Assembly (NCBI GenBank): GCA_004001285.1
Contig: AP018697.1
Location: forward strand, 806,001-870,000
DNA: 64,000 bases
DNA from: Arthrobacter sp. MN05-02
GTDB lineage: Bacteria; Actinomycetota; Actinomycetes; Actinomycetales; Micrococcaceae
Direction: 5' to 3'
Of the stretch, positions 1 through 64,000 are shown piece after piece (the first letter of the stretch is position 1; each line of letters begins with the position of its first letter). The position numbers and the translations under genes were made by a program. The notes beneath the pieces are model-generated. The model was given only the letters and a program-made list of their open reading frames with translations. It had not been told where the DNA came from and did not search any database.

Positions 1-2
1 TC

Positions 3-416
3 ACCCGCACCGGCGAGTGGAGCCCGGTGTGTACGCGGTGCTGGTGGGAGGACGACGTCAGTGCGGGCCAGGCCGGTGCCTGGTTCACGGGGCGCAATGA
101 GCTTCCGCACCGCACCTGGGAGACCCGGTCGCAGGTCGTGGCCGCAGAGCGCGGCCGTGAGTTCGCCTGGGTGGTCGGCGGCGATCGAGTCCGCTGGGGC
201 TACACACTGACGCCGGCCGGCACCGGGACCACTCTGACCGAATCCTGGGATTTCCTGCCGGGCGGCATCGCCATGTTCGAGGAGAAGTTCGGGGATGACG
301 CGCCCGCGCAGATTCTTGACCGGACCCGGCAGGCGCTCGAAGGCATCCCGCAGACGCTCGCCGCCATCAAGCGGATCGCCGAGTCCGGCACATCGCGTGA
401 GGATAAGCGGTCCTAG
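3..416 (+). CDS. SRPBCC family protein (3' part)
   Basis: The frame is open to the window edge, so the true start lies upstream; the GTG at 27 is probably internal because the codons before it (T-R-T-G-E-W-S-P) look like the usual SRPBCC beginning, where a Thr/Pro stretch precedes a W-S-P motif. The visible 137 residues alternate short beta strands (FAWVVGG, VRWGYTL, GTTLTESW) and end in a long helix around the ILDRTRQALEGIPQTLAAIK stretch, which is the START/polyketide-cyclase layout of a helix-grip hydrophobic pocket. Substrate cannot be told. The protein ends in a charged tail (SREDKRS). Confidence 0.6.
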   Translation, partial: TRTGEWSPVCTRCWWEDDVSAGQAGAWFTGRNELPHRTWETRSQVVAAERGREFAWVVGGDRVRWGYTLTPAGTGTTLTESWDFLPGGIAMFEEKFGDDAPAQILDRTRQALEGIPQTLAAIKRIAESGTSREDKRS

Positions 417-443
417 CCCGCTGACCCTGCAGCAGGACGCGCT

Positions 444-863
444 TCAGTAGGCAGCCGCGCCCGCCGAGGCCACCTCCTGGTCCTGCTCGATAGTGCCGGT
501 GGAGACGCCGATGGCTCCCATGATGCTGCCGTCACGTACCAGCGGGATGCCACCGGGGAACACCGCGAGGCGGCCACCGTGGGCGTCGCTCAGCCCGTAG
601 ATGGGACCGTCCTGCCGGGTGACGCCCTGCAGGTCGCCGGTCTCGCACTGGAACGCGATAAACGTGTAGGCCTTGTTGATGGCGATGGTGATGCTGCCGA
701 TGTTCGCGCCGTCCATCCGCACGTGGGCCTTCAGGTTGCCGCCGGCATCGACGACGGCGATGTCCATCGGCTGGCCGATCTCGCTGGCTTTCGCCGCGGC
801 GGCGTCGATCACGCGCCGGGCTTCCTCGGAGGTGATGGTCTCGAGCACTGATCCCTGGGGCAT
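444..863 (-). CDS. GlcG/HbpS family heme-binding-like protein
   Basis: A 139-residue protein of the GlcG/HbpS family (PF03928). The start at 863 is chosen because an AAGGAC ribosome site lies just upstream and family homology begins with SVLETITSEEARRVIDAA; an upstream GTG/ATG would add a basic extension without homology. Family marks are IAVVDAGGNLKAHVRMDGA, then AINKAYTFIAF, the PGGIPLV turn and GAIGVSTGT. Members form octamers; HbpS of Streptomyces binds heme extracellularly, while GlcG sits in glycolate operons. No signal peptide is seen here, so a cytoplasmic GlcG-like role is more likely. It is divergent from the aldolase/kinase operon that starts at 1058 and may be co-regulated with it. 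Confidence 0.8.
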   Translation of the reverse strand: MPQGSVLETITSEEARRVIDAAAAKASEIGQPMDIAVVDAGGNLKAHVRMDGANIGSITIAINKAYTFIAFQCETGDLQGVTRQDGPIYGLSDAHGGRLAVFPGGIPLVRDGSIMGAIGVSTGTIEQDQEVASAGAAAY

Positions 864-1057
864 GGGGTGTCCTTCGTCATTGAAGTGGTAGCGGAGCTGG
901 AGAAGCAGGGGCCGGAGCAGCCGCGCCCCACTCAACCATCACCGCCGGCGCCTGGCGAGGTGGTGTTTACCCCCAGAGGGGAGGGAGGGGTACCACCCAT
1001 TCCCGTGCGGAGGCGGTGGCCCTAGCGTGGGGAGGAGCCTAACCAGGAGGAGACGTC

Positions 1058-1921
1058 GTGGGTGTTGTACCGCTGAAGGACATCGTTGATCCGGCATTCC
1101 AGGCCCGCTACGGGGTGCCTGCCATCAACATCTTCAATGACCTGACCATGGAGGGCGTGCTCGCCGGCGCCGTGGAGGCCAACTCCCCGGTGATCCTGCA
1201 GACCTCGGTGAAGACCGTGCGCAGCATCGGCTCGCGGGTGCTCTTCGACATGTGGCAGTCGATGACGCGCGGCATCGAGGTGCCCGTCACCCTGCACCTG
1301 GATCACTGCCCGGACCGTGACGTCGTCACCGAGTGCCTGAAAGCCGGCTGGAACTCCGTGCTCTTCGATGCGTCCAACCTCCCCGTCGAGGAGAACCAGC
1401 GCCAGACCGTTGAGGTGGTCGCCGAGGCCCGCAGCTACGGGGCCCAGGTGGAGGGCGAGATCGAGGCCATCAGCGGCGTCGAGGACGACCACGGGTCCGA
1501 CGACGTCTCCAAGCAGCAGAGCCTCGAGGTGGCCCTCGCGTTCATCGACGCCACCGGGATCGACGTCCTCGCCCCCTCGATCGGCAACGCCCACGGCAGC
1601 TACAAGGCCGCCCCCGTGCTCGACGCCGAACGCGTCACGCAGATCGTCGAGGCACGGAACGTGCCCATCGCCCTGCACGGAGGCAGCGGCCTGAGCGCCG
1701 AGCAGTTCGCCGACCTCATCGCCCGCGGCTGCGCGAAGGTCAACATCTCCACGGCCCTCAAGGAGACGTACATGCAGTCGAGCCTGGCGTTCCTCAAGCA
1801 GGCCGAGCAGAACAGCAAGTGGGATCCGCCGTCGCTGTTCAAGCACACTCGGGCCGACGTCGTCGCGATGGTGACGGACCTCTGCACCCAGTTCGGCAGT
1901 GCAGGCAAGGGCGGCCGCTGA
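1058..1921 (+). CDS. Class II fructose-bisphosphate/tagatose-bisphosphate-type aldolase
   Basis: A 287-residue zinc aldolase of the FbaA/KbaY/GatY family. GTG start with AGGAGG seven bases upstream. Catalytic and metal motifs are in order: LHLDH at 79-83 (catalytic Asp82, Zn His83), VEGEIE at 131-136, SIGNAHGSY with Zn His179, HGGSGL with Zn His207, and the phosphate-binding NIST at 229-232. It cleaves a ketose phosphate to dihydroxyacetone phosphate plus an aldehyde, or acts in reverse. It opens an operon with a HAD phosphatase, DhaL and DhaK, so its substrate is probably made by that kinase and is not necessarily fructose 1,6-bisphosphate. The exact ketose is not readable from the sequence. 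Confidence 0.88.
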   Translation: MGVVPLKDIVDPAFQARYGVPAINIFNDLTMEGVLAGAVEANSPVILQTSVKTVRSIGSRVLFDMWQSMTRGIEVPVTLHLDHCPDRDVVTECLKAGWNSVLFDASNLPVEENQRQTVEVVAEARSYGAQVEGEIEAISGVEDDHGSDDVSKQQSLEVALAFIDATGIDVLAPSIGNAHGSYKAAPVLDAERVTQIVEARNVPIALHGGSGLSAEQFADLIARGCAKVNISTALKETYMQSSLAFLKQAEQNSKWDPPSLFKHTRADVVAMVTDLCTQFGSAGKGGR

Positions 1922-1923
1922 CC

Positions 1924-2742
1924 ATGCCGGCCCTCATCTTCGACTGCGACGGCGTGCTCGCCGACACCGAACAGTACGGCCACCTCCCCGCCTTCAACCA
2001 GACCTTCACCGACTTCGGCGTCCCGGTGCAGTGGAGCGTCGAGGAGTACGCCGAGAAGGTGAAGATCGGCGGCGGCAAGGAGCGCATGCGCAGCATCCTT
2101 ACGCCATCACTCACCGCCTCGCTCGGCCTCGAGGACGACGCCGCCGTCGACGCCGCGATCCTCTCCTGGCACAAGCGGAAGACCGAGGTCTACAAGGGGC
2201 TCGTCGAGAGCGGCGTCATGCCGGCACGGCCGGGTATCGCGCGCATCGTGCAGGAGGCGCACGACGCCGGGTGGACACTCGCCGTCGCCTCCACCTCCGC
2301 GGAACCCGCGGTCCGCGCCGTCCTGGCGCACGCCGTCGGGAACGATCTCGCCTCGCACTTCACGGTGTTCGCCGGGGACGTGGTGCCCGCCAAGAAGCCG
2401 GCACCGGACATCTACCTGCTGGCCCTCTCGGAGTTGGGAGTGCCGGCCGATGACGCGATCGTCGTCGAGGACAGCGGCACCGGGCTGCGCGCCGCCGTAG
2501 GCGCCGGCCTGGCTACCGTGGTCACGGTCAGCGGCTTCACGCGTGAGGAGGACTTCACGGGCGCCGCGCTCGTCGTCAGCTCCCTCGGTGACCCGGACGG
2601 CGAACAGGCCGAGGTGCTCGACAATCCGCACGGCGTCGGGGTCCGCGGCGTCGTCACCCTCGCCACCCTGCAGGCCCTGCTCGATGCGTCCAGGGCGCCG
2701 TCCGCCTCCCACGCATCGTCGACCGGAACGAAGATCCCATGA
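1924..2742 (+). CDS. HAD-superfamily hydrolase (CbbY/beta-phosphoglucomutase type)
   Basis: 272 residues, starting two bases after the aldolase stop. The HAD core is complete: motif I FDCDGVLADTE with nucleophile Asp7 and acid Asp9, motif II at VASTS, motif III Lys at AKKPAPD, and motif IV VVEDSGTGL with the metal-binding acidic pair. The helical cap between residues 20 and 95 marks subfamily I (CbbY, phosphoglycolate phosphatase, beta-PGM). The C-terminal 50 residues (after VSGFTREED) go beyond the common fold. It may dephosphorylate a sugar phosphate or remove a dead-end product in the same pathway. Its last codon overlaps the dhaL start in ATGA, so the two are translationally coupled. Confidence 0.85.
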   Translation: MPALIFDCDGVLADTEQYGHLPAFNQTFTDFGVPVQWSVEEYAEKVKIGGGKERMRSILTPSLTASLGLEDDAAVDAAILSWHKRKTEVYKGLVESGVMPARPGIARIVQEAHDAGWTLAVASTSAEPAVRAVLAHAVGNDLASHFTVFAGDVVPAKKPAPDIYLLALSELGVPADDAIVVEDSGTGLRAAVGAGLATVVTVSGFTREEDFTGAALVVSSLGDPDGEQAEVLDNPHGVGVRGVVTLATLQALLDASRAPSASHASSTGTKIP

Positions 2743-3371
2743 GCACCACCAAACTCGCCGACGTCGAATACGTCGTCCACTCCCTGGCGCAGACCGCCGT
2801 CGAGAAGGAGAAGGAATTCGGTGATCTCGACTCCGTAGTGGGCGACGGGGACCTCGGCTACTCCCTCGCACGCGGCTTCGAGAAGGTACTGGCGGACTGG
2901 GACTCGTTCAAGCGCGACGACGTCGCCACGTTCCTGCAGCAGATCGCGCTCGCCATCTCCAGCAGGATCGGCGGCACCTCGGGGCCACTGTGGGGCACGG
3001 CCTTCCTCCGGGCGTCCGCTGCCGCGAAGACCACCGAGACGATCGACGGGGCCGCCGTCGTCGCCATGCTCCGCGGCGCCACCGACGGCATCAAGAAGCG
3101 CGGCAACGCCGACCTGGGCGACAAGACCCTGCTCGACGCCCTCATCCCCGCCACCGACGAGCTCGAACGGCAGCTCGCCGCGGGCGCCTCGCCGGAGGAG
3201 TGCCGGACGGCGTTCGCCGCGAAGGTGCGCGAGTGCGCGGACGCGACGTCGAGCATGCAGGCGAAGCGCGGCCGCGCCAGCTACAGCGGGGAGCGCAGCA
3301 TCGGCTCACCCGACGCCGGTGCGGTGGCCGTGGCTGTCATCATCGAGCGCATCGTGGCCGACTGGCCCTGA
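2739..3371 (+). CDS. dhaL: DhaL: ATP/ADP-binding subunit of dihydroxyacetone-type kinase
   Basis: 210 residues of the DhaL family (PF02734), the nucleotide-binding half of a two-subunit ketose kinase. Key marks are GDGDLG at 35-40, whose Asp residues hold the Mg ions in the family (usual form GDGDHG), GGTSGP at 78-83, GDKTLLDAL, and a C-terminal SMQAKRGRASY-GERS-G-PDAGA block. Starts in an ATGA overlap with the HAD gene and is followed after 44 bases by dhaK. No DhaM phosphotransferase subunit is seen in the window, which suggests direct ATP use as in the actinobacterial tetrulose kinases, not the PEP-dependent E. coli type; this is inferred. Confidence 0.9.
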   Translation: MSTTKLADVEYVVHSLAQTAVEKEKEFGDLDSVVGDGDLGYSLARGFEKVLADWDSFKRDDVATFLQQIALAISSRIGGTSGPLWGTAFLRASAAAKTTETIDGAAVVAMLRGATDGIKKRGNADLGDKTLLDALIPATDELERQLAAGASPEECRTAFAAKVRECADATSSMQAKRGRASYSGERSIGSPDAGAVAVAVIIERIVADWP

Positions 3372-3415
3372 CTCTTCCTTCTACCCGTCCCAACTCACAA
3401 CGATGTGGAGCCCCC

Positions 3416-4411
3416 ATGAAGAAGTTCGTCAATGATCCGCAGCAGTTCGTCCCGGAGATGCTCGAGGGCCTGGCGCTCGCCAACCCGGACACCCTGAAGT
3501 ACGTGCCCGAGTACAACCTGATCATGCGCGCCGACGGTCCGGACGAGAGCAAGGTAACCATCATCCAGGGCTCGGGTTCCGGGCACGAGCCGGCCCACGT
3601 GATGATCGTGGGCAAGGGCATGCTCGACGCCGGGTGCCCTGGTGATGTGTTCGCGGCCCCGCCGTTCGACTACGTGTACGAGACCACCAAGCTCATGGCG
3701 TCGCCCAAGGGCGTACTCCTGCTGGTGAACAACTACACGGGCGACAAGATGGTGTTCGAGATGGCCGAGGAAATGTCCTCCGCCGACGGCATCGAGGTGA
3801 AGACGCTGTTCATCAACGACGACGTCTCCGTGGAGGACTCCACATACACGATCGGGCGCCGCGGGGTGGCGGGCAACTTCTTTGTCATCAAGGCCGTGGC
3901 CGCCGCGTCCGAGCGCGGTGCGGACCTCAACGAGATCATCCGGATCGGCGAGAAGGTGAACTCGGTAACGCGGACCATGGGCGTCGCGCTCACTGCGTGT
4001 ACGCCGCCGGCCAAGGGCAGCCCGTTGTTCGAGCTCGGCGAGGACGAGATCGAGATCGGCGTGGGCATCCACGGCGAGCCGGGCCGCCGTCGGGGGAAGA
4101 TGATGCCGGCCAACGAGATCGTCGAGGAGATGCTCCTCCCGATCGTGAAGGACCTGCCGTTCAAGGAGGGCGACCGCGTGGCGCTCATGATCAACGGCCT
4201 GGGCGGCACCCCGATCAGCGAGCTGTACCTGCTGTACGGGCAGGCGCACAAGCGCCTGGCGGAGCAGGGCATCAGCGTGGGCCGCAGCTATGTGGGGGAG
4301 TACTGCACGTCCCTGGACATGGCCGGCGCGTCCATCACGCTGGTCCGGCTCGACGACGAGATCAAGTCGCTGCTCATGGACCCGGCGGAGATTCCCATCC
4401 GGGTGTTTTAG
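3416..4411 (+). CDS. dhaK: DhaK: ketose-binding subunit of dihydroxyacetone-type kinase
   Basis: 331 residues of the DhaK family (PF02733). It holds the substrate through a hemiaminal to a histidine: His219 in VGIHGEPGRRR matches that residue. GSGSGHEPAH at 52-61 is the second conserved substrate loop, followed by GDVFAAPP and NNYTGDKM. With DhaL it forms a kinase for a short ketose: dihydroxyacetone, or in related actinobacterial enzymes erythrulose. The order (DhaL before DhaK, with aldolase and HAD upstream) points to a dedicated ketose pathway instead of plain glycerol use. A strong hairpin follows the stop. Confidence 0.9.
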   Translation: MKKFVNDPQQFVPEMLEGLALANPDTLKYVPEYNLIMRADGPDESKVTIIQGSGSGHEPAHVMIVGKGMLDAGCPGDVFAAPPFDYVYETTKLMASPKGVLLLVNNYTGDKMVFEMAEEMSSADGIEVKTLFINDDVSVEDSTYTIGRRGVAGNFFVIKAVAAASERGADLNEIIRIGEKVNSVTRTMGVALTACTPPAKGSPLFELGEDEIEIGVGIHGEPGRRRGKMMPANEIVEEMLLPIVKDLPFKEGDRVALMINGLGGTPISELYLLYGQAHKRLAEQGISVGRSYVGEYCTSLDMAGASITLVRLDDEIKSLLMDPAEIPIRVF

Positions 4412-4430
4412 ATCCACGACGTACGACGGC

Positions 4431-4458
4431 GGGCCGGTCACCTTCGGGTGGGCGGCCC
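4431..4458 (+). terminator. Hairpin terminator after dhaK
   Basis: A 12-step stem (one G-G mismatch, one G-U) with a TTCG tetraloop, 20 bases after the dhaK stop. No T-tract, as is usual for high-GC actinobacteria. It closes the aldolase-HAD-dhaL-dhaK unit. Confidence 0.7.
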
Positions 4459-4625
4459 GGCCCCAGGAGCGCCGTGTGTTTGCACAATAGCTCCCTCGTC
4501 TCGTGCAGCCTCCGCTTGACAGGGGTATGGGCCAGCCATGAGAGCGCAGTCCTGTAAGCGCATGCCGGACCGTCGGGCCTCGGCGTGGCTCGTCGACAGG
4601 TATCAAACCACACGCAAACTGGAGT

Positions 4626-5624
4626 ATGACGCAAAAACGAGCGGAAGAACGTGTAACTGAGCCGGAGGAGGTCCCGGCTGCTGTAGACAACTTATCTGCA
4701 GTAGTCGCACGTATTCTTGACCAGCTGAGCGTCACTTCATGGTTACCAGCGGCATTCATGGTCGCTGGAGCGTCCATTCTTTTACAATTTCATGAGCAGC
4801 GTAATTCAGACATTCCGCGGGCGATCGATTCGTTAACCAAGGAGCCGTTTCAGGTACTTGTTATAATCGTTCCACTATTGGTTTTAGCTACAATGATTAC
4901 ACAAGCATTTTCATTTCAGGCAATTCGGATCCTTGAAGGGTATGGCCTTTCCATAGGTCCCGTGTCGAAAATTCAGCGGCTCATGATTTCTCGGCAGGCT
5001 GTGAGGAAGAATAAATTTCAGCACAGACTTACCGTTAAGGAAGATGACGCATTCGATGCAGCCTGCGCACAAATGGAATCTGCGGGCGTAGACAACCTTA
5101 TCGTTCTCGCTATTAAGGAAAGGCGGAGCGATGGCAAGGTGAAACAAAAATTGAGCTCAGAACAAATGGATGAAGTAGAGGCCACGGACTGGCAACTTTA
5201 CGCCTACCCAGAAGACCTAGCTGTGATTGATCGGCTTGTCGAAAGGCTGGACCTTTATCCATCCGATTCTCGCATCATGCCAACTGATCTCGGGAACTGC
5301 CTACGGTCGTTTGAGGATCAGCTGGGAGATAGTGCTGGTGACGTGGAGGGCTTCGTCTTTCACGCACGAGGTCGAGCGACTGCGCGTCTAAGAATGCACC
5401 ACGATCAGTTTCGTGATCGTTTGGACATGTACTGCACCCTAGTTTTTGTATCGGTTGGACTGGCCTTTGGGTCGTTACTTTTGCTAACCGATCCCGGCTA
5501 CTCGAGGTGGGAGTTCATCAGCACGAGCGTGTTTTTCATCCTCGTGGCCCTTATCAGTTATCGATCAGCGATTCACAGTGCACGCGGGTACGGGCAAGTC
5601 CTGATGCTGATGGCGGAGGCATAG
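4626..5624 (+). CDS. Four-helix membrane protein of unknown function, foreign base composition
   Basis: 332 residues. Helices are visible at about 38-56, 76-98, 268-288 and 298-316, with a soluble domain of about 170 residues between the two pairs, probably cytoplasmic. That domain is charged and ends in YPSDSRIMPTDLGNCLRSFED. A PT-x-LGN-x-LR-x-x-E signature of this kind occurs in uncharacterised bacterial membrane proteins; I do not know a tested function. Base and codon use (many A/T-ending codons, TTA, ATA) differ strongly from all neighbours, so the gene was probably acquired. The ribosome site is weak (CTGGAG close to ATG). It may be a cargo gene, possibly defensive, but nothing in the sequence proves this. 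Confidence 0.7.
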   Translation: MTQKRAEERVTEPEEVPAAVDNLSAVVARILDQLSVTSWLPAAFMVAGASILLQFHEQRNSDIPRAIDSLTKEPFQVLVIIVPLLVLATMITQAFSFQAIRILEGYGLSIGPVSKIQRLMISRQAVRKNKFQHRLTVKEDDAFDAACAQMESAGVDNLIVLAIKERRSDGKVKQKLSSEQMDEVEATDWQLYAYPEDLAVIDRLVERLDLYPSDSRIMPTDLGNCLRSFEDQLGDSAGDVEGFVFHARGRATARLRMHHDQFRDRLDMYCTLVFVSVGLAFGSLLLLTDPGYSRWEFISTSVFFILVALISYRSAIHSARGYGQVLMLMAEA

Positions 5625-5636
5625 GTATACGAGGAG

Positions 5637-5783
5637 TCACTTCACCAATTGCATGGGAGCGTTTCGGTGCACGGGGCATCTCGGAGCGATCTTCGATCTA
5701 GACCTAGCCTTGTTGTCACACTTGGAGCACTTGTAGATTTTTTCTGCCGTCACCGGTCGTCCTGGTACCCTGTCGTCAACCAT
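5637..5783 (-). CDS. 48-residue zinc-ribbon microprotein
   Basis: A short frame starting at an ATG with AGAGGA eleven bases upstream and ending 12 bases from the convergent membrane-protein gene. The translation begins MVDDRVPGRP and contains K-I-Y-K-C-S-K-C (Cys19, Cys22) and, 15 residues on, P-R-C-P-V-H (Cys37, His40), a CxxC...CxxH zinc-knuckle spacing. The tail NAPMQLVK resembles the hydrophobic end of small rubredoxin-like zinc ribbons. Base composition matches the A+T-rich island, not the host. No homology search could be run. The evenly spaced metal ligands, plausible ribosome site and compact placement support a real gene; function is unknown. Confidence 0.5.
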   Translation of the reverse strand: MVDDRVPGRPVTAEKIYKCSKCDNKARSRSKIAPRCPVHRNAPMQLVK

Positions 5784-6023
5784 GGAATAAAATGTCCTCT
5801 AAGCTGACGCTCTGGTCAAGCCGTTTCCGCTCTACAGGTGGCGATTCTCTTCATCTAAACATCTGGGCATGACGGTCGATGTGCGCGCGCACTCTTTACA
5901 AGAGGCTATTAGAAACGTCGTTTACTACGAAGCTGGCCCTAAGTAAGCGGTGGTCGCCCCTCGTTCCTCCCGGCGTTGGACTGCAAATCGCGGAAGGTCA
6001 GTCGCTCAGCAGGTGGCCTCGAA
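5784..6023. other. A+T-richer spacer at the right edge of the island
   Basis: 240 bases between the microprotein start and the end of the next minus-strand gene. The part up to about 5945 keeps the A+T-rich composition and probably carries the promoter of the microprotein; beyond that the composition returns to the host level. I see no tRNA, integrase remnant or clear direct repeat. A plus-strand open stretch beginning at 5879 runs antisense into the next gene and is not supported. Confidence 0.4.
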
Positions 6024-6791
6024 TCACCCGTCGCCGCCGCGCAACACGTCGATGTGCACGTGATCCAGGTGCCGCAGGATGTCGTTGGCCGGGGCCGGTG
6101 CATCGTAGGGGTGCCACTGCCCTCGGGGGATGCGTGCACTCCAGAACTGGTCGTCGAAGATGACGTACTGAACGTCCAGGTCCTCGGCGTGGGCCACCAG
6201 CCAGTGGGACAGCATCCACCCCTCGCGCCGGTTCTCCTCGGTCACGGGGCGGAAGAACACATCGATGGCCCGCCCGTCGTAGTGCGTCGATTCCTCCCCG
6301 TGTCCCTGCCCCACACCGCCGGGCGCAAAGCCGCCCAGGCTCTGGTTACCGAATACTTCCGTCATCGCCGTCCGCACCTGCTCGGCGCGGGGAGTCAGGC
6401 CGGAGGCAGCCATCTCCTCGATCTGCAGATCGTCATCAACCGAGCCACGGCAGCTCAGCGCTGGCCCTGCATCGCCGGACGGTCCCTCGGCCAGGACCTG
6501 CAGGACGGCCTCGTCGATACCTGAGGTGTCCGCAGCCTCCGCACCACGAGCTTGTAAGGCCACCGCCGTCGTCGCCACCTTTGCCTCCTCACGGTCGAGC
6601 CCGATCTCACCGTCCTGCGTCTGCACGACGCACTCCGGACCCAACAGGCGCGCTCCGCCGCCAGAGCGCAAGCTGCTGAGGAAGCTGGGCCCTAGGATCA
6701 CCAACGCCGCAGCGAGCGCGCCGAGCAGGAGGACAGTGAGGAGCACGCGGACCGGACGGCGTCGGGGTCTGGAGGTAATGCTCCCGGTCAT
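6024..6791 (-). CDS. Membrane-anchored ARB_07466/M15-like extracellular protein
   Basis: 255 residues from the ATG at 6791 (a GTG two codons upstream is possible). A basic N-terminus (SRPRRRPVR) precedes one hydrophobic helix at about 15-40, so the rest is outside. The C-terminal domain has STHYDGRAIDVFFRPV and, at the end, LDHVHIDV. This is the arrangement of the ARB_07466-like domain, related in shape to D-Ala-D-Ala peptidases of family M15 where H-x-x-G-x-A-x-D and a late H-x-H/E bind zinc. A role in peptidoglycan or cell-surface processing is likely, but catalysis is not proven. It neighbours two secreted nuclease genes. Confidence 0.7.
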   Translation of the reverse strand: MTGSITSRPRRRPVRVLLTVLLLGALAAALVILGPSFLSSLRSGGGARLLGPECVVQTQDGEIGLDREEAKVATTAVALQARGAEAADTSGIDEAVLQVLAEGPSGDAGPALSCRGSVDDDLQIEEMAASGLTPRAEQVRTAMTEVFGNQSLGGFAPGGVGQGHGEESTHYDGRAIDVFFRPVTEENRREGWMLSHWLVAHAEDLDVQYVIFDDQFWSARIPRGQWHPYDAPAPANDILRHLDHVHIDVLRGGDG

Positions 6792-7067
6792 GCGCACTGT
6801 CCGGGAGAACTCGGTCGGCCGACGAGAGGCGTAGGTTCGCCGGTCAGTTCACCTCTGAAGTCGACTACCTCGGCGGACTTGCTCACGACGACCAATCCTC
6901 TTTCGTAGGGGCACGGTTCCCTCTTGGAGAGGGGCAATATGCCATTCGAAGAGTTAATCGACGGTCAGGGCCAGTAGTTCCCTCGGCGAGACGAAGTAGC
7001 GGTCGCCCTTGCGTCATCTGGCGATCCCTGCAAAGTCGGTTGCGTGGCTCCGATTCATGGTGCAGAT

Positions 7068-8237
7068 CTAGCAGGGACGCCAGCTCTTGCCACCCGGTGC
7101 ATAGCAACGAGGGCCGTTGTAGCCGGGGTAGGGATTCTGAGCTGCAGGGGGAGCGGGAGGAACATACTGCTGCGCGGGCGGAATGTAAGGGTCGGGTGCG
7201 GGCGGGAGGTTCCGGATCCGTTCCTGCTCGGCGGCTGCTGCCGCTTCGGCGGCCAGCCGGTCGGCCTCGGCACGAGCATTGGCTTCCGCCTGGAGCCGCT
7301 CGGACTCGATACGAGCGGCCTCCGCTGCTTCCGCCTGAATACGTTCGGCCTCGACCCGCGCTGCTTCTGCTGCCCTGGCGGCTTCTGCTTCAGCCGCTGC
7401 GACCTGCGCGGCGGCTGCGGCTTCCCTGAGTGCTGTGGCTTTGGTGTCAGCAGCGGCCAGTGACCGCTCGCCCTTGGCGATCTGGGAGTCGAGGTCGCTC
7501 ACCATTGCTGCCGTGCGATCGGCTCCGACCGCGAGAACCCGGACGGTGTCCTTGCCCGCCTTGAGGGCTTCCCGCGCGGCCTTCGCTGTCGTCAGGGCGG
7601 CGAGGATGCCGGCAGCGGTTGCAGCGACAGCTGCCCCTGTCTCGCCGACGGGAGCCTCGGTCACCGCGGCGAGGGTCTCCACGGCATCGGTCACCTCAGC
7701 CGGAAGGGTGCAGCCTTCAGCGACGTCCAGCAACCCGACCCCCTGTGCTGTGGCCTCGTTGTAGGCCGCTTGCACCTCGTCGTAGTACTTCCTGTTCGGC
7801 TCGATGAGAACGGGGACACCCAGGCCCACCCGCGCGAGTTCCGCATTGACCAGGGTCTGGTTCTCGATGAAGACGGCGGCCAACACGCGGTCGTACTTGT
7901 CCGTTCGCTCGATATCGAAATCCAGCGCAACCTTCGTTCCTGGCGGCGTCAGCGATTCGAGCTTCTGTGTGGCCTCCGGGCCGAGGCACTCGACGGGCTT
8001 GTCGGGGTGCTTCGTCTCGGGCGTGTCCACGTTCAGCAGGCGCACGGTCTGGTCCTCGCCGTCGAAATTGATGACGAGGGTATCGCCGTCGACCACACGC
8101 ACGACAGTGCCCGGCTGGTAGTCGGCTGCTGCCTCGCCTGACGAAGCGGGGTCGGTGCAGGCTGTCAGGGTCGAGGCGAGAACCGCCGCGGTCAGGAGGG
8201 TTGCCGGTGCGAGGCGGCGAAAACGAGCAGGATTCAT
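7068..8237 (-). CDS. Lipoprotein thermonuclease (SNase) with coiled coil
   Basis: 389 residues from the ATG at 8237, chosen because a lipoprotein signal follows (LTAVLASTLTAC-like region with lipobox LTAC, Cys27). The staphylococcal-nuclease domain spans about 44-173: VVDGDT with Asp50, RLLNVDTPE with Arg67, Asp71 and Glu74, and the second catalytic Arg117 in YDRVLAAV. It should cut DNA or RNA at the cell surface with Ca. Residues 255-340 are an Ala/Glu/Arg-rich coiled coil, then a Pro-rich stretch and a final GPRCYAPGGKSWRPC, a Cys-bounded tail often seen on actinobacterial surface proteins. A nutritional or competition role is plausible. Confidence 0.88.
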   Translation of the reverse strand: MNPARFRRLAPATLLTAAVLASTLTACTDPASSGEAAADYQPGTVVRVVDGDTLVINFDGEDQTVRLLNVDTPETKHPDKPVECLGPEATQKLESLTPPGTKVALDFDIERTDKYDRVLAAVFIENQTLVNAELARVGLGVPVLIEPNRKYYDEVQAAYNEATAQGVGLLDVAEGCTLPAEVTDAVETLAAVTEAPVGETGAAVAATAAGILAALTTAKAAREALKAGKDTVRVLAVGADRTAAMVSDLDSQIAKGERSLAAADTKATALREAAAAAQVAAAEAEAARAAEAARVEAERIQAEAAEAARIESERLQAEANARAEADRLAAEAAAAAEQERIRNLPPAPDPYIPPAQQYVPPAPPAAQNPYPGYNGPRCYAPGGKSWRPC

Positions 8238-8658
8238 CGGTTTTCTTCTACGGGTACGAATACGAGAACGGGGCGGTGGTGGCTCGATGGACTCCCCCGG
8301 CACCGCAGGACTGGAGTGTCAGCTGATACGGACCATCAACCGGGCCGGCGTGGGCGCATTCGGACAGGTCTCAGCGAAGCAGGTGACAGAGAAGTTCTAG
8401 CACAGGCCAATGCTCCTGATCTCGGATCGGGGAGGGAAGCGCGAATTGGCTCCAGTCCTGAGCGGAAACTGAGCCAATCCAAAGCCAAGGGACGATGGAT
8501 GAGCAGCCACTGATGACATGTTCATCATTTCGCAGAACCGCGGGTACGCTGCCCCAAGACATCGCATCAACGCTGGGGAGCATCTCATCAAATCGCTATT
8601 CCGTCCGCCTGCCCGCACGTCATCATCGTCGTCGTCTTCGTCCACGATCAAAGTGGAG
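8238..8658. other. 421-base spacer with trinucleotide repeat
   Basis: No convincing gene. It separates the divergent thermonuclease and HNH-nuclease genes and should hold both promoters. A short imperfect TCA/TCG/TCT run lies at about 8622-8643; translated in the frame of the downstream gene it would give a poly-Ser stretch from an ATG at 8518. I prefer the start at 8659 because it begins directly with a signal-like hydrophobic segment. Confidence 0.4.
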
Positions 8659-10020
8659 ATGCGGCTTTCCACCGCTATCCTCGCCGGACTTGCACTGATC
8701 CTCGTTGTCATCGGGCTCATCACCGGCGGTCTGGGCGGAGCGCTCATGATGGCGGCCTCATTCGCCTTCTTCACGGGTCTCTACACACGCTGCTTACCAA
8801 CCGCCCGTCATGGGCACGCCTCGCCGGACGCGGGGCCGGAGCGATCACGGCGGGAGCAGCCGTCGTTGCGCTCCTCATCGGTGGTGCCATCGCCCCCGCC
8901 TCCGACACAGTTCCGACAGCCGTCGCCGAACAGGTGACCGATCAGGCTACGGAGGAGGCCGAGCAGGCCGAACCCACCGATGAGCCGAGCACGATCCGGC
9001 CCTCCGCCACGTCCACGCCGTCCACCACTCCGACGCCGTCACCTACCCCGAGTGCAACGTCGTCAGATGTTGCCCCGCTCGACCCGGACACCGTCCCCGA
9101 CGCCTCCGGTACGCCCCGGGCGCCGTCGAATCAGCCGGCTTTCGACACCACGGCGCTCGCCGTGCTGGAGACCCTGCCGATCAAGGGACGCGCGCCGAAT
9201 ACCGGGTACGACCGCGAGCAGTTCGGGCAGGCCTGGCTCGACGTCGACCACAACGGCTGCGACACCCGCAACGACATGCTGAACAGGGGACCTGACGGAG
9301 ATCGTCCACGCGAACTCCGTGCCCTGCAAGGTGCAGTCGGGCATCCTGGACGACCCGTACACGGCGTCCACGATCGCGTTCCTGCGCGGACAGGCGACGA
9401 GCACCAAGGTGCAGATCGACCACGTCGTGGCCCTCTCCGACGCCTGGCAGAAGGGCGCTCAGCAGCTCACCTTCGACCAGCGCGTCGCCTTCGCGAACGA
9501 CCCGCTGAACCTGCAGTCCACGGACGGCCCCACCAACCAGCAGAAGGGCGCGGGCGACGCCGCCACCTGGCTGCCGCCGAACAAGGGTTACCGCTGCGAG
9601 TACGTGGCACGGCAGGTGTCGGTCAAGGCGACGTACGCCCTGTGGGTGACGCAGGCCGAGCACGATGCCATGGCTCGCATCCTGTCCGACTGCAACGGCA
9701 TCCTCGCGCCGACCAACCAGATGGCGCCCTCCGTGGCACCGCCGGTGGCACCCGCCGAGACCGAAGCGCCCGCGCCCGTCGTGCCGGAACCTGTTGCCCC
9801 TCCTGTGGCTCCGGCCCCCGCGCCAGTTGTCCCGGCGCCCGCCCCGGTGGCACCGGCACCTGCACCCGTAGCACCCGCACCGGTAGCTCCGGCCCCCGCG
9901 CCCTACTACCAGAACTGCGATGCCGTCCGTGCGGCCGGTGCGGCTCCGATCGCCGCCGGCTCTCCCGGCTTCCAGCCGAAGTTCGACCGCGACAACGACG
10001 GATGGGGCTGCGACAGCTAA
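8659..10020 (+). pseudogene. HNH endonuclease (GmrSD C-terminal/DUF1524) with excalibur domain, two frameshifts
   Basis: Three frame segments give one protein. The first (from ATG 8659) has two hydrophobic helices. An extra AC in the (AC)3 run at 8783-8788 shifts frame, after which TNRPSWARLAG-like sequence, a Ser/Thr/Pro linker and YDREQFGQAWLDVDHNGCDTRND follow. An extra G in the G4 run at 9286-9289 shifts again, into CKVQSGILDDPYT, VQIDHVVALSDAW (HNH His/Asp) and NDPLNLQ, which form the DUF1524 nuclease. Then come an Ala-Pro-Val repeat and a C-terminal excalibur motif ending DRDNDGWGCDS. A surface-tethered nuclease is expected. Both shifts are simple repeat-length changes, so they may be sequence errors. 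Confidence 0.8.
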
Positions 10021-10037
10021 CAGAAAGCACCACCGAG

Positions 10038-10081
10038 AACGACGGCGAGGCAGCTCGGAAAGGGCCTGCCTCGCCGTCGTT
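10038..10081 (+). terminator. Strong hairpin terminator after the HNH nuclease
   Basis: Perfect 16-bp stem (10038-10053 with 10066-10081), 12-base loop, followed by TCCTCTGTT. It starts 18 bases after the nuclease stop. Confidence 0.75.
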
Positions 10082-10247
10082 TCCTCTGTTGCCGCTCGGA
10101 AGACACAGCCGGGAAGCGCCGGGACGGACGCCTGCTGTGCGAAAGCACACCCGAACCTCCGCGAGCCGTGTCGAACTGCCACCCCCGCGAGGTGCCCCCG
10201 CTGGGACGATTGGATGGACAGCCAATCCCGCCACAGATCGGACCGCC

Positions 10248-11537
10248 ATGGGCAACGACGCCGTACCCAACCCTGACCCGTCGAAGTACGAGGGGCGGGA
10301 CGCCGCCTTCCTGCAGGACTTCGCCACCCTCAGTACCTTCGGGGCCACGCCCGGGGGAGGAGTGGAACGCCAGGCGGGATCCCCGGCCGACGGCGAGCAG
10401 CGCGCCTGGCTCACAGAGCTGCTGACGGCACAGGGCTTCACCGTCCACTTCGACCGGATCGGCAACCAGTTCGGCCTGATGGAGTTCGCGCCCGGCGCGC
10501 CCTATGTCCTCGTCGGCTCGCACCTCGACTCCCAACCGACCGCCGGCAGGTACGACGGCGCCTTCGGCGTCCTGGCCGCAGCCCACGCGGCGTTCACACT
10601 CGCCGAGGAGTGGCGCGCGGCCGGGAGGACTCCGCGCTACAACCTCGCGGTCGTCAACTGGTTCAACGAGGAGGGCTCCCGGTTCAAGCCGTCCATGATG
10701 GGCAGCTCCGTGTTCACGGAGAAACTCGCCCTCGAGGATGCGCTCGCCACGAAGGACCCCGCAGGAGTCGCCGTGCAGGAAGCACTGGCAGCGACCGCGA
10801 GCTCCGGCACGTTCGAGGGACCCGACCCGGCCTACTACGCCGAGATCCACATCGAGCAGGGCCGCGGGATGGAAAGGGACGGCGTCGCGATCGGCGCCGT
10901 CGCATCGAACTGGGCGGCGAACAAGTACGAGTTCGTCGTCCACGGCGAGCAGTCCCACACCGGGTCGACGGTCATGGCCGACCGCCAGGACGCACTGCTG
11001 GGGGCCTCGCTGCTGGTCGTGGCCGCGCGGAACGTCGCCGATGCGTTCCCGGCGGGTGCCGTCCACACTTCGGTGGGGGAGTTGCACGTCTACCCGAATT
11101 CGCCCGTGGTCGTCGCGTCCCGCGTGAGCCTGCTGCTGGATCTCCGCTCCGCCGACGAGGAACTGCTGGCCGCCGCCGACCGGAGACTGCACGAGCAGCT
11201 CGGGGTCATCGAGGAGCGGGCCCGGGTGCGCATCGAGAAGACCGGGTCGCACTGCTGGCCGGTCACGCCGTACCAGCTGGAGGGCGTCGAACTGGCGGAG
11301 AAGATCGCCGCGAACCGGGGCCTGAAGCACGCCCGCGTCCAGACGATCGCCGGACACGATTCCACCAACATGAAGGACGTGGTCCCGACCGTCATGCTGT
11401 TCGTCCCCTCGGTCGAGGGCATCTCGCACAACGAGCACGAGTACACCACCGACGAGGACATCGTGAACGGACTGCACGTGCTGACCGACACCGTCCGCGC
11501 GCTGTCCCTCGGGGAACTCGACCAGCCATCGAGCTGA
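10248..11537 (+). CDS. Zn-dependent M20 hydrolase (N-carbamoyl-L-amino acid/allantoate amidohydrolase type)
   Basis: 429 residues of the hydantoinase/carbamoylase branch of M20. Metal-site motifs: GSHLDSQPTAGRYDGAFG (His and bridging Asp), NEEGSRF (Glu), EIHIEQG (His) and a late ISHNEHEY (His). The middle lid domain carries the SHTGST dimer motif. It hydrolyses the N-carbamoyl or ureido group of small amino-acid derivatives in the cytoplasm; a beta-ureidopropionase or carbamoylase role is likeliest. It stands alone, behind the previous terminator, and is convergent with another M20 gene. An upstream in-frame extension lacks homology, so the ATG at 10248 is chosen. Confidence 0.85.
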   Translation: MGNDAVPNPDPSKYEGRDAAFLQDFATLSTFGATPGGGVERQAGSPADGEQRAWLTELLTAQGFTVHFDRIGNQFGLMEFAPGAPYVLVGSHLDSQPTAGRYDGAFGVLAAAHAAFTLAEEWRAAGRTPRYNLAVVNWFNEEGSRFKPSMMGSSVFTEKLALEDALATKDPAGVAVQEALAATASSGTFEGPDPAYYAEIHIEQGRGMERDGVAIGAVASNWAANKYEFVVHGEQSHTGSTVMADRQDALLGASLLVVAARNVADAFPAGAVHTSVGELHVYPNSPVVVASRVSLLLDLRSADEELLAAADRRLHEQLGVIEERARVRIEKTGSHCWPVTPYQLEGVELAEKIAANRGLKHARVQTIAGHDSTNMKDVVPTVMLFVPSVEGISHNEHEYTTDEDIVNGLHVLTDTVRALSLGELDQPSS

Positions 11538-11546
11538 CTCCCACAC

Positions 11547-11579
11547 AGAAGGAGCCCCGCCACCGGCGGGCCTCCTTCT
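11547..11579. terminator. Bidirectional terminator between convergent M20 genes
   Basis: Inverted repeat AGAAGGA...TCCTTCT extended by a GC arm, about 15 pairs with one mismatch and a three-base loop. It lies between the stops of the two convergent genes (11537 and 11591) and has T-rich or A-rich ends in both directions. Confidence 0.7.
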
Positions 11580-11590
11580 TCTCGTGCAAC

Positions 11591-12886
11591 TCAGTCCGTC
11601 TCGGACACTCCACACCAGCTCGCGATGAACAGGGCGATCGTCTTGGTGACGTTGCGGACCGACTCGACGGACACGCGCTCGTCGAAGCCGTGGATGGCCT
11701 CCGACGTCGGTCCGTAGACCAGCGCCGGGATGCCGGCGTAGAGCGAGAACACGCGGCCGTCGAGGTAGCCCGGCGTCGTGAAGCTCTGCAACTCGGCCCC
11801 GGTGACGTGCTGGTGGGCAGCTGCCAACGCCTGCTCGGCCGCTGACCCCTCCTCGAGCACGTAGCCCTCGGAGAAGAAGCCCGTACGGACAGCAGAGATG
11901 TCCGCCTCGCTCTCGATGCCAGCCAGGCAGTCCTCGATCTCACGCCAGGCGTCCGGCGCCGAGGTGCCGGGGTAGAGGGCCGCGCGCACGTCGAACTCGC
12001 ACCAGGAGGGGACGCTCGAGGGCCAGTCGCCACCGGCGATTCTGCCGATGTTGAAGTTGATCGGGTGGTCGAGGTCCTCGAAGTACCGGTGCTCGCCCTT
12101 TTCGGCGTTCCAGCGGTCCTGCAGCGTGCGGAGCTCCTGCATCACGGGATAGGCGGCGTCGATCGCGTTGAATCCCGATGCCATCTCGCGGACGTGCGTC
12201 GGCTGCCCGGACACCCGGACGCGGAACCAGATGACGCCCACGTTCGCGCGGACGAGCATGTCCTCCTCCGGCTCGGGGATGACGACGGCGTCGGCCGTGT
12301 AACCGCGCTGGAGTGCCGCGAGCGAGCCGTTGCCCGTGCATTCCTCCTCGACGACGGACTGGATGTGGATGCGTCCCTGGGGCGACAGGCCGGCCGCGCG
12401 CACGGCGTCGAACGCGAACAGGTTCGCGGCGAGCCCCGCCTTCATGTCGCCGACCCCGCGCCCGTACATCCAGCCGTCGAGGATCGGAGCATCCCAGGGG
12501 CTGCGGGACCAGGTCTCCACCGGCCCGGTGGGAACGACGTCGATATGCCCGTTGAGGATCAGCGACCGCCCGGCTGCCGGCGTGGACGGCGTGTACGTCC
12601 CCACCACGTTGGTCAGGTCCTCGAAGGCGACCGTCGTCGGGCCGTACCCGACATGCGCGGACAGGGACTCCTCCTCGAGCTGCCACCGGTCCAGCTCGAA
12701 CCCGCGCTCCTGGAGGGCGCCGAACATCAGGTCCTGGGCGCTGGCCTCCTGCGCCCGCAGCGACGGATGACGGACGAGCTCGGCCGTGAACTCGAGCTGG
12801 TGGCCGAAGGCGGCATCGACGGCGTCGAGGATCCGCGCGCGCTGTCCGTCGTCGAGCCCTGATCCGGGCGTGACATCACTGGACAA
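11591..12886 (-). CDS. M20 family peptidase (ArgE/DapE-type)
   Basis: 431 residues. The only workable start is a TTG at 12886 overlapping the last codons of the upstream transporter gene, so translation is probably coupled. Motifs: LNGHIDVVPTG (Zn His and Asp), GRGVGDMKAG (bridging Asp), VVEEECTGNG (catalytic and metal Glu), the dimerisation domain with GQPTHV, and a late IHGFDERVSVESV with the final metal His. It matches the ArgE/DapE/ACY1/CPG2 group of N-acyl amino acid and dipeptide deacylases. With the amidohydrolase and MHS transporter it forms an uptake-and-hydrolysis operon for an unknown N-acylated substrate. Confidence 0.85.
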   Translation of the reverse strand: MSSDVTPGSGLDDGQRARILDAVDAAFGHQLEFTAELVRHPSLRAQEASAQDLMFGALQERGFELDRWQLEEESLSAHVGYGPTTVAFEDLTNVVGTYTPSTPAAGRSLILNGHIDVVPTGPVETWSRSPWDAPILDGWMYGRGVGDMKAGLAANLFAFDAVRAAGLSPQGRIHIQSVVEEECTGNGSLAALQRGYTADAVVIPEPEEDMLVRANVGVIWFRVRVSGQPTHVREMASGFNAIDAAYPVMQELRTLQDRWNAEKGEHRYFEDLDHPINFNIGRIAGGDWPSSVPSWCEFDVRAALYPGTSAPDAWREIEDCLAGIESEADISAVRTGFFSEGYVLEEGSAAEQALAAAHQHVTGAELQSFTTPGYLDGRVFSLYAGIPALVYGPTSEAIHGFDERVSVESVRNVTKTIALFIASWCGVSETD

Positions 12887-14201
12887 TGGCCTTGTCCTTC
12901 ACGCGGAGGCGCTCGCCGAAGAAGCCGCCGGCTGCGGTGATGAGCGAGACGGCCATGAGCAGCAGCGCCGCGGTCCAGGATCCGCCGCCGGTCGCGCCCT
13001 GCAGGGCGACGGCGATGAAGGGGAGGAATCCGCTCAGCGCGCCGGCGAGGTTGTAGCCGAGGGCGACACCGCTGTAGCGGAGGCGGGGCGGGAACAGCTC
13101 GGTGAGCAGGGCGCCGGTCACCGCGTAGGCGATGGACAGGAACGCGATGCCGAGCGTCACGGCGAGGATGATGGCCGCGGGGTTCCTCGTGTCGATGAGC
13201 CAGAACAGCGGGAACGCCGCTGCGGCGGTGACGAGGCCACCGAGAAGGGTCATGCGTCCGGGTCCGACGCGCTCGCTGAGGCGTCCCATGACGAGCACGA
13301 CGCCGATCTGGAAGACGGCGGCGACCAGCGTCGCGTTGACCATGAGCCCGCGCTCGAGGCCGAGCGTGACGGTGCCGTAGCTGATCACGAAGGTGGTCAT
13401 GACGTAGAACCCGCCGACGCCGAGGAACGCGGCGGCGACGGCGACGAGCAGCCGGCCCCAGGCGTTGCGGAAGACCTCCAGCGCGGGGATCTTGGCGCGT
13501 TCCTCGAGCTTGACGAGTTCGCGGAAGATCGGGGACTCCTCGACCTTGAGCCGGATGTAGAGGGCGATCAGCAGCAGCGGGAAGGCGGCCAGGAACGGCA
13601 GGCGCCAGCCCCAGGAGTCGAAGGCTTCCGAGGGCAGCAGCAGGACGAGGGCGAAGGCGCCGGAGGACATCAGGGTGCCGACGGGGGAACCGACCTGCAC
13701 GAGCGCCGCGTACCGGCCGCGCTTCTCGATGGGTGCGTGCTCGACGGCGATCGTCATGGCTCAACCCCACTCGCCGCCCACGGCGAGGCCCTGCATCAGG
13801 CGCAGGACCGCGAGCATGATCGGTGCTGCCAGCCCGATGCTGCCGAAGTCCGGCAGGACGCCGATGAGCCCGGTGGCGCAGCCGATCATCACGATGGTGA
13901 TGAGCAGGGCGGGTCGGCGCCCAACGCGGTCGCCGATGAAGCCGAAGAGGATGGCGCCGAGCGGGCGGGCCGCGAAGCCGACGCCGAAGGTCGCGAAGGC
14001 GGCGAGGGTCGCTGCAGTGGGGTCCAGCGTCGTGAAGAACAGGCGGTTGAACACGATCGCCGCGGCGGTGCCGAAGAGGAAGTAGTCGTACCATTCCAGG
14101 GCCGTGCCGACGAAGGCGGCGCGCGCGATCCTGCCGGCGTCGGCCCCGCTGACTTTCGGGATCTCTGGTGGGGGTGCGGGTGTTGCCTCGGAGGGTTGCA
14201 T
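12876..14201 (-). pseudogene. MHS-family MFS transporter interrupted by one in-frame TGA
   Basis: One continuous frame, except that codon 13763-13761 is TGA. Before it the protein reads to LAVGGEWG, after it AMTIAVEHAP follows; the MHS family has GGEWGGA here, as does the related transporter at 48307. So a Gly codon has become a stop by one substitution. The two halves together give about 440 residues with 12 predicted helices, the N-terminal EWYDYFLFGTAAA and the GDRVGRRP loop typical of metabolite:H+ symporters (proline/betaine, shikimate, dicarboxylate types). An ATG just after the stop could restart only the second half. Ribosome site AGGAAG precedes the ATG at 14201. Confidence 0.8.
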
Positions 14202-14203
14202 GG

Positions 14204-15883
14204 TCACACTTCCTGGTCGGAGGGGAGCGGAGTTCGGACGGGGACGGCCGTCCGTGAGGCGAGGAATTTCTCGCCGAAGACGCACTCGCCGCCCAGGAGG
14301 GTGGCGAGGACGGTGATGGCGCCGATAGTCTCGGGGGCCACCTGCGCGGGGTGGTCGGAGAGGAAGACGAGGTCGGCGAGCTTGCCAGCCTCGAGGGTGC
14401 CCCGGCGGTCCTCCTCGCCGGCGGCCCACGCCGCGTCCACGGTGTACGCACGCAGGGCCGTCTCGGCGTCGACCCGTTCATCGGGGCCGAGGACGGCACC
14501 GGCCGACGTCTGCCTCTGGACCATGGACTGCATGCCGAGCAGGGGAGCGCCGGTGGCGACGGGGCGGTCCGAGCTGCCGGGGACACGCACGCCCCGTGCG
14601 AGGAAGGACCGGTGGCGGTAGACCCACGGCTCGCGGTCGGGACCGACGGCGGCGGCCATGGTGTCGCCCACCTCGTACAGGAAGTGGGGCTGCGGAACAG
14701 GCGTGATGCCGAGCTCCACGAACCGCTCGAGCTGATCGGGACGGACCATGCCCGCGTGTTCGATGCGGTCCCGGACGTCCGGGCGCGGCAGCTCCCGCTG
14801 TGCTGCTGCGAAGGCATCGAGGGCGACATCGACGGCGGAGTCCCCGATGGCGTGTGCGGCGACCGCCCAGCCCGAGCAGTGTGCCGCGACGATCCGGCGG
14901 GTCAGCTCCTCGAGGGAGAGCTGGAAGGCACCGGTGCCGTGCGCATGGTCGCAGAACGGCTCGGTCACGGCGGCGGTGCGGCCGATCAGGGAGCCGTCGA
15001 CGAAGATCTTCATCGGGCCGATCCGGACGGCGTCGTCCCCGAATCCCGTCGCGATGCCGAGGTCCAGACCGAAGGTGATGCCGTCGTCGTCGTGCGAGGT
15101 CACGGGATGGAGGGCGTCACTGGCGACCATGAGCTGGACCCGCGTCCGCAGCCCGCCCTGCCGCCGGGCGAGCGTGTAGGCGGCGAGTTCGACGGGGCTG
15201 CGCCCGATCAACCCGCCGCCGATGCCCGCTTCCACCACATGCGTCAGGCCCTCGGACGCGTACACCCCGCTGGCCGCTGCGATGGCGACCGCCAGATCCG
15301 CGACGGGGTACGGCATCACGAGCGCGGTCACGAGCTTCTGGGCCTGCTCCTCCAGCAGTCCCGTCGGCCCGTCGGAGTCCGTGACGACCTTCCCGCCCTC
15401 CGGCGTCTCGGCCGACCCGTCGAGGATGCCGGCCAGCTCGAGGGCGAGGGTGTTCACCGAGCACATGTGGCCGGAACGGTGCTTCAGCCAGACCGGGCGT
15501 CCCGGAGCTGCGGCGTCGAGCAGCGTGCGGTGCGGATGGGCCCCGAGGACGGTGTCGTCGTAGCCGGATCCGACGAGCCACTGCCCCTCGTCGAGCGTCG
15601 CGTCGGCCTCCCGCACCGCCGCGCACACCGCGTCAAGGGTGCGGCAGCCGCTGAGGTCGAGCTCCTGGAGCGACTGCCCGAACCAGGCCATGTGATTGTG
15701 GGAATCACCAAAACCAGGGACGACGACGGCCTGATCCGCGTCGATCGTCCGCTCGGCCGGGAGGTCGGCGACCTCGTCGTCGAAGCCCACGATGAGCCCG
15801 TTGAGGATGCCCATCGAGGAGGCGGCGGGCCTGCCGTCACTCAGGGTGAAGACTTGTGCATTGGTGATCTTGACGTCGAGCAT
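14204..15883 (-). CDS. Amidohydrolase 3 / YtcJ-like metal-dependent hydrolase
   Basis: 559 residues from the ATG at 15883 with AGGGAA upstream. Motifs: PGFGDSHNHMAWFG (metal HxH), the LKHRSGHMCSVNTLAL loop, MKIFVDGSLIGRTAAV, AAHAIGDSAVD (metal His), RIEHAGM (metal His) and a C-terminal GTLEAGKLADLVFLSDHP return to the small beta domain. This is the amidohydrolase 3 (PF07969) set of proteins that remove acyl or formyl groups from small molecules; the true substrate is unknown. First gene of the operon with the MHS transporter and the M20 peptidase; divergent from a PucR regulator. Confidence 0.85.
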   Translation of the reverse strand: MLDVKITNAQVFTLSDGRPAASSMGILNGLIVGFDDEVADLPAERTIDADQAVVVPGFGDSHNHMAWFGQSLQELDLSGCRTLDAVCAAVREADATLDEGQWLVGSGYDDTVLGAHPHRTLLDAAAPGRPVWLKHRSGHMCSVNTLALELAGILDGSAETPEGGKVVTDSDGPTGLLEEQAQKLVTALVMPYPVADLAVAIAAASGVYASEGLTHVVEAGIGGGLIGRSPVELAAYTLARRQGGLRTRVQLMVASDALHPVTSHDDDGITFGLDLGIATGFGDDAVRIGPMKIFVDGSLIGRTAAVTEPFCDHAHGTGAFQLSLEELTRRIVAAHCSGWAVAAHAIGDSAVDVALDAFAAAQRELPRPDVRDRIEHAGMVRPDQLERFVELGITPVPQPHFLYEVGDTMAAAVGPDREPWVYRHRSFLARGVRVPGSSDRPVATGAPLLGMQSMVQRQTSAGAVLGPDERVDAETALRAYTVDAAWAAGEEDRRGTLEAGKLADLVFLSDHPAQVAPETIGAITVLATLLGGECVFGEKFLASRTAVPVRTPLPSDQEV

Positions 15884-15995
15884 GGCTTCCCTGAGATGAG
15901 CGGATGGATCGTGGAAATATTTCCTTCCAGTGTGGCTTCCGTCACTGCCGGCCACAATGGAGGGACGGCACCCCCTGCGGTCCTAGGATGGGCAC

Positions 15996-17201
15996 ATGCC
16001 CAATCAGCCTGACGGTTCGCCGGTCGGAGCGGTGCGTTCGGTGCTGTCCGACGTGGTCACCCGCTGCCTCGCGGACATCGACGGCATCGCCGAGCGCTTC
16101 CTGATCGATGTGCAGGACATCGAGGGCTACGCGGGTTCACCCGTGCAGGACCAGGACCTGCGGGAGACGGCCGTGGCCTCGATGGAGTTGCTCCTGCGGC
16201 TGGTGGGAGACCTGCCCGTGCCGGAACGGCTCGCCGGGATGTCGGACGCCCTCGGTCACCGTCGTGCGAGCCAGGGAGTCCCCCTCGAGTCGCTGCTGCG
16301 TGCCGTCCGGATGGACTTTCGCATCCTGTGGACGGAGATGCTCGGCAGGGTTCCGGCCGAGTCGCTGTCCGACTTCACCACGGACGCGGTGCGGGTCTGG
16401 GAAGCCGTCGAATACCACACCACCCGCGTCCACTCGGGCTACATGGACGAACTGGCCTCCATGGCGCACGAGAAGGAGCAGCAGCGCGCCTTCCTCCTCT
16501 CGCGGCTCCTGTCCTCCGACGGGCGGGACGTCCAGCTCCTCGGGCAGGCGGCCAGGGCGCTGGGAGTGTCGGTCCAGGGTCCGTTCACGGTGGCGGTCGG
16601 CGCCGAGGATGCCCGCAAGGAGTTCCGTGCAGGCGTCGCACAAGCCCAGGCCGAGCACTACCTGCACGAGCGCGACGGGGCCCTGATCCTCATCCTCGAG
16701 GACAGGCGCCCGCGATCGGGCAGGACCACCGCCGCGGTGCCGGCGTGGCTGACCGATCTCAGGTGCTTCGTGGCCCCCGCGGCGGCGTCCCTGGCGGAGG
16801 TCCCGACGATGGTCCGCGTGGCACTCGAGGCGGTGGCGGTGCTCGACTTCGCCGCACCCGGACACCAGTCCATCCGTCAGGCGTGGGGGCCGGTCGCGGC
16901 CGCCCGGCTCGGCGAGTTCGGGCAGGTACTGGAACACGCCGTCCTCGACCCGCTGACGCTCATCCCGACCGCCGAGATGGAGCGTCTCGTCGGGACCGTG
17001 CTCGCCTACGTGAACTCCGGATCCGTCTCGCAGGCCGCGCAGCAGCTGTACTGCCACCGCAACACGGTGCTCAACCGGCTGGCACGGGTCCACCAGCTCA
17101 CCGGGTACGACCCGGCGGTTCCTGCCGACGCGGCCATCCTGATCGCCGCACTGACCTGCCGCGTCCGGGCGCAGGCAGGGATCGACGCTCCCGGTCGCTG
17201 A
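15996..17201 (+). CDS. PucR-type transcriptional regulator
   Basis: 401 residues. The C-terminal helix-turn-helix is clear: LAYVNSGSVSQAAQQLYCHRNTVLNRLARVHQLTGYDP (split by the turn at SVSQAA), the HTH_30 domain of PucR/CdaR regulators. The N-terminal 160 residues are helical (an RsbT co-antagonist-like sensor region) and the middle holds a GGDEF-like fold remnant. It is divergent from the amidohydrolase-transporter-peptidase operon, with only 112 bases between the starts, so it is likely its local regulator, activating or repressing in response to the imported compound. Confidence 0.85.
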   Translation: MPNQPDGSPVGAVRSVLSDVVTRCLADIDGIAERFLIDVQDIEGYAGSPVQDQDLRETAVASMELLLRLVGDLPVPERLAGMSDALGHRRASQGVPLESLLRAVRMDFRILWTEMLGRVPAESLSDFTTDAVRVWEAVEYHTTRVHSGYMDELASMAHEKEQQRAFLLSRLLSSDGRDVQLLGQAARALGVSVQGPFTVAVGAEDARKEFRAGVAQAQAEHYLHERDGALILILEDRRPRSGRTTAAVPAWLTDLRCFVAPAAASLAEVPTMVRVALEAVAVLDFAAPGHQSIRQAWGPVAAARLGEFGQVLEHAVLDPLTLIPTAEMERLVGTVLAYVNSGSVSQAAQQLYCHRNTVLNRLARVHQLTGYDPAVPADAAILIAALTCRVRAQAGIDAPGR

Positions 17202-17262
17202 TCGCCGTCGTCGCACCCGGTCCTGATCAGCGGTTACCTGACCGGACTGCCGGTGCAGGGAC

Positions 17263-18924
17263 TCAGGCGCCAGCCAGTTCCTCCTCGGGAAGCTCTTCCT
17301 CAGGGAGTTCATCTTCGGGCAGATCCTCCTGCGTGAAGGTCGCACCACTCATCCTGAAGAATGCTCCCATCCCGAAGGACGGATCGGCCGGGGTCCACCG
17401 GGGCCGGGCATTCAGGTAGGACTCCGGATCGAGGGCGAGCAGCCCGAGGATCACCTCGGCGACGATCCGCCCGCCGACCGGCCCGAGGTGGCGGCCGCCC
17501 TGCAGCTCCGCCTCCTTGAGGATGTAGAACCAGAGGGGGGCCTTGTTCCCCCATTCGGGTTCGTACAGTCCCAGCCTGGTGTTGGGAATGGGAGGCACGC
17601 CGAGTGCCTTCGCGACGTCCTGCCCCGCGGGGAGTCCCAGCTGCACGCCGCGCAGCAGATTGCGGTGGGCGAGGGCGTAGATGGCCCCATCGATGTGGGC
17701 CACCACCGTCGGCGGCAGGTTCGCCAGGGGGAAGGACAGCTGCGTGTCGAGGAGCCGGGCGGTATTGCGGCCCATGGGCGGCTCCAGCCCGGGGATGTCA
17801 AAGAAGTAGCTCCAGTCCGCCCGCGCGTCATACGGCAGGGGACGGGATCCGCGCAGGTCCTGACCCGTGCGGCCGAACAGCGGGAACGTGGTGTTGTCGT
17901 GCATCTCGTACTCGGCGCGGATCATGCTGTGGCCGAAGCGGTAGGCGCAGACGGAGAACTCGAGCGGGATCATCGGCTTGAGGCGATTGCCGGGCTTGTA
18001 GAACCTGGTGTCGACCTTCACGGTTCCATCCGACTGGGGGAGCAGCATGGAGGCGACCAGCTTGGGCCCGACCATCCGCGGCAGGAAATCGTGGACGATC
18101 ACCCACTGGTAGTGCCAGCGGACCAGCCTGCGTGCGTCGGAGAAGGAGTTGCCGAGGCCGACGAAATGGTTGTGCAGCTTCAGAAAGGCCAGATGCAGCT
18201 GGGACACGATGAGGTTCTCATCGTTCCGCGCATCACCGATGATGGCCGTCCCCGTGGGGGTGCGGGGGACGTCCGACAGCCCTTCGGGCGTCGTCGCGAC
18301 CAGGAGCAGGGCGGGATTCCTCGGGTCGTAGAGCTGCGGGTCCTCCGCGGGCCCACGGCCGTAGACGGAGCCCAGGTCGAAGAACGGGGTGTTGAAGTTC
18401 ACCAGGGCCAGGGGGTCGGCCTTCTGCGCGGACAGGGGAGTGGTGTCGTGCGTGATGTCGTGGTCCATGAACTGGCCGAGGTAGGTGTACCCGGCGGGCA
18501 TCTCGGCGTTGTCGAACCCGTCCTCGCTCGAGGAGACATCCGCCAACGGCTGCCGCGGGTCGATCATCCGCTGGGCCATGACCGCCAGGAGGGCCTCCGG
18601 CGGGGCGAAGGGCTGCAGGGACGGGAACATCAGGCCGAAGCGGCCCTGCTGGCTGCGCCGGGTCTTCACCGTGACGTCCGCACCCCGAGGGTTTCCGACG
18701 CCGTGGCCCGTCGCCGGCCCGAGGACGGCAGGTCTCGGCACTTTCGGCGCCGGGATCGGAGCAGGAGCCGGAGCGGCGGATGCGCTCCGGGCTCCCAGCG
18801 GAAGCACGGACAGCAGGCCTGCTGACGCGGCAGAGAACATCGCGCCCCTGCGTGACAGCCCCGACGGTTCGTCAGGTGTCGATGACTGCTCGGCGCCGGC
18901 CCTGGTGTCCACTTCTGCACTCAC
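17263..18924 (-). CDS. Secreted animal-type haem peroxidase
   Basis: 553 residues, GTG start with AGGAGG. The N-terminus has a Tat-like SRRGAMF followed by a hydrophobic stretch and an ARSASAAP cleavage region, so export in folded form is likely. Haem-peroxidase (PF03098) residues: distal GQFMDHDITHD with His155, the DARNDENL Arg block, and the proximal RFGHSMI with His332. It should oxidise halides or organic donors with H2O2 outside the membrane. The last 20 residues are a short acidic repeat (DLPEDELPEEELPEEELAGA), unusual for the family. Convergent with the PucR gene. Confidence 0.85.
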   Translation of the reverse strand: MSAEVDTRAGAEQSSTPDEPSGLSRRGAMFSAASAGLLSVLPLGARSASAAPAPAPIPAPKVPRPAVLGPATGHGVGNPRGADVTVKTRRSQQGRFGLMFPSLQPFAPPEALLAVMAQRMIDPRQPLADVSSSEDGFDNAEMPAGYTYLGQFMDHDITHDTTPLSAQKADPLALVNFNTPFFDLGSVYGRGPAEDPQLYDPRNPALLLVATTPEGLSDVPRTPTGTAIIGDARNDENLIVSQLHLAFLKLHNHFVGLGNSFSDARRLVRWHYQWVIVHDFLPRMVGPKLVASMLLPQSDGTVKVDTRFYKPGNRLKPMIPLEFSVCAYRFGHSMIRAEYEMHDNTTFPLFGRTGQDLRGSRPLPYDARADWSYFFDIPGLEPPMGRNTARLLDTQLSFPLANLPPTVVAHIDGAIYALAHRNLLRGVQLGLPAGQDVAKALGVPPIPNTRLGLYEPEWGNKAPLWFYILKEAELQGGRHLGPVGGRIVAEVILGLLALDPESYLNARPRWTPADPSFGMGAFFRMSGATFTQEDLPEDELPEEELPEEELAGA

Positions 18925-19020
18925 GGTCTCGCCTCCTCAGGGACGCGGGGTCGTCCCTACCGAGTGCAGTCAACCGTGGACACCTTGCCCTTACCTTGTC
19001 CTTACCTTGGGCCGGACCGC

Positions 19021-19061
19021 TGCGCGACGACGACCGGGTGCTCCACGGGCGTCGTCGCGCA
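19021..19061 (-). terminator. Hairpin terminator after the cupin gene
   Basis: Perfect 11-bp stem TGCGCGACGAC with GTCGTCGCGCA and a 19-base loop, five bases beyond the cupin stop on the minus strand. Confidence 0.6.
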
Positions 19062-19066
19062 GGAAC

Positions 19067-19558
19067 TCAGGCGCTCTCCTCGCCCTTGTCGTCGACCTCC
19101 TCGACCCACGACGGCGGCTCGTCGCGGCCTTCCTCCTCGTCCTTCTCGGCGTCGTCCGCCGTCGCCTGCACGATGCCCTGCGCGTGGTGCGTGGGCGCGT
19201 AGACGGCGTAGAGGCGCAGTGGTTCGTCCCCGGTGTTCTCGACGTCGTGCCAGGTGCCGGCGGGCACCTGGATGCTCCACCCGTCCCCAACCTCCTGCTG
19301 GAACGAAAGGTCGTCCTTCGAGGGGCCCATCTTCACGCGGCCCTTCCCGGCGTCGATGCGCAGGAACTGGTCGGTGCCGTGGTGCACCTCGAGGCCGATC
19401 GCATTGCCTGGCTCGATCGACATGAGCGTCACCTGCAGGTGCTTGCCCGTCCATGCGACACGGCGGTAATCGGTGTTCTCCGTTGCTGCACTCTCGATGT
19501 CGAACGCGTTCGGGTTCGGTCCGTTGTCAGTGATGTCCATGATCGCATTCTGTACCAT
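19067..19558 (-). CDS. Cupin-domain protein
   Basis: 163 residues (an ATG six codons later is equally possible; neither has a strong ribosome site). The cupin barrel spans about 35-125: motif 1 at GLEVHHGTDQFLRIDAGKG (metal ligands His, His, Glu position taken by Asp/Gln) and motif 2 at VPAGTWHDVENTG. It resembles the mannose-6-phosphate-isomerase-like small cupins of actinobacteria. The C-terminal 30 residues are strongly acidic (DDAEKDEEEG). Substrate unknown. It stands alone between the peroxidase and a secreted protein, transcribed with neither in an obvious operon. Confidence 0.8.
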   Translation of the reverse strand: MVQNAIMDITDNGPNPNAFDIESAATENTDYRRVAWTGKHLQVTLMSIEPGNAIGLEVHHGTDQFLRIDAGKGRVKMGPSKDDLSFQQEVGDGWSIQVPAGTWHDVENTGDEPLRLYAVYAPTHHAQGIVQATADDAEKDEEEGRDEPPSWVEEVDDKGEESA

Positions 19559-19660
19559 TTTTGCCCGGGGTCGCCAGATCGAGGAACACGTTGTCGAGCC
19601 GGCAAAGCGCGGTACGCGGTTGAACGGGTGATCGTGGACCGGCGCCCGGCCGGCCCCGAC

Positions 19661-20788
19661 CTACCGCGCCACGGGCTCGAAGGGTGACGACGGCGCCCCG
19701 GTCCAGCGGAACAGGTCGAGCACGGCGGTCTGTCGGGTGACGCCGTCCTCGGTGATCCGGCCCTGGGTGGCGATGTAGAAGTAGCCGTTGCCGAGCGACT
19801 CGAGTCCGACGTCGGCGGTGAAGTTCCAGCCGCGGATGCCGGTGGGTTCGTGGTGCAGGCCCTGCTGGAGGAGGGGGAGGATGAGGCCTTCCTCGCGGGT
19901 GGGCTGGCCCTCGATGATGCCTCGCACAGGACGGGATGAGCCGTCGATGGCGAAGAGGGAGTAGTTGGGGAACTGCTCCTTGACGCCCTTGTAGACGCCG
20001 AGGAGCCACGTGTGGGTGAACGCGTCGTAGTTGAGGTTCTGCACGCCGTAGGTGGTGTTGCCGGTGTAGACGAAGTACTTGCCGTCGGTCGTGGCCGGGC
20101 CGCTGGTGTGCGGGGCGTCCTGGGTGAGCGGCTGCTCGTACTTCTTCCAGCGCGTGACGTCGTACTGCAGGAGCACCTGGTGGTCGTTGTCGGTGCGCTC
20201 GGCGTTCGAGTAGACCCCGTAGGCGACCGTGAGCAGCTGCTTGCCGTTCTTGCGGCCGAATGCCGGACCGAAGGTGACGCCGTCGATCCCGCTGCTGCCG
20301 TAGCGGTGGTCCGGGGTGTCGGCGACGTCACCGTCGAACACGCCGTTGCCGTCCAGGTCCGCGGTGAAGTCCTGCACCACCTCGTCGAGGTGGACGGCCG
20401 TGACGATGCCGTCCGTCTCGGCGTCCATGTCCATCCCGGTGATCCGGTCCACGTCGACGATGGCGATGTAGAAGGACTCTGCCGCCTTGTACTCCAGAGA
20501 CCCGTAGACGCGGCCGTCCTTCGCGTTGAAGTCGAGGTCGCCGAGGTGCCCGGTGAAACCCGTGACGGTGCCGAGCACGGTGCCGTCGAGGTCGGTCTTC
20601 ACGAGCATCGAGGTGAAGGAGTAGTAGACGAATTCCTTCTCGGTGTCGACGGCGATGCCCTGCACATGTCCGGCAGGCCAGGCGCCGCCGTCGACCGTGG
20701 CGGGGAAGTCCTCGACGGCGGGTTTCGCGGCGCCGGTGAGAAGGACGGTGGACAGCAGGACGGAGATGGCGCGGACGATCGCTTTCAC
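19661..20788 (-). CDS. Secreted protein, probable beta-propeller, function unknown
   Basis: 375 residues from a GTG at 20788 with GAGGAG upstream. The first 25 residues are a signal peptide (VKAIVRAISVLLSTVLLTGAA). The mature part has repeated strand blocks (GHVQGIAVDTEKEFVYYSF, GTVTGFTGHLGDLDFNAKDGRVYG, SGIDGVTFGPAFG, GKYFVYTGNTTYG) suggesting a propeller fold. A D-x-D-x-N-G-x-x-D segment (DFTADLDGNGVFDGD) looks like a calcium loop. I cannot assign an enzyme activity. It lies downstream of the LacI gene with about 110 bases between and may share its transcript. Confidence 0.65.
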   Translation of the reverse strand: MKAIVRAISVLLSTVLLTGAAKPAVEDFPATVDGGAWPAGHVQGIAVDTEKEFVYYSFTSMLVKTDLDGTVLGTVTGFTGHLGDLDFNAKDGRVYGSLEYKAAESFYIAIVDVDRITGMDMDAETDGIVTAVHLDEVVQDFTADLDGNGVFDGDVADTPDHRYGSSGIDGVTFGPAFGRKNGKQLLTVAYGVYSNAERTDNDHQVLLQYDVTRWKKYEQPLTQDAPHTSGPATTDGKYFVYTGNTTYGVQNLNYDAFTHTWLLGVYKGVKEQFPNYSLFAIDGSSRPVRGIIEGQPTREEGLILPLLQQGLHHEPTGIRGWNFTADVGLESLGNGYFYIATQGRITEDGVTRQTAVLDLFRWTGAPSSPFEPVAR

Positions 20789-20897
20789 GGATGGCTCCTC
20801 GTCGGGCAGCAATGGTGTCGGTTCCACGCTGTCGAGGGGGAGTCACGGGCGGGTTGCCTCCGCTGGGCACGGAGGTGAACAGGCCGCTAAGGCTCGT

Positions 20898-21938
20898 CTA
20901 GGAACGTAGCGGCGGCGTGGTGGCCCGGACGATCAGCTCCGGCTGCAGCAGGATGCTCGAGGCGGTCTCCCCCTTCATTCCCCGCAGCAGTGCGTCGACG
21001 CTGAGGGTGCCCATCCGCTGCAGGTCGGAGCGGATGGAGGTCAGCGGGACGGGGAGCGTCGCTGCGAGGTCGAGATCGTTGTAGCCGACCAGGGCGACGT
21101 CGTCGCCGACCCGCTTCCCGGCATCGCGGATGGCTCCCATCGCGCCGAGGGCCAGGAGGTCGTGCACGGCGAAGATGGCCGTGGGTGGCTCCGGCAACAG
21201 CATCAGCTGCCGACCCGCCTCCAGCCCCGAGGGCGTGCTGAACGCCGACTCGACGACGTAGGCGTCCGGCAGCGGACAGCCGGCAGACTCGAAGGTCCTG
21301 CGGAAACCAAGGGTCCGTTCGCGGCCCGTGCTCGCCAGCTGGTCGCCGGCGATGACTCCCACCCGACGGTGCCCGAGAGCCAGGAGGTGCTCGGCCGCGA
21401 GGTGCCCGCCGCGGTGATCGTCCGTGGTGACGGACAGGTGGCCCTCGAGTGTGCGCATGACGAGGACGTAGGGGACGCCCCGGCGTCGCAACTCGTGCGC
21501 TGCCGTATCGCCGATGTGTGAATCGCCGATGATCACGCCGTCGATCCTCCGCGAGAGCATCGCGTCGAGACGGGTCCGTCGGTGATCCGGATCATCGAGG
21601 GTGTTGGCGACGACTGTCCCGTAGCCGGCAGCGCCGGCCGCGGCGTCGATGCTCTCGTAGATGGACGCGAGCACGAGATCGGTCAGGCGAGGGACGAGGA
21701 CGCCGATCAGGCGGGACGATCCGGTCCTGAGTCCCGCCGCGCCGACATCGCGCCGGTACCCGAGCACGGCCGCCAGCTCCCGCACGCGCCGGACCGTCTC
21801 CGCACCCACTCCGGCCGGATCGTCGCTCAGTGCCCGTGACGCCGTGGACACATGCACCTGCGCATGCCGGGCCACGGTCGCGAGCGTCACGGGGCGCGAT
21901 GGACCGGACGTCGAGCCGGGTATGGGTTCGTCCTTCAT
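20898..21938 (-). CDS. LacI-family repressor of the divergent N-compound operon
   Basis: 346 residues from the ATG at 21938. The HTH lies at about 17-37 (VTLATVARHAQVHVSTASRALSDDP, split at the turn), with the hinge helix about 45-60, and the periplasmic-binding-protein-like effector domain from residue 65 (LIGVLVPRLTDLVLASIYESID) to the end. Between this gene and the divergent hydrolase at 22143 lie two LacI-type operators, centred 123 bp apart, the distance that would allow looping. It should repress the hydrolase-DUF5058-amidase operon and itself until the substrate or product binds. Confidence 0.88.
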   Translation of the reverse strand: MKDEPIPGSTSGPSRPVTLATVARHAQVHVSTASRALSDDPAGVGAETVRRVRELAAVLGYRRDVGAAGLRTGSSRLIGVLVPRLTDLVLASIYESIDAAAGAAGYGTVVANTLDDPDHRRTRLDAMLSRRIDGVIIGDSHIGDTAAHELRRRGVPYVLVMRTLEGHLSVTTDDHRGGHLAAEHLLALGHRRVGVIAGDQLASTGRERTLGFRRTFESAGCPLPDAYVVESAFSTPSGLEAGRQLMLLPEPPTAIFAVHDLLALGAMGAIRDAGKRVGDDVALVGYNDLDLAATLPVPLTSIRSDLQRMGTLSVDALLRGMKGETASSILLQPELIVRATTPPLRS

Positions 21939-21989
21939 TGCCTCGAGTCTAGGGGTCCAGGGCTCCCGGACGGCCGCCGCGGAGAGCAA

Positions 21990-22003
21990 CGCAAAGGTTT
22001 GCG
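21990..22003. promoter_or_regulatory. LacI-family operator O1
   Basis: CGCAAAGGTTTGCG, a palindrome with the central pair AGGT in place of ACGT. It lies 52 bases upstream of the repressor start and suits autoregulation. Confidence 0.7.
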
Positions 22004-22112
22004 CGGGTGGTGCCCGTCCTGAAGCTTTCACAGCCCGGAAACATTGACGAAACCAGCCGCCCGTAGTGTGATGTACACCATAATTCCGCGATTGGTCGTC
22101 TTCGATGCGGAA

Positions 22113-22126
22113 CGCAAACGTTTGCG
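22113..22126. promoter_or_regulatory. LacI-family operator O2
   Basis: CGCAAACGTTTGCG, a perfect 14-bp palindrome with the central CG typical of LacI/GalR operators. It ends 17 bases upstream of the hydrolase start. Confidence 0.78.
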
Positions 22127-22142
22127 CGAATGACAGGATCCC

Positions 22143-23408
22143 ATGTTCCAGTCCACCTCACTCGAGACCCTCGAACGACTCAGCACCGGCGTGGCCGCGC
22201 TGTCCGAATTCTCCGACGGCGACCGTCACGGGTGGACCCGGGAAGTCTTCAGCGACCCGTACCGAGCCTCCCGCCACTGGACCGCGCAGCGGATGCGCGA
22301 GGCCGGGCTCGATGTCCACGTCGACGCGGCCGGCAACATCGTGGGCCGCCTGGCAGGCCGTGAGCCCTCCGCCCCCGCACTCGTCACCGGCTCGCACACG
22401 GACACGGTCGACGGCGGTGGACGGTTCGACGGCATCGTCGGTGTCCTCGGTTCCATCGAAGCCGCACGGCTGCTGCAGGAGTCCGGGACGCAGCTCCAGC
22501 GGGACCTGCTCGTGGTCGATTTCCTCGGGGAAGAATCGAACGTCTTCGGGCTCAGCTGCCTGGGCAGCCGATCCGCAGCCCAGGAGATGACGCCGGAGGA
22601 CCTCGAACGGCGGGACTACCGCGGCGTGAGCCTCGGGCAGGCATACACGGACTTCGGTCTCGATCCGTCGACGCTCTCCGACGTGCCCTGGGCGAAGCAA
22701 CCGCTGCACGCCTTCGTCGAACTGCACATCGAACAGGGCCCCACCCTCGAGAAGCGCGGGCTGCCACTGGGCATCGTCACCGCGATCACCGGGATCGAGC
22801 GGTTCATCGCCACCTTCGCGGGCTCCGCGGATCACGCCGGAACCACTTCCATGGAGGACCGCCGGGACGCCATGATCGCCGCCGCCGAGGCTGTCCTCGC
22901 AGTGCGCGCCGAAGGCTGCGGGGCGCCCACCCATGGCGTCGCGACGTCGACCCGCGTGGAGTCGGAATCCAGGTCGCCGAACGTGGTGCCGTCCCTCGTC
23001 CGCATGTACAGCGAGGTCCGCAGCGTCGACTCCTCCTGGCTGTCCGGCGTCAAGGGACGCCTCACCGCCGAGATCGCCGCGAAGGCGACCGACCTCGGCG
23101 TCGACGTCGGCTTCGAGTGGTCGACCGACAACACGGTGGTCCAGGCGGACCGGGGCGTGCAGGACGTGGCCGGAGCAGCCGCCGACGCCCTCGGACTGCC
23201 CTGGATGCCGATCCCCAGCGGTGCCACGCACGACGCCGTCCACATGGCCTCCCTCGCACCCATGGGCATGATCTTTCTCCCCTCCAAGAACGGCAAGAGC
23301 CACTGCCCGGAGGAGTGGAGCAGTACGGAGGACATCGCCACCGGCGTGAGCGCGCTCGTCGCGACCCTCCGCCGCCTCGACGGCACCGACATCCGACCGA
23401 CCGACTGA
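22143..23408 (+). CDS. Zn-dependent M20 hydrolase, allantoate/carbamoylase type
   Basis: 421 residues. Motifs of the carbamoylase branch: TGSHTDTVDGGGRFDGIVG (His and bridging Asp), LGEESNVFG (Glu), ELHIEQGP (His), DHAGTTSMEDR (lid-domain motif) and FLPSKNGKSHCPEEW (late metal His). First gene of an operon with a DUF5058 membrane protein, a second membrane protein, an M20D amidohydrolase and an amidase, under two LacI operators. It probably splits an N-carbamoyl or related amide substrate brought in by the membrane pair. Compared with the M20 gene at 10248 it has Glu-Glu-Ser instead of Glu-Glu-Gly after the metal Glu, so the substrates may differ. Confidence 0.85.
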   Translation: MFQSTSLETLERLSTGVAALSEFSDGDRHGWTREVFSDPYRASRHWTAQRMREAGLDVHVDAAGNIVGRLAGREPSAPALVTGSHTDTVDGGGRFDGIVGVLGSIEAARLLQESGTQLQRDLLVVDFLGEESNVFGLSCLGSRSAAQEMTPEDLERRDYRGVSLGQAYTDFGLDPSTLSDVPWAKQPLHAFVELHIEQGPTLEKRGLPLGIVTAITGIERFIATFAGSADHAGTTSMEDRRDAMIAAAEAVLAVRAEGCGAPTHGVATSTRVESESRSPNVVPSLVRMYSEVRSVDSSWLSGVKGRLTAEIAAKATDLGVDVGFEWSTDNTVVQADRGVQDVAGAAADALGLPWMPIPSGATHDAVHMASLAPMGMIFLPSKNGKSHCPEEWSSTEDIATGVSALVATLRRLDGTDIRPTD

Positions 23409-23450
23409 CCGGCTCTTCGACCCCCACCCGCCCTGCAGACCGGAGTTCCC

Positions 23451-24206
23451 ATGAAAACTGCACTGACTCCCGAGGGACTGTCCACGGACATCCTTGCGAT
23501 CGCCAACCTGCCCGTCCTCTGGATCCTCGCCCTCGGGGTATTCGCGGCCATCATCGTGCAGTCGCTGATCTACATGAAGGCCGCGAAGAAGGCCGGACCC
23601 GCGGCAGACATCTCCGCGGACGAGCTGCGGACGTCCTTCCGGGCCGGCGCCATCGCCGCGATCGGGCCATCGCTGGCCGTGGTCCTGGTCAGCATCGCCC
23701 TCCTCACGCTGTTCGGCACACCGGCCGTGCTGGTGCGGATCGGCCTCGTCGGCTCGGCCGCCACCGAATCGGCCTCCGCGAGCCTCGCCGCCGGCACCAT
23801 GGGCGCCACCCTCGGCGGACCGGACTACACGCAGGCCGTCTTCGTCGTCGCCTTTATGGCCATGAGTCTCTCCGGCGCCGGCTGGATGCTGGCGACGCTC
23901 GTGCTGACACCCATCCTGCGCAGGGGTGACACGAAGCTTCGGCGGGTCAATCCCGCCCTCATGGCCATCGTGCCGGCGGCCGCCCTCATCGGGGCCTTCG
24001 CAAGCCTCGGTATCGCCGAACTCGGCAAGACACCGGTCCACATCCTCTCCGTCGTCGTCTCGGCCATCACCATGGCCGTCTGCATCCTCCTCGCGAGCAA
24101 GACCTCCGCGACCTGGCTGAGGGAGTGGGGGCTCGGCATCTCGATCATCGTGGGCCTGTGCGCCGCCTACATCGCCCACACCTCCGGCATGGCACCCGTC
24201 GCCTAG
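23451..24206 (+). CDS. DUF5058 family membrane protein (candidate transporter subunit)
   Basis: 251 residues, about seven helices (17-40, 70-92, 118-148, 155-172, 180-200, 208-225, 230-248). The family signature around GLVGSAATESASASLAAGTMGATLGGPDYTQAVF (residues 100-135) is rich in small residues and is the likely substrate path. DUF5058 proteins have no tested function known to me. This gene is paired, 27 bases apart, with another small membrane protein, and both sit between intracellular amide hydrolases, which suggests a two-part permease for the hydrolases' substrate. Confidence 0.75.
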   Translation: MKTALTPEGLSTDILAIANLPVLWILALGVFAAIIVQSLIYMKAAKKAGPAADISADELRTSFRAGAIAAIGPSLAVVLVSIALLTLFGTPAVLVRIGLVGSAATESASASLAAGTMGATLGGPDYTQAVFVVAFMAMSLSGAGWMLATLVLTPILRRGDTKLRRVNPALMAIVPAAALIGAFASLGIAELGKTPVHILSVVVSAITMAVCILLASKTSATWLREWGLGISIIVGLCAAYIAHTSGMAPVA

Positions 24207-24233
24207 GCAGTACCTCACCCGAAAGGAACCACC

Positions 24234-24962
24234 ATGTCTGCTGCAGATACTGCCGTCACCTCCTCCGCGTCGCTCGCCGAATTCGACCGGACCACCTCCC
24301 GCTGGGGCCAGCTCACCATGGGTGCCGCCCTCCTCTTCTCCCTCGCCGCGCCCCTGTACCTCGTCCTCTTCACGGACCTGGGCATCACCGGTGGGATGAT
24401 CTGGACGGCCTATCTCGCCGTCGCCGCAGCGTTCTTCGTGCTCTGGTTCGTCGAACCCATCACCTACTACCCGGTGCTCGGTCCGGCCGCCATGTACCAG
24501 GCCTTCATGATCGGCAACATCGCCAACAAGCTCCTGCCCTCGGCCCTGGTGGCACAGGCGGCCGTCGGAGCGAAGGCCGGCACCAAGCGGGGCGAGTTCG
24601 CGGCCCTCATGGCCATCTGCGGCGCTGCGATGGTCCACGTCGTCTCGATGCTCCTGTTCGTCGGGATCCTCGGGACCTGGCTGGTCAGTATCATCCCCAC
24701 CGATATCGTCGACGTGGCGCGGCTCTACATCTTCCCGGCGATCATCGGCGGCGTCCTCGTCCAGCTGATCGTCACCATGAAGCAGCCCCGCGTGACCGTG
24801 ATCGCCGTCGTCGTCGCCGTGGTGGTGCTCTTCGTCCTGGTGCCGGCGGTTCCGGCGCTCGCCAAGCCGGCCACCGGCGTCGTCGTCCTGATCACCGCAG
24901 TGCTGGCCTGGTTCCTCCGCTCACGCAAGGCGACCGCAACACCCACTACCCTCGTCAACTAG
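24234..24962 (+). CDS. Multi-helix membrane protein, partner of DUF5058
   Basis: 242 residues, six or seven helices, start with AAAGGAA upstream. The central YYPVLGPAAMYQAFMIGNIANKLLPSALVAQAAVGAKAGTKRGE region (residues 80-120) contains a conserved-looking re-entrant GPAAM-GNIANK segment followed by a cytoplasmic basic loop. I do not recognise a named family. Co-location with DUF5058 (both about 250 residues, both highly hydrophobic, no ATPase or binding protein nearby) suggests a heteromeric secondary transporter. Inference only. Confidence 0.65.
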   Translation: MSAADTAVTSSASLAEFDRTTSRWGQLTMGAALLFSLAAPLYLVLFTDLGITGGMIWTAYLAVAAAFFVLWFVEPITYYPVLGPAAMYQAFMIGNIANKLLPSALVAQAAVGAKAGTKRGEFAALMAICGAAMVHVVSMLLFVGILGTWLVSIIPTDIVDVARLYIFPAIIGGVLVQLIVTMKQPRVTVIAVVVAVVVLFVLVPAVPALAKPATGVVVLITAVLAWFLRSRKATATPTTLVN

Positions 24963-24992
24963 GCTCCAGACAGACCCGCCCGAAAGGACACC

Positions 24993-26232
24993 ATGACCAT
25001 CGACACCGCCGTCTTCGACCTCTCCGACGCCGACACCACCGCGATGCACGAGCTGTACCAGCACCTCCACGCCCACCCCGAGCTCTCCATGCAGGAGACG
25101 CACACGGCGGCGTTCATCCTCGAGAAACTGAACCACCTCGGCCTGGAGACCTTTATGTGCGGGGGGCACCGGCGTCGTCGGGATCCTGCGCAACGGCGAC
25201 GGCCCCGTGGTCGGCTACCGCGCCGACACGGACGGCCTGCCCATCGCCGAGGACACCGGCCTCGCCTACGCCAGCACGACGGCGGGCACCCTCGCCGACG
25301 GCACCGATGTCCCCGTGATGCACGGCTGCGGCCACGACACCCACATGACCGTGGGCCTCACCGCCGCCCAGCTGCTGGTCGAGAGCCGCGAGGCGTGGTC
25401 CGGCACGGTGGTCTTCATCTTCCAGCCCGGCGAGGAGACCGGCGAGGGCGCGGAGGCGATGGTCGAGGACGGCCTGTGGGACAAAGCGCCGAAGCCGTCC
25501 ATCATCTACGGACAGCATGTCTGGCCGGGACGCGCCGGCACCGTGAACATCAGCAAGGGCACGGCCATGGCGATGGCCGATTCCTGGAAGGTCACCGTGC
25601 ACGGCAAGCAGGCGCACGGTTCGCAGCCGGAGCAGTCGATCGACCCGATCGTGCTCGGCGCCCACATGGTGGTGCGCATCCAGACGATCGTCTCGCGCGA
25701 GGTGCACCCCATGAAGTCCGCGGTCGTCACGATCGGCACCTTCCACGGTGGGCTCAAGGAGAACATCATCCCGGCGTCCGCGGAGTTCACCCTCCTCAAC
25801 GTGCGGACGTTCGACGTCGACGTGCGCGAGCGCGTCCTCGGCTCGCTGCGGCGGATCATCAGCGCGGAGGCCGCGGCGTCGGGGGCGCCGGAGCCGGTGA
25901 TCGAGGAGATCACCAACTTCCCCCAGTGCTACAACGACCCTGCCTCGACGGAGGATCTGATGGCCGTTCTCGGCGAGGTGCTGGGGGAGGACGCCGTCAT
26001 CGAGGCCCCGCCGGTGATGGGCAGCGAGGACTTCGGGCTCCTGGCCGAGGCCATCGGCGTCCCGAGCGTCTACTGGTTCTTCGGCGGACACCCGCAGGAG
26101 CTGCTCGACGGCGACGACCCCGTGCCGGGCAACCACTCGCCGTACTTCGCGCCGGCGATCGAGCCGACCCTCTCCACCGGAGTCCGGGCCGCCATGACGG
26201 CCCTGCTGTCGAAGGTCGGGACCACCGCGTGA
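24993..26232 (+). pseudogene. M20D amidohydrolase (hippurate/IAA-amino acid hydrolase type), frameshifted
   Basis: The frame starting at ATG 24993 (HAHPELSMQETHTAAFIL) leaves the family after FMCGG; the rest continues one frame over from TGVVGILRNGDGPVVGYRADTDGLP, split by one extra G in the G6 run at 25161-25166. Joined, about 412 residues carry MHGCGHDTHM (metal Cys, His, His), FQPGEETGEGA (catalytic Glu) and GSEDFGLL with a late His. M20D enzymes cleave N-acyl, N-aroyl or indole-acetyl amino acids. The rest of the frame is perfectly kept, so a sequencing indel is likelier than decay. Its stop overlaps the amidase start (GTGA). Confidence 0.8.
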
Positions 26233-27638
26233 CCAGTGCGCTCTCCGACCTGTCCGCCGTCGAACTCACAGGGGCCATCCGCCGTCGGGAGGTGTCCGCA
26301 CGGGAGGCGCTCGAGGCGCACTTCGATCGCATCGACGCCGTCAACGGTTCCATCAACGCCGTCGTCACCGAGGACCGCGAGGGCGCCGCGGCGCTCGCGG
26401 AGGCCGCCGACGAGCTGACGGCGTCGAGCGCCGACCTCCCGCCGCTGCACGGTCTGCCGATGACGCACAAGGACACGCACAACACCAAGGGCCTGCGCAC
26501 GACGCAGGGCTCGTCGGTGTTCAAGGATTTCGTGCCGACGTTCGACGACCTGATCATCGGCCGGCTGAAGAGCGCCGGTGTGGTGACGACGGGCAAGACG
26601 AATGTGCCGGAGTTCGCCGCCGGGTCGCACACCTTCAACGATGTGTTCGGCACGACGGTCAATCCGTACGACACCACCCGCAGTGCCGGCGGCAGCAGCG
26701 GGGGTGTGGCGGCATCGATCGCCGCCCGCATCCAGCCGCTGGGCGACGGCAGCGACATGGGTGGCTCGCTGCGCATCCCCGCGTCGTTCTGCAACGTGGT
26801 CGGGTACCGGCCGTCGATCGGCGTCGTCCCCGCCGTGCCGACGCGCAACGCCTGGGCGTGGCTCGGCCGCAACGGGCTGATGGCTCGTGATGTCGAGGAC
26901 ATCGCCCTCGGGATGACGGCGATCGCCGGTGCCGACCCAACTGTTCCGTACGCCTACCCCGTGTCCGGCTCCTTCGCAGCCCCGCTGCAGCGGGACCTGA
27001 CCGGGGTGCGCATCGGCTGGTCACCCGATTTCGGGGTGGGCGTACCGGTGGACCGCGAGGTACTGCGGGTCCTCGAGGGACAGCTGCAGGTCTTCGCCGA
27101 CCTCGGTGCGGTCGTCGAGGAGGCCGCGCCGGACCTGCGGGACGCCGACCAGGTGTTCGGCACGACGCGCGCCTTCGATTTCGTGCTCGGCCTCGGTGAG
27201 CTCGTGCGGAAGCACGGCGATGTGATCAAACCCGAGATCCGCTGGAACGTGGAGCAGGGGCTGCAGCTCACAGCGCAGGACATGGTCGATGCCGCCCTCG
27301 CCCGGACCCGGCTCGACACGAGCGTGCGGCGCTACTTCGGGAAGTACGACGTCTTCGCGAGTCCGACGGCGCAGGTGCTGCCGTTCGACGCCAGCGAGCG
27401 GTATCCGACGTCGGTCAACGGCGTGGAGTTCGAGACGTACCTGGACTGGATGCGTTCGGCCTGCCTGATCTCGGCCACCGGGTTGCCCGCGGTGTCGGTG
27501 CCGGCCGGCTTCAGCGAGGACGGCCTGCCGGTCGGGCTGCAACTCGCGATGCCGCACGGCAGTGACGTCGAGCTGCTGCAGGTCACGTATGCGTTCGAGC
27601 AGGCGACGGGGTGGGCGAAGCGGACGCCGGCGCTGTAG
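26229..27638 (+). CDS. Amidase-signature family amidase
   Basis: 469 residues, GTG start overlapping the upstream stop. The amidase-signature triad is visible: Lys in LPMTHKDTHNTKG, the first Ser in the GSDMGGSLRIPA loop and the nucleophile-supporting SAGGSSGGVAASIAA block. It hydrolyses a carboxamide to acid plus ammonia in the cytoplasm. It ends the LacI-controlled operon, so the pathway contains at least three amide-bond hydrolases with different specificities. GSDMGG instead of the common GTDxGG is a mild variation. Convergent with a NERD gene. Confidence 0.88.
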   Translation: MTSALSDLSAVELTGAIRRREVSAREALEAHFDRIDAVNGSINAVVTEDREGAAALAEAADELTASSADLPPLHGLPMTHKDTHNTKGLRTTQGSSVFKDFVPTFDDLIIGRLKSAGVVTTGKTNVPEFAAGSHTFNDVFGTTVNPYDTTRSAGGSSGGVAASIAARIQPLGDGSDMGGSLRIPASFCNVVGYRPSIGVVPAVPTRNAWAWLGRNGLMARDVEDIALGMTAIAGADPTVPYAYPVSGSFAAPLQRDLTGVRIGWSPDFGVGVPVDREVLRVLEGQLQVFADLGAVVEEAAPDLRDADQVFGTTRAFDFVLGLGELVRKHGDVIKPEIRWNVEQGLQLTAQDMVDAALARTRLDTSVRRYFGKYDVFASPTAQVLPFDASERYPTSVNGVEFETYLDWMRSACLISATGLPAVSVPAGFSEDGLPVGLQLAMPHGSDVELLQVTYAFEQATGWAKRTPAL

Positions 27639-27658
27639 AACACGCGCCGGGCGTTCGT

Positions 27659-28861
27659 TCACGTCCTGGCCGGTTTTCCCAGTCGGACGATGGATGGATC
27701 AGCGGCATCCTTCACCGCAGCAATTCCTGCTGCGGTGGCCTGCGCCAGGCACCACTTCCCGAGACTGCCCAGCGCAAGACTCGCGAGGGTGCGGTTCCCC
27801 TCGAGGCGTTGGCCCACGAGGGAGCCGAACAGCCCTACGTGGATACCGCTCTTGCGCAGGTGCCCGTCCTGCAATGCCGCGAGGAAGGCCGCACGTACGT
27901 GTTCGGGGTTGGCTGACGGCGGAACGTGCTGCACGACGTGCCGGTGCAGATGTGCAGTAACCGGTGAGGGCTTCTTGGACGGTGCGACAGGTGGCGCTGC
28001 TTCCTGAACGACGGGTGCAGCGGCCGGCGCTCCTGCCGGCGACTTGGCTGCAGCAATCGGTGCAACCACCGGCGACTCGGCTGCAGCCACCGGCGCTGCT
28101 GTCGACGGCCTTCCCAGAAGTTCCGGTGCCGGGGAGTTCGGTACCGCTGCGATCCCCTGGCCGACGAGTGCTGCGAGTTCGAGATAGAGCGCGGCCAGTT
28201 CGCGGTGGATGGCCGCAATCCTCACTTGGGGGCTCGGTGGAACGGGAGCGGGCGGAGCGATCTTCCTGCGCACCGCCTGGCTGATCGAGCACCGGAAAAG
28301 CTCGGCCAACGCCTCGGCGAGAGCGACCTGCGCACTGCCACCGGCAGCAATCAGGGGAACAGTGACGGCCCTGCGCTCGACCATGAGGGCGACGTCGTCG
28401 AGCGACCCGTGCACCACGCCGTACCGCAACCGCTCCCTCCGCGTGGCCTTGTTGACCTGGGGTGAGTACACGCTCGGGTACAGGTTGATGGAGTGCTGGT
28501 CGGTCGACGGGAAGTGCTCCCTGCAGATGTTCAGCCGAAGAGCACGTCGGACGGCGTCGAGTTGCTTGCCGACCTGCTCGAGGGGATTCGGCACGACGGA
28601 CTGGTTCCCCAGCGTCCACGCTTCGCCGGCATCCTTCACACGGACCACCGCCGCTGGGAACCGCTTCCATTCACTGAGGATGAAGGTCCCGTTGATCGAG
28701 TTGTAGAAGAGCCAGTCCACCTCGGCGACCGGCAGCCCCGGTGCGTCGACACAGCAGTTGCTGAACGCCCAGACGTGGTTGCCCAGGAGCTGATGCAGAC
28801 GGGTTACGTCGGCGGGATCCGCCGTATGGGCTGCGCTGTTCTTCGAGGGGAAGTGGAGCAT
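27659..28861 (-). CDS. NERD-like nuclease-related domain protein with Ala/Pro linker
   Basis: 400 residues, GGAGGA ribosome site. Residues 45-115 look like a NERD/restriction-fold core: VAEVDWLFYNSINGTFILSEWKRF gives an E-x-D and then a strand-Glu-x-Lys (SEWK), the E...D...ExK pattern of this nuclease fold. Residues 250-300 are an Ala/Pro/Val low-complexity linker with short repeats (PVVAPIAAAKSPAGAP). The C-terminal part (HVRAAFLAALQDGHLRKSGIHVG...) looks like an OST/LOTUS-type small helical domain but this is unsure. Function unknown; beside a second NERD gene. Confidence 0.6.
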   Translation of the reverse strand: MLHFPSKNSAAHTADPADVTRLHQLLGNHVWAFSNCCVDAPGLPVAEVDWLFYNSINGTFILSEWKRFPAAVVRVKDAGEAWTLGNQSVVPNPLEQVGKQLDAVRRALRLNICREHFPSTDQHSINLYPSVYSPQVNKATRRERLRYGVVHGSLDDVALMVERRAVTVPLIAAGGSAQVALAEALAELFRCSISQAVRRKIAPPAPVPPSPQVRIAAIHRELAALYLELAALVGQGIAAVPNSPAPELLGRPSTAAPVAAAESPVVAPIAAAKSPAGAPAAAPVVQEAAPPVAPSKKPSPVTAHLHRHVVQHVPPSANPEHVRAAFLAALQDGHLRKSGIHVGLFGSLVGQRLEGNRTLASLALGSLGKWCLAQATAAGIAAVKDAADPSIVRLGKPART

Positions 28862-28913
28862 GGAGTCCTCCGTTACAGGAGTAGGTGGCGCTGGAGGGTG
28901 AGGGAGCGGCAGC

Positions 28914-29741
28914 TCAGAAGGGTGGCAGGACGCCCGCGGCCGACGCGACGAACGCCGCGGGCACCGCGAGGAGCCAGCCGATCCGCCGTCGTCGTGCCTG
29001 GTCCTCCAGCCGGTGCAGAGCGTCGAACGGCCCGACGACGTCGGCGGGGTCGCGCAGCACCGGTGCCGTGCGCCGCCAGGTCGAGGGCTGCGCAGCGGCG
29101 GCCGACAGGAGCGCGAGCTGCTGCTCCGTGTACATCACCGGCCGTCGGGTGAGCCACCGCAGGAGCTGGTTCTCGCGAACCACCGATACGGACCGGTGCT
29201 TCTCCTTGACGGTGACCTGCCGAGCCCCGACGACCACGATCGCGGCCGACACGGACACGGAGTTCAGGACGGCGGCGGAAAGAAGTCTCCCTGCCCGGGT
29301 GGCCTCGTGTTCCGAGTTCCGGATGTAGGGGTAGCGCGTCCCGGCGACCAGGAAGGTGCCCTTCGCGGTCCAGACGTTCTGGCCGGGATGGCGTTTGGTG
29401 TTGATCGTGAAGATGCCCGTCGGGCCGATGACCACGTGGTCGATGTCCGACGACTTCTCACCGACCGGGACGGCGTGCAGGACCGTCCACTCGGGACCCA
29501 GGGATGCGAGGGTACGGCCCACGGCGCGCTCGCCGAGTGCTCCCCAGTACCAGGGCCGGCTGTCGGGAGCCAGCGGACGGACGCCGAACACCCGGGCCAG
29601 CAGCCCGCGCGTGTCCTCCGTGCCGTGGACGTCGAGCAGTTCCTCCATGACCGACTGGCCGGGAACGCGCCGCTTGAGCAGGCCGAGCGTCGCGGGTTCG
29701 ACGTAGGTGACGTCGCCGTCGAGTGGGACGGCCGCGCTCAT
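28914..29741 (-). CDS. NERD domain protein with C-terminal membrane helix
   Basis: 275 residues from the ATG at 29741 (GGGAAGCGG upstream). The NERD domain (PF08378) spans about 65-160: GERAVGRTLASLG, VPVGEKSSDIDHVVIGPTGIFTINTKRH, where the Asp-Asp and the Asn-Thr-Lys strand match the family's D...(E/N)xK core with Asn in place of the usual Glu. A basic Arg-Arg-Arg-Arg segment and one hydrophobic helix end the protein (IGWLLAVPAAFVASAAGVL), so it is tail-anchored. Different NERD proteins occur near DNA-processing and defence genes; no partner is visible here. Confidence 0.75.
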   Translation of the reverse strand: MSAAVPLDGDVTYVEPATLGLLKRRVPGQSVMEELLDVHGTEDTRGLLARVFGVRPLAPDSRPWYWGALGERAVGRTLASLGPEWTVLHAVPVGEKSSDIDHVVIGPTGIFTINTKRHPGQNVWTAKGTFLVAGTRYPYIRNSEHEATRAGRLLSAAVLNSVSVSAAIVVVGARQVTVKEKHRSVSVVRENQLLRWLTRRPVMYTEQQLALLSAAAAQPSTWRRTAPVLRDPADVVGPFDALHRLEDQARRRRIGWLLAVPAAFVASAAGVLPPF

Positions 29742-29994
29742 GGTCCGCTTCCCGACGCCATGCGATTCCCCCCGAGCTGAGACCCGGGCGAGCTGAGCCT
29801 CGCCCGGGTAGGACGAATCTATCGGGCGATGTGCAGTGATCGAGCCGGTCAGCGCGCCGATTGCCGGCAGGATTGCCACAGCATTTCCGCACCGGCACGG
29901 GCACCACGACGGAGAGCGCACCGTCGGGGCCATTCCCGTATCGGGCGGACCGCCCGACCGGGAGGCGACGGGACGCCGTTCCTGGAAAGCCGGC
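29742..29994. other. 253-base spacer with weak hairpin
   Basis: Holds the promoter of the NERD gene and, at 29941-29957, a 6-bp hairpin (TCGGGC with GCCCGA) 38 bases beyond the stop of the upstream iron operon, a weak terminator candidate. No gene seen. Confidence 0.35.
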
Positions 29995-32517
29995 TCAGGC
30001 GTTGACCGGTTCCGGTGCGACCGCTTCCCTGCGCCGCCGCCACTGCCCGAACGCGATCGGCAACCATCGGCACAGAGCCCAGTACGCGACCCCGACGGGC
30101 AGGCAGCCCACCACTGCAGCCACCTGACCGAGGGGGAGCAGGACGGGATAGACGAGCCAGTGCGTGAGGTAGATGTACAGTGACGCGGCAGCGAGCCAAC
30201 CCGTTGCGCGGCGCAGGACCGAGGGCACGGGCAGCGCCGGTACCCAGGTGACCAGCAGCAGGCCCACCACGATGGTCGCCTCGCGGAGCGGATGGTCGAA
30301 GAAGCCCGGCACGGTCAGCACGGCGAGGGCGGACACCAGCAGGCGACGCCGGGTGCTATCCGCCCGTGCGACGGCCCATCCCAGCATGAAGAGCCAGAAG
30401 ACGGGAAGGGGCTTGGGCAGACCGGGATCGACGATGTCGTACCGGCTGAGCAGCGTGACCGCCAGCAGGCCCAGGGCGAAGCCGAACGGCGCGCGGCGCT
30501 CGAGCCGGTCCACCCAGGGAACGGCCAGCAGGGCCATGACGGCGACGAGCACGTAGACGAGCATCTCCACGAACCAGAAGTGCCACTCGCTGGTGACCTC
30601 CTGGGGCCCCACCATGCCGTTGAGCAGGAAGATGTTGGCGATGCTGTAGTTGTCGGTGAGGACGTAGGCCACGGTGATGAAGGCCACCGACGGGACGACG
30701 ATCCTCGCGAAGCTCCGGGCCTGGCGTCGCAGGCGAACGGTCCGGCTCCCGGCCAGCTGGAACCGCGCGAAGTTGAAACCGGCGATGACGAACAGCAGAT
30801 GCGCGGTGTGGAACGTGAACAGCTCGACGTGGGCGGCCACGATGCAGACCGTCGCCACGGCCCGCAGCACGATCGACGGTTCGAGGAAGGAGACGAGCCT
30901 CCGGCCCCGCGGCTCGCGGCGGCCGGACAGTTCGCCCACCGTCCGAAGGTGCCAGCCGCTGGGAAGCCGGCCCAGGGCCGCCTCCAGCCGGACGGAGAGG
31001 GCCACGTAGGACAGCGAATCGCCGTCGAGCGTGACGAAGGTATCCGCAGCTCCGACGTCGGCGCGGTCCAGGCACTCGGCGAAGATGCGTGGCACATCGG
31101 CCGGCCCTTCCCGGTCGGCGCCCGTGTCCGCGGATGCCGCAGGTCCCGGGACCGCCAGGCCGAGGACGGCCGGGTAGTCGATCTTGCCCGTGGCCAGCCG
31201 GGGCAGGTGTTCCACCGCGCGCAATCCGACCGAGCCTCGGGGCAGCCCGAGATCGGCGGCGAGGACTTTCGCGAGGAGGTCCGTGTCATGCTCGCCCTCG
31301 ACCGCGATCACCAGGCCGTCGTCGTCGGAACCGGCGACGGCGGCCACGGCACCCAGACCGGAGAGGATCCGCTCGACCTGCCCGAGGTCCACCCGCAGGC
31401 CTGCGATCTTCACGAAGCGGCTGCGCCGGCCCACCACCTCGTAGAGGCCGTTGGCATGCCGGCGTGCGAGGTCACCGGTTCGCAGCTCGTGCACCGTGCG
31501 CCCCAGCGCGAGGTCTCCGGGGCCCTCCGCATAGCCCAGCATGACGTTCGGACCCGAGTACACCAGTTCCCCGTGCGGCAGGCCGTCCACCGGATCGATC
31601 CGGAATGCACCACCCGGTACCGGCACACCGATGGTGTCCGGGTGCTCGGCCGCCAGGTCCGGTGGCAGGTAGGCCATGCGCGCAGTGGCCTCCGTGGCTC
31701 CGTACATGACGAAGAGGTCCCAGCCCCGGCGCTGGCCGGTCTCCGCCCACGAGCGGACCTTTTCCGGGGCGAGGCGTCCGCCCGCCTGCGTGACGTAGCG
31801 CAGGTCGGGCAGGTCCATCTCCGCGAAACCCACCCGGTCCAGCAGGTCGAAGCTGTAGGGGACGGCGGCGAACGAGGTGGCACCGCGCTCGCGGAAGACG
31901 TCCCAGAAACAGGGGTCCACGACGGACAGGTCGGTGAGCACGAGGCCGGCCCCGCGGATGAGATGGCTGTTCACGACGGAGAGGCCGTAGCAGTAGCTGA
32001 GCGGGAGGGTGGTGGCGGCGCGGTCATCGGGTCCGATGCCCAGGTATGCGGCGATCGACCGGGCATTTTCCTCGAGGTTCGTCAGGGACAGCCGCACGAG
32101 CTTCGGCGAACCGGTCGACCCCGACGTGCTGAGCAGCAGCGCGAGGTCGGGATGGAGGTCGTGGCGGGTGCCGGGCCACCGCTCGTCGAGGTCGAGCACG
32201 CCGTCGCCGGTCCGGAGCACGACGTCGGGATCGTAGGCATCGACGAGTGAATCGAGGGCTGCAGGCTTGTCCGCCGGCACCAGGAGGAGCGGATGACCGG
32301 CCCTGATCGCCGCCAGGTAGGCGACGAGTGACTCCAGGTCGTTGCGTGCGGCGAGCAGGACGAGGCGTCGTTCCGTGCCGAGGCGTGCCGCGACGTCGTC
32401 CACTCGCCCCGCGAGCTCCCGGTAGGAGAGCGTGCCGTCGGCGGTGAGGACGGCCGGCCGGTCGCCGTGGCGGGCGAGGTCCGTGAAGGCCCGGGAGAGG
32501 TCGTGTTCAAGGGTCAT
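29995..32517 (-). CDS. Adenylation domain - carrier domain - acyltransferase 3 fusion
   Basis: 840 residues from the ATG at 32517, in an ATGA overlap with the ABC ATPase gene. Residues 1-450 are an AMP-forming ligase: STSGSTGSPK at 130-139 (ATP loop), YGATEA at 272-277, LRTGDL at 345-350, the hinge Gly-Leu-Arg after FVKIAGLRVD, and TGKIDYP at 443-449 with the catalytic Lys445. Residues 475-530 are a small carrier domain with LDGDSLSYV, Ser501 being the phosphopantetheine site. Residues 545-825 hold about nine to ten helices of an acyltransferase 3 (OafA-like) with AAHVELF (His563). An acyl or aminoacyl group would be activated, loaded on its own carrier and moved to an acceptor at the membrane. 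Substrate unknown. Confidence 0.82.
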   Translation of the reverse strand: MTLEHDLSRAFTDLARHGDRPAVLTADGTLSYRELAGRVDDVAARLGTERRLVLLAARNDLESLVAYLAAIRAGHPLLLVPADKPAALDSLVDAYDPDVVLRTGDGVLDLDERWPGTRHDLHPDLALLLSTSGSTGSPKLVRLSLTNLEENARSIAAYLGIGPDDRAATTLPLSYCYGLSVVNSHLIRGAGLVLTDLSVVDPCFWDVFRERGATSFAAVPYSFDLLDRVGFAEMDLPDLRYVTQAGGRLAPEKVRSWAETGQRRGWDLFVMYGATEATARMAYLPPDLAAEHPDTIGVPVPGGAFRIDPVDGLPHGELVYSGPNVMLGYAEGPGDLALGRTVHELRTGDLARRHANGLYEVVGRRSRFVKIAGLRVDLGQVERILSGLGAVAAVAGSDDDGLVIAVEGEHDTDLLAKVLAADLGLPRGSVGLRAVEHLPRLATGKIDYPAVLGLAVPGPAASADTGADREGPADVPRIFAECLDRADVGAADTFVTLDGDSLSYVALSVRLEAALGRLPSGWHLRTVGELSGRREPRGRRLVSFLEPSIVLRAVATVCIVAAHVELFTFHTAHLLFVIAGFNFARFQLAGSRTVRLRRQARSFARIVVPSVAFITVAYVLTDNYSIANIFLLNGMVGPQEVTSEWHFWFVEMLVYVLVAVMALLAVPWVDRLERRAPFGFALGLLAVTLLSRYDIVDPGLPKPLPVFWLFMLGWAVARADSTRRRLLVSALAVLTVPGFFDHPLREATIVVGLLLVTWVPALPVPSVLRRATGWLAAASLYIYLTHWLVYPVLLPLGQVAAVVGCLPVGVAYWALCRWLPIAFGQWRRRREAVAPEPVNA

Positions 32518-33653
32518 CGGGTTCCGTCGATTCTTCCGGTGGTGCCGGGCGGTGCTGTCACTGCCTGGTCGCCCACGAGCAGCGTGGGGGAGGTTCCGGC
32601 GGCCACGCTCACTGCCACGGCCGTACCCACGGGATAGCGCACGTCGTGGGGCTGCCAGGACCGGAGGGTCCGTCCCGAGGCAAGCCGTACGTGGTGCAGG
32701 ACGAACGCGCCGTGGTACTCCACGGACGAGACCCGGGCGGTGGCGTCCGCGGCCGGGCGCAGGGCCACCTCGTGGGGCCGGAGGACGACGTCGACGTCGA
32801 CGTCGCTGTCCGCCCAGCCCGGAACGGTGGAGACGATCCCGATCTCGCACGTCAGCAAAGCCCGGTGCACGTGCGCGGGAAGGAAGTCGGCGTCGCCCAT
32901 GAACGAGGCGACGAAACGGGTGGCCGGCCGCTCGAAGACCTTCTCCGGGACATCGGCCTGTTCGATCACGCCGTCGTGCATGACGACCACACGTGACCCG
33001 ACGGACAGCGCCTCGGTCTGGTCGTGGGTGACGAGGACACCGGTGGTACCGGTGTCCTGCAGCGTCGCCACGGTGTCACGCCGGACCTGCGCGCGCAACG
33101 ATTCGTCGAGGCTGGAGAACGGCTCGTCGAGGAGCACGACGGCGGGCCGCGGCGCCAGTGCGCGTGCCAGGGCTACGCGCTGCTGCTCGCCCCCCGAGAG
33201 CTCGTGCGGGTACCGGTCCGCGAGGTGCACGAGCTGGACGACGTCCAGGAGGTCACCGACGCGCTTCCGGCGCTCGCTCCGGGGCAACCGGCCGAGGCCG
33301 AACTCGACGTTGCGGGCGACCGTCAGGTGCGGGAAGAGCGCATGGTCCTGGAACACGAGGCCTACCCGGCGGCGCTCCGGATTCACGAAGCGGTTCGCAT
33401 CCGAGACGATATCGCCGGCGACGCTGATCCGGCCGGAGTCGGCCCGCTCCAGACCGGCCACGAGCCGCAGCGTCGTCGACTTGCCGCACCCCGAGGGACC
33501 GATCAGTGTCACCAGCTCGCCCGCGGGAACGGAGAGGTCCAGCGCCTCGACGCCCCGGGCCGATCGGTAGCGCTTCGTGACCGCCTCGAGGCTGAGCGCC
33601 GGAGCGCTCCCGGTCGCGGGGCCGGGAGGATCGATCGTCACCTGTGCCGTCAC
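32514..33653 (-). CDS. Ferric-type ABC transporter ATP-binding protein
   Basis: 379 residues, GTG start in a GTGA overlap with the permease. Walker A GPSGCGKST at 52-60, Q-loop VFQDHALFPHLTVARNV, signature LSGGEQQRVALARAL, Walker B VVLLDEPFSSLD and switch VTHDQTEAL. The C-terminal 130 residues form a TOBE-like regulatory domain (VDVVLRPHEVALRP), as in FbpC/PotA-type ATPases. It powers the two-domain permease encoded just upstream. Four genes in a row overlap by four bases, so the subunits and the downstream fusion enzyme should be made together. Confidence 0.9.
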   Translation of the reverse strand: MTAQVTIDPPGPATGSAPALSLEAVTKRYRSARGVEALDLSVPAGELVTLIGPSGCGKSTTLRLVAGLERADSGRISVAGDIVSDANRFVNPERRRVGLVFQDHALFPHLTVARNVEFGLGRLPRSERRKRVGDLLDVVQLVHLADRYPHELSGGEQQRVALARALAPRPAVVLLDEPFSSLDESLRAQVRRDTVATLQDTGTTGVLVTHDQTEALSVGSRVVVMHDGVIEQADVPEKVFERPATRFVASFMGDADFLPAHVHRALLTCEIGIVSTVPGWADSDVDVDVVLRPHEVALRPAADATARVSSVEYHGAFVLHHVRLASGRTLRSWQPHDVRYPVGTAVAVSVAAGTSPTLLVGDQAVTAPPGTTGRIDGTR

Positions 33654-35350
33654 TGCCGTACCTTTCCGGATGCCGTCCGCTGTGCCTCGTCCTGACGGGC
33701 GGAACGGACGAGGACGAAGACGGGGATGATGGCGACCGCCACGATGACCAGCGCCGGGAGCGAGGCCTTCTCCCAGAAGTTCTCGCGCGCGAGCTCGTAC
33801 ACCCACACGGACGCCGTCGTGAACCCGAAGGGCCTCAGGAGCAGGACGATCGGCAGTTCCTTCACGGCGTCGATCACCACCAGCATGAGTGCCACGGCCA
33901 CCCCTGGCCGGGCGAGGAGCAGATGCACCCGACTCAGGATGCGGCGTGGGCCGGCGCCGAGGCTCAGGGCGGAGAAGGTGACGGTCGGGGGGATCTTCTC
34001 GAGGCTCGCACCGACGGACTGGTAGGCAGGGGCGAGGAACCGGATGACATAGGCGTAGAGGATGCCGACCACCGAACCGGTCACGATCAACCCGGTACCC
34101 CCCGGGACGCCGGCGCGTTCCAGCGCGTCATCGGCCAGGGCGAACGACAACAGGACGCCGATCCCCACGACGGCACCGGGGACGGCATAACCGAACGTCG
34201 TCAGCTGGGCCGCGAAGGAGACGAGACGCCCACCGCCCATGCGGATCGCATGGCCGACGGACAGGGAGAGGACCACGCAGGCCACGGCGGTGACCACCGC
34301 CACCACCAGGCTGTTGGCCAGGTACTCGCCGAAGCGCGGGTCGGCGAGGAAGGACGCATCGGACAGCGCCTGCCCGGCAGCCCAGAGCAGGAGCTGCCCC
34401 ACCGGGATGAGGAACCCGGCGGACAGTGCCGTGAGGCACAGGGCCGTGGCGACCCAGCCACGCGCTCCACGCAGCCTTTCGGGCTGGAATCCCTGCCTCC
34501 GGCCGCCGTGCTGGTGGTAACGGGCTCGGCCCCGCAGCGACCTCTCCGCGACCAGGACGGCCACCGCGAACAACAGGACCAGCACGGCGAGCTGCGTCGC
34601 GGCGTGGAAGTCGAACGTGCCCTTCCACACCAGGTAGACCCCCACCGAGACGGTCTGCACATTGAAGTACTGCACGGTCGCGAAGTCGGTCAGCGTCTCC
34701 ATCATCACCAGCGCCAGTCCCGCGGCCAGAGACGGACGGGCGAGCGGCAGCACCACGCGCCGTAGCGCCTGCCCGCGGGTGGCACCCAGGGTGCGGGCGG
34801 CGTCGTACGTCCCGGAGGACTGCTCGATCAGCGCCGACCGCGCCAGCAGGTAGACGTAGGGGTAGAGGGACAGCGACATCACGAGGATCGCAGCGGGCAG
34901 CGAGCGGACCTCGGGAACCCATACGTCCGTTCCGAACACGGCCCGCAGGAACGACTGCACGGGTCCGGCCACGTCGAAGACGGAGAGGAAGACGAACCCG
35001 AGGACATAGGCCGGTATCGCCAGCGGCAGGACGAGCAGCCACACCAGCAGGCCCCGCAGCGGGAAGCGGTAGGCGGTCACAAGCCAGGCAAGCCCGCCGC
35101 CCACCAGCAGGGATCCGGCGCCCACTCCCAGCATCAGGGCCACGGTGGTGAGCACCATGCGCGCCAGGTCCCGCGGAGGCGCGGAATCGCCGATACTTCC
35201 GAGACCGTCGACGACGACCGCCAGCACGGGGGTGGCGACGACGACGGCGACGGTGACGACCAGCGTCGACCACGCGGGCCGGCCGACACCGTACGTCCGG
35301 AAGCGCCGCCGGGAAGACCGTGGCTCGGCGAGCGCGGCCGTATCGGTCAC
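33650..35350 (-). CDS. Ferric-type ABC transporter permease (FbpB-like, two-domain)
   Basis: 566 residues, GTG start overlapping the binding-protein stop (GTGA). Twelve helices in two halves, each with an EAA loop: YDAARTLGATRGQALRRVVLPLARP in the first, and a weaker SLGAGPRRILSRVHLLLARPG in the second. This duplicated form is typical of FbpB/SfuB permeases for Fe(III), and of some thiamine permeases. Together with the binding protein below and the iron box upstream, iron is the favoured substrate. Confidence 0.88.
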   Translation of the reverse strand: MTDTAALAEPRSSRRRFRTYGVGRPAWSTLVVTVAVVVATPVLAVVVDGLGSIGDSAPPRDLARMVLTTVALMLGVGAGSLLVGGGLAWLVTAYRFPLRGLLVWLLVLPLAIPAYVLGFVFLSVFDVAGPVQSFLRAVFGTDVWVPEVRSLPAAILVMSLSLYPYVYLLARSALIEQSSGTYDAARTLGATRGQALRRVVLPLARPSLAAGLALVMMETLTDFATVQYFNVQTVSVGVYLVWKGTFDFHAATQLAVLVLLFAVAVLVAERSLRGRARYHQHGGRRQGFQPERLRGARGWVATALCLTALSAGFLIPVGQLLLWAAGQALSDASFLADPRFGEYLANSLVVAVVTAVACVVLSLSVGHAIRMGGGRLVSFAAQLTTFGYAVPGAVVGIGVLLSFALADDALERAGVPGGTGLIVTGSVVGILYAYVIRFLAPAYQSVGASLEKIPPTVTFSALSLGAGPRRILSRVHLLLARPGVAVALMLVVIDAVKELPIVLLLRPFGFTTASVWVYELARENFWEKASLPALVIVAVAIIPVFVLVRSARQDEAQRTASGKVRQ

Positions 35351-36372
35351 TGGTATCCGGCCTCGGCGAGCAGGTCGACGGCGTCGGCATTGAGCGTCCC
35401 GTAGGCCTCGGCGTTGAGCGGCATGCGCGTGAAGTTCCCGAAGGCCGCGATGACCGGCTCGGGCCGCACGGTCGGGTTGACGGGGAACTCGTGGTTCGCG
35501 TCGACGAACGCGTTCTGCCCGTCGGTGGCGAGCCATTCGAGAAGTCGCCGGGCGTCGTCGGGGTTGTCGGCACCGTCCACCACGCCGGCACCGGAGATGT
35601 TCACGTGCGTCACGGCGCCCTCCTGGCTCGCCCAGAACAGGTCGACGTCCAGGTCGGGCTTCTCCTCGAGGGTCCGCGCGAGATAGTAGTGGTTGTTGAT
35701 ACCGACGTCGCACGTCCCGGCGTCGATGGCCTCGAGCAGCAGCACGTCGTTGCTCATGATGGCGACGTCGTTGGCCACCCATCCCCGAACGATCTCGAGC
35801 GCGCGGTCCCGGCCGTGGAGATCGATCAGGCCGGCCACGAGCGACTGCGTGTAGGCGGAGGTCGCGTCCCGCATGCAAAGGCGGCCCTTCCACTGCGGGT
35901 CCGCGAGACCTGCGTAGGTGTCTGCGGCGTCGAAGTCCGCCGGGTCCACGGCGTCCGGGTTGTAGGTGACGGTCCGTGCGCGCAGGGCGAGCCCGTACCA
36001 GCGGCCCTCCGCGTCACGGAGGTCCTCGGGCACGGCCTCGCGGAGCACGGGGGAGTCGATCGCGGCGAGTTCGTCCTGGCGTGCACCGTTCCAGAGGTTG
36101 CCCGCATCGACGGTCATGAAGACGTCCGCCGGGGTGTCCTCGCCCTCGGCCTTGAGCCGTTCGAGGAGTTCGGCGTCGTCGCCACTGATGAACTCGACGG
36201 TGATACCCGTCTCGTCGGTGAACTGCCCGAAGGCGCCCTCGAGATCGTAGTGGCGCGCCGAGTAGATCTGGAGGTCCGCGGACTGGGAGCCGATGGCACT
36301 GCAGCCGGTGAGTACCGACGTCAGGGCGGTCAGCCCGACAAGGGCGGACGTGAGGAGTGGGCGAGGGTGCAT
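35347..36372 (-). CDS. Fe(III) ABC transporter substrate-binding lipoprotein (FbpA-like)
   Basis: 341 residues. Lipobox LTGC with Cys24 anchors it outside the membrane. The mature part begins QIYSARHYDLEGAF, with His41-Tyr42, and later has INNHYYLARTL with Tyr229-Tyr230, the adjacent tyrosine pair that holds Fe(III) in FbpA-type proteins. ADVFMTVDAGNLW is the usual anion/ligand loop. First gene of the operon and preceded, 62 bases upstream, by an iron box, so it should be expressed when iron is scarce. Confidence 0.9.
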   Translation of the reverse strand: MHPRPLLTSALVGLTALTSVLTGCSAIGSQSADLQIYSARHYDLEGAFGQFTDETGITVEFISGDDAELLERLKAEGEDTPADVFMTVDAGNLWNGARQDELAAIDSPVLREAVPEDLRDAEGRWYGLALRARTVTYNPDAVDPADFDAADTYAGLADPQWKGRLCMRDATSAYTQSLVAGLIDLHGRDRALEIVRGWVANDVAIMSNDVLLLEAIDAGTCDVGINNHYYLARTLEEKPDLDVDLFWASQEGAVTHVNISGAGVVDGADNPDDARRLLEWLATDGQNAFVDANHEFPVNPTVRPEPVIAAFGNFTRMPLNAEAYGTLNADAVDLLAEAGYQ

Positions 36373-36433
36373 CCGGTTCTCTTCTCAGGCGGTGGGGGTA
36401 GCCCGGCGAGCGCACGGCAATCGGCGGGCAAAG

Positions 36434-36452
36434 CAAGGCTAGCCTAACTTAA
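36434..36452. promoter_or_regulatory. DtxR/IdeR iron box
   Basis: CAAGGCTAGCCTAACTTAA agrees with the DtxR/IdeR consensus TTAGGTTAGCCTAACCTAA at 15 of 19 positions, with an intact GCTAGCCTAAC core. It lies upstream of the ferric transporter operon. Confidence 0.75.
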
Positions 36453-36546
36453 GAGGTGCAGCTCGCTGAATCCGGACGATGCGGGGCGGACGACGCGCGG
36501 TGCGCCCGGCGGGAGTTCCACCGCTGACGGATTCCGCGGGGCGCCG

Positions 36547-37407
36547 CTAACTCAGGATGTCCTTCGTGCTGAACCGCCCGTAGGCCAGCGTCCCGAACGC
36601 CGCGATGTAGCCGAGCTGCAGCAGGGCGTTGTCCGCGAAGGAGTTCCAGACGATCGGCTGCCGCAGCAGATCTGCGAACCCCAGCCAGTAGTTGGTGAAC
36701 AGCCAGGGGTGCAGCCATTCGAGCTGCGGCAGGGCGCCGAGGATCTGTGCGACGGCGGCGAGCGCGGCCGTCGCAGCCATCGCGCCGACCGGGATGGTGG
36801 TGAGCGTCGAGATGAACAGCCCGATCGCGCTGAGCCCCATCAGGGACAGCGTCACGTAGAGCGCGAGCAGCAGCAACCGCACGAAGTAGCCGGGGATGCC
36901 CACGGTGTCGCCGGACAGCAGTGTCACCGGCCCGACCGGGAACAGCAGCCCCCCGATGATGGCGCCCGTGACGACGACGGTCAGGGTCGCCACGAGGCAG
37001 AACAGCGCCGCCCCCGCATACTTCACGAGTAGCAGGCGGATGCGCCCGGCGGGCGCCACGAGCAGGTACCGCAGCGTCCCGAGGTTCGCCTCGCCCGCGA
37101 TGGTGTCACCGGCGACGACGCCGATGGTCAGCGGCAGGAACAGGGGGATGGCCACGGTGAGCGCGGTCAGCGAGACGAACAGGCCGTTCTGTGTGATGCT
37201 GTCCAGGAACGCGGGTCCGCGCCCGCTCCCGGAGCCGTCGGATGAGACCCGGACGACGACGGCGATGAGGATCGGGATCAGCGCCAGTGCGCCGATCATC
37301 GCCCAGGTGCGGAGCCTGCGGAACAGCACCGAGATCTCCGAGAGCAGGAGCGTGAGCCCGAGGGAGCCCCCAGCACGGGGGCGGGCTACTACGGATTCAG
37401 CCGGCAA
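36547..37407 (-). CDS. ABC-2 type transporter permease
   Basis: 286 residues. The frame opens at a TTG (37407) overlapping the ATPase end and preceded by GGAGAGGGG; no closer ATG or GTG gives the first helix, which starts after LGLTLLLSEISVLFRRLRTWAM. Six helices are visible at about 30-50, 78-100, 125-150, 165-190, 198-220 and 255-275. GEANLGTLRYLLVAPAGRIRLLLVKY is the coupling segment typical of NatB/YhaP-type ABC-2 exporters. With the ATPase it would export an unknown molecule; the next gene upstream encodes a LolA-like lipoprotein-carrier fold, which hints at the cell envelope. Confidence 0.82.
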   Translation of the reverse strand: MPAESVVARPRAGGSLGLTLLLSEISVLFRRLRTWAMIGALALIPILIAVVVRVSSDGSGSGRGPAFLDSITQNGLFVSLTALTVAIPLFLPLTIGVVAGDTIAGEANLGTLRYLLVAPAGRIRLLLVKYAGAALFCLVATLTVVVTGAIIGGLLFPVGPVTLLSGDTVGIPGYFVRLLLLALYVTLSLMGLSAIGLFISTLTTIPVGAMAATAALAAVAQILGALPQLEWLHPWLFTNYWLGFADLLRQPIVWNSFADNALLQLGYIAAFGTLAYGRFSTKDILS

Positions 37408-38397
37408 CGTCGAACCCCTCTCCGGTGAGTGCGACGAAGCGGTCTTCGAGCGAGGCGCCGCTGGCCTCGAAGCCGCGCACCCGCACGTCGGCCCGTACCA
37501 GGGCGGCGTTGACGGTCTCGGGCTGGAGGCCGGGCACGGACAGTTCGGCGGTGATGACGTCGTCTCGCCCGTGGGGCTCGGGGGGTGAGCCCCAGCCCTG
37601 TGAGGACGCGATGGGCGTCGGCGTAGTCGGGCGTGGTGACCCGCACGCGGGAGGTGCCCTCGGACCGGAGGTCGTCGAGCGAGCCCTGCGCCACGAGGCG
37701 GCCCGCACTCATGACGGCGATCCCCGTGCACATCTGCTCCACCTCGGCGAGGAGGTGGCTGGAGACGAAGATGGTGGTGCCGTCGTCGGACAGGGACCGG
37801 ATGAGGCCGCGGACCTCGCGGGTACCCTGCGGGTCGAGGCCGTTGGTGGGCTCGTCGAGGATCAGCAGGTCCCGCGGTGCGAGTAGCGCGTTGGCGATGC
37901 CGAGGCGCTGCTTCATGCCCAGGGAGTAGGCGTGCGCGCGCTTCCTGGCCGCATGGCCGAGGCCCACGCGGTCGAGGGCGGCGTCCACGCGCCTGTCGCG
38001 TGTGGCGGGATCGGTGTGGCGGTCCGCGGCGTCGAAGCGCTGGAGGTTCGCCCGACCCGAGAGGAACGGATAGATGGCGGGACCCTCGACGAGGGCTCCG
38101 ACGCGCGGCAGGACGGCGCGCGCGTCCTTCGGCATGTCGCCGTCGAGCAGGCGGATCTCTCCGCTGGACGCGGCGGCCAGCCCGAGGAGCATGCGGATGG
38201 TGGTGGTCTTCCCCGAGCCGTTGGGGCCGAGGAAGCCGAAGACGGATCCCCCGTGGGACGGCGAGGTCGACGCCGTTGACGGCCTTCTGCTTGCCGAAGA
38301 CCTTGGTCAGGCCGTGCGTCTCGATCGCGAACTCGCCGGTGCTTCCCGGCGGACCCGCACCGTCGGTGCGGGTCCGCGGTGGTACTTCGTGGATCAC
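37397..38397 (-). pseudogene. ABC-2 exporter ATPase, two homopolymer frameshifts
   Basis: GTG start at 38397 overlapping the upstream stop (GTGA). The N-terminus IETHGLTKVFGKQKAVNGVDL is followed by a shift at the C5 run 38248-38252 (one extra base); then GPNGSGKTTTIRM (Walker A), YSLGMKQRLGIANALL (signature) and LLILDEPTNGLDPQG (Walker B) continue one frame over. A second extra base in the G6 run 37580-37585 moves the C-terminal domain EPHGRDDVITAELS into a third frame, ending just inside the permease gene. Joined, it is a normal 333-residue drug/lipid-exporter type ATPase. Both shifts look like base-call errors. Confidence 0.82.
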
Positions 38398-39587
38398 CGC
38401 TGGGAGGCGGCGACGAGCTGGTCGGCGCTGACGGCGCCTGCGAGGATCCGGCCGTCGTCCGTGATGAGGACCGAGACGAGCGACGTCTGCAGGGCATGCC
38501 CGCCGTCGACGTCGGTGAGCGCCTGCTCCAGCATCGCCTGGGCTCCCGCGACCTCCTCCGGGTCCATGCCGGGTTTGATGTCCATGATGTCGCCCATGCC
38601 GGCCGCTTCGCCGGTGCCGAGGTCCAGCCCGAGCTTCGCAGCTGTGCCCGCGGGCAGTCCCACGATGGTGCTCCAGCCCTCGCCGATCACGACGGGCTCC
38701 TCGGAGGGGGCGGGCTCGTCCCTGGCGTCGACGCGGGCCTTCGCCTCGTCGGCGGTCGGGACCTCGGTGACGGTGGCGCCGGCCGGGGGCACGAAATCGA
38801 AGGTGCCGGCCTCGGGGGTGCTGAAGTCCACGTCGCTGAAGCCTGCGGAGAAGGCTGCTTCCTCCTGGCCCTTCGCCTGAACGGTGACGCTGAGGGGAAC
38901 CCCGGTGTCGGAATCGACCGCGACGGCGATCGAGCCGATCAGCGTGGCCGCGTCCTCGGGTGTCAGAAGGAGCTCGTAGGCGCTACGGCCAGCGACACGG
39001 CTGGTGCCGTCGACCCTCACCTCGGTGCTCGGGTCGATCGTCGCGAGGAACACCTGTGCGAGTTCCGCCGGCGTGCGGGGAATGTCCTGCAGTTCGGGGT
39101 ACTCGGCGGCCTTCTCCTGGAGCGTCGCCTCGAGCTCTGCCTTCGCGGCGTCCCTGTCGGGCAGTACGGCGTGGGCGGCCTCGTTGGCCTCGGAGTCGTA
39201 GAACCAGATCTCGTCCTGGTTCACGACGACGTCGCGCTGGGCCAGCTGGTCGAGCACCTGAATGCGTGCCCGGTCCGGTCCGTCCACGTAGACCTGCGCG
39301 GTGTGGTCGCCCGTGAGCAGCTCGAGCACGGTGGAGGTCGGGTCCGAACTGGACGTGCCGCCCGGGGGAGTGGCGAGCCCGATATCGGGGAGGCCGAGGT
39401 CGGAGGACTGTTCGACGGTGCCGGAATAGGCGTCATCCGCACTGGTGGCCACGAACTCGAGCAGCTCCTGCGCGGTCCTGGCGGGGAGCTGGGGCTGGGC
39501 CTCGGCGACGGCGGAGCCGCCCACAGCGGCAGTGACGATGACGACCGGGACGATGCCGGCGGGGAGCCAGCGCCAGTTCTTGTTCAT
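38394..39587 (-). CDS. LolA-like/DUF2092 exported protein
   Basis: 397 residues, ATG with GGAAGG upstream. Signal-like N-terminus (PAGIVPVVIVTAAVGGSAVAEAQP). The next 220 residues follow the LolA/LppX/DUF2092 half-barrel pattern: TAQELLEFVATSADDAYSGTVEQ, then TAQVYVDGPDRARIQVLDQLAQRDVVVNQDEIWFYDS, and SAYELLLTPEDAATLIGSIAVAVDSDTGVPLSVTV. Such proteins carry lipids or lipoproteins, or sense the envelope. It is the first gene of an operon with the ABC-2 ATPase and permease, all with four-base overlaps, and so may take the exporter's cargo on the outer face. Confidence 0.75.
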   Translation of the reverse strand: MNKNWRWLPAGIVPVVIVTAAVGGSAVAEAQPQLPARTAQELLEFVATSADDAYSGTVEQSSDLGLPDIGLATPPGGTSSSDPTSTVLELLTGDHTAQVYVDGPDRARIQVLDQLAQRDVVVNQDEIWFYDSEANEAAHAVLPDRDAAKAELEATLQEKAAEYPELQDIPRTPAELAQVFLATIDPSTEVRVDGTSRVAGRSAYELLLTPEDAATLIGSIAVAVDSDTGVPLSVTVQAKGQEEAAFSAGFSDVDFSTPEAGTFDFVPPAGATVTEVPTADEAKARVDARDEPAPSEEPVVIGEGWSTIVGLPAGTAAKLGLDLGTGEAAGMGDIMDIKPGMDPEEVAGAQAMLEQALTDVDGGHALQTSLVSVLITDDGRILAGAVSADQLVAASQR

Positions 39588-39740
39588 GATTGAGCCTTCC
39601 GAACGAATCTCTGCCCCATCTGCCGTCAACGCTACACCTGCAAGCTGGGAGGAGGATGGGCGGGCGTACCGGGAGAACGAGCGGGATGGCGCAGGCGTGC
39701 CGCCACCCGGTGCACGGTGTCGTTGCGCCTGGAGCCGGAC

Positions 39741-39756
39741 ATGCGGAAGGGGCGGC
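39741..39756. repeat. Left arm of a terminator hairpin split by the IS element
   Basis: ATGCGGAAGGGGCGGC is the exact reverse complement of the sequence at 41204-41219 on the other side of the IS. Removing the element and one target copy restores a perfect 16-bp stem with a CGGA loop. Confidence 0.75.
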
Positions 39757-39761
39757 CGGAG

Positions 39762-39787
39762 TGAACTGGTCCCCGGATGTTGGACTG
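39762..39787. repeat. Left terminal inverted repeat of the IS
   Basis: 26 bases, identical to the reverse complement of the right end; starts TGAACTGGTCC. Confidence 0.9.
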
Positions 39788-39821
39788 AGAAATTCAGTTT
39801 CGACTCCCGGGGAGCATTTTT

Positions 39822-40310
39822 ATGGATGCACGTAGTTCGTTGTCGGTGGAGCAGCGCGAGGCCGCTATAGCGTTGTTCGAGAAGGGCATCGCGGATATGG
39901 CGACAGCCAGTTCACTGGGTGTGCATCGTAAGCCGGTGGGTCGTTTGTATGAGCGGTGGAAAATCCGTGGTCGAGGAGCGCTGGTGGCTAAGCCGAAACA
40001 GGTGTACTCGTTCGAGGTCAAGCTCGCCCTGGTGGAGCGGTTCATCGCGGGTGAGACGTCACTGAACCTCGCGACGGAAGCCGGTCTGTCCTCACCTCTG
40101 GTCCTCCAGAAATGGGTCAGGGAGTATCGCCGCGACGGCGCCGACGGGTTGCGGCCCAAACCCAAAGGCAGACCCAGGAGCCCCAAGTCCTCACCGCCTG
40201 CGGAGGTGTCCGAGCTGGAGCGGTTGCGGCGCGAGAACGAACTGTTACGGGCGGAGGTCGCGTACCTGGGAAAATTACGGGCCTTGAGCGCGCAGGAACC
40301 ACGACGGTGA
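39822..40310 (+). CDS. IS3-family transposase OrfA
   Basis: 162 residues. Helix-turn-helix pairs at about 8-45 (REAAIALFEKGIADMATASSLGVHRKPVGRLYERW) and 60-105 (FEVKLALVERFIAGETSLNLATEAGLSSPLVLQKW), with a C-terminal leucine-type coiled coil (SELERLRRENELLRAEVAYL) used for multimerisation. Two HTH blocks are typical of the IS150 group. It binds the IS ends. The stop overlaps the orfB start in GTGA. Confidence 0.88.
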   Translation: MDARSSLSVEQREAAIALFEKGIADMATASSLGVHRKPVGRLYERWKIRGRGALVAKPKQVYSFEVKLALVERFIAGETSLNLATEAGLSSPLVLQKWVREYRRDGADGLRPKPKGRPRSPKSSPPAEVSELERLRRENELLRAEVAYLGKLRALSAQEPRR

Positions 40311-41161
40311 AGGTGCAGGCCGTCATCGCCCTCAAGGCCGACTTCCCGCTCCCGGTGCTGCTCCAGGTCACCGGCCTGGCCCGGTCCACGTTCTTCTACC
40401 ACCAGGCCCGACTCCTGGCACCGGATCCGCGCCAACAGCTCAAGACCGCGATCACCGAGGTCTTCGAGACGAACCACGGACGGTACGGGCACCGCCGCAT
40501 CCACACCATCCTCACCCGGCAGGGGTGGACCGTGGCGAAGAAGACCGTGCTGAAGCTGATGCGATCACTGCGCCTGGCCTGTCAGGTCCGGCGGAGGAAG
40601 CGTTACAGCTCCTACCGGGGTGAGCAGGGCAGGATTGCGGCGAACGTGTTGGACCGGGACTTCGCAGCGGACGCGCCGAACCAGAAGTGGGTCACCGATG
40701 TGACCGAGTTCAGCGTCGGCGACCGGAAGCTCTACTTCTCACCGGTCATGGACCTCTTCGACCGGCAGATCATCTCCTACACGGTGGGCACCTCGCCGAA
40801 CCTCGGGCTGACCAACACATCCCTACGAGAAGCCCTGGCAACGCTCGAGGACGGACAGAAACCGTTGGTGCACTCGGACCAGGGATTCCAATACCAGCAC
40901 GCCTCCTGGCGGCGGCTACTCCAGAACGCCGGCGCGAACCAATCGATGTCCCGCAAGGGCAACTGCTACGACAACGCCGTCATCGAAAACTTCTTCGGAC
41001 ACCTCAAGGAAGAACTGTTCCACCGCGTCCGCTTCATCAGCACCGACGCCCTCACCGAAGCCCTGCACGAGTACATCCACTGGTACAACACCGAAAGAAT
41101 CTCCACAAAGCTCGAGGGCCTGAGCCCGGTGCAATACCGTGCTCAGACCCTCGCGGCCTAA
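40307..41161 (+). CDS. IS3-family transposase OrfB (DDE catalytic subunit)
   Basis: 284 residues from the GTG in a GTGA overlap. rve integrase core: first Asp in KWVTDVTEFSV, second Asp in LVHSDQGFQYQ, catalytic Glu in NAVIENFFGHLKEE, in the usual D-x(about 60)-D-x35-E spacing; an HTH_21 domain (GRYGHRRIHTILTRQGW) precedes it. OrfB is in the -1 frame relative to OrfA, so an OrfAB fusion by frameshift near GGGAAAATTACGG (about 40268-40280) is possible, though no classical A6G slippery run is present; coupled initiation is the alternative. Confidence 0.9.
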   Translation: MKVQAVIALKADFPLPVLLQVTGLARSTFFYHQARLLAPDPRQQLKTAITEVFETNHGRYGHRRIHTILTRQGWTVAKKTVLKLMRSLRLACQVRRRKRYSSYRGEQGRIAANVLDRDFAADAPNQKWVTDVTEFSVGDRKLYFSPVMDLFDRQIISYTVGTSPNLGLTNTSLREALATLEDGQKPLVHSDQGFQYQHASWRRLLQNAGANQSMSRKGNCYDNAVIENFFGHLKEELFHRVRFISTDALTEALHEYIHWYNTERISTKLEGLSPVQYRAQTLAA

Positions 41162-41175
41162 CCTACTTACTTAGC

Positions 41176-41201
41176 CAGTCCAACATCCGGGGACCAGTTC
41201 A
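41176..41201. repeat. Right terminal inverted repeat of the IS
   Basis: 26 bases, perfect partner of the left repeat, ending in CA and followed by the GAG target copy. Confidence 0.9.
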
Positions 41202-41203
41202 GA

Positions 41204-41219
41204 GCCGCCCCTTCCGCAT
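41204..41219. repeat. Right arm of the split terminator hairpin
   Basis: GCCGCCCCTTCCGCAT, 11 bases beyond the stop of the minus-strand gene at 41231. It once formed that gene's terminator with the arm at 39741-39756. Confidence 0.7.
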
Positions 41220-41230
41220 ACTGGTGGGCC

Positions 41231-41491
41231 TCAGCGCGTGACGCGACGGCGACCCGAAAGGGTCTCGGCGACACCGATCAGCAGTACTGCCGCGATGACC
41301 GACACGATGAAGCCGAGGATGTTCAGTTCCCACATGTTGCCGGTGCCGAGCAGGCTCGCGATGGCACCTCCGATGACCGAGCCGACAAGGCCCAACAGCA
41401 GCGTGGCGAGCAGGCCGAGGTTCTGCTTGCCCGGCTTGATGAGGCGTGCAAGGGCGCCGATGATAAGGCCGGCGAGGATGAATCCGATCAT
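41231..41491 (-). CDS. GlsB/YeaQ/YmgE family stress-response membrane protein
   Basis: 86 residues from the ATG at 41491 with AAGGAGA seven bases upstream. Three helices; the family signature GFILAGLIIGALARLIKPGKQNLG is followed by a GLVGSVIGGAIASLLG glycine-rich helix. Small inner-membrane proteins of this family are induced in general stress; the molecular role is unknown. Its terminator, directly downstream, has been split by the IS element, so transcripts may now run into the IS antisense to its genes. Confidence 0.88.
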   Translation of the reverse strand: MIGFILAGLIIGALARLIKPGKQNLGLLATLLLGLVGSVIGGAIASLLGTGNMWELNILGFIVSVIAAVLLIGVAETLSGRRRVTR

Positions 41492-41684
41492 GGTCAATCT
41501 CCTTTTGTGTGCCCGCGGTGTGCGGGAAGTCCGTGGTCCTGCTGGTGGTGACGCCGCGTCAGCTGCGCTCGTTCCCGTGCTCCGGGCCCGAAGGCAAGGG
41601 CCCCGTCCCGAAGCGGCCGGGTGTTGCTACCAGCGTCCATCAGTCCAACGATAGTGGAATGCGAAGCCTACTGAGGGATTTCTG

Positions 41685-42182
41685 ATGGTGCGGCCTCCTG
41701 GACGACGCCGTCCGCACGGTGCAGTGTTCGCCGGGCGCACGCGGCCCCACGGTGCCAGCCGCATCATCGGGCTGGTGGTCGGCTGGCTGCTGGTGCTCAT
41801 CGGTCTCGCCGCCCTCGTGCTGCCCGGCCCCGGGCTGCTGGCCCTCGTTGCGGGCCTTGCCGTACTCGCCCAGCAGTACGAGTGGGCGCGGCGCTGGCTG
41901 CAGCCCGTCAAGCGGAAGGCCTTCGCGGCAGCAGCACAGGGAGTGAAGAGCACCCGCAACATCGCGCTCAGTTTCACGGGTGCACTCATCCTCATCCTGC
42001 TCGGCGTCCTGTGGGGGGTGCACCCGGCCGTGCCGCGGTGGTGGCCGCTCGACGACCGCTGGTGGCTGCCAGGCGGCTGGAGCGTGGGATCGGGGCTCGT
42101 GGTCTCCGGGCTGCTGGCCGCCGCCTTCATCGTCTACAGCGTCCGCCGCTTCCGTCCCAGCCCTGATCCGTCGCAGCCCTGA
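41685..42182 (+). CDS. PGPGW-family transmembrane protein
   Basis: 165 residues. The PGPGW-type motif is visible as VLPGPGLLALVAGLAVLAQQYEWARR, preceded by a helix (IIGLVVGWLLVLIGLAAL) and followed by two more helices (IALSFTGALILILLGVLWG and GSGLVVSGLLAAAFIVYSV). The N-terminal 25 residues are basic. The family (PF09656, TIGR02611) is widespread in actinobacteria with no known role. Upstream GAGGGA serves as ribosome site. It is followed after 49 bases by the copper-protein gene and may be cotranscribed. Confidence 0.8.
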   Translation: MVRPPGRRRPHGAVFAGRTRPHGASRIIGLVVGWLLVLIGLAALVLPGPGLLALVAGLAVLAQQYEWARRWLQPVKRKAFAAAAQGVKSTRNIALSFTGALILILLGVLWGVHPAVPRWWPLDDRWWLPGGWSVGSGLVVSGLLAAAFIVYSVRRFRPSPDPSQP

Positions 42183-42231
42183 TCCGCCGCAGTAGGTTCC
42201 ATTCCCGCAGTACCGACCCGAGGAGCACCTC

Positions 42232-42639
42232 ATGTCCGACGCCCGCGCCATGCTCGACACCTACCCGCAGGATCGGGACGGCTTCGACAGCGACCTGCTC
42301 GCAGAATGCATCGATGCCTGCTTCGACTGCGCACAGACCTGTACGGCCTGCGCCGACGCCTGCCTCGCCGAGGACATGGTGGCCGAACTGTGCAAGTGCA
42401 TCCGGACCGACCTCGACTGCGCGGACGTCTGCGACACGACCGGGCGGATCCTGTCCCGGCACACGGGGTACGACGCGAATCTGACGCGGGCAGTCCTCGA
42501 GGCCTGCCGGACGGCATGCACAGCATGCGGCGACGAGTGCTCGCAGCACGCCTCGATGCACGAGCACTGCCGTATCTGCGCGGATGCGTGCCGCCGGTGC
42601 GAGCGCGCCTGCGAGGCGCTGCTCACCTCGATGGACTAG
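42232..42639 (+). CDS. Four-helix-bundle copper-binding protein (Csp/DUF326)
   Basis: 135 residues with 19 cysteines, placed on one face of four helices as C-x-x-C, C-x3-C and C-x2-C pairs (ECIDACFDCAQTCTACADAC, ELCKCIRTDLDCADVC, EACRTACTACGDEC, HCRICADACRRCERAC). This is the DUF326/Csp family in which a cysteine-lined core stores many Cu(I) ions. No signal peptide, so it belongs to the cytosolic Csp3-like kind and would protect against copper. A strong hairpin lies downstream. Confidence 0.88.
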   Translation: MSDARAMLDTYPQDRDGFDSDLLAECIDACFDCAQTCTACADACLAEDMVAELCKCIRTDLDCADVCDTTGRILSRHTGYDANLTRAVLEACRTACTACGDECSQHASMHEHCRICADACRRCERACEALLTSMD

Positions 42640-42776
42640 ACGGGGTACCCTCGGCCAGGCCCGTGTCACCGGCACGGAAGGGCCGTCGCGGCGCTCCGTC
42701 CGACGCGACGGGATGCGCGGGCGAACGGCCACGTTCCGATCGATACCCCGGCAGGCAGCCCGGTTCCCGGGTGATG

Positions 42777-42820
42777 CACGACGACGCCGTGCCCCGGTCC
42801 CGGGACACGGCGTCGTCGTG
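42777..42820. terminator. Bidirectional hairpin terminator
   Basis: Perfect 15-bp stem (42777-42791 with 42806-42820) and a 14-base loop that itself can pair (CCGGTCCCGG). It lies seven bases from the stop of the minus-strand ScyD-like gene and 137 bases after the copper-protein gene. Confidence 0.7.
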
Positions 42821-42826
42821 GTCGGG

Positions 42827-43991
42827 CTACTGCCTGCTGTAGTCCAGGCGCGTGCGCATCAGGACGCCGGCGGGAGGAGCCGGCTCGGGACCGCCCGGCA
42901 GGGCGTTCGTGGTGGCGTAGAGGTACTTACCGTCGATCTCGACGTCCGCCGGCAGTACCGCCTCGAGGAAGGGGACAGCCTCATCGGTCCCCGCAGCGAT
43001 GACCGAGATCCTGCCCGCGAAGAGCTCGGCGACGAAGATGTTGCCCCGTCGGTCCAGTGCCAACCCGGTGGGTGACGTGAGGCCGGACGCGACGATCTCC
43101 ACGACCCCCCGTCGCCGGATCGAGCCGGCGCACCGACCCGAGCGTGGGATCCTCCGGCACCCCGGGTAGCGACGTCAGGTAGAGGAAGCCGTCCGTACCG
43201 AGTTCGAGGTCGGTGGGAACAGGCTCACTGTTGAAGGTGGCGCCAAGCACGCACTCGGGCAGGACGATGCCCTGTTCGGCCAGGGAGGCGAACAGTTGCT
43301 CGGTGATGACCGTCACCACAGGCTCGAGGACCGTCGCGCTCACCGTGTTGCGGCGCGTGTCCACGGTGAAGACCGCGTTCGCCCCGGCGTCGGCCACATA
43401 GACGTAGCGTCCTGAGTTGGACACCGCCGTCGCGTACGGATGCGAGTACGTCTCTCCTCCATGCGGCAGCGCGAGTGGGGCGAGCTCCGGCGCGATCTGG
43501 CTCGCGCAGGCGGCGTCGAGGTCCTGGAAACCGTAAGAGCTGGCGCCGTCGTAGTTGTTGGCGGTCTCCAGCGCGGCCAGGTCGGCGAGGACACGGACGG
43601 CGCCTTTCTCGAGGACGCTGACGTTCGCGACGAACGGGTCCGGAGAACCCGGTCCGCCGGCGCTCTCCGTGAAGTACACCTCACCGTGGTTCGTGGAGAC
43701 GCCGCCGACCTCGATGCCGGGTTTGTCGACGAGCGTGGCAAGGGTCCCCTTGCGGTCCACGCTGGTGAGCTGGCCGCCGAAATTCTGCGACACGTAGGCG
43801 GTGTTGCCGCGACCGACCGCGACCCGCAGGGGACCGAGGAGGCCGGTGGCGAGTTCCGTCTGTTCGCCTGCGGTGACTGTCCAGCTGCGCTGCGAGGGGA
43901 CGGAGCCGGGCGCTGCGAGTGCTGCGCCGGCGGTGGAGGTGAGTGCGACCGCGAGTGCGGCCGCGACGAGAGGCGTGGTTGTACCCTTCAT
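42827..43991 (-). pseudogene. ScyD/ScyE-family secreted propeller protein, frameshifted
   Basis: Start ATG 43991 with AAGGA upstream and a signal peptide (AAALAVALTSTAGAALAAPGS). The protein has NHL/strictosidine-like repeats (GPLRVAVGRGNTAYVSQNFGGQLTSVD, HPYATAVSNSGRYVYVADAGANAVFTVD, PTDLELGTDGFLYLTSLPG). After DPATGG an extra base in the C6 run 43105-43110 shifts the frame; the next blade continues as EIVASGLTSPTGLALDRRGNIFVAELFAG in another frame to the stop. Joined length is about 387 residues. ScyD/ScyE-like proteins are extracellular and uncharacterised in actinobacteria. Probable sequence error. Confidence 0.78.
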
Positions 43992-44197
43992 GGTGGTTGT
44001 CCTTGGGGTGCGAGAGATCGTCGAGACGCTCTGACCGGCCCCAGCGCCGAGTAGCGGCCAGGGCCGCCATGGTACGCGCACGGCCCTGTTCCCCCAGGAG
44101 TCATCGTGCTGGACGAAATGCTAGGACCGCTCCGGCCCAGTGTCCACGGTCTCGGGCAGAAAGCCGCCAATTGGTGCAGGTGGGGCAGGAGTGGCAG

Positions 44198-45424
44198 TCA
44201 TGCCGGAAGCGAGCGCGCCTGGTCCATCAGTTCCAGCGCCTTCTCGTCCGCTCCGGCATCGGAATACAGGCGGGCGGCCTCGGAGAGGTGGAGGACGGCC
44301 TGCTCAGTGGAGCCCGACGCCGCGTAGTACTGCCCGAGGCAGTCCTCCAGTTGCGTGAGTAGCTCGAAATCCAGGACGTCGCGCTGACCGTCCAGCGCGG
44401 TGAGCAATTCCCTCGCCTCAGCGATCTCCCCGGTCAGGACGGCGAGGTGCGCCTTCGCGATGGCCAACTCGAGGTGTTGCAGGCGGGTACCCATGATCTG
44501 CAGCCCGTGCTCGGCCTTGGTGAGCGATAGGCGGACGGATTCGTCCACGATGCCGGCCTGCAGCTTGAGGGCCGCGCTCGCCCGGTGGAATTCCGACCAG
44601 GCCTCCAGGTCTGCCTGTGGCAGCAGGAGCCTGGCGGCGAGTGCATGGTGCTCGCGCCCGAGCTCGACGTCGCCACGACGGAAGGCGACATTCCCTGCGG
44701 CCCAGGCGCCCCGCCCGATGAGCAGTGAGGGAACCGACGGAGCGTTCTCACTGATGTCGAGCTCCATCGCCACGTTCCACGCCTCGTCGAGCTCACCCTT
44801 CACCGACAGGGCGGCGATGAGGATGAACGCTGCCTGCAGCCGGGCTGGGGACTGTTCGGGAAGTTCCGCTGCGAACTCCACCGACCGGCGCGCGAGGTCG
44901 ATGGCCTCGAGCAGGCGTCCCATGCTGCGGGCGATGGTGGAAAGCCGCCCCTGCACGACGGACCGGAGTTCCGGCGTCGCGACCATGAGCGAGGAGTTGT
45001 CCATCCGCAACAGCACGGCCTCGGCCTCGTCCAACCGTCGCAGGGCGATCAGCGACTGCGCCTGAAGCATCGACATGTCCCACCAGGCCGGCGCGTTCCG
45101 CTGCTCATGGGCGATGCTCGCGGCGTACTCGGCTTCCGATGCCGCCAGCGAGTCGTCCTGCATGTCCCGGGCATAGTTCGCCGCGAACATCGCCGTGGTG
45201 AGGGCGGCCGGGTCGTCGGACGACGGCGGCTCGACCCACCAGTTCAGCGTCTGCGCGTCCATGCCCAGCCGGGCCGCGAAGTGCTGCACCATCTCGGCGG
45301 TGGGCTGGCGCAGCCCACGCTCGAGCAGGGAGACGAAATGCGTCGAGCACACGTCGGCGCTCAGTTCGGCCTGGGTCAGCCCCTTGGCGCTGCGGGCCTG
45401 GCGCAGCATCTCCCCGAATCGCAT
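44198..45424 (-). CDS. XRE-family transcriptional regulator with TPR-like sensor
   Basis: 408 residues. N-terminal cro/C1 HTH at about 4-58 (LRQARSAKGLTQAELSADVCSTHFVSLLERGLRQPTAEMVQHFAARLG). The remaining 340 residues are helical repeats of TPR type (ALRRLDEAEAVLLRMD, RLLEAIDLARRSVEFAAEL, KGELDEAWNVAMELD, RRGDVELGREHHALAARLL), the layout of Gram-positive peptide-sensing or metabolic regulators. No partner gene is obvious; the upstream 220 bases are empty and should hold its promoter. The target is unknown. Confidence 0.85.
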   Translation of the reverse strand: MRFGEMLRQARSAKGLTQAELSADVCSTHFVSLLERGLRQPTAEMVQHFAARLGMDAQTLNWWVEPPSSDDPAALTTAMFAANYARDMQDDSLAASEAEYAASIAHEQRNAPAWWDMSMLQAQSLIALRRLDEAEAVLLRMDNSSLMVATPELRSVVQGRLSTIARSMGRLLEAIDLARRSVEFAAELPEQSPARLQAAFILIAALSVKGELDEAWNVAMELDISENAPSVPSLLIGRGAWAAGNVAFRRGDVELGREHHALAARLLLPQADLEAWSEFHRASAALKLQAGIVDESVRLSLTKAEHGLQIMGTRLQHLELAIAKAHLAVLTGEIAEARELLTALDGQRDVLDFELLTQLEDCLGQYYAASGSTEQAVLHLSEAARLYSDAGADEKALELMDQARSLPA

Positions 45425-45649
45425 ACAGTTCCCGTCCCCAGAGTGTGGTCACTGCGGTCCGCTCGGCACGCGGGGCTCGATCGGTGACACCCCTGTCTAA
45501 CAGATCCTCCGGACAATCCTGTAAACGATGTAAAGAGCATGAGGGCGGGCGCATGGCCGCTGTGCGACCGGTGCCACCGCCGTCTGCCCGCCTCTGCCAC
45601 CGCCGCCTGTCCGCCGGGCTTCTCGTCGTCGTGCCTCCGTCTGTGGGGA

Positions 45650-46876
45650 TCAGCGACGGAGCGGCACGCGCTTCGGCAGCGCCGGTGACGCCAGCAGCGT
45701 CAGGATGCCCGCGAGCGGCACCACGACCAGGCCCACGCGCAGCGAGGACGAGTCGGCGACCGCTCCCACGATCGGAGGCGAGAAGAGGAACCCGAGGCGT
45801 AGCAGCCAGCTGATCACGGTCAGTCCGGTGCCGGCGCGCAGTCCGGGCAGTTCGTCCGCCGAGTGCATCGCCGCCGGCACCAGTGTGGCGACGCCCAGCC
45901 CGGCCAGGCCGAAGCCGAGGATGGTCAGCGGGATCGACGGGAAGAGCAGGGCGGTCCCCATGCCGACGGCGGCCAGTGCCCCGCCGGCCTGCGCCACGGT
46001 GCGCTGGCCGAACCGGTCCACGAGGCGGTCGCCGAAGAGCCGCCCCACGAACTGGAGTCCGACGAGGGCCACGAAGCCGAGGCCCGCCACGGTGGGTGCC
46101 GCGTCGAGTGCGTCGGTGAGATAGACCGCGGCCCACGTGCTGCCGGCGTCCTCGACGAGCGCTCCCGCGATCCCGATGACGACGAGCGCCGCCAGGATGC
46201 CCGCCGTGGTGAGCGCGCCGCGACGCACCACGCGGCGTGTCACCGTCGCTGCCGCCGGTTCGTCGTCGGTCCCCACCGGCTCACGGCCGGGCAGCAGGAA
46301 ACGGTAGCAGGCGAGGGTGAGCGCGCTGAAGAGCAGGAAGGACACCGTCAGGTGCAGTCCGCGGGGGACGGCGAGGCCCGCTGCGGCCGCGCCCATCAGA
46401 CCACCGAGCACTGCGCCGATGCTCCACACCGCGTGGAACGAGTTGAGGATGGACCTCCTGTACAGCTTCTGGACGCGCAGTCCGTGCGAGTTCTGCGCCA
46501 CGTCGGTGATGGCATCCATGGCACCGGCCAGGAACAGGGTCGCGGTGAGCACGGCCCAGGACGGCGCGATGCCGGCGAGGAGGATCGCCAGCCCGATGAA
46601 CCAGGTGCCCACGGTCGCCACGCGGGAGGACCGGAAGCGGCGCACGAGCGCGCCGGCGGCGAGTCCCGCCGTGATCGCGCCGAGGGGGAAGGCGGCCACC
46701 GAGATGCCGAAGGCCGCGTTGCTGAGGTCCAGCCCGTCCTTGATGGCGGGGTAGTGCGGCAGGATGTTGGCGAACATCGCGCCGTTGGTCAGGAACAGGG
46801 CGCTGACGGCGAGACGGGCCCGGCCGAGCCGCTGGGCGCTGTACTCCTGGGACGGCGCGGATGAGCGGGTGGTCAT
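45650..46876 (-). CDS. MFS transporter
   Basis: 408 residues, twelve helices. Typical MFS features: ALVRRFRSSRVATVG between helices 2 and 3, and GDRLVDRFGQRTVAQAGG between helices 8 and 9. The early NILPHYPAIKDGLDLSNAAFGISVAAFPLGAI is like YbjJ/sugar-efflux type transporters. The start ATG overlaps the stop of the TetR gene (ATGA), so the two are one operon; probably an efflux pump repressed by that regulator. Confidence 0.85.
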   Translation of the reverse strand: MTTRSSAPSQEYSAQRLGRARLAVSALFLTNGAMFANILPHYPAIKDGLDLSNAAFGISVAAFPLGAITAGLAAGALVRRFRSSRVATVGTWFIGLAILLAGIAPSWAVLTATLFLAGAMDAITDVAQNSHGLRVQKLYRRSILNSFHAVWSIGAVLGGLMGAAAAGLAVPRGLHLTVSFLLFSALTLACYRFLLPGREPVGTDDEPAAATVTRRVVRRGALTTAGILAALVVIGIAGALVEDAGSTWAAVYLTDALDAAPTVAGLGFVALVGLQFVGRLFGDRLVDRFGQRTVAQAGGALAAVGMGTALLFPSIPLTILGFGLAGLGVATLVPAAMHSADELPGLRAGTGLTVISWLLRLGFLFSPPIVGAVADSSSLRVGLVVVPLAGILTLLASPALPKRVPLRR

Positions 46877-47520
46877 GGCCGGATGATCCTCTCGACGGCG
46901 GTGCGGACGGTGGAGACGGGCATGGGATCCAGCGAGAGAGCCCGGTGGAGTGTGGTGCCCTCGATCAGGGCGTCGAGCATGAGGGCCGTCTGCGGATCGA
47001 AGTGCGTGTGGAGTGCTTCGCGGCTGCGGGCCATCCAGGCGTCGGTGATCGTCCTGAACTCCGGCCGCCGTGCCGCCAGGGCGTAGAGCTCGAGGCTGGC
47101 GAGCATCGTCTCGGACCCGTTCAGGGTGGTCCCGGTGATGAGGCCGACGACGGCGTCGCCCGCCTCCTCGACGGTGCCGGCGCGGGACAGGACAGTGTCG
47201 AAGACATCCGCCGTCCTCCCGGCGAGGCGCGTGAACGCCGCGTGGAGGAGGTCGTCCATGCCGGCGAAGTGGTAGGTCATCGACCCCAGGGGCACGTCCG
47301 CGGCCGCCGCGACCCGGCGGTGCGTGGTCCCCGCGACGCCGTACTCGGCGATCACTCCGATGGCCACGTCGATCAGACGTCCGCGACGCCCGGGGTCGTG
47401 ACGCCGCCGGGGCGCGGCAGCAGGGGTCCCGCCGGTCCGGAGGGAACCGCCCCGTCCACTCGTCCCGCCCTGCTCGTCGGTGCGGGCTCGCCCGTCGTCC
47501 TCGAGATACTGCCCGTGCAC
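46873..47520 (-). CDS. TetR-family regulator of the MFS pump
   Basis: 215 residues from a GTG at 47520 with GAGGAG seven bases upstream; longer starts would lie inside the operator. N-terminal HTH: GRLIDVAIGVIAEYGVAGTTHRRVAAAADVPLGSMTYHFAGMDDLL (about 47-92), then the helical ligand domain. The long Arg/Pro-rich tail before the HTH (residues 1-45) is unusual. It represses itself and the MFS gene through the 45-bp palindrome directly upstream. Confidence 0.85.
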   Translation of the reverse strand: MHGQYLEDDGRARTDEQGGTSGRGGSLRTGGTPAAAPRRRHDPGRRGRLIDVAIGVIAEYGVAGTTHRRVAAAADVPLGSMTYHFAGMDDLLHAAFTRLAGRTADVFDTVLSRAGTVEEAGDAVVGLITGTTLNGSETMLASLELYALAARRPEFRTITDAWMARSREALHTHFDPQTALMLDALIEGTTLHRALSLDPMPVSTVRTAVERIIRP

Positions 47521-47547
47521 CGTCCACTCCTCGCGCCGTCGATCAGT

Positions 47548-47592
47548 CAGTATGTACAAGCGTACGCACGATGCGTACGCTTGTACATACTG
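47548..47592. promoter_or_regulatory. 45-bp perfect palindrome, TetR operator
   Basis: Two 21-bp arms (47548-47568 and 47572-47592) around CGA; the arms begin CAGTATGTACAAGCGTAC. It lies 28 bases upstream of the TetR start, and also close to the stop of the gene at 47620. The arm length would hold two TetR dimers. Confidence 0.75.
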
Positions 47593-47619
47593 GGAGCCGG
47601 TGGTCGAGGTGCTCCTGGG

Positions 47620-48069
47620 TCACGCCTCCGGCGGCAGGGCCTCGTGGTGCGCCCGGCCCTTGGTGCGCCGGTCCTCCTTCATCTCCGCCTCGAACAGGTG
47701 GCGCTTGCCCTCCGCGAGGGAGTCGCGCGCCTCCTTCTCGAAGGCCTTGAACTCGGAGTAGTAGTGGTCGTCGTAGTCCTCCATGATCTGGAACGTCCAC
47801 CGACCCTCGATCACGTTGCGGCCGATGATCTCGCTCGCGAGCCGGTCGGCGATCTCCGGATGCCCCGCCTTGCGGAAGAGCTCCTCGGCCTCGGAGAGGT
47901 TGAGGTCGGCCTTGCCGGTGAGCCGGTGGAAGCCGTAGAGGTAGCCGCGGGCATGCTCCACGACCTCGAGAGCCTCGGACAGCTTTCCGAGGGCTTCGAC
48001 CGTGATGTCGGAGACGCCCTCGGGGCGTTGGTGGTGTGCGTCGGGACCTGGTGTGTCGGGGGTAGCCAT
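47620..48069 (-). CDS. Conserved hypothetical protein
   Basis: 149 residues, charged, helical, no membrane segment. Recognisable blocks: ITVEALGKLSEALEVVEHARGYLYGFHRLTGKADLNLSEAEELFRKAGHPEIADRLASEIIGRNVI, then GRWTFQIMEDYDDHYYSEFKAFEKEARDSL. I recall the pattern from actinobacterial genomes but no function. The His/Asp/Tyr-rich DYDDHYYSEF could bind metal, without proof. It is upstream of the TetR operator and divergent from an MHS transporter; a short 237-base spacer with GC-rich hairpins separates them. Confidence 0.6.
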   Translation of the reverse strand: MATPDTPGPDAHHQRPEGVSDITVEALGKLSEALEVVEHARGYLYGFHRLTGKADLNLSEAEELFRKAGHPEIADRLASEIIGRNVIEGRWTFQIMEDYDDHYYSEFKAFEKEARDSLAEGKRHLFEAEMKEDRRTKGRAHHEALPPEA

Positions 48070-48306
48070 ACTCCGTCAGTACCCAGCCGCGCCGACACTT
48101 ACACACGCATCTTCTGCGGACTCCCGGGCGCCCGGCGCGGAGCCCGGCCTGTGCGTAAATGCAGAAGGGCTCTGCACTAATCGGCGTTGATCGGTCTGTC
48201 GTCGGCGGCAATACTCGTATCGCCCCGGTGTATCCCACTGCGCACCGGCCAGCGGAGGCCGGTCACGGCGATCCGTGTCAATGAGGACACAGAAGGAGTA
48301 GCCCGC

Positions 48307-49686
48307 ATGAGTTCAACGCAGCACACACCCCCGCAGCGGCAGGAGCCCGACGTCGAACAGTCGGGCCTGAAGAAGGTCGTCGTCGCATCGATGGCCGGGA
48401 CTGTCGTCGAGTGGTACGAGTTCTTCCTCTACGCGGCGGCGGCGACGCTCGTCTTCGCCACCGTCTTCTTCCCCAGCGCCGACTCGGAGCTCGACGCGAT
48501 CATCGCCGGGTTCCTGACCTACGCCGTGGGCTTCGTGGCACGACCCATCGGCGGGATCGTGTTCGGCCACTTCGGTGACAAATACGGGCGCAAGCAGCTG
48601 CTGCAGGTGAGCATCGTCCTCGTGGGCGTCTCGACGTTCCTCATGGGGTGCCTGCCCACCTTCGACCAGGTGGGGTACTGGGCTCCGGGACTCCTCGTGG
48701 TGCTCCGCTTCATCCAGGGCTTCGCCGTCGGCGGCGAGTGGGGCGGCGCCGTCCTCCTCGTGGCCGAGCACAGCCCGAGCCGCAGCCGCGGCTTCTGGGC
48801 CAGCTGGCCGCAGTCGGCCGTTCCCATGGGCAACCTCCTCGCGACCGGTGTGCTCTTCGGCCTCTCGGCGGTCCTCGACGAGGCGTCCTTCCTCGGCTGG
48901 GGCTGGCGCGTGGCGTTCTGGCTCTCCGCCGTGATCGTGATCGTCGGCTACTACATCCGCACCAAGGTCAACGACGCCCCGATCTTCCTCGAGGCCCGCA
49001 AGGAGGTCGTGGAGGAGGCCAAGGGCTACGGCGTGATCGAGGTCTTTCGGCGCTACCCCCGCGGCGTCTTCACCGCCATGGGCCTGCGCTTCGCCGAGAA
49101 CATCCTGTACTACCTCGTGGTCACGTTCAGCATCACCTACCTCAGCACCGTGGTGGGGGAGGACCGCACGCGGATCCTGCTGCTGCTCCTCGTGGCGCAC
49201 TTCCTGCACTTCTGCGCCGTGCCGATCGTCGGCCGCTACTCCGACAAGTTGGGACGCAAGCCGGTCTACCTCGCCGGTGCCGTGCTCGGTGCCACCTGGG
49301 GCTTCTTCGCCTTCCCCATGATGGACACCGGCAACGACCTCATCATCCTCGCGGCCGTCACCATCGGACTGTTCTTCCACGCCCTCATGTACGCGGGACA
49401 GCCGGCGATCATGGCCGAGATGTTCCCCACCCGCATGCGGTACTCGGGCGTCTCCCTCGGCTACCAGGTCACCTCGATCGTCGCCGGGTCACTTGCGCCG
49501 ATCATCGCGACGAGCCTCCTGCGGGACTACGGCTCCTCGACCCCGGTCGCGATCTACCTGCTGCTCGCCTGCTGTGTCACCGTCGTCGCCGTGCTGCTGC
49601 TCCGTGAGACCCGCGGCATCTCGCTGCTCGACGTCGACGAGGCTGACGCCCGCGGCACGGCGGACCTGCTGGCCGCAAAGAAGTAG
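48307..49686 (+). CDS. MHS-family MFS transporter
   Basis: 459 residues from the ATG at 48307 (AAGGAG upstream); an earlier start lacks homology. Twelve helices; VVEWYEFFLYAAAATLVFA is the MHS N-terminus, GHFGDKYGRKQLL the 2-3 loop, AVGGEWGGAVLLVAEHSP the helix-4 motif and EMFPTRMRYSGVSLGYQ the late loop. Family members import organic acids such as shikimate, alpha-ketoglutarate or proline/betaine with protons. Next genes are mmsB and mmsA, but a strong terminator stands between, so the link is only positional. Confidence 0.87.
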   Translation: MSSTQHTPPQRQEPDVEQSGLKKVVVASMAGTVVEWYEFFLYAAAATLVFATVFFPSADSELDAIIAGFLTYAVGFVARPIGGIVFGHFGDKYGRKQLLQVSIVLVGVSTFLMGCLPTFDQVGYWAPGLLVVLRFIQGFAVGGEWGGAVLLVAEHSPSRSRGFWASWPQSAVPMGNLLATGVLFGLSAVLDEASFLGWGWRVAFWLSAVIVIVGYYIRTKVNDAPIFLEARKEVVEEAKGYGVIEVFRRYPRGVFTAMGLRFAENILYYLVVTFSITYLSTVVGEDRTRILLLLLVAHFLHFCAVPIVGRYSDKLGRKPVYLAGAVLGATWGFFAFPMMDTGNDLIILAAVTIGLFFHALMYAGQPAIMAEMFPTRMRYSGVSLGYQVTSIVAGSLAPIIATSLLRDYGSSTPVAIYLLLACCVTVVAVLLLRETRGISLLDVDEADARGTADLLAAKK

Positions 49687-49716
49687 CACCGCCGGGCGGA
49701 CGACGAACCATGACCG

Positions 49717-49757
49717 GGGAACGACGACGGCGGCGCACGGGTGCCGTCGTCGTTCCC
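49717..49757 (+). terminator. Hairpin terminator between MHS transporter and mmsB
   Basis: Perfect 15-bp stem GGGAACGACGACGGC with GCCGTCGTCGTTCCC, 11-base loop, 30 bases after the transporter stop and just before the mmsB ribosome site, so mmsB probably starts from a promoter inside or very near this region or by readthrough. Confidence 0.65.
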
Positions 49758-49789
49758 GTGTAGAACCCCACGAGTGAAGGAGCTTGGAG

Positions 49790-50680
49790 ATGGCAACGAT
49801 CGGCTGGATAGGACTCGGAAACATGGGCGGTCCGATGACCGCCAATCTGGTGAAGGCGGGCCACACGGTGCGGGGTTTCGACCTCAACGCCGAGGCCGTG
49901 GCAGCGGCGGAGGCCACGGGCGTCACCTCGGTGTCGGGGATCGCGGACGCCGTGAAGGGCGCCGACGTGGTCTTCACGATGCTGCCGAAGGGGGACCACG
50001 CCCGGGCGGTCTATCTCGGTGACGACGGCGTCCTGGCACACGCCGACACCTCGACCCTCCTCATCGACTCGTCCACGATCGACATCGAGGCCGCGGCGGC
50101 GCTCCATCGGGCTGCCGCGGAGAAGGGCTTCCGTTTCGTCGACGCCCCCGTCTCGGGCGGCATCAGCGGGGCGAAGGCCGGCACGCTGACGTTCATGGTC
50201 GGCGGCGAGGAGGGGGCGGTGAAGGACGCCACCGCGTTCATCGAACCGATGGCGAAGAACGTCATCCCGACCGGTGGCGCGACCACCGGCCAGGCGGCGA
50301 AGATCTGCAACAACCTCATGCTGCTCATCAACCTCGCGAGCACGGCCGAAGGTGCTGTGCTCGCCGACCGGCTGGGACTGGACAAGCAGGTGTTCTGGGA
50401 CATCGCCTCGGTGTCCTCCGGCGACAGCTGGGCGCTGCGGACCTGGTACCCGATGCCCGGCGTCGTGGAGACTGCGGCCTCGAACAACGACTTCGCGCCG
50501 ACCTTCACCACCGAACTGGCGAACAAGGACATCGGGCTCGCGCTGGCCGCCGCCCGTGACACCGATACCCCGCTCGAGATCGGCGAGCACGTGCAGCAGC
50601 TCTTCCAGCGCCTCATCGACCAGGGCGAGGGCGGCAAGGACTGCTCCATGATCATCAAGCTCGTCGACGGCTCGCTCTGA
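49790..50680 (+). CDS. mmsB: 3-hydroxyisobutyrate dehydrogenase
   Basis: 296 residues, AAGGAG upstream of the ATG. NAD-binding IGWIGLGNMGGPMTANL (residues 4-20), substrate loop FVDAPVSGGISGAKAGTLTFMVGG, catalytic Lys in GQAAKICNNLML, and a C-terminal LANKDIGLALAAARDTDTP. It oxidises 3-hydroxyisobutyrate to methylmalonate semialdehyde in valine breakdown. The next gene, mmsA, takes that product, which supports the assignment strongly. Confidence 0.9.
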   Translation: MATIGWIGLGNMGGPMTANLVKAGHTVRGFDLNAEAVAAAEATGVTSVSGIADAVKGADVVFTMLPKGDHARAVYLGDDGVLAHADTSTLLIDSSTIDIEAAAALHRAAAEKGFRFVDAPVSGGISGAKAGTLTFMVGGEEGAVKDATAFIEPMAKNVIPTGGATTGQAAKICNNLMLLINLASTAEGAVLADRLGLDKQVFWDIASVSSGDSWALRTWYPMPGVVETAASNNDFAPTFTTELANKDIGLALAAARDTDTPLEIGEHVQQLFQRLIDQGEGGKDCSMIIKLVDGSL

Positions 50681-50700
50681 TTCCCGAGAGGACACACCTG

Positions 50701-52186
50701 ATGCAGCAGATCCCGCACTACATCAACGGCACCCGCGTGGCCGATGCCGAGCGCTTCGGTCCTGTCTTCGACCCCGCCACGGGCGAGCAGGAGAAGGAGG
50801 TGGCCCTCGCCTCGCCGTCCCGCGTGGATGAAGCGGTCCGGGCCGCGGAGGCGGCCCTCCCCGGGTGGCGTTCGGCGAGCCTCGCCAAGCGCGCCGCCGT
50901 CTTCTACCGGGTCCGGCACCTGCTCACGGAGCGGAAGTCGGAACTCGCGGCCATCCTGACGAGCGAGCACGGCAAGGTGCTCTCCGATGCCGAGGGCGAG
51001 ATCTCGCGCGGCCTCGAGAACATCGAATTCGCCACGGGGCTGGGCCACATGCTCAAGGGCGAGCGGTCCGAGCAGGTGTCCACGGGAGTCGACGTCCACT
51101 CCATCCGGCAACCGGTCGGCGTCGTCGCGTGCATCACGCCCTTCAACTTCCCCGCGATGGTTCCGTTGTGGATGATCGGCAGCGCGATCGCCTGCGGCAA
51201 CACCGTGCTGCTCAAACCCAGCGAGAAGGACCCCTCGTCGTCGGTGTTCATCGCCGAGCTGTTCACCGAGGCCGGACTGCCCGACGGCGTCCTGAACGTG
51301 GTGCACGGCGATCGCGAGGCCGTGGAGACGATCCTCGACCACCCGGGCGTCAAAGCCGTGAGCTTCGTCGGTTCCACCCCGATCGCGAAGACGATCTACA
51401 CGCGGGCCGCCGCCAACGGCAAGCGCGTGCAGGCGCTGGGTGGGGCGAAGAACCACATGGTGGTGCTGCCCGACGCCGACCTCGACATGGCCGCCGACGC
51501 CGCGATCTCCGCCGCGTACGGGTCCGCGGGTGAGCGCTGCATGGCGATCAGCGTGGTGGTCGCCGTCGGCGATATCGCGGACGGCCTGGTCGAGGCGATC
51601 CGTTCGCGGATGACGAGCCTGAGGATCGGACCGGGGACGGACCCTGCCTCGGAGATGGGCCCACTCATCACCGCCGAGCACCGTGAGCGGGTCGCGTCCT
51701 ACGTCACGGGCGCCGAGGCCGAGGGCGCCACGGTCGTGGTCGACGGGACCCGGCAGCACTTCGACTCGAACGGCTTCTTCATCGGCGTCTCGCTCGTCGA
51801 CCACGTCAAACCCGGCATGAAGGTGTACGACGACGAGATCTTCGGGACCGGTGCTCTCCGTCGTCCGGGTGGAGACGTACGCCGACGCCGTCCGCCTCGT
51901 CAACGAGAACCAGTACGGCAACGGCGTCGCCATCTTCACGCGCGACGGCGGCGCCGCGCGGCAGTTCGAGGTGGAGGCCGAGGCCGGGATGGTGGGCGTG
52001 AACGTCCCCATCCCGGTGCCGGTGGGTACCTACTCCTTCGGCGGCTGGAAGGACTCGCTGTTCGGCGACACGCACATGTACGGTCCCGACAGCATCCGCT
52101 TCTACACGCGTGGCAAGGTGGTCACCACGCGCTGGCCGGACCCGTCGACGTCGGCGATCGACCTCGGGTTCCCGCAGGTCGACTGA
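50701..52186 (+). pseudogene. mmsA: CoA-acylating methylmalonate-semialdehyde dehydrogenase, frameshifted
   Basis: First frame runs through ITPFNFPAMVPLWM, LKPSEKDPSS, FVGSTPIAKTIY, QALGGAKNHMVVLPDAD and the active-site Cys in GSAGERCMAIS. After DDEIFG one extra G in 51844-51846 shifts the frame; the rest resumes as PVLSVVRVETYADAVRLVNENQYGNGVAIFTRDGG to IDLGFPQVD. The ALDH Glu motif is replaced by GAKNH, as normal for the CoA-acylating subfamily. Joined length about 495 residues. It turns methylmalonate semialdehyde plus CoA to propionyl-CoA. Likely a base-call error, not a dead gene. Confidence 0.87.
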
Positions 52187-52197
52187 GCGCTGCGGGT

Positions 52198-52218
52198 GCC
52201 CGGGGCGCCGCCCCGGGC
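52198..52218. terminator. Bidirectional hairpin between convergent genes
   Basis: GCCCGGGGC-GCC-GCCCCGGGC, a perfect 9-bp stem with a three-base loop, between the mmsA stop and the stop of the minus-strand dehydrogenase. Confidence 0.6.
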
Positions 52219-52232
52219 CTCCGTGCCCGGAC

Positions 52233-53079
52233 CTAACCGAGCTCGGGCTTCGCGATCACCGCGATGTCGTCGTCGCCCGAGCCGGCACGCTGCGCATCGG
52301 TGAGCGACTGCAGCACCGCCGTGACCGCGGGCAGGGGATCGGGGGTGGAGCGCAGCATCAGCCGAGCGTCCTTCGCAAGGAGGTCGGCGGAGAACTGCGT
52401 GTCGCCGAACGTGCCCGCGGTGATGACCGGGCCCTTCATGCCCGCGATCACGCCCAGGCCCGTCCCCCTTCAGCAGATCCAGCACGGCCGCGGCGTCGAG
52501 ACCGTTGGCCCTGCCGAGGCGCAGGGCCTCGACGAGGCCCTGCAGGCTGACGCCGAGGGCGAGGTTGGCGAGCAGCTTGCCGGTCGCGGCGTCCGACGGC
52601 GTCGCGACACGGCGGAGGCGCTCGGCGTCACCCCACAGTGCGGCGAGGGGTTCGACGACGTCGACGTCCTCCGGAGCTCCACCGAGCAGCACACCCAGCT
52701 GACCGGCTCGGGCCGGGGCGAGGCTCCCGATGACGGGTCCGTGGACGTACCGGATGCCGGCCGCGGTGGCGTAGTCGGCGAACTCGCGCGCGTCCTCGGG
52801 GGAGACGGTGGTGACGTCGAACCAGACGGCCTCGGCCGGGATCTCCAGCCCGGAGAGCACCACCTCGCGGACGGTGTCCGGTCCGAAGAGGACGGTCAGG
52901 ACGACGTCCGCGTCGCGGACGGCGTTCCCGGGCGAGTCCGCCTGCGTGGCTCCTGCCTCGCGCAGGCGGTCGACAGCGCTCGCCGTCCTGTTCCACGCGG
53001 TGAGGTCGTGGCCCGCGGCGAGCAGGTGCACGCCGAGTTCGTGCCCCATGCGTCCGACGCCGAGCAGTGCGATCTTCAT
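52233..53079 (-). pseudogene. 6-phosphogluconate-dehydrogenase-like NAD(P) oxidoreductase, frameshifted
   Basis: ATG 53079. Rossmann start MKIALLGVGRMGHELGVHLLAAGHDLTAWNRT, then VWFDVTTVSPEDAREFADYA and GPVIGSLAPARAGQLGVLLGG, and GKLLANLALGVSLQGLVEAL with the family's catalytic Lys. An extra base in the C5 run 52464-52468 shifts the frame after LDLLKG; the end continues as GVIAGMKGPVITAGTFGDTQFSADLLAKDARLML in another frame. About 280 residues joined. It belongs with beta-hydroxyacid dehydrogenases; the substrate is unknown and may relate to its convergent mmsAB neighbours. Confidence 0.8.
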
Positions 53080-53158
53080 GAGTCCTCCGGTTGCTGGTCG
53101 ATGTCCGTCCTGCCATTGTCCCGGATCGGAACGCGGGATAGATTCTCCTCATTACCCT

Positions 53159-53174
53159 GTGAGACCGGTCTCAC
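53159..53174. promoter_or_regulatory. LacI-type operator, 16-bp palindrome
   Basis: GTGAGACCGGTCTCAC, perfect and centred on CG, 36 bases upstream of the FAD oxidoreductase start. The core TGAGACCGGTCTCA differs from the site at 57554 only in one symmetric pair. Confidence 0.6.
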
Positions 53175-53209
53175 CGGAGAACGACGGACCCTGGCAGGAG
53201 AATCGATCC

Positions 53210-54331
53210 ATGAGCACGGCGAAATCCCCTCGACGCGTCGCCGTCCTCGGCGGCGGCATCCTCGGGGTCTCGACGGCGGTCCATCTGCTGCGCGAGGGTG
53301 CGTCCGTCGTCCTCGTCACCGAGGCGGAGTTCGCGAGCGGAGCCTCGGGCAGGTCGCTGTCCTGGCTGAACAGTGCGGGGGAGCGGACGACGCCGTACCA
53401 CCAGCTCCGGATGTGCGGGATCGACCGGTACCGGACGCTGTTCGCCTCGGACCCGTCCCGCGACTGGCTGCGGTTCGACGGCGGCCTGCACTGGGCGGAC
53501 AGCGGCTCGGACCAGGACACCGTGGCACGCCATGAGTACGAGCAGGCGCACGCCTACGACTCGGTCCTGGTGTCGCCGGGAACGGTGCGCGACCACACCC
53601 CGGGCATCAGCGGGGACGCCGTGGGAACCGTGGCGATCTTCAATCCGGGTGAGGGCTGGGTGAGCCTGCCGCACCTGATCGGGTTCCTGCTGGAGGAGTT
53701 CACGTCCCGGGGCGGCGAGCTCGTTCCGAATGCCGGAACCGCACGCGTCCGGGTCGATGCCGGGCGGGCCACCGGCATCGACACGGACGGGCCGGGGTCC
53801 TTCCCGGCGGACGCCGTCGTCGTGGCCTGCGGACCGCAGACGCCCGCCGTCGTCGCCGGACTCGGCGTCCGGATCCCCGACGCCTCACCGGTGTCGATGC
53901 TCGTGACCACCGCCCCCGTGGACCACGCGGTGCGGGCGGTCCTGAACACCCCGCGGGCTGCCGTGCGGCCGAATCCGGGCAACACACTCGCGCTCGACCA
54001 CGACTGGTACGAGGAGAGCATCACGCAGGACGCCGACGGGACCTACTCGATCCCGGAGGCGGTCGTCCACGAGCTCGCCGACGAGGCCGCCCGACTCCTG
54101 GAGGGCGGGCCGCAGCTCTCCGCGGCGTCCTGGAAGATCGGCCGCAAGCCCATCCCGGGCGACGGGGAACCCGTGTTCGGGGAGCTCGGGTCCGTCCCCG
54201 GCTGCTTCGTCGCCTTCACCCATTCCGGGGCGACGCTCGGGCTCATCGCGGGCGAACTGCTGGCGGGCGAGATCCTGAGCGGGCGGAAGCACCCGATGCT
54301 GGAGACGTTCCGGCCCGGCCGTTTCGCCTGA
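53210..54331 (+). CDS. FAD-dependent oxidoreductase (DAO family)
   Basis: 373 residues, AGGAG upstream of the ATG. FAD Rossmann motif VAVLGGGILGVSTAVHLLREGASVVLVTE (residues 9-38), then the arginine-serine SGRSLSWLNSA, a second nucleotide segment VVVACGPQTPAVV and a C-terminal FTHSGATLGLIAGELLAGEIL. It is a glycine/D-amino-acid oxidase-like enzyme that oxidises a secondary or primary amine. Near a fructosamine locus, and behind an operator of the same class, it might be a fructosyl-amine oxidase, sarcosine oxidase-like enzyme or unrelated; the sequence does not decide. Confidence 0.82.
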   Translation: MSTAKSPRRVAVLGGGILGVSTAVHLLREGASVVLVTEAEFASGASGRSLSWLNSAGERTTPYHQLRMCGIDRYRTLFASDPSRDWLRFDGGLHWADSGSDQDTVARHEYEQAHAYDSVLVSPGTVRDHTPGISGDAVGTVAIFNPGEGWVSLPHLIGFLLEEFTSRGGELVPNAGTARVRVDAGRATGIDTDGPGSFPADAVVVACGPQTPAVVAGLGVRIPDASPVSMLVTTAPVDHAVRAVLNTPRAAVRPNPGNTLALDHDWYEESITQDADGTYSIPEAVVHELADEAARLLEGGPQLSAASWKIGRKPIPGDGEPVFGELGSVPGCFVAFTHSGATLGLIAGELLAGEILSGRKHPMLETFRPGRFA

Positions 54332-54361
54332 CCGGGTCCACGCGGTCGGGTGAACCCGGTC
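54330..54361. terminator. Hairpin between convergent oxidoreductase and LacI genes
   Basis: 8-bp stem GACCGGGT with ACCCGGTC, 16-base loop, overlapping the oxidoreductase stop codon and 14 bases from the end of the LacI gene. Confidence 0.4.
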
Positions 54362-54374
54362 AGGGTACGGGGGC

Positions 54375-55508
54375 TCAGGCCTGTCCCGCCGGTGCCGCCT
54401 GTGCCTGCCCTGCCGGCACGGCCTGCGCCGGTCCGATGGAGGAGCGGAGCATGAGCTCGGCCGGGAGCATGTGCAGCCGCGGCTCGTACTCCGGCGCACC
54501 GATGCGCGATACGACCTGCTCCACCGCCAGGCGCCCCATCTCGTCGACGGGCTGGGCGATCATGGTGAGCGGCGGCTGCATGACCGTCGCCCAGCTCGTG
54601 TCGTCGAAACCCACCAGCGAGACGTCCCCGGGGTAGGAGAGACCGAGGTCCTGCACCGCATGGAGCGCGCCGATGAGGGCCTCCGCCTCCGTCGCGAAGA
54701 TCGCGGTGGGAGGATCGGCGGACCGGAGCATCGCGGAGGCGGCTTCCGCCGCGGCGGTCTCGGTCTTCGCCCCGGTAGTGACGAGCGCCGGCGAGTAGGG
54801 GAGCCCTGCATCCTGCAGGGCGTCGAGGTATCCGCGCAGCCGCTCGGCATCGCTCCACAGGCTGCGCGTGTTGACCGTCAGGAGATCGTCCAGGGTGTCG
54901 ATCGCGGCATCGGAGGTGGGACCCCACAGGAAACCGATGCGCCGGTGACCGGCCTCGATGAGCGTCCTCGTCACGCGCCGTGCCTCGGCCCGGTTGTCGA
55001 CGACGACGGCGTCGAGGTGCAGGCCCGGGATCAGGCGGTCGATCAGGACCACCGGCGTCCCGCGCCGGGTCGCCTCGGTGAGGTGCTCCGCCTCGGGTGC
55101 GCCGACAGCGGCCGAGGACACCACGATGCCGTCCACCTGCTTGTCGAGGAGCACGCCGACGGCGTGGCGCTCGGCCGCCAGGTCCTCATAGGTGCTGATG
55201 ACGATGACGTCGAGGTTCCGTGCGCTCGCCTCATCCGAGGCCCCGCGGATCAGGCCGGAGAAGAACGTGTTCCCGATATCCGCGACGACGATGCCGAGCG
55301 AATTGGTGACCCCCGTGGTCATGCTCCGCGCAAGGATGTTCGACCGGTACCCGAGGCGCTCGGCCGCGGCGAGGACGCGTTGACGGGCGACGGCGCTGAC
55401 CGAGCCGTAGCCGCCGAGGGTCCGTGCCGCCGTCGCCCGGCCGACGCCCGCTTCCGCCGCGACGTCGGAGATGGTGGGGGCGCTGCTGGAAGGATGCTCG
55501 GACGCCAT
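54375..55508 (-). CDS. LacI-family repressor of the fructosamine locus
   Basis: 377 residues. HTH at about 12-34 (ISDVAAEAGVGRATAARTLGGYG), hinge near 50-60, effector domain from LGIVVADIGNTFFSGLIRGA to LTMIAQPVDEMGRLAVEQVV. The last 20 residues are a repeat (AQAVPAGQ-AQAAPAGQA) not usual for the family. It lies directly downstream of the PfkB gene, so probably in the same operon as kinase and deglycase. Palindromes TGATACCGGTATCA at 57554 and a near copy at 57665, with a variant at 53160, are its likely targets. Confidence 0.87.
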   Translation of the reverse strand: MASEHPSSSAPTISDVAAEAGVGRATAARTLGGYGSVSAVARQRVLAAAERLGYRSNILARSMTTGVTNSLGIVVADIGNTFFSGLIRGASDEASARNLDVIVISTYEDLAAERHAVGVLLDKQVDGIVVSSAAVGAPEAEHLTEATRRGTPVVLIDRLIPGLHLDAVVVDNRAEARRVTRTLIEAGHRRIGFLWGPTSDAAIDTLDDLLTVNTRSLWSDAERLRGYLDALQDAGLPYSPALVTTGAKTETAAAEAASAMLRSADPPTAIFATEAEALIGALHAVQDLGLSYPGDVSLVGFDDTSWATVMQPPLTMIAQPVDEMGRLAVEQVVSRIGAPEYEPRLHMLPAELMLRSSIGPAQAVPAGQAQAAPAGQA

Positions 55509-55511
55509 GGG

Positions 55512-56441
55512 CTAATGGTAACGAGGCAGCGGGGCGGCCGGACCGGCGAGGGCGGCGCGCGCAGCCTCCGGGTCCGCGTCGGAGAACGGCCGGCCGTGGC
55601 CGAACGCCCCTTCCGCCGTGCATTGCCGGGCGGAGTACAGGGCGGCTGCCCGCATCGCGGCGGCGACGTCGACGGCGTCGGCCCGGTGGGTCCGCGACCA
55701 CCCGGCCTGCACCAGCCGGAGGAGGAACGCGGTGAGGTAGGCGTCCCCGCATCCCATGGTGTCCACGATCGACGACGGCGGGACGTGCTCCGCCCCGCCC
55801 TCGTGGAACGCAGCTCCGTCGAGGAAGAGGGCGCCCTCGGTGCCGCGCGTCGCCAGGGCCGCGCCGGCGCCGAACCGGATCGCCGTCGAAAGGAGGTCCC
55901 GGGTGTCCCGGTAGCTCAGGTCCGCGCAGGAGAACTGCGCGAGGTCCACGGCGGGGCACACGGCAGCGAGATAGGTATCGGACCGCCGGTCGTCGTCGGA
56001 GGAGAAGTCGAAGCTCACGCGGGCGACGGCGGCCCGCAGGGTCGGCAGGTGCTCCTCGATGCCCGAATAGACGCTGGAATGCACGACGTCGAACCCGGTC
56101 AGGTAGGCCAGGTCCGCGGGGGAGGGCCGGAGCGGCTCCGCGAGGGTGATGCCTCCTCCGTTCCAGTCCAGGAACTGGCGTTCGCCGTCCTCCAGCCGGA
56201 TGTTGGTCCAGCCACTCGGGCCGCTCCGGGTGATGGAGCGCGAGATGTCCACGGACTCCGCGAGGAGGGCCTCCTTGAGGAGGTCCCCGAACCCGTCGTC
56301 CCCGAACACGCCGAGGTATCCCGCATCGGCTCCGAGGCGACGCGCGAACACGGAGAAGTTGACGCTGTTGCCGCCGGGATAGGACGTACGGCGGTCGATG
56401 AAGCGGTCGACGATATTGTCGCCATAGCCGAGAACGCGCAT
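55512..56441 (-). CDS. PfkB-family kinase, fructosamine (fructoselysine) 6-kinase-like
   Basis: 309 residues from the ATG at 56441. Ribokinase fold: N-terminal MRVLGYGDNIVDRF, sugar motif YPGGNSVNFSVFARRLGA, and the C-terminal PfkB signature DTMGCGDAYLTAFLL with catalytic Asp in the GCGD. Of PfkB kinases it resembles FrlD, which phosphorylates fructoselysine at O6, and it is followed in the operon by the matching SIS deglycase gene upstream. The pair is the standard Frl route to glucose 6-phosphate plus the free amine. Assignment depends on the pairing. Confidence 0.82.
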   Translation of the reverse strand: MRVLGYGDNIVDRFIDRRTSYPGGNSVNFSVFARRLGADAGYLGVFGDDGFGDLLKEALLAESVDISRSITRSGPSGWTNIRLEDGERQFLDWNGGGITLAEPLRPSPADLAYLTGFDVVHSSVYSGIEEHLPTLRAAVARVSFDFSSDDDRRSDTYLAAVCPAVDLAQFSCADLSYRDTRDLLSTAIRFGAGAALATRGTEGALFLDGAAFHEGGAEHVPPSSIVDTMGCGDAYLTAFLLRLVQAGWSRTHRADAVDVAAAMRAAALYSARQCTAEGAFGHGRPFSDADPEAARAALAGPAAPLPRYH

Positions 56442-56520
56442 GGGTGCCTTGCTGTTCGGAGGAAGGGACGCCGGCCGGGTGGCGGGCACCCGGCCGGCGA
56501 CGGGGGGTTTCGCCGTCGGC

Positions 56521-57516
56521 TCAGTACTCCACGACGCGGTAGTACCGGCGCAGGTCCAGCGAGTGGTCGCGCTGCTTCTCGAGGTGCTTGCTGATCCGGC
56601 TGGTGATCGTGTCCATCACCAGTGGACCCAGCAGTCCCCGGAATTCGTCGTCGATGCCTTCGAGCGGGTAGTCCGCGGTATCGAGGACCGTGGTGGCCTG
56701 CGAGTACTTCTCGGAGAATGCGACGACACGCTCCATCAGCGGGCGGGTCTCGTCCTCGCCCACGAAGAGCAGGACGCTGGTGTCGGGCTCGATCAGCTCC
56801 AGGGAGCCGTGGAAGAACTCGGCACCGTGCACCCGGGTGGTGTGCAGCCACTGCATCTCCTCGAGGATGCACATGGAGTACAGGTAGGCATGGCCCCAGA
56901 GGTTGCCGCTGCCCACCACGAAATGGAAATCCGTGTCCCTGTGCCGTTCCGCGAAGGCCTCCGCCAGCGGCTCCGCCTGGCGTGCCACGCCCACGAGCGC
57001 CTGGGGTACGGTCTGAAGCTGGTCGACGAGCTTGTCGTAGCCGGCGAACTCCCCGCGCTCCGACAGGAACCGTGTGGTGAGGAGCAGCAGGCCGAGATCG
57101 AACGGCCAGGCGTCGGGTTCGGTGATCAGCGCGTGGTCCACGGCCTGCGCGATGGGGCTCTCGGCGATGCCGGTGAATCCGATGGTGCGGACGCCACGGG
57201 CCCGGCAGAACTCGATGCACGCGATCACGTCCTCGGTGGTACCCGAGGCGGAGGCGAACACGGCGACGGAACGCTCGTTGAGGAGGGCGTCGCCGGAGAG
57301 GACGAGTTCCGCGGCGATGGCAGACCGGACGGGAACCGTCGTGTTGCGGCGCAGGAGGTGCTCGTAGGGCCACATGGCCGCATAGGTTCCGCCCGACCCG
57401 ATGAGGAAGACGGCTTCGACGTCGGACAGGCCTCCGACGATCTCTTCTATGCGTGGCTGGAGGGCCAGGAAACTCTGTGCGCGTGTGAGGAACTGGTCCT
57501 CATCGAACTTCAGCAT
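56521..57516 (-). CDS. SIS-domain deglycase, fructoselysine-6-phosphate deglycase-like
   Basis: 331 residues with two SIS domains: first LIGSGGTYAAMWPYEHLLRRNTTVPV (residues 38-63) with ASASGTTEDVIACIEFCRARGV, second FVVGSGNLWGHAYLYSMCILEEMQ (about 199-222) followed by the HGAEFFHGSLELI segment that carries the catalytic Glu in FrlB/GlmS-like isomerases. FrlB-like proteins split Amadori 6-phosphates to glucose 6-phosphate and an amino acid. First gene of the operon with kinase and LacI; divergent from the sugar ABC importer, sharing a regulatory region with two operators. Confidence 0.85.
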   Translation of the reverse strand: MLKFDEDQFLTRAQSFLALQPRIEEIVGGLSDVEAVFLIGSGGTYAAMWPYEHLLRRNTTVPVRSAIAAELVLSGDALLNERSVAVFASASGTTEDVIACIEFCRARGVRTIGFTGIAESPIAQAVDHALITEPDAWPFDLGLLLLTTRFLSERGEFAGYDKLVDQLQTVPQALVGVARQAEPLAEAFAERHRDTDFHFVVGSGNLWGHAYLYSMCILEEMQWLHTTRVHGAEFFHGSLELIEPDTSVLLFVGEDETRPLMERVVAFSEKYSQATTVLDTADYPLEGIDDEFRGLLGPLVMDTITSRISKHLEKQRDHSLDLRRYYRVVEY

Positions 57517-57553
57517 GACGATCCCTTCGGAGGAGGCGGTGGTGACCCGAGAC

Positions 57554-57567
57554 TGATACCGGTATCA
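57554..57567. promoter_or_regulatory. LacI-type operator in the divergent region
   Basis: TGATACCGGTATCA, perfect 14-bp palindrome, 37 bases upstream of the SIS gene start; it can block that promoter. Confidence 0.75.
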
Positions 57568-57655
57568 CCGGCACATCGTTGCACGCAGAAATTGAACGAG
57601 TCAACCAACGTCCGACGCTTCTGCTGTCCGTCCCGTCGCCTCCGGAACTTTCCCG

Positions 57656-57684
57656 TTGAAAAGCTGGTACCGGTATCAAACTTG
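57656..57684 (+). promoter_or_regulatory. Candidate promoter overlapping second LacI operator
   Basis: TTGAAA at 57656-57661 as a -35 element with the near-palindrome TGGTACCGGTATCA (57665-57678, one mismatch to the site at 57554) filling the spacer. The -10 is not clear. Operator centres are 111 bp apart. It should drive the importer operon. Confidence 0.55.
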
Positions 57685-57791
57685 CGCTACTGTGATCCGC
57701 ACCACGCGGAAAGTGCAGGCCCACCGGGCAGCTGCTTCCCACCGCAGCGGAGGCTTCCGGGCAGGTCCCGGTCAATCAAGGAGGCTCGGCC

Positions 57792-59108
57792 ATGAAGAAC
57801 GTCCGACTGAGAGTATGTGCGGTGTCCGCCGCGGCACTGATGGGCCTCACGGCCTGTGGAGGCGGAACCGACGTCGAGGCGGCAGACCTCACGGCCGCGC
57901 CGGAATACGAGGGGACGCTGTCGATCCTCACGAAGTTCGGCGGCGAGCCGTTGTCGCCCTACTTCGAGGACCTCGCAGCCGACTACACGGCCCTGCACCC
58001 GGACGTGGACTTCGAGATCATCCAGGAGACCGACCAGAGCATCAAGGACAAGACCAAGACCCTCGTGGCCTCCTCGGCACTGCCGGACATCTACTTCTCC
58101 TGGACCGGTGACTACGCCGACAAGTTCATCGAGAGCGGGTTGGCCACGGATCTGAGCACTGTGCTCTCGCCCGACTCGGAGTGGGGGTCCACCTTCGGGG
58201 CAGCATCGCTCGACGCGTTCGCGCAGGACGGCAAGTACTACGCCGTCCCCCTCTACAACAACGGCAAGTTCATGGGCTACAACAAGAGCATCTTCGCGTC
58301 GGCCGGCGTCGCCGTGCCCACCACCTTCGAGGAACTGATCGCCGCCTGCCCGAAGCTGGAGGCGCAGGGCGTGGAGCCGCTGGCCTTCGGGAACAAGGAC
58401 GGCTGGCCCGGCCTGCACTTCCTCCAGCAGCTGTTCGCCTACAACGTGCCCCAGGACGTCCTCGAGAAGGACTTTGTCCCCGCGACGGCCAGCTGGGACC
58501 ACCCCGGGTACGCGAAGTCGCTCGAGGAGTTCCAGACGGTGGTGCAGCACTGCACGGCCACGGGCTCCGACTCCAACGGTGTGCTGTACTCCACGGCGCA
58601 GCAGGCGCAGTCCGCCGGCCAGGCAGCCATGTACTTCCAGGAGATCCTGGAGTTCGACTCGGTGGTCACGGACGGTTCGGCGATCACCGCCGAGGACTTC
58701 GGCATCTTCGCCCTGCCCGCTCCCGAGGGGGCCGAGGGCGATGCAGCAGCGCTCGAGGGGTCGCCCGAGGGCATGATGGTCAACGCGAGGTCCCCCCGCC
58801 AGGCGCTCGCCGTCGACTTCCTCAAGTTCGCGACCAGCAAGGCCAACGCGGAGACACTCGCCGGGCCGCCCTTCAGCCAGCCGAGCACGATCGTGGGCGC
58901 CGTCTCCGAATCGACGGCGAGCCCCGCCGTCGTCGAGGGTGTCGCGAAGCTCAACGAGGCCAGCTACCTCCTCGGGTGGCTCGACGCCGTGACCGTCCCC
59001 GACGTCGCGGACGCGTGGCTCGCCGGCGGCGAGGCGCTGGTGTCCGGATCCGAGACTCCCGAAGAGGTTCTGAGCAATGTCCGCGCCGCTTCAGACAGCG
59101 CCGAGTAG
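57792..59108 (+). CDS. Sugar ABC transporter substrate-binding lipoprotein
   Basis: 438 residues. Lipobox LTAC (Cys22) after a hydrophobic signal. Family 1 solute-binding fold (PF01547/13416): YEGTLSILTKFGGEPLSPYFEDLAADYTALHPDV, LPDIYFSWTGDYADKFIESG, GYNKSIFASAGVAVPTTFEEL and ENQ-type hinge before AAMYFQEILEF. In context with FrlB/FrlD-like genes the ligand is probably a fructosamine or another glycosylated amine. Start of an operon with two permease genes; no ATPase in the operon, so a shared MsmK-type ATPase is expected elsewhere. Confidence 0.87.
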   Translation: MKNVRLRVCAVSAAALMGLTACGGGTDVEAADLTAAPEYEGTLSILTKFGGEPLSPYFEDLAADYTALHPDVDFEIIQETDQSIKDKTKTLVASSALPDIYFSWTGDYADKFIESGLATDLSTVLSPDSEWGSTFGAASLDAFAQDGKYYAVPLYNNGKFMGYNKSIFASAGVAVPTTFEELIAACPKLEAQGVEPLAFGNKDGWPGLHFLQQLFAYNVPQDVLEKDFVPATASWDHPGYAKSLEEFQTVVQHCTATGSDSNGVLYSTAQQAQSAGQAAMYFQEILEFDSVVTDGSAITAEDFGIFALPAPEGAEGDAAALEGSPEGMMVNARSPRQALAVDFLKFATSKANAETLAGPPFSQPSTIVGAVSESTASPAVVEGVAKLNEASYLLGWLDAVTVPDVADAWLAGGEALVSGSETPEEVLSNVRAASDSAE

Positions 59109-60040
59109 CACAGCCCCGGCCGCGCCCCTGCTTCCCCGGACCGTGGAGGCAGGGGCGCGGCGGCCCCGCAGGCCGCGGGGCTGGGTGTGGGTCGCTCCCG
59201 CGCTCCTGGTCCTGGGTGTCTTCGTCTACCTGCCCCTGCTCCAGAACCTGCAGTACAGCGTCATGAAGTGGGACATCTACGCGGGCGGCTCCTCCTTCGT
59301 GGGACTGGCCAACTACGAGAAGCTGGCCGGCGATCCGGTGTTCTGGCGTGCGCTGCTCAACAACACGGCCTATGCGGCGGTCTCCCTCGTCTGCCAGGTC
59401 TTCGGTGCGCTGCTCCTCGCCGCACTGGTGGAGGGCCTCCGGTCCGAGCGGTGGCGCCGTGCACTGCGGGCCATCTACTTCGTGCCGTCCGCCATCTCCC
59501 CTGACGGTCGCCGGGCTGCTGTTCTACTTCGTCTACGAGCCGGAACTGGGCATCCTGAACGCACTGCTGAGGGGGGTCAGACTGGATTCGCTGACGCAGG
59601 CCTGGCTGGGGCAGGAGGGCACCGCGATCTGGGCCGTGATCGCCATGAGCCAGTGGCAGGGCTTCGGCTACTCCACGCTGCTGTTCGCGATCGCCATCCA
59701 GCGCATCCCGCAGGACCTCTACGACGCCGCGTCGCTCGACGGCGTCGGCCCGATCCGGAGGTTCCTCCAGGTCACCGTCCCGCTCACGCGCGAGATGACC
59801 GGCCTGATGATCATCGTCACGCTCTCGGGCGCGTTCCAGGTGTTCAACGAGGTCATGGTGATGACCAGCGGCGGCCCCAACAATTCGAGCCAGGTCCTGG
59901 TCTCGTGGCTGTACCGGATGGGCTTCGGCCGCAACGACTTCGGCTACGCGGCCGCCATCGCGACGGTGATCTTCGTCCTGACGCTGGGCGTCGCGCTCCT
60001 GCAGCTGGCCATCACACGGAAGAGGAGAGTCGAATGGTGA
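59077..60040 (+). pseudogene. Sugar ABC permease 1 (MalF-like), frameshifted
   Basis: ATG 59077 overlaps the binding-protein gene by 32 bases. The frame gives VWVAPALLVLGVFVYLPLLQNLQYS and the second and third helices to FVPSAIS; one extra C in the C4 run 59498-59501 shifts the frame, and LTVAGLLFYFVYEPELGILN follows in another. The EAA loop DLYDAASLDGVGPIRRFLQVTVPL and GGPNNSSQVLVSWLYRMGF mark a MalF/UgpA-type permease. Joined about 321 residues, six helices. The stop overlaps the start of the next permease. Likely a sequence error. Confidence 0.83.
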
Positions 60041-60874
60041 CCCGAACGAGTGTCCTGGGCGTCGTCGCGCGGACCTTCGTCGCGTCGTTCCTGCTGGCCC
60101 TTGCCGTCGTCGTGATCTATCCGCTGCTGTGGATGGTCCTGAACGGGTTCAAGACGAACAGCGAGCTGTTCGGCAACCCCTTCGCACTGCCGCTGCAGCT
60201 CACCTGGGAGAACTACGCGAAGGCGTGGAACCGCGGTGTCAGCAGCAGCTACCTGATGACCAGCATCCTCGTCACCGTCACGGCGACCATCGCCACCGTC
60301 TTCATCAGCGCCTGGGCGGCGTACGGGCTCACGCGGATGCAGATCCCGTTCAGCCGGACGGTCCTCGCGCTGATCCTCGGCGGCCTGATGCTCGCCCCCG
60401 CCGTCGCGCTGATCCCACTCGTCAGGATGTTCCAGGCACTCGGGCTCTACAACACGTTCTGGGCGCTCCTGATCCTCTACGTGGCGTTCCGGATCCCGTT
60501 CACGACCTTCCTGATCCGCGCCTACATGGTGGACCTGCCGGTCGAGATCGACGAGGCGGCAGCGGTGGACGGGGCCGGCAAGGCCAGGGCCTTCTGGAGC
60601 ATCGTGCTACCCATGTGCAAGCCGATCCTCGTGTCCAGCGTCATCCTGAACATCCTGTTCACCTGGAACGAATACCTGTTCGCCATGGTATTCACCAGCG
60701 GGGGGAGACCTGCAGACCCTGCCGATCGGGCTGACCAACCTGATGAGCAAGCACGGGACCGAATACCCCGTGGTGTTCGCCGGCATGACGATCGCCGCCG
60801 TTCCGGTGATCCTGCTCTTCTTCCTCACCCAGAAGTACTTCGTCCGCGGACTCGCGGACGGCGTCGGGAAGTAG
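60034..60874 (+). pseudogene. Sugar ABC permease 2 (MalG-like), frameshifted
   Basis: ATG 60034. ASFLLALAVVVIYPLLWMVLNGFKTNSELF, then helices to the EAA loop EIDEAAAVDGAGKARAFWSIVLPMCKPI, and NILFTWNEYLFAMVFTSGG. An extra base in the G6 run 60700-60705 shifts the frame; the end reads LQTLPIGLTNLMSKHGTEYPVVFAGMTIAAVPVILLFFLTQKYFVRGLADGVGK in another frame with a normal stop. Joined about 280 residues, six helices, UgpE/MalG type. Partner of the previous permease. Confidence 0.83.
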
Positions 60875-60905
60875 ACCCCCGGTCCTGTCCGCGTGGACCG
60901 GGGGT
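60875..60905 (+). terminator. Hairpin terminator of the sugar importer operon
   Basis: Perfect 11-bp stem ACCCCCGGTCC with GGACCGGGGGT and a nine-base loop, immediately after the permease stop. Confidence 0.72.
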
Positions 60906-60929
60906 GTCTGCGCGGACCGACCGGTCCGG

Positions 60930-61597
60930 TCAGTCGGTGCTGATCTGCCGGCGGAAGGTGTCCCGTCGGGCATGGAGGTCCCAGAGCACGCCGGCGAGGA
61001 CAGCCGGGTCCTTCTCCGGGTCGCCCTCGATGATGCGGCCACCGATGATGAGCTGCGAGACGTGGATCCCCCCTCCTCGCCGAGCACCTCGTGCAGCAGC
61101 TGGACGTAGGCCGCCTGGCCCGCGAAGGCCACCGAGGTGCCGGTGACACCCCGGCCGGGCTTGACCGCGGACCCTCCGTTGACGAAGAGGATGGTGCCGC
61201 GGTTCTCACCGAGGAACCTCATGCCGGGCAGTACCTGATGCACCGCCGCGACGGGGCCGTAGATGGAGAACTCCACCGGGCCCCTGAGGTCGGCCGGCGT
61301 CGTCTCGAGGACGGGCCGCATGAAGTCCTTCTGCGGCAGGGGGCTGTACTGCAGTACCTCGATGGGGCCGAGTGTCTCGGTGGCGGCCTCCAGGGCGGCG
61401 GCGATGGATTCGGGGTTCCGGACGTCCGCCGCGAAACCGCGCGCTCGGATGCCTTCCCTGCCGAGGTCCTCGGCGAGGGCGTCCACCTTGCCCTGGCTCC
61501 GGGAGATGAGGGCCACGGAGAAGCCTTCCGCTCCGAAACGCCGTGCCACAGCGGCTCCGAGGCCGCGTCCTGCTCCGATGATCGCGAGAGTTGTCAT
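60930..61597 (-). pseudogene. SDR-family oxidoreductase, frameshifted
   Basis: ATG 61597. Cofactor motif LAIIGAGRGLGAAVARRFG, then FAADVRNPESIAAALE and FVNGGSAVKPG with the usual Ser. The position of YxxxK reads AAYVQLLHEV: Tyr kept, Lys absent. A length change at the C6 run 61068-61073 breaks the frame after VLGEEG; VSQLIIGGRIIEGDPEKDPAVLAGVLWDLHARRDTFRRQ continues in another frame. About 222 residues. Lack of the catalytic Lys suggests a divergent, perhaps non-oxidoreductase SDR. It lies 52 bases downstream of the ROK regulator gene. Confidence 0.78.
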
Positions 61598-61649
61598 ACT
61601 CCGTGCAAGAACCCGGGCGGCTGCATAATTCCGACGGGCGCAGATCTCC

Positions 61650-62789
61650 TCAGCGCAGTGTCCCGAGGATGGTGCGCTGGATGACGACGGCGGCAGCCCC
61701 GCGGGCCCACTGGGCGAAGTCCGACGGCTGGCGACTCAGCCGGATGGGCGCCGCTTCCGGGTCGCGGTGGTAGTCGATCGATGCCCGCAGGGCCTCGGAG
61801 GCGACATCCGCCAGTTCCATGCCCTCACCGGACAGCACGACGAGCTCCACCATCGTCAGGTTCGCGACAGCCGACACCAGGAGGCCCAGCGCCTCGCCCG
61901 CCGCGCGGACGACGGCGGCAGCCACGGGGTGGTCCTCGCTCGCGAGCCCGAGGATCTCGTCATAGGTCCGCTGCTCGCCGGTGGAGGCGGCGAACTGGGA
62001 GCAGATGGCGGGGATGGTCAGCACGGCGGAGGAGCATCCGCGGTGGCCCTCCATGCACCGTGGCCCGGCGGGGTCGAGCGGATAGTGCCCCACGAGGCCG
62101 AGCCCGGCATCGGGCGGTGAGATGACGACGTCGTTGATCACCAGCCCGTAACCCACTCCGGCGCCGACCGTGAGGACGGCGAAGTCCTTCTCCCCGCGCC
62201 CCGCGCCGAACCACTGCTCCGCGATCGTGAGGGCCACTACGTCGTTCTCGACGGCGACGGGCAGCCCGGTCCGCTCCTGCACGAGTGCGGCGAGGGGCAC
62301 GTCGCGCCACCCGAGGAACGGGGCACGCAGCACCCTCGCACCGGCGTCCACCTTGCCGCCGATGCTGATGCCGATACCACTGAATCCCGCAAGGGGCCCG
62401 AGGCCGGCCACGGCGTCGACGATGGCGTCGATCACCTCCCCGACGGCGTGGCCGGGCAGCGCCGCCTCGCTCGACCCGACGACGTCGGCCCTGAGGTTCG
62501 TGGCGACCGCGGCAGCGGTGTCGCCGGTCAGTTTGACGCCCACGAACCGGTGCGCGTCCGGGCTGACCTCGAGGGGGCGGACGGGCCTCCCGATGGCGGC
62601 GGCCGCGACCTCGTCCGACTCCCGGAGGACGCCCGCGTCGAGGAGGGGCTTGCTCAGCCGCGTGAGACTGGCGACCGACAGGCCGAGACGGGCCGCGAGA
62701 TCGGCACGGGAGATGGGTCCGCGGATGAGGACTTCGCGCGCGAGCGCCCGGGCCGGGCTGGAGGGTGCGAGCGAGGTGACCGCGTCCAT
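61650..62789 (-). CDS. ROK-family transcriptional regulator
   Basis: 379 residues from the ATG at 62789. N-terminal winged HTH (SRADLAARLGLSVASLTRLSKPLLDAGVL, about 25-55) and a ROK sugar-kinase-like domain: FSGIGISIGGKVDAG, VENDVVALTIAEQWFG, GAGVGYGLVINDVVISPPDAGLGLVGHYPLDP. The zinc loop reads RCMEGHRGCSSA, with two cysteines where ROK regulators often have C-x-C-G-x3-C; zinc binding may be altered. Divergent from a sugar-binding protein gene, which it probably controls. Confidence 0.85.
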   Translation of the reverse strand: MDAVTSLAPSSPARALAREVLIRGPISRADLAARLGLSVASLTRLSKPLLDAGVLRESDEVAAAAIGRPVRPLEVSPDAHRFVGVKLTGDTAAAVATNLRADVVGSSEAALPGHAVGEVIDAIVDAVAGLGPLAGFSGIGISIGGKVDAGARVLRAPFLGWRDVPLAALVQERTGLPVAVENDVVALTIAEQWFGAGRGEKDFAVLTVGAGVGYGLVINDVVISPPDAGLGLVGHYPLDPAGPRCMEGHRGCSSAVLTIPAICSQFAASTGEQRTYDEILGLASEDHPVAAAVVRAAGEALGLLVSAVANLTMVELVVLSGEGMELADVASEALRASIDYHRDPEAAPIRLSRQPSDFAQWARGAAAVVIQRTILGTLR

Positions 62790-62895
62790 GATGTTCCATT
62801 CGCAGGGGGTACTTATTTTCAGACTATCGCTAATGGATGGGCTTTTCGGCGCCGATGCTCCGGGAGGCGCTCCAAATGGCCGGGGAAATTGATGG

Positions 62896-62928
62896 TTGAC
62901 ACCGCTCTTATTTCTGTCGTAAAAATAA
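62896..62928 (+). promoter_or_regulatory. Promoter with inverted repeat for the second sugar importer
   Basis: TTGACA at 62896-62901, a TAAAAA-like -10 about 18 bases on, and within the spacer an inverted repeat TTATTT/AAATAA (62908-62913, 62923-62928), a suitable operator for the adjacent ROK regulator. The A/T-rich patch stands out from its surroundings. Confidence 0.55.
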
Positions 62929-62994
62929 CCGGTGCCCGGTTCGACACGGACGTGGACACGGCACGCCATCACACAGCACGAAGGAGAGCCCGTT

Positions 62995-64000
62995 GTGAAG
63001 CTTCCCCACGGCCGCGCGAGGCGCGTCGTCCGATGCGCGGCAGGAGCGGCGGCCCTCACGCTGGTCCTCCCGGGATGCGCAGCCCAGGACGACGTCGTCA
63101 CGCTCGACTTCTTCCAGTTCAAACCCGAAGCGGTAGCGAACTTCAGCGCCATCATCGACGAGTTCGAGACCGCGAACCCGGGCATCCGTGTGGTGCAGAA
63201 CCACGTGCCGGACGCGGATACCGCCATCCGCACCCTCCTGGTCAAGGACAAGACCCCCGATGTCCTCACCCTCAACGGCAACGGGCGCTACGGCGACCTC
63301 GCCACGGCCTGTGTCTTCGCGGACCTCTCGGACCTGCCCGTCGTCGAGCAGGTCCGGCCGGCGGTCAGCGACATCATCCGCGACCTCGGATCCTGCGGCG
63401 ACGAGGTGAACGCGGTCCCGTTCTCGAGCAATGCGAGCGGCATCCTGTACAACAGGGACCTCTTCGAGCAGCACGGCGTCGAGGTGCCCACCACCTGGGA
63501 CGAACTGCTGGAGGCGGCGCGGACCTTCGAGGCCGCCGGCGTCACGCCCTTCTACACCACGATCAAGGACGCCTGGACGGTGGGTCCCGCCTTCGTGAAC
63601 CTCGGCGGCGCGCTCCAGCCGGACGACTTCTTCGACCGGCTCCGCGCCGAGGGGCCGGATGTCGCTTCCGGTGAGGTGTCCTTCTCCAAGGACTACCCGG
63701 AAGCGGTGGAGAAGCTGACGGCGCTCTACGCGTTCGGCCAGGACGACGCCGCCGGCCGGGACTACAACGCCGGGAACGCCGCCTTCGCGACGGGGGAGTC
63801 CGCGATGTACCTGCAGGGCAGCTACGCCATCCCCGCGATCCGGGCCGTCAACCCCGACGTGAACATCGGTTCCTTCCCCTATCCGGCGACCAACTCCCCG
63901 GAGGACACCGTCGTCGTGTCCGGCGTCGACGTCGGTGTGTCCATCGGACGGGACACGGACCATCCGGAGGAGGCGAGGAGGTTCGTCGAGTTCCTGATGT
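62995..64000 (+). CDS. Sugar ABC transporter substrate-binding lipoprotein (5' part)
   Basis: GTG start with AAGGAG eight bases upstream; the gene runs off the window after about 335 residues. Lipobox LPGC (Cys27) after an Arg-rich signal peptide. Family 1 binding fold: VVTLDFFQFKPEAVANFSAIIDEFETANPGIRVV, DVLTLNGNGRYGDLATACVF, NAVPFSSNASGILYNRDLFEQHGVEVPTTWDELL and FATGESAMYLQGSYAIPAI. The last is the typical MxxxG-x-W/Y loop of oligosaccharide-binding proteins. Its own permeases probably lie beyond the edge. Ligand not predictable. Confidence 0.87.
   Translation, partial: MKLPHGRARRVVRCAAGAAALTLVLPGCAAQDDVVTLDFFQFKPEAVANFSAIIDEFETANPGIRVVQNHVPDADTAIRTLLVKDKTPDVLTLNGNGRYGDLATACVFADLSDLPVVEQVRPAVSDIIRDLGSCGDEVNAVPFSSNASGILYNRDLFEQHGVEVPTTWDELLEAARTFEAAGVTPFYTTIKDAWTVGPAFVNLGGALQPDDFFDRLRAEGPDVASGEVSFSKDYPEAVEKLTALYAFGQDDAAGRDYNAGNAAFATGESAMYLQGSYAIPAIRAVNPDVNIGSFPYPATNSPEDTVVVSGVDVGVSIGRDTDHPEEARRFVEFLM

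Follow-up and report, generated by a model that had tools for sequence, protein, structure and literature searches.

Why would a ferric iron importer be made together with an enzyme that activates and transfers acyl groups? This question is raised by a four-gene operon of Arthrobacter sp. MN05-02 (AP018697.1; 36372-29995, all on the minus strand) that lies in a stretch of 64,000 nucleotides, hereafter the window. The genes follow one another in the order substrate-binding protein (SBP), permease, ATPase and fusion enzyme, with a four-base overlap of stop and start at each junction (GTGA, GTGA and ATGA). Both these coupled overlaps and a single iron box ahead of all four genes had been claimed by a first-pass annotation, and the coordinates of Table 1 bear out the two claims. 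As for the signals of transcription, a terminator consensus scan led to no terminator call, a sigma-70 scan gave no match and no inverted repeats of at least 12 were found.

Table 1. Features of the operon and its flanks, in window coordinates.
Feature	Position	Strand	Evidence
Iron box, DtxR/IdeR/DmdR-type operator	36434..36452	-	15/19 consensus positions; 62-80 bp before SBP start
Ferric-iron binding lipoprotein (SBP), FutA-like	35347..36372	-	lipobox LTGC, residues 21-24; PDB relative 7li0
Permease of ferric ABC importer	33650..35350	-	BPD_transp_1 2.5e-16; GTGA overlap with SBP gene
ATPase of ferric ABC importer	32514..33653	-	ABC_tran 4e-35, TOBE_2 8.1e-9; GTGA overlap
Fusion enzyme adenylation - carrier - acyltransferase-3, 840 aa	29995..32517	-	domain profiles; predicted model
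Adenylation domain, residues 12-450	31168..32484	-	Lys445 and Arg375 invariant; Cys176 at VinN Asp230 position; invariant Arg280 ~ VinN Arg331
Carrier domain, residues 470-533	30919..31110	-	presumed phosphopantetheine Ser501 invariant, 51/51
Acyltransferase-3 membrane domain, residues 540-833	30019..30900	-	Arg552-X10-His563 invariant, 51/51
G+C-rich hairpin, possible terminator, no T run	29782..29809	-	3' of fusion gene; centroid -24.9 kcal/mol, z -2.67

The iron box was scored against a 19-bp consensus of the DtxR/IdeR type, and both consensus and threshold (13) were chosen after a first look at the data. With a slightly different pattern, the box is the sole match in the window at three mismatches or fewer, with none in 100 shuffles, and genome-wide the two best-scoring matches are this box read in two overlapping registers. 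This loose pattern is no commoner in the genome than its reversed control (15 matches vs 23), so that the single-genome count proves little and it is the comparative test that carries weight. Indeed, the box recurs in a similar position 5' of orthologous operons and is found at 68 of 92 fusion loci against 0.74 expected, the placement of a 19-bp operator 5' of genes being that of the IdeR/DtxR regulon. Two matches to the DtxR-family profile lie above cut-off in the genome, and three of its seven other box sites were inspected, all of which precede genes of the siderophore-uptake type (Peripla_BP_2, FecCD or their ATPase). We infer an iron-dependent repression of the operon through a DtxR-type repressor. 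The available passages of a paper on the DmdR1 regulon (PMC12161575) contain no mention of a system made of a ferric ABC importer and such a fusion.

The importer itself, judged by homology, would carry Fe(III) and belong to the FutA/SfuA/FbpA class. In particular, the best PDB relative of the SBP is the Fe(3+)-binding protein 7li0 (3.6e-83), and 28 distinct sequences, nearly all iron-binding by name, outrank the first phosphonate SBP in the same search. His41-Tyr42 and Tyr229-Tyr230 align with the His-Tyr and Tyr-Tyr of the iron transport protein 2pt1, residues that we take to be iron ligands, and the SBP thus combines homology to solved Fe(III)-binding proteins with the conserved His, Tyr and Tyr-Tyr of the class. 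Three of the four query SBPs were compared with solved structures, and these three match ferric-binding proteins. SBP, permease and ATPase are all of the kind found in FutABC, SfuABC and FbpABC, but here they are coupled to an acyl-activating, acyl-transferring enzyme, a partner for a ferric ABC importer of which targeted full-text literature searches returned no description.

That the fusion serves iron uptake, by way of a small iron ligand or of altered surface lipids or glycans, had been proposed in the first-pass annotation, and a comparison of neighbourhoods upholds the proposal, as the homologues do not lie mostly away from iron transport genes. A ferric SBP gene is present within 7 kb at 54/92 non-duplicate fusion loci; 75 are linked or boxed and 17 are neither. 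In parallel, an SBP relative occurs in 34/34 fusion-positive genomes vs 34/113 others (147 relatives), counts that include 48 weaker SBP matches (27-37% identical) not individually classed as ferric, and one fusion genome (G132) that matches on the adenylation part only; the Fisher values for this co-occurrence ignore shared ancestry. Linkage, boxes and co-occurrence thus support well a role in iron acquisition, and it is very likely that the fusion has such a role, by a route not yet described. The 92 loci exclude nine duplicates of the relatives set, L068 (counted once, as G014) and the contig-end-cut L110 and L069, and the family counts do not include L070-L074, whose similarity is confined to the adenylation part. 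Five truncated, broken or adenylation-only copies (L046, L067, L118, L119 and L132) were scored as solitary, a choice that biases the proportion of linked loci downwards, and flanks were mostly about 6 kb and 2-4 kb in some loci, so that a few links may be missed. Among the 78 positive mycobacterial genomes, 17 with few contigs supplied the 20 loci sampled (L171 is the same as L187).

The fusion could also stand beside the ABC genes by chance or through ancestry, with no role in iron. A tree (FastTree, with long-branch warnings; L133 and the five copies scored as solitary omitted) indicates that common descent accounts for most of the layout in Arthrobacter, and likewise in mycobacteria, as this explanation would have it, but the partner SBPs belong to three ferric clades in four orientations, several layouts exist, 21/38 solitary fusion copies retain their own iron box and the excess of boxes over expectation is large. 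Chance or inherited order is therefore disfavoured, and we regard it as highly improbable. The distribution of the fusion is uneven: of 38 genomes in the genus 17 lack it, unrelated genes surround the copies of Nocardia and several distant ones, and in G601, a third mycobacterial genome with two fusions, both copies are unlinked and unboxed. The neighbours of solitary copies, judged by eye, contain no pathway common to all; at L128, neighbouring genes for a Peripla_BP_2 protein and a phosphopantetheinyl transferase stand out.

What the fusion might contribute can be read from its anatomy. Profile matches are strong for AMP-binding (1.2e-42), barely above cut-off for Acyl_transf_3 (PF01757, 2e-8) and below cut-off for PP-binding (0.006), and at E 0.01 the three are found in 46/46, 45/46 and 44/46 family members, respectively; the full-length model has a mean pLDDT of 86.9 and a pTM of 0.52. 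In an alignment of 51 sequences (the window protein and 50 others, excluding duplicates, truncated copies, L042 and L043), K445, T-S-G-(S/T)-T, TGD and S501 are retained in all, as in adenylation-carrier (NRPS-like) enzymes, while the Pfam model, the invariant R552 and H563 and the predicted transmembrane acyltransferase fold place the remainder among acyltransferase-3 proteins. By sequence, substrate activation, carrier loading and transmembrane transfer probably follow from this arrangement.

The residues of the pocket bear on the substrate. The Asp that contacts an amino group (position 235 of GrsA, 230 of VinN) is replaced by Cys in 49/51 and by Ser in 2/51, and an amino-acid substrate was rejected for this reason. 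VinN, oxalyl-CoA ligase, MatB and MenE rank with the nearest solved structures of adenylation enzymes, at about 21-28% identity to the domain of the fusion; VinN differs in having Asp230 where the fusion has Cys176, and its Arg331 is proposed, in passages of PMC7756342, to bind the substrate carboxylate. In structural scores, aryl- and fatty-acyl ligases equal the acid-activating ones, and the nearest curated ligase model (TIGR03098) reaches 144.7 of 592 bits, far under its cut-off. Arg280 was rejected as a marker unique to the fusion family: among seven other ligases of this genome the position holds Arg in one (L002), another residue in five and a gap in one. An aryl substrate of the salicylate/DHB type was set aside on the weak argument that the His-Asn-Tyr motif, which we take to be the EntE-type aryl-substrate motif, is absent, and a fatty-acid tailoring as in mycobactin because the MbtM model reaches just 58 of 621 cut-off bits.

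The membrane domain points to the side on which the acyl group would be delivered. Its predicted fold resembles human HGSNAT in a separate fold comparison, which favours an extracytoplasmic acceptor; with the membrane domain alone, Foldseek gave no match below E 0.9, and a PDB sequence search gave one match that is not credible (E 0.098). In the DltA-DltC-DltB system, an adenylation enzyme loads a carrier and a membrane acyltransferase D-alanylates extracytoplasmic teichoic acids. The fusion would share with it the sequence of adenylation, carrier and membrane transfer to an extracytoplasmic polymer, but it is one polypeptide, ends in an acyltransferase-3 domain and not in an MBOAT, as DltB presumably is, holds Cys176 in place of the pocket Asp and is preceded by an iron box. 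DltA and DltC are dealt with in PMC13231372. The R-X10-H motif is shared with acyltransferase-3 proteins such as OafA, OatA and TmaT; passages of PMC9558356 describe this motif and state that known members are thought to use acyl-CoA and not a carrier-bound acyl group, whereas here a carrier is fused to the acyltransferase.

Whether these parts form an iron-starvation module, in which a self-loading transmembrane acyltransferase yields an iron ligand for the ferric ABC importer, appears to us evenly balanced; the loci with neither link nor box, the uneven distribution of the fusion, the failure of Foldseek to match the membrane domain and the Arg of L002 speak against it. Gene order, iron box, domains, conserved catalytic residues, the predicted membrane fold and the linkage to ferric importers come from sequence comparison; the class of substrate, the direction of transfer, the acceptor and the binding of iron by the product are what we infer here. 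When iron is short, a DtxR-type repressor would leave the box and all four genes would be made; the adenylation domain would activate a small carboxylic acid without an amino group, the fusion would load the acyl group onto its own carrier and pass it across the membrane to an extracytoplasmic acceptor, and the acylated product would hold Fe(III) near the membrane, from where the lipoprotein would hand it to the importer. More specifically, carboxylate-bearing acyl groups set on the outer surface may act as an iron trap that feeds the importer, which would be a new class of iron acquisition, distinct from classical siderophores as well as from plain ferric import. We put this form of the module forward tentatively.

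The fusion may instead acylate a small soluble acceptor, so that a minimal siderophore is released and read directly, or stripped of its iron, by the ferric SBP. The iron box and the ABC linkage suit such a secreted ligand as well, a diffusible product would account for the solitary copies that keep a box of their own, and this genome has no IucA/IucC siderophore synthetase, the siderophore route looked for (0/1 genome, with positive controls in E. coli and Haloferax volcanii). SBPs of the FutA/FbpA type bind Fe(III) as such or iron together with small anions; for siderophores, Peripla_BP_2/FecCD systems are the usual importers. The SBP of the operon is of the former type and the genome also has the latter systems; moreover, a membrane acyltransferase-3 is unusual for a soluble product, and no exporter gene recurs beside the fusion among the loci inspected by eye. 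We thus hold a secreted ligand to be rather unlikely. Acylation of the envelope, in turn, could be of use in iron starvation even if no iron is bound, the acyl group altering the charge, permeability or defence of a surface glycan or lipid; enzyme and importer would then share an operon since low iron calls for both. Sugars at the cell surface are the usual targets of acyltransferase-3 proteins, according to passages of PMC9558356, and the 17 unlinked and unboxed copies agree with a remodelling of this kind, but the recurrent pairing with three importer clades in four orientations, together with the complete co-occurrence, argues for direct cooperation with the importer, and we consider such remodelling unlikely.

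The nearest experiment to the present system is the siderophore-independent SfuB-type importer of Mycobacterium smegmatis: passages of PMC6684656 report that the ferric ABC operon msmeg_3633-3636 is required for low-iron growth without siderophores, and describe it as a three-gene operon. In likeness to it, an SfuA-type ABC adjoins the fusion in 14/20 sampled mycobacterial loci. Literature searches on these gene names returned the ABC paper and unrelated ones. If the module is real, an enzyme-made and possibly surface-bound iron ligand would join the known routes of iron capture, and there would be a gene and a candidate chemistry behind the siderophore-independent uptake of actinobacteria from soil and of environmental mycobacteria. 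The module would also present an acyltransferase-3 to which a carrier is fused, a direct means of asking which donor supplies acyl groups to enzymes of this family. If the surface iron trap is real, it would occur widely, if patchily, among actinobacteria and would account for siderophore-independent iron uptake there. At five mycobacterial loci, a thioesterase-like and/or CoA-transferase-like gene lies downstream on the opposite strand.

A lipoprotein substrate-binding protein (SBP), a permease and an ATPase of a ferric ABC importer and the 840-residue fusion, which unites adenylation, carrier and acyltransferase-3 parts, are encoded by four successive genes with a 4-base overlap at each junction, as the first-pass annotation had described them (see the table). 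Behind the fusion gene are a strong hairpin, which lacks a T run, and then a NERD-domain gene. A lipobox marks the SBP as a lipoprotein. Its nearest relatives among solved structures are ferric-binding proteins (7li0, 3.6e-83), and the His-Tyr and Tyr-Tyr positions of the iron transport protein 2pt1 are retained; the curated models matching the ABC parts carry varied substrate names, all below cut-off among the matches listed.

Features of the operon and its flanks
Feature	Window position	Strand	Remarks
Four-gene operon	36372-29995	-	SBP, permease, ATPase and fusion, in this order
ABC-2 type exporter genes	36547-38397	-	ABC2_membrane_4 permease and apparent ATPase (by eye); directly upstream, with the iron-box region between them and the operon
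Peptidase/amidase ORF	24993-27638	+	M20 peptidase-like start, character shifting after ~57 residues, amidase end (by eye); looks like a frame break in a peptidase gene, then an intact amidase gene
Stops	25100-26350		several in one raw frame
IS-type transposase pair, by look	39822-41161	+	helix-turn-helix ORF and next ORF (by eye; first ORF translated)

A 19-bp iron box lies 62-80 bp ahead of the SBP start and agrees at 15/19 positions with a DtxR/IdeR consensus. Two overlapping registers of this same box top the pattern matches of the whole genome. Genome-wide the pattern is loose, with 15 matches vs 23 for the reversed control, so that the evidence for the box comes from comparison among loci. 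Three of the seven other genomic sites were examined, all of them ahead of siderophore-uptake type genes (Peripla_BP_2, FecCD or ABC ATPase); together with two DtxR-family matches above cut-off, they indicate that the motif fits an iron regulon in this genome.

The fusion is matched in 34 of 147 relatives (E 1e-40; in one, G132, on the adenylation part only), including 21/38 within the same genus, in 17 of 396 genomes drawn across the phylum (E 1e-80), and in 78/198 genomes of a genus taken as mycobacterial because one genome matches locus L054 of Mycolicibacterium sp. P1-18 at 100%. A named-genome collection gave 42 loci, 37 with family members (some truncated) and five (L070-L074) with the adenylation part only. 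Comparison was made over 92 non-duplicate loci: our own, 33 from relatives, 12 from the phylum sample, 20 from the mycobacterial sample and 26 from named genomes. In 54 of them the fusion has a ferric SBP gene no more than 7 kb away, upstream on the same strand in 46, divergent in five, downstream on the same strand in two and downstream on the opposite strand in one. Counting a box where the best site upstream of operon or fusion scored at least 13/19, 68 loci carry one (47/54 linked, 21/38 solitary) vs an expectation of 0.74 when those stretches are dinucleotide-shuffled. Neither link nor box was found at 17 loci, including two in Nocardia, K. dechangensis and several distant copies.

The importer varies with the group. 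Assigning each partner to the one of four query SBPs that it matches best gives mainly FutA-like partners in Micrococcaceae, SfuA/YfuA-like ones (query L054) in mycobacteria, Nocardioidaceae and Pseudonocardia, and FbpA-like ones (query L050) in Streptomyces, Actinomadura and Actinotalea. The fusion and ABC genes are divergent in Streptomyces, Actinomadura and Pseudonocardia, with boxes in the region between. A fusion located behind the ABC genes but with its own box occurs in A. echini, a pair of its close relatives, Actinotalea and a Nocardioidaceae bacterium (18/19). On a FastTree phylogeny of 86 fusions, the nine layouts require 14 changes vs a mean of 44.5 in shuffles; layout has thus mostly been inherited within groups, but it has arisen anew or disappeared on several occasions. 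Two mycobacterial genomes, G535 and G677, hold two fusions each, every one with its own ABC, of SfuA type (L171/L172 and L187/L188); here the four-gene module was duplicated or acquired as a unit. Another, G601, has two fusions, neither linked.

Co-occurrence was assessed in the same 147 relatives. An SBP match (E <=1e-15) is present in 34/34 fusion-positive vs 34/113 fusion-negative relatives, a count that includes weaker matches, 27-37% identical, without one-by-one classing; the close-type SBP (at least 54% identity) occurs in 20 of the 147, all fusion-positive. In two draft genomes (G097, G103) close SBP and fusion lie on separate contigs. The fusion of G097 (L128) has a 17/19 box and is adjoined by an opposite-strand phosphopantetheinyl transferase gene (AASDHPPT_N 1.8e-6) and a Peripla_BP_2 SBP gene. 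We are highly confident that the fusion is part of iron acquisition.

The system is best read as a low-iron module, with a self-loading transmembrane acyltransferase that would deliver an extracytoplasmic acyl product serving the ferric importer. Transmembrane acyl transfer by the fusion is probable; surface iron binding by the acyl product itself is about as likely as not, and a secreted small ligand as the product seems improbable. In its workings the module would resemble envelope acylation of the Dlt type coupled with ferric import, but it differs in being one chain, with another transferase family and without the amino-acid pocket, and hence is not Dlt; plain envelope remodelling appears somewhat less probable still than a secreted ligand. 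Targeted searching of the full-text literature, with most subscription papers outside coverage, gave no description, among the papers listed, of such a fusion or of its pairing with ferric importers. The nearest experiment is that on the SfuB-like M. smegmatis ABC msmeg_3633-3635-3636, required for low-iron growth without siderophores (PMC6684656); msmeg_3635 and 3636 appear among genes upregulated under citrate in PMC10597346. The likeness lies in the ABC, the same class adjoining the fusion in 14 of the 20 sampled mycobacterial loci.

As to the substrate, Cys176 of the fusion aligns with the amino-binding Asp230 of the ligase VinN, and the position is Cys in 49/51 and Ser in 2/51 fusions, which argues against an amino acid. 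Arg280, invariant (51/51), aligns with VinN Arg331, which with Ser299 is proposed to recognize the alpha-carboxyl group of the substrate (PMC7756342); the loop concerned is described in PMC11253843. Among seven other aligned ligases the position is Arg in one, another residue in five and a gap in one. The Arg is in L002, another ligase of this genome, so the match may serve as a lead only. Structural neighbours of the adenylation domain include MenE, oxalyl-CoA synthetase, MatB and VinN, with aryl- and fatty-acyl ligases scoring an equal Z. A dicarboxylic acid, or one of like acidity, may be the substrate.

Solitary mycobacterial loci L177, L178, L180, L181 and L183 have, by eye, a common downstream opposite-strand CoA-transferase-like neighbour, and some an acyl-CoA thioesterase-like one, perhaps hinting at acyl supply or reflecting common ancestry only. 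In L045/L133 (Arthrobacter sp. H41/G015) the middle of the fusion gene is repeated (~residues 244-540 twice, in mixed frames), which reflects either tandem duplication of the carrier and the end of the adenylation part or an error in assembly.
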